DNA of 20,355 nt, taken from positions 1 to 20,355 of the forward strand of contig JACRIR010000068.1 of assembly GCA_016215705.1 (NCBI GenBank), in the 5' to 3' direction. The notes beneath the pieces are model-generated. The model was not told the origin of the DNA and made no database searches. It was given only the letters and a program-made list of their open reading frames with translations. Source of the stretch: Candidatus Poribacteria bacterium. Its GTDB lineage: Bacteria; Abyssobacteria; SURF-5. Shown here piece by piece: positions 1 through 20,355 of the stretch (within the stretch, counting starts at the first letter, position 1; every line of letters begins with the position of its first letter). The translations under genes and the position numbers were made by a program.

Positions 1-14
1 TAGGTGAACAAGAG

Positions 15-43
15 TTGAGCGGCGCAAAAGCATATGATAATAT
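15..43 (+). promoter_or_regulatory. Possible sigma70-type promoter for the glycosyltransferase
   Basis: TTGAGC (15-20) and TAATAT (38-43) are separated by 17 bases, each matching the consensus at four of six positions. The pair ends 24 bases before the start codon at 68. This is a weak match judged by eye and could be chance in an AT-rich leader. Confidence 0.25.
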
Positions 44-67
44 AGCACTATCTTATGGAAAGCGCCG

Positions 68-1870
68 ATGAACCTCCCGAATCTGCTCAAGTCTGATAGA
101 GCGTCGAAGCTTATTCCCCTACTCGCGGTTTTCCTTCTGGCGTTTGCAGTCCGAATGGAGTATCTCCGCGAGATTCGAGGCAATCCGTTCTTCCATCATC
201 TGATGATAGACGAGAATGCGTATGACCAGTGGGCGCAACGGATTGCGGGAGGCGAGCTTATGGGGAAAGAGATTTTCTATCAGGACCCGCTGTATCCGTA
301 TTTCCTCGGACTGACATACTCGGTTATCGGGCGCGACCTATTATGGGTGCGCGTGCTCCAGCTTTTTGTTGGCTCTTTGTCCTGTGCTCTCATTTGTCTT
401 CTCGGGAGTTTATTGTTTGACCGGTCGACAGGGTTCCTTGCGGGGGTTATCGCCGCGCTCTATAAACCGTTCTTCTATTTTGAAGCAATGATCGAGAAGA
501 CGTTTCTCGCCATCTTTCTGCTGTCCTTATTTCTTCTTCTGCTCGTGGCGGCCCGGCCGAGGCGTTCCTTTTTTCTATGGGTGGCAGGAGGATTCACTCT
601 GGGGCTGCTGGCGCTGGTAAGGGCGAATACGCTGGCGCTTGCCGGCGGCGTATTCGCGTGGCTCCTGATAACACAAGCAGATAATGAGCGGGCCAAACAC
701 AAGCTAATCGCTGCGACCGGTTTCTTTGCGGGTCTACTACTCTTAATTTCGCCCATTTGCGCCCGGAACTATATTGTAGGGAACGATTTCGTGCTCGTGA
801 CATCGCAGGCCGGACAAAATTTCTATATCGGCAACAATCCGCGAAACCTCAACGGCAGGTATCAGCCACCCATCTTTATCAGGCCGAATCCGAAATATGA
901 ACAAGAGGATTTTCGAGTGCGCGCGGAGATAGTGACCGGCCGAAGGCTCGGACCTTCCGAAGTATCCGCCTATTGGTTTGGAGAGGCCTTCCGTTTCATA
1001 GCGGATGAACCCCTGAGGTGGTTGCAATTACTATGGACTAAGACGCGGTTATTCTGGAATTATTACGAAGTTCCCGACAACCAGAACTACGGTTTCTTCA
1101 AGCGATACTCGTACCTGCTGAGACAGCCCCTACCGGATTTTCGAATAGTGGCCGCCGTCGGCCTCACCGGAATGGCTCTTTGCGTCTTCCAATGGAAGAA
1201 GCTGTCGCTGCTCTATCTTACGGTCATCATCTATTCGATCACGGTGATAGCGTTCTACGTGTTTGACCGATACCGCGTCCCTGTGGTTCCTCTACTGATT
1301 GTGTTTGCTGCATCCGCGCCTGTGACGTTCCTTAAGATGATAAGGCAAAAAGCGTATCTCAGAGTGGCAGCGGCAGGCGGGTTTATCGTCGCGATCTTCC
1401 TGTTGCTGAGCATGCCCGTAAATCCTAACGATTACTACAATGACGACTCGAACGCTTACTGCCGTCTGGGCGCTGTGTACCAGGCAGAGGGAAAGCTTGA
1501 TGATGCGCTCGCCGCATACGAGAGCGCCTTGAAAATCTTGCCGTATTATTGGGCTGCGCATTCCGGCTTGGGGGAAGTATACGAAGAAAAGGGTAATCTC
1601 GACCGCGCGCTTGTGCACCTCACAAACGCCCGAATCCTGAATCCGGGCAGCCCCGACCTGTGCGTTCGTATCGGGCGTATTTATTATCTGAGGGGAGACA
1701 TGAGCCGCAGCGCCGAGGCATATGAGGCTGCGGCGAGACTCGATCCCGATTGGTCTGTTCCCCACACCTGGCTGGCTGATATTTACCTGCGGCAGGGAGA
1801 TGTTGAACGGGCGCAGGCGCACGCGAGGAAATTGATGGAGCTGGGCGCGACAGACGGTTTTGGATTTTAG
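68..1870 (+). CDS. Membrane glycosyltransferase (ArnT/PMT family 39-like) with C-terminal TPR domain
   Basis: The 600-residue protein begins with a hydrophobic helix (about residues 15-30). An acidic first loop follows, with IDENAYDQWA at 47-56 and QDPLYPY about 20 residues later. In the GT39/PMT_2 family the acidic residues of this loop bind the polyprenyl-phosphate sugar donor. Many further membrane helices run to about residue 450. The last 145 residues are soluble and contain about four TPR repeats (for example AYCRLGAVYQAEGKLDDALA). Such proteins transfer a lipid-linked sugar on the outer face of the inner membrane, and the TPRs would lie in the periplasm and could bind a partner. GGAAAG at 56-61 supports the ATG at 68. 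The gene converges on the dehydrogenase gene with only 34 bases between stop codons. Fold assignment is good; donor and acceptor are unknown. Confidence 0.8.
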   Translation: MNLPNLLKSDRASKLIPLLAVFLLAFAVRMEYLREIRGNPFFHHLMIDENAYDQWAQRIAGGELMGKEIFYQDPLYPYFLGLTYSVIGRDLLWVRVLQLFVGSLSCALICLLGSLLFDRSTGFLAGVIAALYKPFFYFEAMIEKTFLAIFLLSLFLLLLVAARPRRSFFLWVAGGFTLGLLALVRANTLALAGGVFAWLLITQADNERAKHKLIAATGFFAGLLLLISPICARNYIVGNDFVLVTSQAGQNFYIGNNPRNLNGRYQPPIFIRPNPKYEQEDFRVRAEIVTGRRLGPSEVSAYWFGEAFRFIADEPLRWLQLLWTKTRLFWNYYEVPDNQNYGFFKRYSYLLRQPLPDFRIVAAVGLTGMALCVFQWKKLSLLYLTVIIYSITVIAFYVFDRYRVPVVPLLIVFAASAPVTFLKMIRQKAYLRVAAAGGFIVAIFLLLSMPVNPNDYYNDDSNAYCRLGAVYQAEGKLDDALAAYESALKILPYYWAAHSGLGEVYEEKGNLDRALVHLTNARILNPGSPDLCVRIGRIYYLRGDMSRSAEAYEAAARLDPDWSVPHTWLADIYLRQGDVERAQAHARKLMELGATDGFGF

Positions 1871-1904
1871 ATTTTGGATTGAAACTTACAAAAACATCGA
1901 CCTT

Positions 1905-3011
1905 TCACTTGCCCTTGTTGATGCGCTCGATTATGGCATCGCCCATGTGGCTTGTTCCAACGGAAGGATAAGGACTAGCTTCCCGCTGCAGGTCGGATGT
2001 CACATGTCTTCCTTCCCTTAGAACTTCGGCCACCGCTCCCTCGAGTCTCCTGGCGGCCATGCTTTCTCCGATGTGCTCGAGCATCAGCACGGCTGAGAGC
2101 AGCATGCCCGTGGGATTGGCCTTGTCCTGACCCGCTATGTCGGGAGCGCTGCCGTGTGTCGCCTCGAACACCGCGAACTTGTCACCCATGTTGACACCCG
2201 GCGCGACACCCAGTCCACCAACGAGTCCCGCTACAAGGTCGGAGATTATGTCGCCGTAAAGGTTTGGAAGCACGAGCACGTCGTATTTCTCCGGCAACTG
2301 CACGAGTTGCATGCACATATTGTCGACGAGGATGTGTTCGTAGGCTATGTCCTTGTACCTCCTACTCACTTGTGCGGCAACATTCATGAAGAGGCCGTCG
2401 GTATATTTCATGATATTGGCCTTGTCGATAGCAGTGACTTTTCTTCGTTTGTATTTGCGCGCATATTCGAATGCGAACGTCACGATTCGCTCCGACCCCT
2501 TGACCGAGATCGGCTTGATGCTTATGCCCGTGTCGCATCCAAGCTCGACCCCTTTTTGCTCCTTCAGAAAATCGAGCAACGGATTGTCCACGCCGCAGCT
2601 TTCCATGAACTCGATGCCGGCGTAGAGGTCTTCCGTGTTCTCACGAACAACGACAATGTCGATGGCTTGCGGATTCGAGATGCGGCTGCGGACACCCTCG
2701 TAGTATTTGGTTGGCCGCACGCAGGCATAGAGGTCGAGCTTTTGGCGGAGCTCGACGTTGATGCTCCTGAATCCTTTGCCGACCGGCGTTTCGACGGGTC
2801 CCTTGAGGGCGATTGTGTTGTTTCTTATCGAGTCGAGCACCCGGTCCGGCAGTGGAGATTTTTCTTTTTCGATGACGGATGCGCCGGCCTGCTGGATGTC
2901 CCAGTCGATGGCTACGCCCAGGGCGGAGATGCAGCGCCGGACGACTTCAGAAATCTCGGGCCCAATGCCGTCGCCGGGGATTAGGGTGATTGTCTTAGTA
3001 CTTGATCGCAT
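1905..3011 (-). CDS. NAD-type isocitrate/isopropylmalate-family dehydrogenase (probably isocitrate dehydrogenase)
   Basis: The 368-residue protein is a beta-decarboxylating dehydrogenase with the usual length of short NAD-dependent isocitrate dehydrogenases. Visible motifs are GDGIGPE (13-19), the substrate segment SINVELRQKLDLYACVRP (83-100, with S83, R89 and R99), RENTEDLYAG (123-132, R123 and Y130), K197 in AIDKANIMK, metal-binding D230/D254/D258, and ATHGSAPDIAG (284-294). Asp291-Ile292 occupy the places of the Lys-Tyr pair that selects NADP in the E. coli enzyme, so NAD is the likely cofactor. The Ser and Arg in the substrate segment favour isocitrate over isopropylmalate. GAGGATT lies just before the ATG. 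It is last in the cluster behind E1 alpha, E1 beta and E2, 206 bases after E2, so acetyl-CoA production and citrate oxidation may be co-expressed. Homoisocitrate or tartrate-type activity is not excluded. Confidence 0.85.
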   Translation of the reverse strand: MRSSTKTITLIPGDGIGPEISEVVRRCISALGVAIDWDIQQAGASVIEKEKSPLPDRVLDSIRNNTIALKGPVETPVGKGFRSINVELRQKLDLYACVRPTKYYEGVRSRISNPQAIDIVVVRENTEDLYAGIEFMESCGVDNPLLDFLKEQKGVELGCDTGISIKPISVKGSERIVTFAFEYARKYKRRKVTAIDKANIMKYTDGLFMNVAAQVSRRYKDIAYEHILVDNMCMQLVQLPEKYDVLVLPNLYGDIISDLVAGLVGGLGVAPGVNMGDKFAVFEATHGSAPDIAGQDKANPTGMLLSAVLMLEHIGESMAARRLEGAVAEVLREGRHVTSDLQREASPYPSVGTSHMGDAIIERINKGK

Positions 3012-3116
3012 GAATCCTCGCTACGCGGTTTATTCGGAAAGAATCCTTTCCCTCTTGCGCAGGCGAGAGGCGAAGGGCTAAAGGGAAATTTCGAGAATCT
3101 GTTGTCTTATTTGGAG

Positions 3117-3213
3117 AAATCCCCCCACCCCCTTTACTAAGAGGGGAGCTTATTTCCCCATTCACAAAGGAACCCTTCTTACCCCCTTTCGCAAAGGGGG
3201 CAGGGGGATCTAA
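3117..3213. repeat. C/G-rich inverted-repeat element between E2 and the isocitrate dehydrogenase gene
   Basis: The two ends are imperfect inverted repeats of about 25 bases, with arms built on ATCCCCC..CCCCTTT. Inside the right arm is a perfect 8-bp hairpin, CCCCCTTT (3182-3189) with AAAGGGGG (3193-3200) and loop CGC. The element ends about five bases from the E2 stop codon (3218-3220). It resembles the dispersed 'AAATCCCCC..CCCTTT' intergenic repeats common in repeat-rich bacterial genomes. It could form an mRNA hairpin between the two genes. There is no T-tract, so a simple intrinsic terminator is unlikely. Confidence 0.65.
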
Positions 3214-3217
3214 GGGC

Positions 3218-4678
3218 CTACAAACAAACGTCAATCTCGAATTTGCCTGCCTCCAACAGCGCGCGCACACGCTGAAGGAACTGTATCGAGGTTGCTCCGT
3301 CGACTATGCGGTGGTCATAGGAAAGACACAGGTACATCATGGGACGAATGGCTATGGCGTCGTCCACGACGACTGCGCGTTTCTCGATCTTCTCGGCGCC
3401 GAGTATCGCCGCCTGCGGCTGATTTATTATGGGCGTCGAAAGGATCGCCCCGTACGAGCCGGGATTTGTGATGCTGAACGTGCCCCCTTGAATCTCGTTG
3501 AGCGACAGCCGTCCCTCTCGGGCGCGCCGCGCGAGCGAGTCGACTGCCTTTGCGAGGTCTTCCACGCCGAGCCTGTCAGCGTTGCGAATGACCGGCGTCA
3601 TCAGGCCGCGCTCGGTCTGCACCGATACGCCGACGTGGTAGTATCGTTTCAGGATTATTCTGTCGTCCACGAGTGAGGAGTTGAGATATGGGAACTCCTT
3701 CAACGCCTGGACGGAGGCGGCGATGATGAACGGTAGGAACGTGAGCGAGACACCATATTTCTGGCGGAACGCCTCTTTGTTCTTCTCGCGCAGAGCGCTG
3801 ACCTCCGACATATCCGCCTCGGCGACCGTGGTCACGTGAGGCGACGTGCGCTTGCTCCGAGCCATGTGCTCGGCTATCGCCTTACGCATCCCCTCGAGCG
3901 GAATCACTTCCTCGAGGTCTTCAAGCGCTTGATCAGCGGGTCTCTTGGGTGCGGTTTCTTTTTTCTCCGGTTTCCTCTCTTCTTTGGGCGCAATGAATTG
4001 AGCCCCTACAGGTTTAGGCGCGACCTCGATGCCTTTTTGTCGCCTCGCAACGTAATCAAGAATATCCTCTTTGGTCACGCGCCCGTCAAGTCCGCTTCCC
4101 GTGACATCCGCGAGGTTAACGCCATGTTCTTTGGCCATGCGGCGAACCAGAGGCGAGGATTTCGTTAGTCGCCGCTCGGCCGCCGAGACGATTCCTTCTT
4201 CAGATTCCACAGGTCTTGCGGCCTCTGCCTCCTCAATCCTTTCTTCTTCCGTTTCTCGTTCCTTTGCCTTTTCCCCTTCGAGCGATGGAGCTTTTTTCTC
4301 CGGTTTCCTCTCTTCTTTGGGCGCAATGAATTGAGCCCCTACAACTTTAGACGGGGCCTGTGGCTCTGCAGTTTTGGATGCGGCTTCGGGCCTTTTCTCT
4401 ACCGTTGCAGTCCCAGGTACTTCCGCCACTTTTTCGCCGGGCGCGCTTATGATGGCGAGCAGCCCGCCGACCTTGACTTCTTCACCTTCCTCGGCAAGTT
4501 TCTTTTGAAGAACGCCCGCTGCCGGAGACGGGATTTCGACATTAGCTTTGTCCGTCGCTATTTCGACAAGCGATTCATCGACGGCCACCTGATCGCCAAT
4601 TTCCTTCAGCCACTTCACGATTGTCCCGCTGACAACGGTCTCTCCGATCTGCGGCATAATGACTTCGGTGGGCATCAT
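3218..4678 (-). CDS. 2-oxo acid dehydrogenase E2 (dihydrolipoamide acyltransferase)
   Basis: E2 is the core of the complex: it takes the acyl group from E1 on a lipoyl arm and passes it to CoA. The 486 residues comprise a lipoyl domain (about 3-78, lipoylated Lys44 in ATDKANVE), a long charged linker, a peripheral-subunit-binding domain (about 174-211, SPLVRRMAKEHGVNLADV), a second linker, and the catalytic domain (about 256-486) with SYDHRIVDG (His456, Asp460). Each linker contains the same 17-residue segment VGAQFIAPKEERKPEKK (113-129 and 224-240), encoded by a 53-base exact repeat that includes a dispersed palindrome. Two ATGs are adjacent. AGGAGG (4681-4686) is two bases from the first and five from the second (4673-4675), so translation may begin at the second. 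It lies 194 bases after E1 beta. The acyl group (acetyl or branched-chain) cannot be fixed from sequence. Confidence 0.93.
   Translation of the reverse strand: MMPTEVIMPQIGETVVSGTIVKWLKEIGDQVAVDESLVEIATDKANVEIPSPAAGVLQKKLAEEGEEVKVGGLLAIISAPGEKVAEVPGTATVEKRPEAASKTAEPQAPSKVVGAQFIAPKEERKPEKKAPSLEGEKAKERETEEERIEEAEAARPVESEEGIVSAAERRLTKSSPLVRRMAKEHGVNLADVTGSGLDGRVTKEDILDYVARRQKGIEVAPKPVGAQFIAPKEERKPEKKETAPKRPADQALEDLEEVIPLEGMRKAIAEHMARSKRTSPHVTTVAEADMSEVSALREKNKEAFRQKYGVSLTFLPFIIAASVQALKEFPYLNSSLVDDRIILKRYYHVGVSVQTERGLMTPVIRNADRLGVEDLAKAVDSLARRAREGRLSLNEIQGGTFSITNPGSYGAILSTPIINQPQAAILGAEKIEKRAVVVDDAIAIRPMMYLCLSYDHRIVDGATSIQFLQRVRALLEAGKFEIDVCL
3958..4010 (-). repeat. 53-bp exact direct repeat, copy 1, in the second E2 linker
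   Basis: This copy is identical base for base to 4291-4343. Positions 3985-4010 are the dispersed palindrome (GGGCGCAATGAATTGAGCCCC type) and 3958-3984 are purine/pyrimidine-biased linker sequence. On the minus strand it encodes VGAQFIAPKEERKPEKK, E2 residues 224-240, between the subunit-binding and catalytic domains. Confidence 0.9.
4291..4343 (-). repeat. 53-bp exact direct repeat, copy 2, in the first E2 linker
   Basis: The second copy lies exactly 333 bases from the first in the same reading frame and encodes E2 residues 113-129, between the lipoyl and subunit-binding domains. Both copies carry the same variant (GAGCCCC where other copies in the window have GCGCCCC). That suggests one insertion later duplicated, or homogenised by gene conversion. 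Confidence 0.9.
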
Positions 4679-4774
4679 GGCCTCCTAAGAAAGGGGAAAG
4701 AAGAAAGGAGCAAGGCGAAAGGGAAAAGAAAGCCAAGAGAAAAGAGATTGCTTCGCTTCGCTCGAGACCTTTTT

Positions 4775-4865
4775 GGGGTCGGGCCTACACAATTGGCAAG
4801 TGGATTTTTCTGCCAGGAGCATTCTCGTGTCGTGATTCGGATTGTCATTGTGTAGACCTGACCCC
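4775..4865. repeat. GGGGTC-type inverted-repeat element, copy 1 (91 bp), between E1 beta and E2
   Basis: The left end GGGGTCGGGCCTACACAATT is matched by the reverse complement of the right end (GGGGTCAGGTCTACACAATG), giving terminal inverted repeats of about 24 bases around a roughly 40-base centre. It ends seven bases downstream of the E1 beta stop codon (4873-4875) in transcription order. Its ends match those of the element at 5877-5966, but the centres differ. It is too short to encode a transposase, so it is a MITE-like or REP-like element. No clear target-site duplication is visible. Confidence 0.8.
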
Positions 4866-4872
4866 TCCTGTA

Positions 4873-5853
4873 TTAATACTCGATTACACGGTGGACGGCG
4901 TCGATAACATCCTGCTCGTTGGGCAGATAGAATTCTTCTAGTGGCGGGCTGTACGGAATGGGCGTGTCCGGCGCCGCCACCCGAATGATTGGCGTATCGA
5001 GATACTCAAACAACTCTTCTGACAGCAGCGCCGCGATTTCGGCGCCGATGCCGAGTGTCTTATGGTCCTCATAAGCGAGTATGACACGGTTGGTCTTTTT
5101 GACCGAATCGTAGATTGTGCTTTTGTCGAGCGGCATGATCGAGCGAAGATCGATAAGCTCGATTGAAAGGTCTTCGGCTTCGAGTTTGTCGATTGCACTC
5201 CGGCAATGGAATACCATCGAGCCATAGGTGATTATGGTAACGTCGCCGCCTTCCTTAAGAATCTTCGCCTTGCCAAGCGGGACAATATAGTCTTCTTCGG
5301 GCAGGTTTTCTTTGGCGCGGCGGTAGAGGAATTTCGGCTCGAAGAATATGACCGGGTCATCGTCGCGGATGGCCGCCTTCAGGAGTCCCTTTGCATCGTA
5401 GGCGGATGAGGGGACCACGACTTTGAGGCCGGGGGTATGCGCAAACCACGCCTCCGGACTCTGTGAATGATAGAGGCCGCCGTGCACGCCGGCCGCCGAG
5501 GGCGCGCGAACAACGAGAGGAGCGGGCATTTCACCGCCGGTCCGGTATCGCAGTGTCGCAGTCTGATTGACTATCTGGTCGAATCCGCAAGTTATGAAAT
5601 CGGCGAACTGTATTTCTGCAATTGGCCTGTATCCCATAATGGCCATGCCAAGGGCAGCGCCTACTATCGCGGATTCGGAAATCGGAGTATCGATCACTCG
5701 GTTCGGCCCAAATTCGTCGTATAGTCCTTCGGTCGCGCGGAATGCGCCGCCATAGATTCCGACATCTTCGCCGAGCACAAGCACGGACTCGTCGCGCTCC
5801 ATTTCCTCTTTCATCGCGAGGCGAATCGCCTCCAGCATAGTTATCTCGGGCAT
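4873..5853 (-). CDS. 2-oxo acid dehydrogenase E1 subunit beta
   Basis: The 326-residue protein has the normal length for a separate E1 beta subunit. With E1 alpha it forms the thiamine-diphosphate-dependent decarboxylase that loads the E2 lipoyl arm. Family features are GEDVGIYGGAFRAT near the N-terminus, DTPISESAIVGAALGMA, AEIQFADF, the active-site His region YHSQSPEAWFAHTPGLKVVVP, YDAKGLLKAAIRDDDPVIFFEPK, and the C-terminal transketolase domain (from about residue 190) with LIDLRSIMPLD. The HSQSPEA..HTPGLKVV and FFEPK.LYR segments resemble branched-chain 2-oxo acid dehydrogenase more than classical pyruvate dehydrogenase, so the substrate is open. It starts 41 bases after the E1 alpha stop. 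GGGGAG is about 15 bases before the ATG, rather far. Confidence 0.92.
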   Translation of the reverse strand: MPEITMLEAIRLAMKEEMERDESVLVLGEDVGIYGGAFRATEGLYDEFGPNRVIDTPISESAIVGAALGMAIMGYRPIAEIQFADFITCGFDQIVNQTATLRYRTGGEMPAPLVVRAPSAAGVHGGLYHSQSPEAWFAHTPGLKVVVPSSAYDAKGLLKAAIRDDDPVIFFEPKFLYRRAKENLPEEDYIVPLGKAKILKEGGDVTIITYGSMVFHCRSAIDKLEAEDLSIELIDLRSIMPLDKSTIYDSVKKTNRVILAYEDHKTLGIGAEIAALLSEELFEYLDTPIIRVAAPDTPIPYSPPLEEFYLPNEQDVIDAVHRVIEY

Positions 5854-5876
5854 GCGGCAATTCCAATCTCCCCAAA

Positions 5877-5966
5877 GGGGTCACGTCTACATATTTACAA
5901 ATTAGTTTCTCCACTGACGACAGGTTTTTGTCTCGATTCAATTGTCAAGTGTGTAGACCTGACCCC
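5877..5966. repeat. GGGGTC-type inverted-repeat element, copy 2 (90 bp), overlapping the 3' end of E1 alpha
   Basis: It begins GGGGTCACGTCTACATATTT, and its other end read in reverse is GGGGTCAGGTCTACACACTT, so the terminal inverted repeats match those of copy 1. The element holds the last 23 sense codons and the stop codon (5895-5897) of E1 alpha. It also occupies part of the 41-base gap before E1 beta. Confidence 0.8.
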
Positions 5967-6941
5967 TTCGTCGGGGGCAAACACGTCTTCAAGCGCGCTC
6001 TCACCCGGCGGGAAGGGGCTATCGAGCGCGAACTGCGCCGCCTCGTCGAGTATGGCGGAAATGCGCTTGAGCATCTCTTCTTCCTCTGACTCGCCGAAGC
6101 CGGCTTTTTCCGTAAGAAACCCCTTGAAGCGCGTGATCGGGTCCTTTTTTTTCCACTCCTGTTTTTCGGCTTCGGGCTGGTATTTAGCTTCGTCGTGTTC
6201 CGAGTGACCCCGGATGCGATAAGTCATACACTCAATGAGTGTCGGACCGCCTCCGGCGCGGGCACGTTCAACGGCTATCTGCATAGCGTCATAGACCGCG
6301 AGCACGTCGTTGCCGTCGACGAGCAGCCCCTGGAACCCGTACGATTCAGCGCGGTATGATACGCAACAGATCGCCATTTCTTTTTCAACCGGCGTCGAGT
6401 AGGCATATTTGTTATTTTCGCATATGAGCACAAGGGGGACCTTATGGATGCCGGCAAAATTGCAGCCTTCATGGAAATCGCCCCGGTTCGAGCCTCCCTC
6501 GCCGAAGTAGCTAACGGCAACGCTGTCCTTGCCGCGCAGTTTGAATGTGAACGCCACACCTGCGGCGATCGGGATTGTGGAAGCGAGAATACTGGTGGGT
6601 GGGATTATTCCGAGCTTTTTGCTGCCGGCGTGTAGAAACGAGTCGCGCCCCTTCGAGGGGCCGGTCGCCTTGCCGAGTATCTGGGCCATGAGTATCTTTG
6701 GGTCCATTCCTTTGATAAGAAACGCACCCAGATCGCGATGGATGGGCGAGATGACGTCGTCGTCTCTCAAGTGTGCGCATGTGCCGGCCGGAATGGCTTC
6801 CTGGCCGGTCGAAAGAAAGATGCCGCCAAAGATTTTCCCCTGTCTATAGAGCTTCGAGAGTCGATCCTCGAACTGTCGAGTCAACAGCATATTGTAGTAG
6901 AGATTGAACAGCTTGTCTTTCGGGAGGTCCTTCGCGGCCAT
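5895..6941 (-). CDS. 2-oxo acid dehydrogenase E1 subunit alpha
   Basis: This 348-residue thiamine-diphosphate-binding subunit is the first gene of the leftward cluster. It shows STGQEAIPAG (44-53), PIHRDLGAFL (66-75), the ThDP/Mg motif beginning GEGGSNRGDFHEG (147-159) and ending ENN (175-177), and the active-site loop RGHSEHDEAKYQ (244-255, His246). The catalytic protein appears to end near Asp324-Glu325. Residues 326-348 are encoded entirely by the repeat element at 5877-5966 and look like a read-through tail rather than family sequence. CAGGAA lies about 11-15 bases before the ATG. Operon order is E1 alpha, E1 beta, E2, dehydrogenase. E3 is absent and must be supplied from elsewhere. Substrate is pyruvate, acetoin or branched-chain 2-oxo acids; sequence alone does not decide. 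Confidence 0.92.
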   Translation of the reverse strand: MAAKDLPKDKLFNLYYNMLLTRQFEDRLSKLYRQGKIFGGIFLSTGQEAIPAGTCAHLRDDDVISPIHRDLGAFLIKGMDPKILMAQILGKATGPSKGRDSFLHAGSKKLGIIPPTSILASTIPIAAGVAFTFKLRGKDSVAVSYFGEGGSNRGDFHEGCNFAGIHKVPLVLICENNKYAYSTPVEKEMAICCVSYRAESYGFQGLLVDGNDVLAVYDAMQIAVERARAGGGPTLIECMTYRIRGHSEHDEAKYQPEAEKQEWKKKDPITRFKGFLTEKAGFGESEEEEMLKRISAILDEAAQFALDSPFPPGESALEDVFAPDEGVRSTHLTIESRQKPVVSGETNL

Positions 6942-6984
6942 AGGTTTCTGTTCCTGTCGTAATAACGATGAATCCTTGCCCTAT

Positions 6985-7006
6985 AAAGACGCTATATGCC
7001 GTCTTT
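6985..7006 (-). promoter_or_regulatory. Small inverted repeat in the leader of the dehydrogenase operon
   Basis: AAAGACG (6985-6991) pairs with CGTCTTT (7000-7006) around an 8-base AT-rich loop. It lies between the proposed promoter and the E1 alpha start, 44-65 bases upstream of the ATG. It could be a leader hairpin or a repressor half-site pair; only its symmetry supports it. Confidence 0.35.
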
Positions 7007-7062
7007 GCGCACATCATTCTGATTCGTTCGCGGGTGATGAATGATAAATACCAATATGTCAA

Positions 7063-7091
7063 ATTATATCAACAAAGGACATGGTCAGCAA
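7063..7091 (-). promoter_or_regulatory. Possible sigma70-type promoter of the E1 alpha operon
   Basis: On the minus strand a perfect TATAAT (7068-7063) lies 17 bases downstream of TTGCTG (7091-7086), which matches the -35 consensus at three positions. The -10 box is about 120 bases upstream of the E1 alpha start codon. Assigned by eye. Confidence 0.35.
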
Positions 7092-7665
7092 GCGAATGAG
7101 ACAAACCTGCCGGGCTCACGAGAAGAGCCGATCATGACTCCTTGTTCCCGGTTCGTGGTCAAGAGTAAGCCGAAAACTCGAAGCGAAAGGGACGGAAAGC
7201 TTTCCCGGAAGGATGGAATGGGGCTGATGCCAAGTCAACTACTGGTCTTCGAGGCGTGTGCCGAATCAAACACTGAACTCGATTTATGCGCCGCGCCCCA
7301 TCTCGGGCTTGTCTCCATTTGAAAAGCGCTGGTCGTGCGACTGCCCAATTTCCCTAACAATATTATTTATTTCACGATAAAGCGCCTATGCGAGACCGTC
7401 CCCGCAATTACGAAACCGAACATTTGTGATTGTAGAGACTGCCCTGTATGGCCGCTAGAATTCATGGGCGACCACATAGGGTCGTCTTTGCAATCGCCGG
7501 ACAGCCTCATGCAGAACCCTGCGCCTATTCCATGATCCTGTCCGTTGTGTTCGCTTCCCCTGGCAACCGGCGGGAATGAATTCTGGAGAGCGAAGAACAT
7601 GTGAGATGAGCCGGTCATTCCAGAGGCGCCCGGCGCAATGGAGGAAATCTGCGACTCAGACCGTC

Positions 7666-8109
7666 TCAAATAGCGGGGATTTCCGAGGCCATGCTTGCGT
7701 ATGTTTTCAATGAAGTCCTGAATGCGACTTCCGACATTTCGAGAGTGTTGAAGACGTCAAGTGCTTTTCCCTCGAGAACCACGTCTTCCTTCAACTGCTT
7801 TGGGGCCATTTGGCAGAAAGTGTTTGCCAGGAAGACGATGCTTGTCGGCGCCTTTGGCGGGATTTCCAGTTGAGGGGAATGATGGAATCGGATCGCGTCA
7901 CCGACAATTGGAGGCAGCAGCCAGTGTTCCGCCAGAAGATATCCTGCCTCCGCGTGGGTTACGCCGAATGCCATTTCTTCCAGCTTCAATCGCGTAGTCT
8001 CGCTTGTGGAGTAAGGGAGGGCCGTTTGTTCTCGGCTCGCAGCAGCTTTTTCGGCAAGTATAACCTTTCCCATATCGTGCAGTAAGCCGGAAATGAAGGC
8101 GCTTTCCAT
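7666..8109 (-). pseudogene. HDOD-domain protein, N-terminally truncated remnant
   Basis: The 147 residues match the C-terminal part of an HDOD domain (a metal-independent relative of HD phosphohydrolases found in signalling proteins): SAFISGLLHDMGK at the start, then THAEAGYLLAEHWLLPPIVGDAIRFHHSP and FLANTFCQ. The first half of the domain is missing. Reading upstream in frame, SAKIGG still fits the family, then a TAA occurs at 8128-8130. From about 8131 the DNA is a dispersed repeat, so the gene looks cut at the repeat boundary. The ATG at 8107-8109 has no good ribosome binding site. HDOD proteins are usually near 280 residues or longer. A short expressed protein is possible but less likely. 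Confidence 0.7.
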
Positions 8110-8130
8110 TCCACCGATCTTAGCGGATTA

Positions 8131-8280
8131 GTGTGACAATGGCCGTCATTCTGATCGCAGTGAAGAATCTCGTTCTCGGTTCCTTAGTCCTTTCATTTCA
8201 CAGAGACTCTTCGCGAAGTTTGCCTCGAACGGCTGAGAAGGACGTCGAAGGGCTCAAAGGGACCTTCGGGTTCGACCATT
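8131..8280. repeat. Dispersed intergenic repeat sequence (GTCATTCTGA..GAAGAATCTCG type)
   Basis: Positions 8145-8172 have the form GTCATTCTGA..GCAGTGAAGAATCTCG, and about 8221-8280 contains GAACGGCTGAGAAGGACGTCGAAGG. I recognise both as variants of short repeats scattered through many bacterial genomes. They fill the space between the HDOD remnant and the phosphotransferase. The rest of the gap to 8439 has a short CGTGTTCTCCT tandem (about 8383-8403) and no gene. Confidence 0.5.
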
Positions 8281-8439
8281 TGTGAAAGACTCAAAATATC
8301 CAACTTCCCCATAACACCGTCATTCAGGAAACATCGTGATGCCCAGTATTATATCACAACTGTTTTCAAGCGCATGCCCCTTCGTGTTCTCCTCGTGTTC
8401 TCCTTGACTCCGAGGTGATCGTTAGGCTAATCTTCCTGC

Positions 8440-11172
8440 ATGAATGAACGATTCATTCCACTAGGCGAAATTTGCAATGCTGCCGCAATGACCGCCGGAG
8501 CCAAAGCAACAAACCTCATGCGGATGAAACGGATTGGGCTGGCGGTTCCGGCCGGATTCTGCATTCTCGGCGCCACATATCGCGGGCATCTGAAAGACAG
8601 CGGCCTTTTGTCAGAGGTCGAGTCACGCCTGAAAGCTCTCGCCCGCGCAACAGTCGAAGAGAAACGGGAACTGCTGCGCCATATTCGCGAAAACATTGTC
8701 AACGCTTCTTTATCGGAACAGCTTTGCGCTGAGATTGAGGAACAATACCGGAGACTGGCGGCGAAGCGGGTCGCGGTTCGTTCGTCGGCCACGGCTGAGG
8801 ACTTGCCGGGTCACTCGTTCGCAGGAATGTACGACACGTATCTCGGGGTGGCCGGTCTGCAGGAATGTCTGGCGGCTATCAAGAAATGCTGGGCGTCGCT
8901 CTGGACCGAGCGCGCATACGACTACCGGGAACAGAACAGGTTTGGTCATATGCGCGTGGATATGGCTGTCATTGTTCAGGAACTCGTCGAGGCCGATGCG
9001 GCCGGGGTGATCTTCACAGCCGATCCAGTCAGCGGAGGAACCGATTGCGTTATTATTGAGGCCTGCGCCGGGATGGGTGAGGCGCTCGTTTCGGGCAAGA
9101 CGGCGCCCGACAGGTTCGTGCTGGCAAAGAAGGACCTCCATGTACTTTCGCATCCCGTTTCAAACACACCGTGTATCGGCGAATCCGTCGCCCGCCGGTT
9201 GGGCGAGTATGCCAGGAGAATCGAACTGGAATTTGGCGCGCCGCAGGACATCGAGTGGGCGGTAAAGAGGGAGGACATCTTCTTCCTCCAGTCGAGGCCG
9301 ATCACGACACTGCAAGATTCGCAACAGAAGGAAGACATGCGTTCCCGCCTTCGCAAAAATGATAAGGAAGGGCGCAGGAATTACAAAATGGAACGCGGGG
9401 ATGATAATGAGGCTCGACAGATTTGGTCCAACCTTAACACCGGTGAAGTTATGCCCGACGTGGTCACGCCGATTAGTTGGTCGATGATAACGCGAATGGT
9501 CCCGCTTATCTTCAATTCGCTGTTGAACGGAATCGGGCGCGACACGGGCGACAATCCCTTGGTTTGCCGGTTCGGCGGGAGAGTCTATTTTAGTCTCAAC
9601 ACTATGGTCGCGATATTTCGGTGTCTCCCGGGAATGGGAAGGAAAGATATTACCGAGGTGTTTGGCGGTGACCAGGGCCGACTGGTGGAGGCGGGCTTTC
9701 TTGATCTGGCGGAAGAAAATATTCCTAAACTTGACTTCAGCATCTCGAGACTGCTTGCCAGTATGCCGGGGTTCCTATTCCGCATCGCAGTATTTCCATG
9801 GAAAAGGGCGGAATGGCTTATTGCCAGAATAGAAAAAAAAGCGGTTGAACTGAAGAAAGTCGAGAGCCTTCGCACCTCTGAAGACGAACTCTTGAAATAT
9901 ACACAGACCGCAATGGACGACATCTCGTATGTGGCGAGCGCCGTCCCATTCGCGGGGATAGGGATATGTTTCTTCGCGATCCTTGATAAGCTCTGCCAGA
10001 AGTGGCTCGGCGATCAAAGCGGGGCGACTGCCAACCGTCTTCTAACTGCTTTGGGCGGCATGCACAGCGCCGAGTCCGGACTTCATTTGTGGAATTTGGC
10101 CGCCAAGGCGCATGAGCATCCGGAAGTGAAGGAAACTATCCTCTCGTGCACGGACTGGCGCACCGCCGGCAAGAAATTAGAGGCGACTCCGCGAGGCGCA
10201 GACTTCCTTTCCAGTTGGAACGAATTCATGGATAGGCATGGTCATCACACGCGCGGGGAGCTCGAGCTTGCGAACGCGCGCTGGTGTGAGACCCCCGATT
10301 ATATTTTCAAGATTGTCAGTGGATATCTTGAAAATTTCGGCGACGTTGACCCGGTCGAGAATCATAGGAAGAGCGCGGACGAACGAAGACGTCTCGAGGA
10401 GTCGTGTCTACTGCGTCTGCGGAATCCGCTCAAACGCGCCATCTTCAGTTTCTGCTTGGAACGCGCCCGGCGCGGTATGTTGCTTCGCGAGAACTTCAAG
10501 AACGTGGCGGTGCGCTACCTGGCCGGCGTTCATCTTGTACTCTTGGAACTAGGCGAGAGACTCGCTTCCAAAGACGTCTTAGAAAGCAGGGACGATATTT
10601 TCTTCCTGACGTTGGAGGAAGTCGGACCCGTTGGACTGGGCGTGGCGCATTTCAATGTCCGAGAGGTCGTTGCCGCACGGCGGGCGGAATACGAATGGAA
10701 TCTTTCCATAACGCCGCCCAAAGTGGTGGTCGGCCTATTCGAGCCTGACAATATCGTCTCGGACGTTCTGCCTGCGTCGAGCATTTCCGAAGGCCAGACC
10801 GAAGTATTGAGAGGAGTGGCGGTGAGTGCGGGCTTGGCGGTCGGGCCTGCGCGTGTGATCCTCAAGGCGGACACCAGCGAGCATGTTCTGCCGGGAGAGA
10901 TTCTGGTTGCTCCGTTTACCGACCCCGGCTGGACACCTTATTTTATCTCTGCTGCGGGAATAGTCATGGACCAGGGCGGACTCTTGAGTCACGGCAGTAT
11001 CATTGCGCGCGAATACGGAATTCCGGCGGTCGTAAACGTCGGCCCCGCCACCAAACTTATCAAGACCGGCCAGACCATCGAGGTCAACGGCACGCAAGGA
11101 ACAGTGAGGATACAGGCGAAGGGGGCAAACCAGGGGGAACATCCCGCGAGGCGCGGCGCTTCGGAAACCTAA
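8440..11172 (+). CDS. PEP/ATP-utilising phosphotransferase, rifampin-phosphotransferase-like domain order
   Basis: The 910-residue protein starts with a PPDK-type ATP-grasp domain (about 10-292): GAKATNLMRMKRIGLAVPAGF (20-40), VAVRSSATAEDLPGHSFAG, ADPVSGG, and the closing LQSRPITTL. A large middle domain (about 325-790) follows, beginning WSNLNTGEVMPDVVTPISWSM. The C-terminal swivelling domain carries the phosphohistidine His851 in GGLLSHGSIIAREYGIPAVV. PEP synthase has a TIM barrel after this His; here the protein ends 59 residues later. That order (ATP-grasp, middle domain, C-terminal His) is that of rifampin phosphotransferase and related proteins of unknown substrate. Residues about 293-325 form a charged linker partly encoded by a decayed dispersed repeat. 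No clear Shine-Dalgarno precedes the ATG. A related gene follows 120 bases downstream on the same strand. Confidence 0.82.
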   Translation: MNERFIPLGEICNAAAMTAGAKATNLMRMKRIGLAVPAGFCILGATYRGHLKDSGLLSEVESRLKALARATVEEKRELLRHIRENIVNASLSEQLCAEIEEQYRRLAAKRVAVRSSATAEDLPGHSFAGMYDTYLGVAGLQECLAAIKKCWASLWTERAYDYREQNRFGHMRVDMAVIVQELVEADAAGVIFTADPVSGGTDCVIIEACAGMGEALVSGKTAPDRFVLAKKDLHVLSHPVSNTPCIGESVARRLGEYARRIELEFGAPQDIEWAVKREDIFFLQSRPITTLQDSQQKEDMRSRLRKNDKEGRRNYKMERGDDNEARQIWSNLNTGEVMPDVVTPISWSMITRMVPLIFNSLLNGIGRDTGDNPLVCRFGGRVYFSLNTMVAIFRCLPGMGRKDITEVFGGDQGRLVEAGFLDLAEENIPKLDFSISRLLASMPGFLFRIAVFPWKRAEWLIARIEKKAVELKKVESLRTSEDELLKYTQTAMDDISYVASAVPFAGIGICFFAILDKLCQKWLGDQSGATANRLLTALGGMHSAESGLHLWNLAAKAHEHPEVKETILSCTDWRTAGKKLEATPRGADFLSSWNEFMDRHGHHTRGELELANARWCETPDYIFKIVSGYLENFGDVDPVENHRKSADERRRLEESCLLRLRNPLKRAIFSFCLERARRGMLLRENFKNVAVRYLAGVHLVLLELGERLASKDVLESRDDIFFLTLEEVGPVGLGVAHFNVREVVAARRAEYEWNLSITPPKVVVGLFEPDNIVSDVLPASSISEGQTEVLRGVAVSAGLAVGPARVILKADTSEHVLPGEILVAPFTDPGWTPYFISAAGIVMDQGGLLSHGSIIAREYGIPAVVNVGPATKLIKTGQTIEVNGTQGTVRIQAKGANQGEHPARRGASET
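9338..9366 (+). repeat. Decayed dispersed repeat within the phosphotransferase coding sequence
   Basis: GCGTTCCCGCCTTCGCAAAA followed by ATGATA resembles the widespread intergenic repeat of the GATTCCCGCCTTCGCGGGAATGA type. It is read in frame as MRSRLRKNDK in the linker between the ATP-grasp and middle domains. The resemblance is partial, so this is tentative. Confidence 0.4.
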
Positions 11173-11292
11173 GCACGGGAATCTCTCATGTAGATGTGCA
11201 TCAACTTGACACGAAGCGTATGCGTGTGTTACGAATCATGGCGCGACGACACCCCTCGCTGAAATCAGCAATATTTCGTCGGGAGACGGTCC

Positions 11293-12507
11293 ATGAGTCA
11301 CAAAACACGTGGCGACATATCATGTAAGGTTGAGGAGATTCTTGACAAGATACGCGGGTGGACCACGGAAAATCAATCCAGGCCGGAAGCGTCAAGACTT
11401 CTTGAATGGATTGGCAAGAGGCAGGCAGGCGCAAAAGCAGAGCCGCTGATTGAAATGCTTGCGTGGGTGGGCCGGGAAGAATCTTTGCGGCCTCTGGGAG
11501 CTACGCTTCTGGAATCACTCCGAGGAATGACGCTTTGCGATATTATCAGCATCGCCGGACGGCGCATGATCTTCTTGCTCCTCGGAGTCGTGATGGCGAG
11601 GCTCAACGACACAACGCTCAAGAAGAATATCCTGAATCCGGAGACGGCGTATCAATCACTGGCGCGCACCGTCGAAATCTTGCAAACGGAAATCGCGTAC
11701 TCGAGCGTGCCGGACATATCGGCGTTCGCTGAGAGCTACGGTTGTCAGGTCAAGATTCCCGAAGATTCCATTCCCATCGTGACAAAGCAATCTGTCCATA
11801 GCATGGAAGATTTGGTTCGGTGCGAGGCTCTCGGGCCTCAATGGCATGACCGCCTCATGAACAACTTCACGATTCTCAGCCTGATGGCGAAGAGGTTCAC
11901 CCTCCCGAAATTAGCGCTGGCCGGCGGGCCTTTTTCGATGGCGGCGGTACTGGGAGGAGTTGAGACGATCGCCAAGAAGACGATTACCGAGCCGTTGCTT
12001 GTCGAGCGGCTGCTTGAATTCTGCACCAACGTATCCATTCTCGCAGGCCGGGGAATGGTCGCGGGCGGCGCGGATATGATTTACATCGGGGACCCGACAA
12101 GCGGTCTCCTTTCCCGGAAACTTTACGAAAGATTTGCTGCGCCTTATGTCAAGCGTGTTGTCGCGGCCCTTGATGTGCCCGTGGTTCTTCACGTCTGCGG
12201 CAGAACTACGCATATCATCGAGCAGATGTGCGCCACGGGAGCGCAGGGCATAAGCGTTGACAGCGCGGTGGATTTGCCGTCAATCGTTTCGAGGGTTCCG
12301 AGGAACGTGGCGATTATCGGAAACCTTGACCCCGTCGGCCCCCTTTTGAACGGGACTCCCGAGGAGACGGCTTCGGCCACAAAAGAGCTTCTGGACAAAA
12401 TGCGCGACGTCCCGAACTACATGTTCTCCGCCGGTTGCACCGTGGCCCTCGAAACTCCGCGCGAGAATCTGCTGGCAATGATAGAGACTGTCAAGAACTA
12501 TCAATAA
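11293..12507 (+). CDS. MtaA/MtbA-like cobamide-dependent methyltransferase (uroporphyrinogen decarboxylase superfamily)
   Basis: The 404-residue protein has a UroD-type barrel (about 85-404). The thiol-activating zinc site of methylcobamide:CoM methyltransferases is visible as His300 and Cys302 in VVLHVCG and Cys382 in FSAGCTVALETP. GGPFS, GGADMIYIGDP and IIGNLDPVG are further family segments. Members move methyl groups between corrinoid proteins and thiols or other acceptors, or demethylate methoxylated compounds. About 80 helical residues precede the barrel, more than in typical MtaA (near 340 residues). GGGAGA lies eight bases before the ATG. No corrinoid protein or substrate:corrinoid methyltransferase is in the window, so the substrate is unknown. 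It follows the phosphotransferase by 120 bases and may share its transcript. Confidence 0.82.
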   Translation: MSHKTRGDISCKVEEILDKIRGWTTENQSRPEASRLLEWIGKRQAGAKAEPLIEMLAWVGREESLRPLGATLLESLRGMTLCDIISIAGRRMIFLLLGVVMARLNDTTLKKNILNPETAYQSLARTVEILQTEIAYSSVPDISAFAESYGCQVKIPEDSIPIVTKQSVHSMEDLVRCEALGPQWHDRLMNNFTILSLMAKRFTLPKLALAGGPFSMAAVLGGVETIAKKTITEPLLVERLLEFCTNVSILAGRGMVAGGADMIYIGDPTSGLLSRKLYERFAAPYVKRVVAALDVPVVLHVCGRTTHIIEQMCATGAQGISVDSAVDLPSIVSRVPRNVAIIGNLDPVGPLLNGTPEETASATKELLDKMRDVPNYMFSAGCTVALETPRENLLAMIETVKNYQ

Positions 12508-12599
12508 CGGCCCCTTACCCTCAAACAGGAAATCTCCTTCGCGTTGACACAAACCGTTGCTTTGCTTACGAGGGTATAAAGAGAATAGGCGCTATCGAT

Positions 12600-13247
12600 T
12601 TACTTAGGAGGTCTTCCTTGCGTGCCGAAATGCTGGACCTCGGTGACTCGTTCGGCAAGCGACTCGAGATCGGACGGACTGCCTTCCAGGAAATGCGTCA
12701 CGATTACGACGAGCATCGTCCCCAGGACCATCTGGGCGGCAAGCTTCGTGTCAATTCGGCCGAGAATTCCCAGCCTCTGGCCGATTACCAACTCCGTTTC
12801 TATTTGCCGGAGCATGACGTCGTTAATCCGGGCGAGAATCGCATCGATTTCAGAGCTGAGCCCCGGCGCCTCTCGTAGTATGATTCGAAAAAGGTCGCGC
12901 TCCTCGTTAACCGCTTGAAAAACCCTCAAGTTCTTCTCCTTGATGAAATCGAAAAATGCGTTCCGATCGGACTTAGAGATTCGGGGGTCGTCAGGTTTGA
13001 TGGGTTCCATCAGGTTCTGGATGCGGTCCAGGACTTCAAGCATGAGGGTGTGGAAAATTTCCTGTTTGCTCGTGAAGTGCAGATAAAGGGTGCGATGCGC
13101 GATGCCGCACGCATTACTGATGTCTTCCATGGTTGTGCCGTGGAATCCTTTCGACGCAAAGAGTGTTTCCGCCGTCTTCACAATCATATCCTGGCGAGAT
13201 TCTTTTCGCATGTATGTCCGCTTGCGCTTTTCCTTTTGTTTAGTCAA
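12600..13247 (-). CDS. TetR-family transcriptional regulator
   Basis: With a TTG start at 13245-13247 the protein has 215 residues. The N-terminal DNA-binding domain (about 18-65) shows IVKTAETLFASKGFHGTTM followed by EDISNACGIAHRTLYLHFTSKQEIF, the classical TetR helix-turn-helix. The C-terminal ligand/dimer domain is divergent. GAGGGG lies six bases before the TTG, and the TTG overlaps the TGA of the preceding methyltransferase (TTGA). Both facts argue for this start over an ATG at 13209-13211 that lacks a good site. Overlap implies translational coupling, so it may regulate its own operon. Two palindromes at 14497-14561 are candidate operators. Confidence 0.85.
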   Translation of the reverse strand: MTKQKEKRKRTYMRKESRQDMIVKTAETLFASKGFHGTTMEDISNACGIAHRTLYLHFTSKQEIFHTLMLEVLDRIQNLMEPIKPDDPRISKSDRNAFFDFIKEKNLRVFQAVNEERDLFRIILREAPGLSSEIDAILARINDVMLRQIETELVIGQRLGILGRIDTKLAAQMVLGTMLVVIVTHFLEGSPSDLESLAERVTEVQHFGTQGRPPK

Positions 13248-14257
13248 TAGGTACCCCTCGCTTTCTTGTGCGCAGTGACTATGGAGAGCGGGGCCGGATC
13301 GAAGCTTATCGTATTTATCTCGCAAAATCCGGCGCCTTCGAGAAACTCTTGCGCCTCAGATACGGTATAGGTATCGCCATTCTCCGTGTCCAGCAGCATG
13401 TTTAGCGCGAACAAGACAGGAAACAGGGGACCGGTTCTCTCTTCGTTGGTGAGCACGTCCGCAATTATCACGATGCCGGGGGCATCGAGCGCATTGTACA
13501 CTCGCTTCAATAAGGCGCGATTGTCTTCCGTCCCTTCTCCGTGCAGGATATTCGACAACAAGGCGGCATCGTGCCCGCGGGGCAGAATATCGAGATAGTT
13601 GCCGGCCCTTGTGGAGAGCCTGCTTGCTGCCGGAGACCCGGAAATATACTCAGCCGCTATTTTGACGACGGGGCCTTGATCGAACACCGTCGCTTGAAGG
13701 TTCGGATACTTTTCGGCAAATGTGATGGAATTGACGCCCGATCCGCCGCCAACGTCGAGAAGCTTCTTGTATCCGGAAAGGTCCACCACCTGCGAGAGCA
13801 TGGTTGCGCTGAAGACCGAAGTGCTGTGCATCGCGTGAGTGAAGAACTTCATCTTCGCCTCGTCCTTCATAGTACGGGCAACCGGTCGGTTCCGACGAAC
13901 CGCCTCCGGAAGCCTGGCCCAGGATAAATATGAAGAGGCTTCAAGTGAAACGAAATTGCCTGAATAGAACGGCTTATGTTTGACGAGAAACTCGCTGGAA
14001 ACGGGGGTGTTTTTGTACCTGCCTCCCGACTTCTCGAGCAGATTGAGCGCCACGCACGCATCCAGAAGCATCCTGACGGGTCGCTCTTCGAGGCCGAGCA
14101 GCTTCGCTATCTGCCCGGACGTTTTCTCTTCATCAAGATGGCTGAAGATATCCAGGTCGTTGGCGACGTGAAGAGCTCTGGCCTCACAGTACGCATGCGC
14201 GAGATTCCAGAGCGGAAGCGGGTTAATGTCGGGAATTCTCATTGTGCTCTCGGTCAT
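13244..14257 (-). CDS. SAM-dependent O-methyltransferase (family 2, BchU/CrtF/hydroxyneurosporene-type)
   Basis: The 337-residue protein has an N-terminal winged-helix dimerisation domain (about 12-95, LPLWNLAHAYCEARALHVANDLDIF) and a Rossmann methyltransferase domain. Its SAM motif is LLDVGGGSGVNSITFAEKYP (166-185), with the acidic residue in VFDQGP, and NILHGEG (236-242) carries the catalytic-type His of plant-like O-methyltransferases. TYTVSEAQEFLEGAGF near the C-terminus is typical. The start is set at the ATG at 14255-14257 because GGGAG precedes it by eight bases. A longer frame from 14389 would read through a dispersed repeat. Family members methylate small hydroxylated compounds such as pigments, quinones or polyketides. 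It overlaps tetR by four bases. Confidence 0.85.
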   Translation of the reverse strand: MTESTMRIPDINPLPLWNLAHAYCEARALHVANDLDIFSHLDEEKTSGQIAKLLGLEERPVRMLLDACVALNLLEKSGGRYKNTPVSSEFLVKHKPFYSGNFVSLEASSYLSWARLPEAVRRNRPVARTMKDEAKMKFFTHAMHSTSVFSATMLSQVVDLSGYKKLLDVGGGSGVNSITFAEKYPNLQATVFDQGPVVKIAAEYISGSPAASRLSTRAGNYLDILPRGHDAALLSNILHGEGTEDNRALLKRVYNALDAPGIVIIADVLTNEERTGPLFPVLFALNMLLDTENGDTYTVSEAQEFLEGAGFCEINTISFDPAPLSIVTAHKKARGTY

Positions 14258-14329
14258 GTTTGATCTCCCAGGAAACTCGGTTCCTAGTTTAGGGTTCATG
14301 GTTGAATGCCCAAGAAGTTGAACACCACA

Positions 14330-14380
14330 TGTCATTCCCACGAAACTTGTCCTCGACTCTGATGGGGGAGCGGGAATCCT
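14330..14380. repeat. Dispersed inverted-repeat element (TGTCATTCCC..GCGGGAAT type)
   Basis: TGTCATTCCCACGAAACTTG at the left and GGAGCGGGAATCCT at the right are partial inverted repeats (GTCATTCCC with GGGAAT). The inner sequence TCCTCGACTCTGATGGGGG belongs to a repeat often seen between genes in repeat-rich bacteria. It lies upstream of the methyltransferase and creates a false N-terminal extension of its reading frame. Confidence 0.6.
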
Positions 14381-14496
14381 CTCCCTCACAATTATGATTA
14401 CGCCGAAGACGAGATCATGCGTTTTCCACGCCGTAGCGCGATCAGCGGGATGATATTTCGGAGCAGATTGAATACCAAAATACTAAAATGCAATGT

Positions 14497-14561
14497 ATAT
14501 GCATATTATAATCGATATCTAGATAGTGCCGTTAAGAGGCTGTGCAGATAAATATGCATAT
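14497..14561. promoter_or_regulatory. Paired 10-bp palindromes, candidate operators for the methyltransferase-tetR operon
   Basis: ATATGCATAT occurs as a perfect palindrome at 14497-14506 and again at 14552-14561, centres 55 bases apart (about five helical turns). On the minus strand a TATAAT (14509-14504) overlaps the first copy, as expected for a -10 box under repressor control. No convincing -35 is visible. The copies lie 240 and 295 bases upstream of the methyltransferase start. Confidence 0.4.
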
Positions 14562-14869
14562 AGTATGTATATCATGCTTTCTCTCGTTTGTCAATAGCAA
14601 AACCGCTTCTGCCGGGTTATGAGCCAGAAACTTCAGGCGGCTGACGCTCCGCACCCAGAGGATAACCGAAACAGTAGACATTATGAAGGAAGTTTTCGGG
14701 ATTGATGCAATTTGGAATCGCGAGGATGACACTCAGGAGATGTATTCGTCCAATTCGTGGTCCAAGCTTTTTCTTCTTTGGTCGCGGCTACACCGCGGTG
14801 GGACAATCTGCGAAATCCCATATTCACGTCATTTGGTTCGTATTGGTTTCATATTCGTGTTTAATCTCC

Positions 14870-16051
14870 TTATTGCCTATAGAATGACCTCACTTCGTTA
14901 CTGTAGATGATGGTCAGCGGCTGGGAATCCAAATCTGCGCCGCGGACCTTCCAGTATACGCGTTTGCCGGAGGGAATCTTGTTCCACACCGAAGCGGGCA
15001 TCATCCAGTTTTCGGAATAGATGGTCTGACGCAGGTTCACGTACGTGCACCAATAGGTCCTGAAGTCCTGATAATAACTCAAATCAACGGCAAACGCATT
15101 GTTCGAGCCTCCGTCTGCCGTCCACATGAACGTTGGTGGCGAGCCGAGCGTCGGTGTGCCGGTCGGAGAAACAAGGCTTATCTGTGAAAGCTCGGGCTCT
15201 TGCAGGGGAACAAGGTCGACATTGGCCATGCCGAAAGCTAGGCTGCTGGCGTGTCCGGACCATGCTATCCAGAACGTGCCGTCGCTATTCGGCCCGCCGG
15301 TCGCTCCCCAGCTATTTTTGCACAGCCACGCCTGCTTCGAGTTGTCCCACCCGATAATGAGCACAGCGTGGCCTCCCTCGTACGCTCCGCTCGCCTGCCT
15401 GTAAACTGCGCCCGGGGACCGCGTGCCCCAGAACGTAAAGAAATCCGAATAGACCTGGTAACTGAAATATGCCGGCCCATCCTGATAAAGAGAAGCCTTC
15501 ATGTCGTCTACGCTGCCGGTGTTGACCGTGAACAGACCCGTGGAATGATATGGCGCCGGCTCGCACTGAAGGCTGCCGCAGGCGACGTTTGTTTCCGTCG
15601 GGCATCCAGTATGATAGTCAGCGTAGCCCGTGCATGGCTCCTCCAGTGGGCCATTCGAGTACCAGTATTGCAGCGCAAAATAATTACCGCCACAGCAGCC
15701 TCCCATCGAGAGATTACACGAAACCTGTTGCTCCTCCGCCAGATTATATGAAGGTCCGCCCGCAAGAAGGATTTTCGATTCCATAACACCGGTGACCGCG
15801 AACGCCCAGCACGAACCACAATAGCCCTGATCCTTCGCAGTCGTCACCGCTCCCAGGGTACGCCAGTCGAACGACGATGGTAGCGTCGCCTTTGCCGAAG
15901 GCGGCATGTGCTTGAGTGTCGCCTGGTACTCGATCGGATCGAATCCCCAATCGCCGAGCGGGAATCTCTCCTGCGCCCATGCGTTGCCGTTCGCCAACCA
16001 CAACCCGAAGACCGCGATGGCCAGTGACAATGTTTTCACGATCCCTCGCAT
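14870..16051 (-). CDS. Secreted papain-family (C1A) cysteine protease with C-terminal beta-sandwich-like domain
   Basis: The 393-residue protein starts with a signal peptide (LSLAIAVFGLWLANGNAWA, likely cut after Ala26). The catalytic domain (about 57-280) shows the oxyanion Gln75 and nucleophile Cys81 in DQGYCGSCWAF, EEQQVSCN, His228 in EGGHAVLIIGW and Asn246 in CKNSWG, so all papain active-site residues are present. Cysteine pairs such as GGCCGG suggest disulphides outside the cytoplasm. Only about 30 residues separate the signal peptide from the mature domain, too few for the usual inhibitory propeptide. The last 110 residues (from about PELSQISLVSPT) look like an Ig/fibronectin-like binding or anchoring domain, by inference. 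AGGAGGAG lies just before the ATG. Confidence 0.92.
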   Translation of the reverse strand: MRGIVKTLSLAIAVFGLWLANGNAWAQERFPLGDWGFDPIEYQATLKHMPPSAKATLPSSFDWRTLGAVTTAKDQGYCGSCWAFAVTGVMESKILLAGGPSYNLAEEQQVSCNLSMGGCCGGNYFALQYWYSNGPLEEPCTGYADYHTGCPTETNVACGSLQCEPAPYHSTGLFTVNTGSVDDMKASLYQDGPAYFSYQVYSDFFTFWGTRSPGAVYRQASGAYEGGHAVLIIGWDNSKQAWLCKNSWGATGGPNSDGTFWIAWSGHASSLAFGMANVDLVPLQEPELSQISLVSPTGTPTLGSPPTFMWTADGGSNNAFAVDLSYYQDFRTYWCTYVNLRQTIYSENWMMPASVWNKIPSGKRVYWKVRGADLDSQPLTIIYSNEVRSFYRQ

Positions 16052-16410
16052 ATTCTCCTCCTGGAAACGCCTAGAGTGTCAAGAGCGCTCAAAGCGCGTA
16101 GTCACGACGAGGATTCAACCCTGCGCCCATTCCATCTTTGCCATTCGGCTCAGGCCCAAATGCAATCTATAGGCAGGAGCATAATTTGAGCCAAGAGGAG
16201 AAGCCTGGCAACCATACTTTGAACATCTCGTGTTTGTCCACATAACTAATTGGCAGGTAACTATTTATAAACATCTGAGATTGTTTCCAGCGGATAGTGA
16301 GCGGCCTATTTCAGGCTGGTTCAGGAAAGGGCGCCGCCGCTATTTGTCGTCGGAGTGACAAAGTTGGCTTCCGGCGCGTAAAGGTCTGATTCTTGCCATA
16401 GAGTTCATAA
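16052..16410. other. Gene-free region upstream of the protease
   Basis: Apart from the protease ribosome binding site (about 16055-16061) I see no gene, hairpin or recognised repeat in these 359 bases. Dispersed repeats begin immediately to the right at 16411. Confidence 0.5.
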
Positions 16411-16431
16411 CGCGGCATAGCCGCAGCCAAA
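16411..16431. repeat. REP-like repeat CGCGGCATAGCCGCAGCCAAA, copy 1
   Basis: The 21 bases match the copy at 19037-19057 at 19 of 21 positions. The core GCGGC..GCCGC is a small palindrome that can form a 5-bp hairpin. Confidence 0.65.
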
Positions 16432-16442
16432 CAGCACGCATC

Positions 16443-16467
16443 GGGCGCGATGAATCGCGCCCCTACA
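16443..16467 (-). repeat. Palindromic element (GGGCGC..GCGCCCC type), intergenic copy 1
   Basis: GGGCGCGATGAATCGCGCCC followed by CTACA is a near-perfect palindrome of the same family as the elements inside E2 and the 693-residue protein. Its orientation (ending CCCCTACA on the plus strand) is opposite to that of the copy at 16544-16570. Confidence 0.8.
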
Positions 16468-16491
16468 GCGTTTCTTTGCTCGCGCCTCGGG

Positions 16492-16530
16492 AAAATCGGG
16501 GACACGATGTGGCATCATGTCTCCGATTTT
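16492..16530. repeat. Long hairpin element with 18-bp arms
   Basis: AAAATCGGGGACACGATG (16492-16509) and CATCATGTCTCCGATTTT (16513-16530) are inverted repeats with two mismatches and a 3-base loop. The AAATCGGGGACA end resembles REP-type elements that accompany REP-associated tyrosine transposases, but no such gene is present. The hairpin sits between two oppositely oriented copies of the GGGCGC palindrome. It could also fold in RNA. Confidence 0.75.
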
Positions 16531-16543
16531 CTTCATTTTTGTC

Positions 16544-16570
16544 TGCAGGGGCGCAATTCATTGCGCCTAT
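16544..16570 (+). repeat. Palindromic element (GGGCGC..GCGCCCC type), intergenic copy 2
   Basis: TGCAGGGGCGCAATTCATTG followed by CGCCTAT is the same element as 16443-16467 in inverted orientation. The two flank the 16492-16530 hairpin and form a symmetrical compound structure of about 128 bases. Confidence 0.8.
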
Positions 16571-16672
16571 GTGACTAATATGTGTCAGGTACTTGCAAGA
16601 AATCGCAACACGAACTCAAAGAAATCACTCAAACTGTCGGATGCCATCTGGAGAACGCCGGGCACTATGGTC

Positions 16673-16678
16673 TATAAT
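16673..16678 (+). promoter_or_regulatory. Possible -10 box for the 693-residue protein gene
   Basis: A perfect TATAAT lies 29 bases upstream of the preferred ATG at 16707. No matching -35 sequence is visible at the usual distance, so this is weak. Confidence 0.25.
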
Positions 16679-16706
16679 AATAAAGTTCTTCACAAGGATA
16701 TGGCAA

Positions 16707-18788
16707 ATGAAGCCCGAGGAGTTCGATTTCGTAGCATTCAATAGCACGAACCTGCCGGATGGGTATCCGTCCAGGTTTTCTGCCGATTCCTACGTCAGCG
16801 AGCCATTCTCCCCAGCTTATGATGATAGAAGAAAGGCGTGTCTCGAATTCTTTTCCAGGAACCCGGCCCGGCCGACAGTCAAAGGGTTCATATACGAGTT
16901 AGCGCGGCTTGCAACATCAGCGGGAAACATCAATTGGTATGCGATAGAAGGAGCGCTCACATATGTCGAGCAGAGAATAGACTGCGCCGATTTCGTGCTG
17001 CTGGGAATCTTGAGGCTGGTTTTCCAGTTCGGACAACACGGGATGCGCCCTAGGAGAGTTTCACAGAACCACGAGGGCGCAATGAATTGCGCCCCTACTG
17101 ACAGCAGTGAAAAAAAGATTCCCGATCGCATTGTGCGGCGGGCCAGGGACGTGATGCTCGGCTTCAAATACTGGCCGGATGAGCCGGGTCAGGATTCCAT
17201 GTGCACGTGGACGGAGAACCATCAAGTGATATTTTCCACGTGCGAGTATCTCGCCGGAATGCTCTTCCCGGATGAGACTTTCAGGAACTCGGGCGCGACC
17301 GGGCGGGAAAAAACGAAAAGAGCGCGTCGTCGATTGCTGAAATGGATGGAATTGAGATTCCGGACGGGTTTCAACGAATGGCTCTCCAACGTCTATTATG
17401 ATGAGGATATCGCTGCGCTTGTGACGCTGGCCGATTTCTGCGATGATCCGCTGCTCGTGCGAGGAGCGCGGTGCGCACTGGACCTCCTCTTCTACGACAT
17501 GAGCCTCAACTCTTTCAAGGGCACATTTGGCTGCACGCATGGTCGCAGTTACGAGCGCGAAAAGAAGTCAGGCCTCGAGGAATCGACCGCCGACACCCAA
17601 AAACTCATGTTCGGGATGGGGGTATTCGGAAGCGAGGACAGCATGAGCGCCGTCCATCTGGCGCTGAGCCGGAACTACCGCCTCCCGAAGGTCATCTACG
17701 ACATCGCTTCCGATTATTCAAAACAGGAGATGACAAGCAAGCAACGAGCAGGCATTCGAATAGCCGAAGCGCCACGGTGGGGACTTGGCTTCGAGGGTCT
17801 CGATGACGGGATGACGCTCCTGAGCTTCGAGGCGTATGTTCATCCGAAAACCTTTGCTCTCTTCATCAGGCTGCTCGAGGCGTATCGGTGGTGGGACAAC
17901 GAGTTCTTTGTTGCCTTCAAAAAGATGAGAAAAATGCTGACGATGTTGCGTGAGATAAGCATGACGAGGCCGGTCGCATGGCTCTTGAGAAAAGACGTCT
18001 CACGAAATATGCGCGAGGAAGTTCACACGGTCACTTATAAAACGCCGGACTACATGTTGAGCGCCGCGCTGGACTACAGGAAGGGTTTCGGTGGCGACCA
18101 GCAACATGTCTGGCAGGCGACGTTGTCGGAGGAAGCGGTTTGCTTCACGACTCACCCGGGCTCGTTTGCGGAGCGCTCGCCGGACTACTGGACCGGCTCC
18201 GGCTTTCTCCCGAGGGTTGCGATGCACAAGAACGTGCTTGTGGCTGTCTATCGCATCTCTTCGATGCCCGGGCTCTACATGCGCAACAAGCACGACTTCA
18301 CGCATGCATACTTTCCGAAGAGCAAATTCGATGAAGTAGCCGAGAAAAACGGATGGGTGTTCGGTCGAAAGGATAGAGGCTACATCGCGCTGTATTCACG
18401 GAACAAATATTATTGGCAAAAGGAGGGAACGGATCGGGAGGCCGAGATAATTGCGGCAGGCAAAGAAAACATCTGGCTCTGCGAGATGGGCCGTGAAGAG
18501 ACATCCGGAGGATTTTCCGATTTTCAGAAGTCCGTCGCAGCGGCAGAACTTTCCTTCAACGGACTGGGAGTCCAATACCACTCGCCGTCGGTCGGGGCTG
18601 TCGAATTCGGGTGGAGCGGCAACTTCCTCGTCGCCGAAGAGGAGATTCCCTTGCGAAACTGCCTACGCTACGACAATCCCTACTCACAGACCGCTTTCGA
18701 CCCGAAAGTGGTCGAAATCCGGAAAGACAGCGAATGGCTGCGTCTCGAGCTCGACAATTTGGAACGCTCGTGCAGTTCGACGGTATGA
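16707..18788 (+). CDS. Uncharacterised 693-residue protein, possibly carbohydrate-active
   Basis: I do not recognise a named family. The preferred start is the ATG at 16707-16709, which has AAGGAT about eight bases upstream; the in-frame ATG at 16593 adds 38 residues of repeat-adjacent, unconvincing sequence. There is no signal peptide and no obvious membrane helix. The first two thirds look helical with regularly spaced aromatic residues (GFIYELARLATSAGNINWYAIE, FNEWLSNVYYDEDIAALVTLADF). The last third is richer in beta-type sequence and holds DYMLSAALDYRKGFGGDQQH (about 448-467) followed by HVWQATL. A helical toroid plus beta domain, as in heparinase-like lyases, would fit but is only inference. 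A dispersed palindrome contributes residues of about 123-132 (GAMNCAPT). A weak hairpin follows the stop. Confidence 0.75.
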   Translation: MKPEEFDFVAFNSTNLPDGYPSRFSADSYVSEPFSPAYDDRRKACLEFFSRNPARPTVKGFIYELARLATSAGNINWYAIEGALTYVEQRIDCADFVLLGILRLVFQFGQHGMRPRRVSQNHEGAMNCAPTDSSEKKIPDRIVRRARDVMLGFKYWPDEPGQDSMCTWTENHQVIFSTCEYLAGMLFPDETFRNSGATGREKTKRARRRLLKWMELRFRTGFNEWLSNVYYDEDIAALVTLADFCDDPLLVRGARCALDLLFYDMSLNSFKGTFGCTHGRSYEREKKSGLEESTADTQKLMFGMGVFGSEDSMSAVHLALSRNYRLPKVIYDIASDYSKQEMTSKQRAGIRIAEAPRWGLGFEGLDDGMTLLSFEAYVHPKTFALFIRLLEAYRWWDNEFFVAFKKMRKMLTMLREISMTRPVAWLLRKDVSRNMREEVHTVTYKTPDYMLSAALDYRKGFGGDQQHVWQATLSEEAVCFTTHPGSFAERSPDYWTGSGFLPRVAMHKNVLVAVYRISSMPGLYMRNKHDFTHAYFPKSKFDEVAEKNGWVFGRKDRGYIALYSRNKYYWQKEGTDREAEIIAAGKENIWLCEMGREETSGGFSDFQKSVAAAELSFNGLGVQYHSPSVGAVEFGWSGNFLVAEEEIPLRNCLRYDNPYSQTAFDPKVVEIRKDSEWLRLELDNLERSCSSTV
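17075..17099 (+). repeat. Palindromic element inside the 693-residue protein gene
   Basis: GGGCGCAATGAATTGCGCCC plus CTACT matches the intergenic copies and the E2 copies. It is read in frame as GAMNCAPT from the strand opposite to the one read in E2. The flanking coding sequence stays open on both sides. Confidence 0.85.
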
Positions 18789-18798
18789 TGTCTGACTT

Positions 18799-18815
18799 CG
18801 CCTGACTCCCAGGCG
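18799..18815 (+). terminator. Weak hairpin after the 693-residue protein gene
   Basis: CGCCTG (18799-18804) pairs with CAGGCG (18810-18815) around ACTCC, starting 11 bases after the stop codon. There is no T-tract, so intrinsic termination is doubtful. Confidence 0.3.
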
Positions 18816-18911
18816 GACTTGCCAAGAGGAATGGCATATAATAGCGGCTACATTTCGATAACCATAACTTCAAGCCGCCCGGCAAACTCGCACGTGCGAA
18901 AAAGGAGGCAT

Positions 18912-18977
18912 ATGAAAGGGGACCTTCTGGTCATCGACACCCCCAGCCATGGCCTGTCGTCGGCTGAATATGCTTGA
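18912..18977 (+). pseudogene. Orphan gene start: 21-codon frame with strong ribosome binding site
   Basis: AAAGGAGG (18901-18908) sits three bases before an ATG that opens MKGDLLVIDTPSHGLSSAEYA and then stops at TGA (18975-18977). TATAAT at 18837-18842 could be its -10 box. Dispersed repeats begin about 40 bases downstream. This looks like the 5' end of a gene whose body was lost, though a real small peptide cannot be excluded. Confidence 0.4.
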
Positions 18978-19017
18978 ATTGGCGGCAGTCTCTCTTTGCC
19001 GGCATCAAAATACAAGT

Positions 19018-19145
19018 GCAGCCACGGAGCGCACAGCGCGGCAAAGCCGCAACCAAAACAACAAAAAGAATTCACCACAAAGGCACGAAGTCACAAAGAA
19101 AAAGAAGAAGCATGTAACCACGGATTGCCACGGATTAGCAGGGAT
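19018..19145. repeat. Composite of several dispersed repeats
   Basis: Adjacent pieces from different repeat families lie end to end: GCAGCCACGGAGCGCACAG (from 19018), the REP-like CGCGGCAAAGCCGCAACCAAA core (19037-19057), CACCACAAAGGCACGAAGTC (from 19073), and TAACCACGGATTGCCACGGA (from 19115). A further related piece, GATCTCCGTGGCAAAGAG, is near 19256-19273. No gene is visible between 18978 and 19297. Confidence 0.6.
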
Positions 19146-19297
19146 TTGGGGAAAGAAGAAGAAAAGAGAATCACGACAAGAATTCGTGATCCTGATATTG
19201 AGTAGTACAGAGTTCCCAGAGAAATCTTCTTTTTCACCAATCTCCGGACCTCAGTGATCTCCGTGGCAAAGAGACTTATGAAAAATGGAGGTGTGGA

Positions 19298-20355
19298 ATG
19301 TTTGCCAGGCGTATGAACAAAGTTTATATGATTCTTTCGGTTGTTTTCTCCGCCGTTTGCCTCACGTGCGCGACTCCGGAGGTGAAGAAACCCGAGATGG
19401 GCAATGGAGACACGCGGGTTCCTGAAGCGGCCAAGGCGAATAACGAGGCGCGCGAACTCATCAATAAGTATCTCGTTCAGTATGGCCCTAAGCGGCAATA
19501 CGACCTTGTCGCTGAAACGAATGTAGACATTCCCATGAGAGACGGTTCGACGCTGAAGGCCAACATCTTCAGGCCGGACACCGAGGGCAAATTCCCGATA
19601 ATCATGTCCATGACCGCCTATATGAAGGACAGGCCATGGCCTGTTCCCGAAGGGCACGAGGGAGGACCGGGAAAATACCAGGTGTGGGAATTGCCGGACC
19701 CCGAGCGTTGGGTTCCGTGGGGCTATGCTCTTGTTCGAGTCGACACGCGCGGCTTCGGACAATCCCGGGGCAAAGTCTCCGGTCTGGACGACCAGGAGGC
19801 GAACGACTATTACGACGCAATTGAATGGGTGGCGCGCCAGCCGTGGAGCAACGGAAACGTTGGCCTCTCGGGCGTGTCTTACATCGCCATCAATCAATGG
19901 TACGCCGCAGCGAAACAGCCTCCTTCATTGAAGGCGATCATCCCATGGGAGGGTCTTGCCGACCAGTATCGCGACAGTTTTTATCGCGGCGGAGTCTTTT
20001 GCTTCCCATGGGTCATGTTCTACGTCGGAGAGTTCTATCGCGACTACTCGGTGCGCGGTTGGCCGCATGCGCAGGCGCACAACGAATCCACTATGATAAA
20101 TATTTGGGACTTTGTCTCGCATCGCACTGATGATGAGTTCTGGGCCGAGAGGCGGCCGGACTGGAGCAGGGTTCAAGTTCCGCTATACAGCGCCGGAAAC
20201 TGGAATGGTTGGATGGGCGCCGGCCACCTTCGCGGGAACCTCGAGGGATTCAAGCGAGCGGCCTCGACACACAAGAAGCTCCGTGTTCATACGGGCGCTC
20301 ACCAGGACGCATATTACTCAGAGGAGGGCATGCTCGACCAGTTGAGGTTCTTCGA
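19298..20355 (+). CDS. CocE/NonD-family alpha/beta hydrolase, exported, partial (3' end beyond window)
   Basis: The frame is open from the ATG at 19298 to the window end (352 complete codons). A hydrophobic N-terminus (MILSVVFSAVCLTCA, residues 11-25) suggests export; it lacks a clean lipobox. The hydrolase domain shows PMRDGSTLKANIFRPDTEGKFP, WGYALVRVDTRGFGQSRG, AIEWVARQPWSNGNVGLSG and the nucleophile elbow GVSYI with Ser194, as in X-Pro dipeptidyl-peptidase (S15)/cocaine esterase relatives. These cleave esters or amides, including beta-lactam side chains and N-terminal peptides. The usual C-terminal jelly-roll domain would lie beyond the edge, as would the rest of the catalytic triad. GGAGGTG lies about five to eleven bases before the ATG. 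Substrate cannot be inferred. The 807-base opposite-strand frame here is its shadow. Confidence 0.88.
   Translation, partial: MFARRMNKVYMILSVVFSAVCLTCATPEVKKPEMGNGDTRVPEAAKANNEARELINKYLVQYGPKRQYDLVAETNVDIPMRDGSTLKANIFRPDTEGKFPIIMSMTAYMKDRPWPVPEGHEGGPGKYQVWELPDPERWVPWGYALVRVDTRGFGQSRGKVSGLDDQEANDYYDAIEWVARQPWSNGNVGLSGVSYIAINQWYAAAKQPPSLKAIIPWEGLADQYRDSFYRGGVFCFPWVMFYVGEFYRDYSVRGWPHAQAHNESTMINIWDFVSHRTDDEFWAERRPDWSRVQVPLYSAGNWNGWMGAGHLRGNLEGFKRAASTHKKLRVHTGAHQDAYYSEEGMLDQLRFF

Follow-up and report, generated by a model that had tools for sequence, protein, structure and literature searches.

A GTAG-type REP hairpin very probably inserted once, in frame, into an E2 gene and then copied into a second linker

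Both linkers of the dihydrolipoyl acyltransferase (E2) encoded in a 20,355-nucleotide stretch of DNA from Candidatus Poribacteria bacterium (contig JACRIR010000068.1; hereafter the window) were found to carry the peptide VGAQFIAP, read from the same 24 nt. Very probably, this sequence is a GTAG-type REP of the RAYT/TnpA-REP kind which entered the E2 gene by one in-frame insertion and was then copied to the second linker.

Results

The E2 gene (3218-4678, minus strand, 486 aa) has the normal architecture of a three-domain dihydrolipoyl acyltransferase, with the lipoyl domain (residues 5-77), linker 1, the E3-binding domain (173-207), linker 2 and the catalytic domain (256-477) with its YDHRIVDG motif in that order. 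As reported in the initial annotation, the linkers on either side of the E3-binding domain each contain a dispersed palindrome whose in-frame reading is VGAQFIAP: the 24-mer GTAGGGGCTCAATTCATTGCGCCC is located on the minus strand at 4319-4342 in linker 1 (residues 113-120) and an identical copy lies on the same strand at 3986-4009 in linker 2 (residues 224-231), the former being probably the original insertion and the latter its duplicate. In an AlphaFold2 model built from a shallow alignment of six sequences, pLDDT is below 50 over residues 82-170 and 217-244; both copies fall in these stretches, as would fit disordered linkers. Upstream of E2, the genes at 4873-5853 and 5895-6941 look like putative E1 beta and E1 alpha subunits, respectively. 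Inverted repeats of the form GGGGTC...GTGTAGACCTGACCCC flank the E1 beta gene (4775-4865 and 5875-5968) and represent a second repeat family, unrelated to the REP.

The interval 3958-4343, to which the element had first been assigned, does span two identical 53-nt blocks on the minus strand, at 4291-4343 in linker 1 and 3958-4010 in linker 2, but only 24 nt of each are the element, the remaining 29 nt being the codons of KEERKPEKK. Likewise, two 24-mers are present as described but are imperfect palindromes, in which a G-to-T change mispairs the stem. The predicted RNA folding energy of the E2 copy is consequently nearly halved, at -7.5 kcal/mol versus -13.3 kcal/mol for the consensus. Since the shared change breaks a stem pair and weakens folding to this extent, the E2 copies may by now be poor transposase substrates. 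The variant GGGGCTCAATTC is present in only 3 of the 206 REP copies found in 1.94 Mb of the genome, two of which are those of E2, and both E2 copies are single 24-mers without the flanks typical of paired copies. Because the 53-nt blocks are identical and the rare substitution is common to both, the double copy is best explained, as judged from the sequences, by a single insertion, the block having afterwards been duplicated or converted; a reading of the two linkers as two separate targets is not supported.

The direction of this copying was considered in relation to the E2 of genome G002, from the same family, whose linker 1 resembles the KEER of linker 1. Removal of the 17-residue segment made the alignment worse for linker 1 and slightly better for linker 2, although in either linker the alignment scores shifted only slightly on removal of 8 or 17 residues. 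The KEER resemblance and the different effects of these deletions weakly suggest that linker 1 is probably the source of the duplicated block.

The REP unit is a near-invariant 24-mer (GTAGGGGCGCAATTCATTGCGCCC as a single strand) that starts with GTAG and folds into an 8-bp stem and a 4-nt loop. In the host genome assembly (5.47 Mb, 270 contigs, 92% complete), 252 matches to GTAGGGGCGCAATTCATTGCGCC were obtained at up to 3 mismatches, whereas the reversed control gave none in the same 5.47 Mb. Within the first 1.23 Mb, 81 copies have the unit without change, and two versions, ...GCAATTCATTGC... and ...GCGATTCATCGC..., occur side by side in the genome. Five copies were found in the window at up to 3 mismatches as compared to 0.00 expected from shuffles. 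The earlier statement that four of six frames are open was borne out for the consensus 24-mer, which reads VGAQFIAP, RGAIHCA, GRNELRPY and GAMNCAPT, with TAG or TGA in the other two frames. Pairing is the rule among the copies, with 69 inverted pairs counted, 49 of them with a 21-nt spacer and often with a conserved tail; in all 69 the GTAG ends face inward. Some copies are single 24-mers lacking the pair flanks. A 24-nt hairpin with GTAG at one end, within the 20-40 bp of such palindromes, together with high copy number, mainly extragenic location and frequent inverted pairs, is the reason for which the element is classified, by its sequence features, as a GTAG-type REP. MITEs, with their 70-300 bp and terminal inverted repeats of 15-30 bp, were considered and do not describe the single 24-mers of E2; intergenic pairs that have a conserved tail may count as MITE candidates. 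Neither the REP sequence nor VGARHASP had a relevant match in a search of literature text.

The genomic distribution of the copies was determined in 1.94 Mb of the 5.47 Mb genome, in stretches mostly picked around REPs. Genes were called there by a simple home-made model based on hexamers, which gave 1442 genes and a coding share of 80%. The initial annotation had presented a protein-coding element; here 196 of 206 copies are intergenic, 3 overlap gene edges and only 7 lie inside genes, although 80% of this DNA is coding (binomial p about 3e-127). The element is strongly excluded from genes, given a density of 0.51 copies per kb outside them, about 110 times the 0.0045 per kb within them. Two of the seven intragenic copies are those of E2, one lies in the gene at 16707-18788, two form a REP pair inside a multi-domain glycosyltransferase/TPR protein (locus L241, contig C186) and two lie no more than 12 codons from the end of predicted ORFs, leaving five internal copies spread over three genes. 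The expectation of in-frame copies in other proteins thus holds for at least two more, the 693-aa product of 16707-18788 and the glycosyltransferase/TPR protein. That open frames aid survival inside genes is compatible with these data, with about three genes with internal copies known. The window is unusual in holding two genes with internal copies. Its other copies, located by pattern search, are an intergenic variant GTAGGGGCGCGATTCATCGCGCCC (16443-16466, minus strand), a degenerate intergenic copy GCAGGGGCGCAATTCATTGCGCCT facing it (16545-16568, plus strand) and the copy read as GAMNCAPT (17075-17098, minus strand) inside the plus-strand gene 16707-18788, for which orthologues were also compared. 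A further palindrome, GAAAATCGGGGACACGATG / CATCATGTCTCCGATTTTC, lies at 16491-16531 of the window and, in other parts of the genome, also precedes many REP copies on their upstream side. Stretches L217, L253, L260 and others contain a further REP-like repeat, GTAGGTGCGAATTCATTCGCAC, which often adjoins the REP described here.

Comparison with orthologues indicated that the peptide was added to E2. The orthologues of the same-family genomes G002 and G001 (72% and 71% identical, respectively) have no VGAQFIAP in either linker, and the peptide was absent from all E2 orthologues aligned, including those of more distant genomes. Alignment to element-free orthologues had been proposed as a means of revealing clean in-frame insertions; such orthologues exist, but the E2 linkers are too diverged among them for a base-exact empty site. 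Judging from the alignments, the gene at 16707-18788 is a cleaner case than E2, with 24 residues around GAMNCAPT missing from the orthologues of G001 and G036, an in-frame difference of 72 nt. This 693-aa protein has no Pfam or NCBIfam match and is conserved in G001 (68%) and G036 (38%). Its 72-nt insert was also considered as a piece of a larger paired element, and the similarity of the flanks was not above that of shuffles. In L241, the copies sit between glycosyltransferase/TPR units: the parts on either side of them match the G002 orthologue separately.

When public genomes were scanned for the exact 24-mer, the matches listed included copies in Nitrospirae, Chloroflexi, Deltaproteobacteria, Acidobacteria, Gallionellales and others. 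Among the matches listed in other phyla (L092-L195), 63 of 118 exact copies have a downstream partner in GTAG-outward orientation. At no fewer than seven of the loci fetched (at least 7), the REP lies in frame within a HuH transposase gene, a few codons past MPNHxH, and is read as VGAQFIAP in L130, L144, L154, L165 and L141, AGAQFIAP in L161 and IGAQFIAP in L152, the peptide of L154 being some twenty residues further downstream. An in-frame REP between the HuH and Tyr motifs was found in L130, L152, L154, L161 and L165, where the inverted partner, read xNxAPT, precedes the presumed catalytic Tyr region, and partially in L144, interrupted by a stop, and L141, cut by a contig end. For the five longer proteins, matches to NF047646 (REP-associated tyrosine transposase) have E-values of 1e-14 to 3e-21 but do not reach its curated cut-off, and the REP-bearing RAYT proteins likewise match Pfam Y1_Tnp only below the curated cut-off. 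Among the matches listed, the REP-bearing transposases include Nitrospirae and Thermodesulfovibrionales proteins with MPNHxHGI before the 24-mer.

In the host genome itself (92% complete) and in G001, G002 and G040, no RAYT carrying or flanked by the REP was found. No REP copy lies near the host's own Y1 transposases L009, L010 and L011 or the fragment L357. L010 and L011 are adjacent, near-identical Y1 transposase genes on contig C28 without flanking REP. RAYT-like genes of the same layout in G001 and G002 hold other insert sequences in the place of the REP. Among 33 right contig ends checked, five have a REP within 120 nt, and further stretches that were fetched start beside one; as contigs often end at REPs, the assembly may have lost a REP-bearing RAYT. 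Cognate REPtrons are also missing from some REP hosts described previously (PMC3733652).

Discussion

The proposed sequence of events begins with a 24-nt single-strand hairpin that would be spread by a RAYT/TnpA-REP (HuH-Tyr) transposase with the REP inside its own gene and that occupies intergenic gaps of the genome in about 250 copies. One solo REP would then have landed in the E2 gene by an insertion of presumably exactly 24 nt, adding VGAQFIAP to a disordered linker without harm, since 24 nt make 8 codons and are open in the frame of landing; such an insertion would be presumably neutral, and the earlier reading of the linkers as permissive places is a sensible one. A segment of at least 53 nt, comprising the REP and the following KEERKPEKK codons, would finally have been duplicated or gene-converted into the other linker, probably from linker 1 to linker 2. 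It is a tentative and rather doubtful possibility that the REP is translatable because it lies within the frame of its own transposase, where selection would hold the 24-mer to a length divisible by three and keep stops out of it. If so, the REP would be at once a DNA hairpin and a harmless peptide, VGAQFIAP read one way and GAxNxAPT the other, and stray copies would be survivable in unrelated proteins, E2 among them.

A dedicated protein-coding palindromic element of the Rickettsia kind, spreading by preference in frame into proteins, would account for the in-frame copies in E2, the 693-aa protein and the glycosyltransferase/TPR protein, as well as for four open frames in a unit divisible by three. 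It is nevertheless very improbable, being contradicted by an intergenic bias that, in the 1.94 Mb covered, leaves only 7 of 206 copies in predicted genes (p about 3e-127). The Rickettsia elements, to which the initial annotation drew a parallel, share with the present one palindromic repeats lying in frame in unrelated proteins; however, RPE-4 and RPE-6 are CGTC-tagged (PMC3733652), whereas the tag here is GTAG, and many in-frame copies within ORFs are a Rickettsia trait that was not observed, with 196 of 206 copies intergenic. That parallel was consequently dropped, the relatives of the element being RAYT-associated GTAG REPs.

Two independent insertions, one per linker and homogenised later by gene conversion, are unlikely, even though linkers tolerate insertions and double REP insertions in one ORF have been reported (PMC3733652), as identity runs 29 nt past the REP, the rare substitution is common to both copies and a single insertion with duplication takes fewer steps. 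The position of VGAQFIAP in both linkers around the E3-binding domain and its Ala and Pro content, as in E2 linkers, would also be in agreement with a useful motif under selection, for instance in tuning linker stiffness or in subunit binding. This is extremely improbable in view of the absence of the peptide from all aligned E2 orthologues and of the presence of the same DNA about 250 times, almost always in non-coding positions. Almost no weight can be given to chance similarity or convergence between linkers, in spite of the low complexity of E2 linkers, since it is already refuted by the zero expectation in window shuffles and the empty reversed control. One insertion of a REP with later copying inside E2 is thus the reading retained.

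Under this reading, a core metabolic enzyme took up a transposase-associated hairpin, of which a second copy was later made inside the same protein, providing an example of mobile DNA contributing linker sequence missing from relatives. Both the type of mobile hairpin and intragenic REPs in linkers are known already, and no new class of protein-coding element is involved; the addition made here consists of the internally duplicated E2 case and of a host-protein peptide matching a peptide inside the transposase. The in-frame host insertion is tied in this way to a REP in frame in a transposase, the protein compatibility of REPs becomes testable across genomes and the question is raised of whether a coding constraint in the transposase makes the REP tolerable elsewhere.

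Among known systems, the 24 families of GTAG-tagged REPs, some of which lie inside ORFs (Di Nocera et al. 2013, PMC3733652), resemble the present element in being palindromes of 20-40 bp with a 5' GTAG, high copy number, mostly intergenic location and inverted pairs, and in having some copies in frame inside ORFs, a likeness judged from their description; they differ in that the double copy of E2 arose from block duplication. Inverted REP pairs dispersed through the genome also recall REPINs (PLoS Genet. 2011, PMC3116915). In REPINs the pairs are GTAG-outward; the host's own pairs, mostly with 21-nt spacers, are GTAG-inward and the E2 copies single. This inward orientation, in contrast to the mostly outward one of exact copies in other phyla, is a point against the explanation preferred here, as are the failure to find a REP-associated RAYT in the host genome, G001, G002 and G040, the profile matches below cut-off, the divergence of the E2 linkers and the small effect of segment removal on the alignment scores.

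In TnpA-REP subclass 2.4, the equivalent of RAYT group 4, REPs occupy a site in the transposase gene that falls between HuH and Tyr, and leave the frame intact (Quentin et al. 2018, PMC6006769), as does the present REP in other phyla. Consecutive G-C pairs at the bottom of the stem and a patchy spread across phyla are further common features, although no transposase with the REP was found in the host's own genome. On the basis of this internal REP, the relatives of the element are assigned to the GTAG REPs of RAYT group 4/TnpA-REP subclass 2.4. The GTAG motif matters for cleavage of REPs by TnpA-REP in the systems tested (PMC8266576), and linkers and loops have been suggested to be tolerant places for intragenic REPs (PMC6006769; also PMC3733652). 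A different REP, read as VGADLRVRP, was noted in a REP-transposase-like ORF (L176:6073-7104), with four in-frame copies after MPNHFHGI and more copies of the same type near the N-terminus. Many copies of a sister REP, GTAGTCGCGCAATTCATTGCGCC, were also observed in G040, a genome from another family (194 matches).
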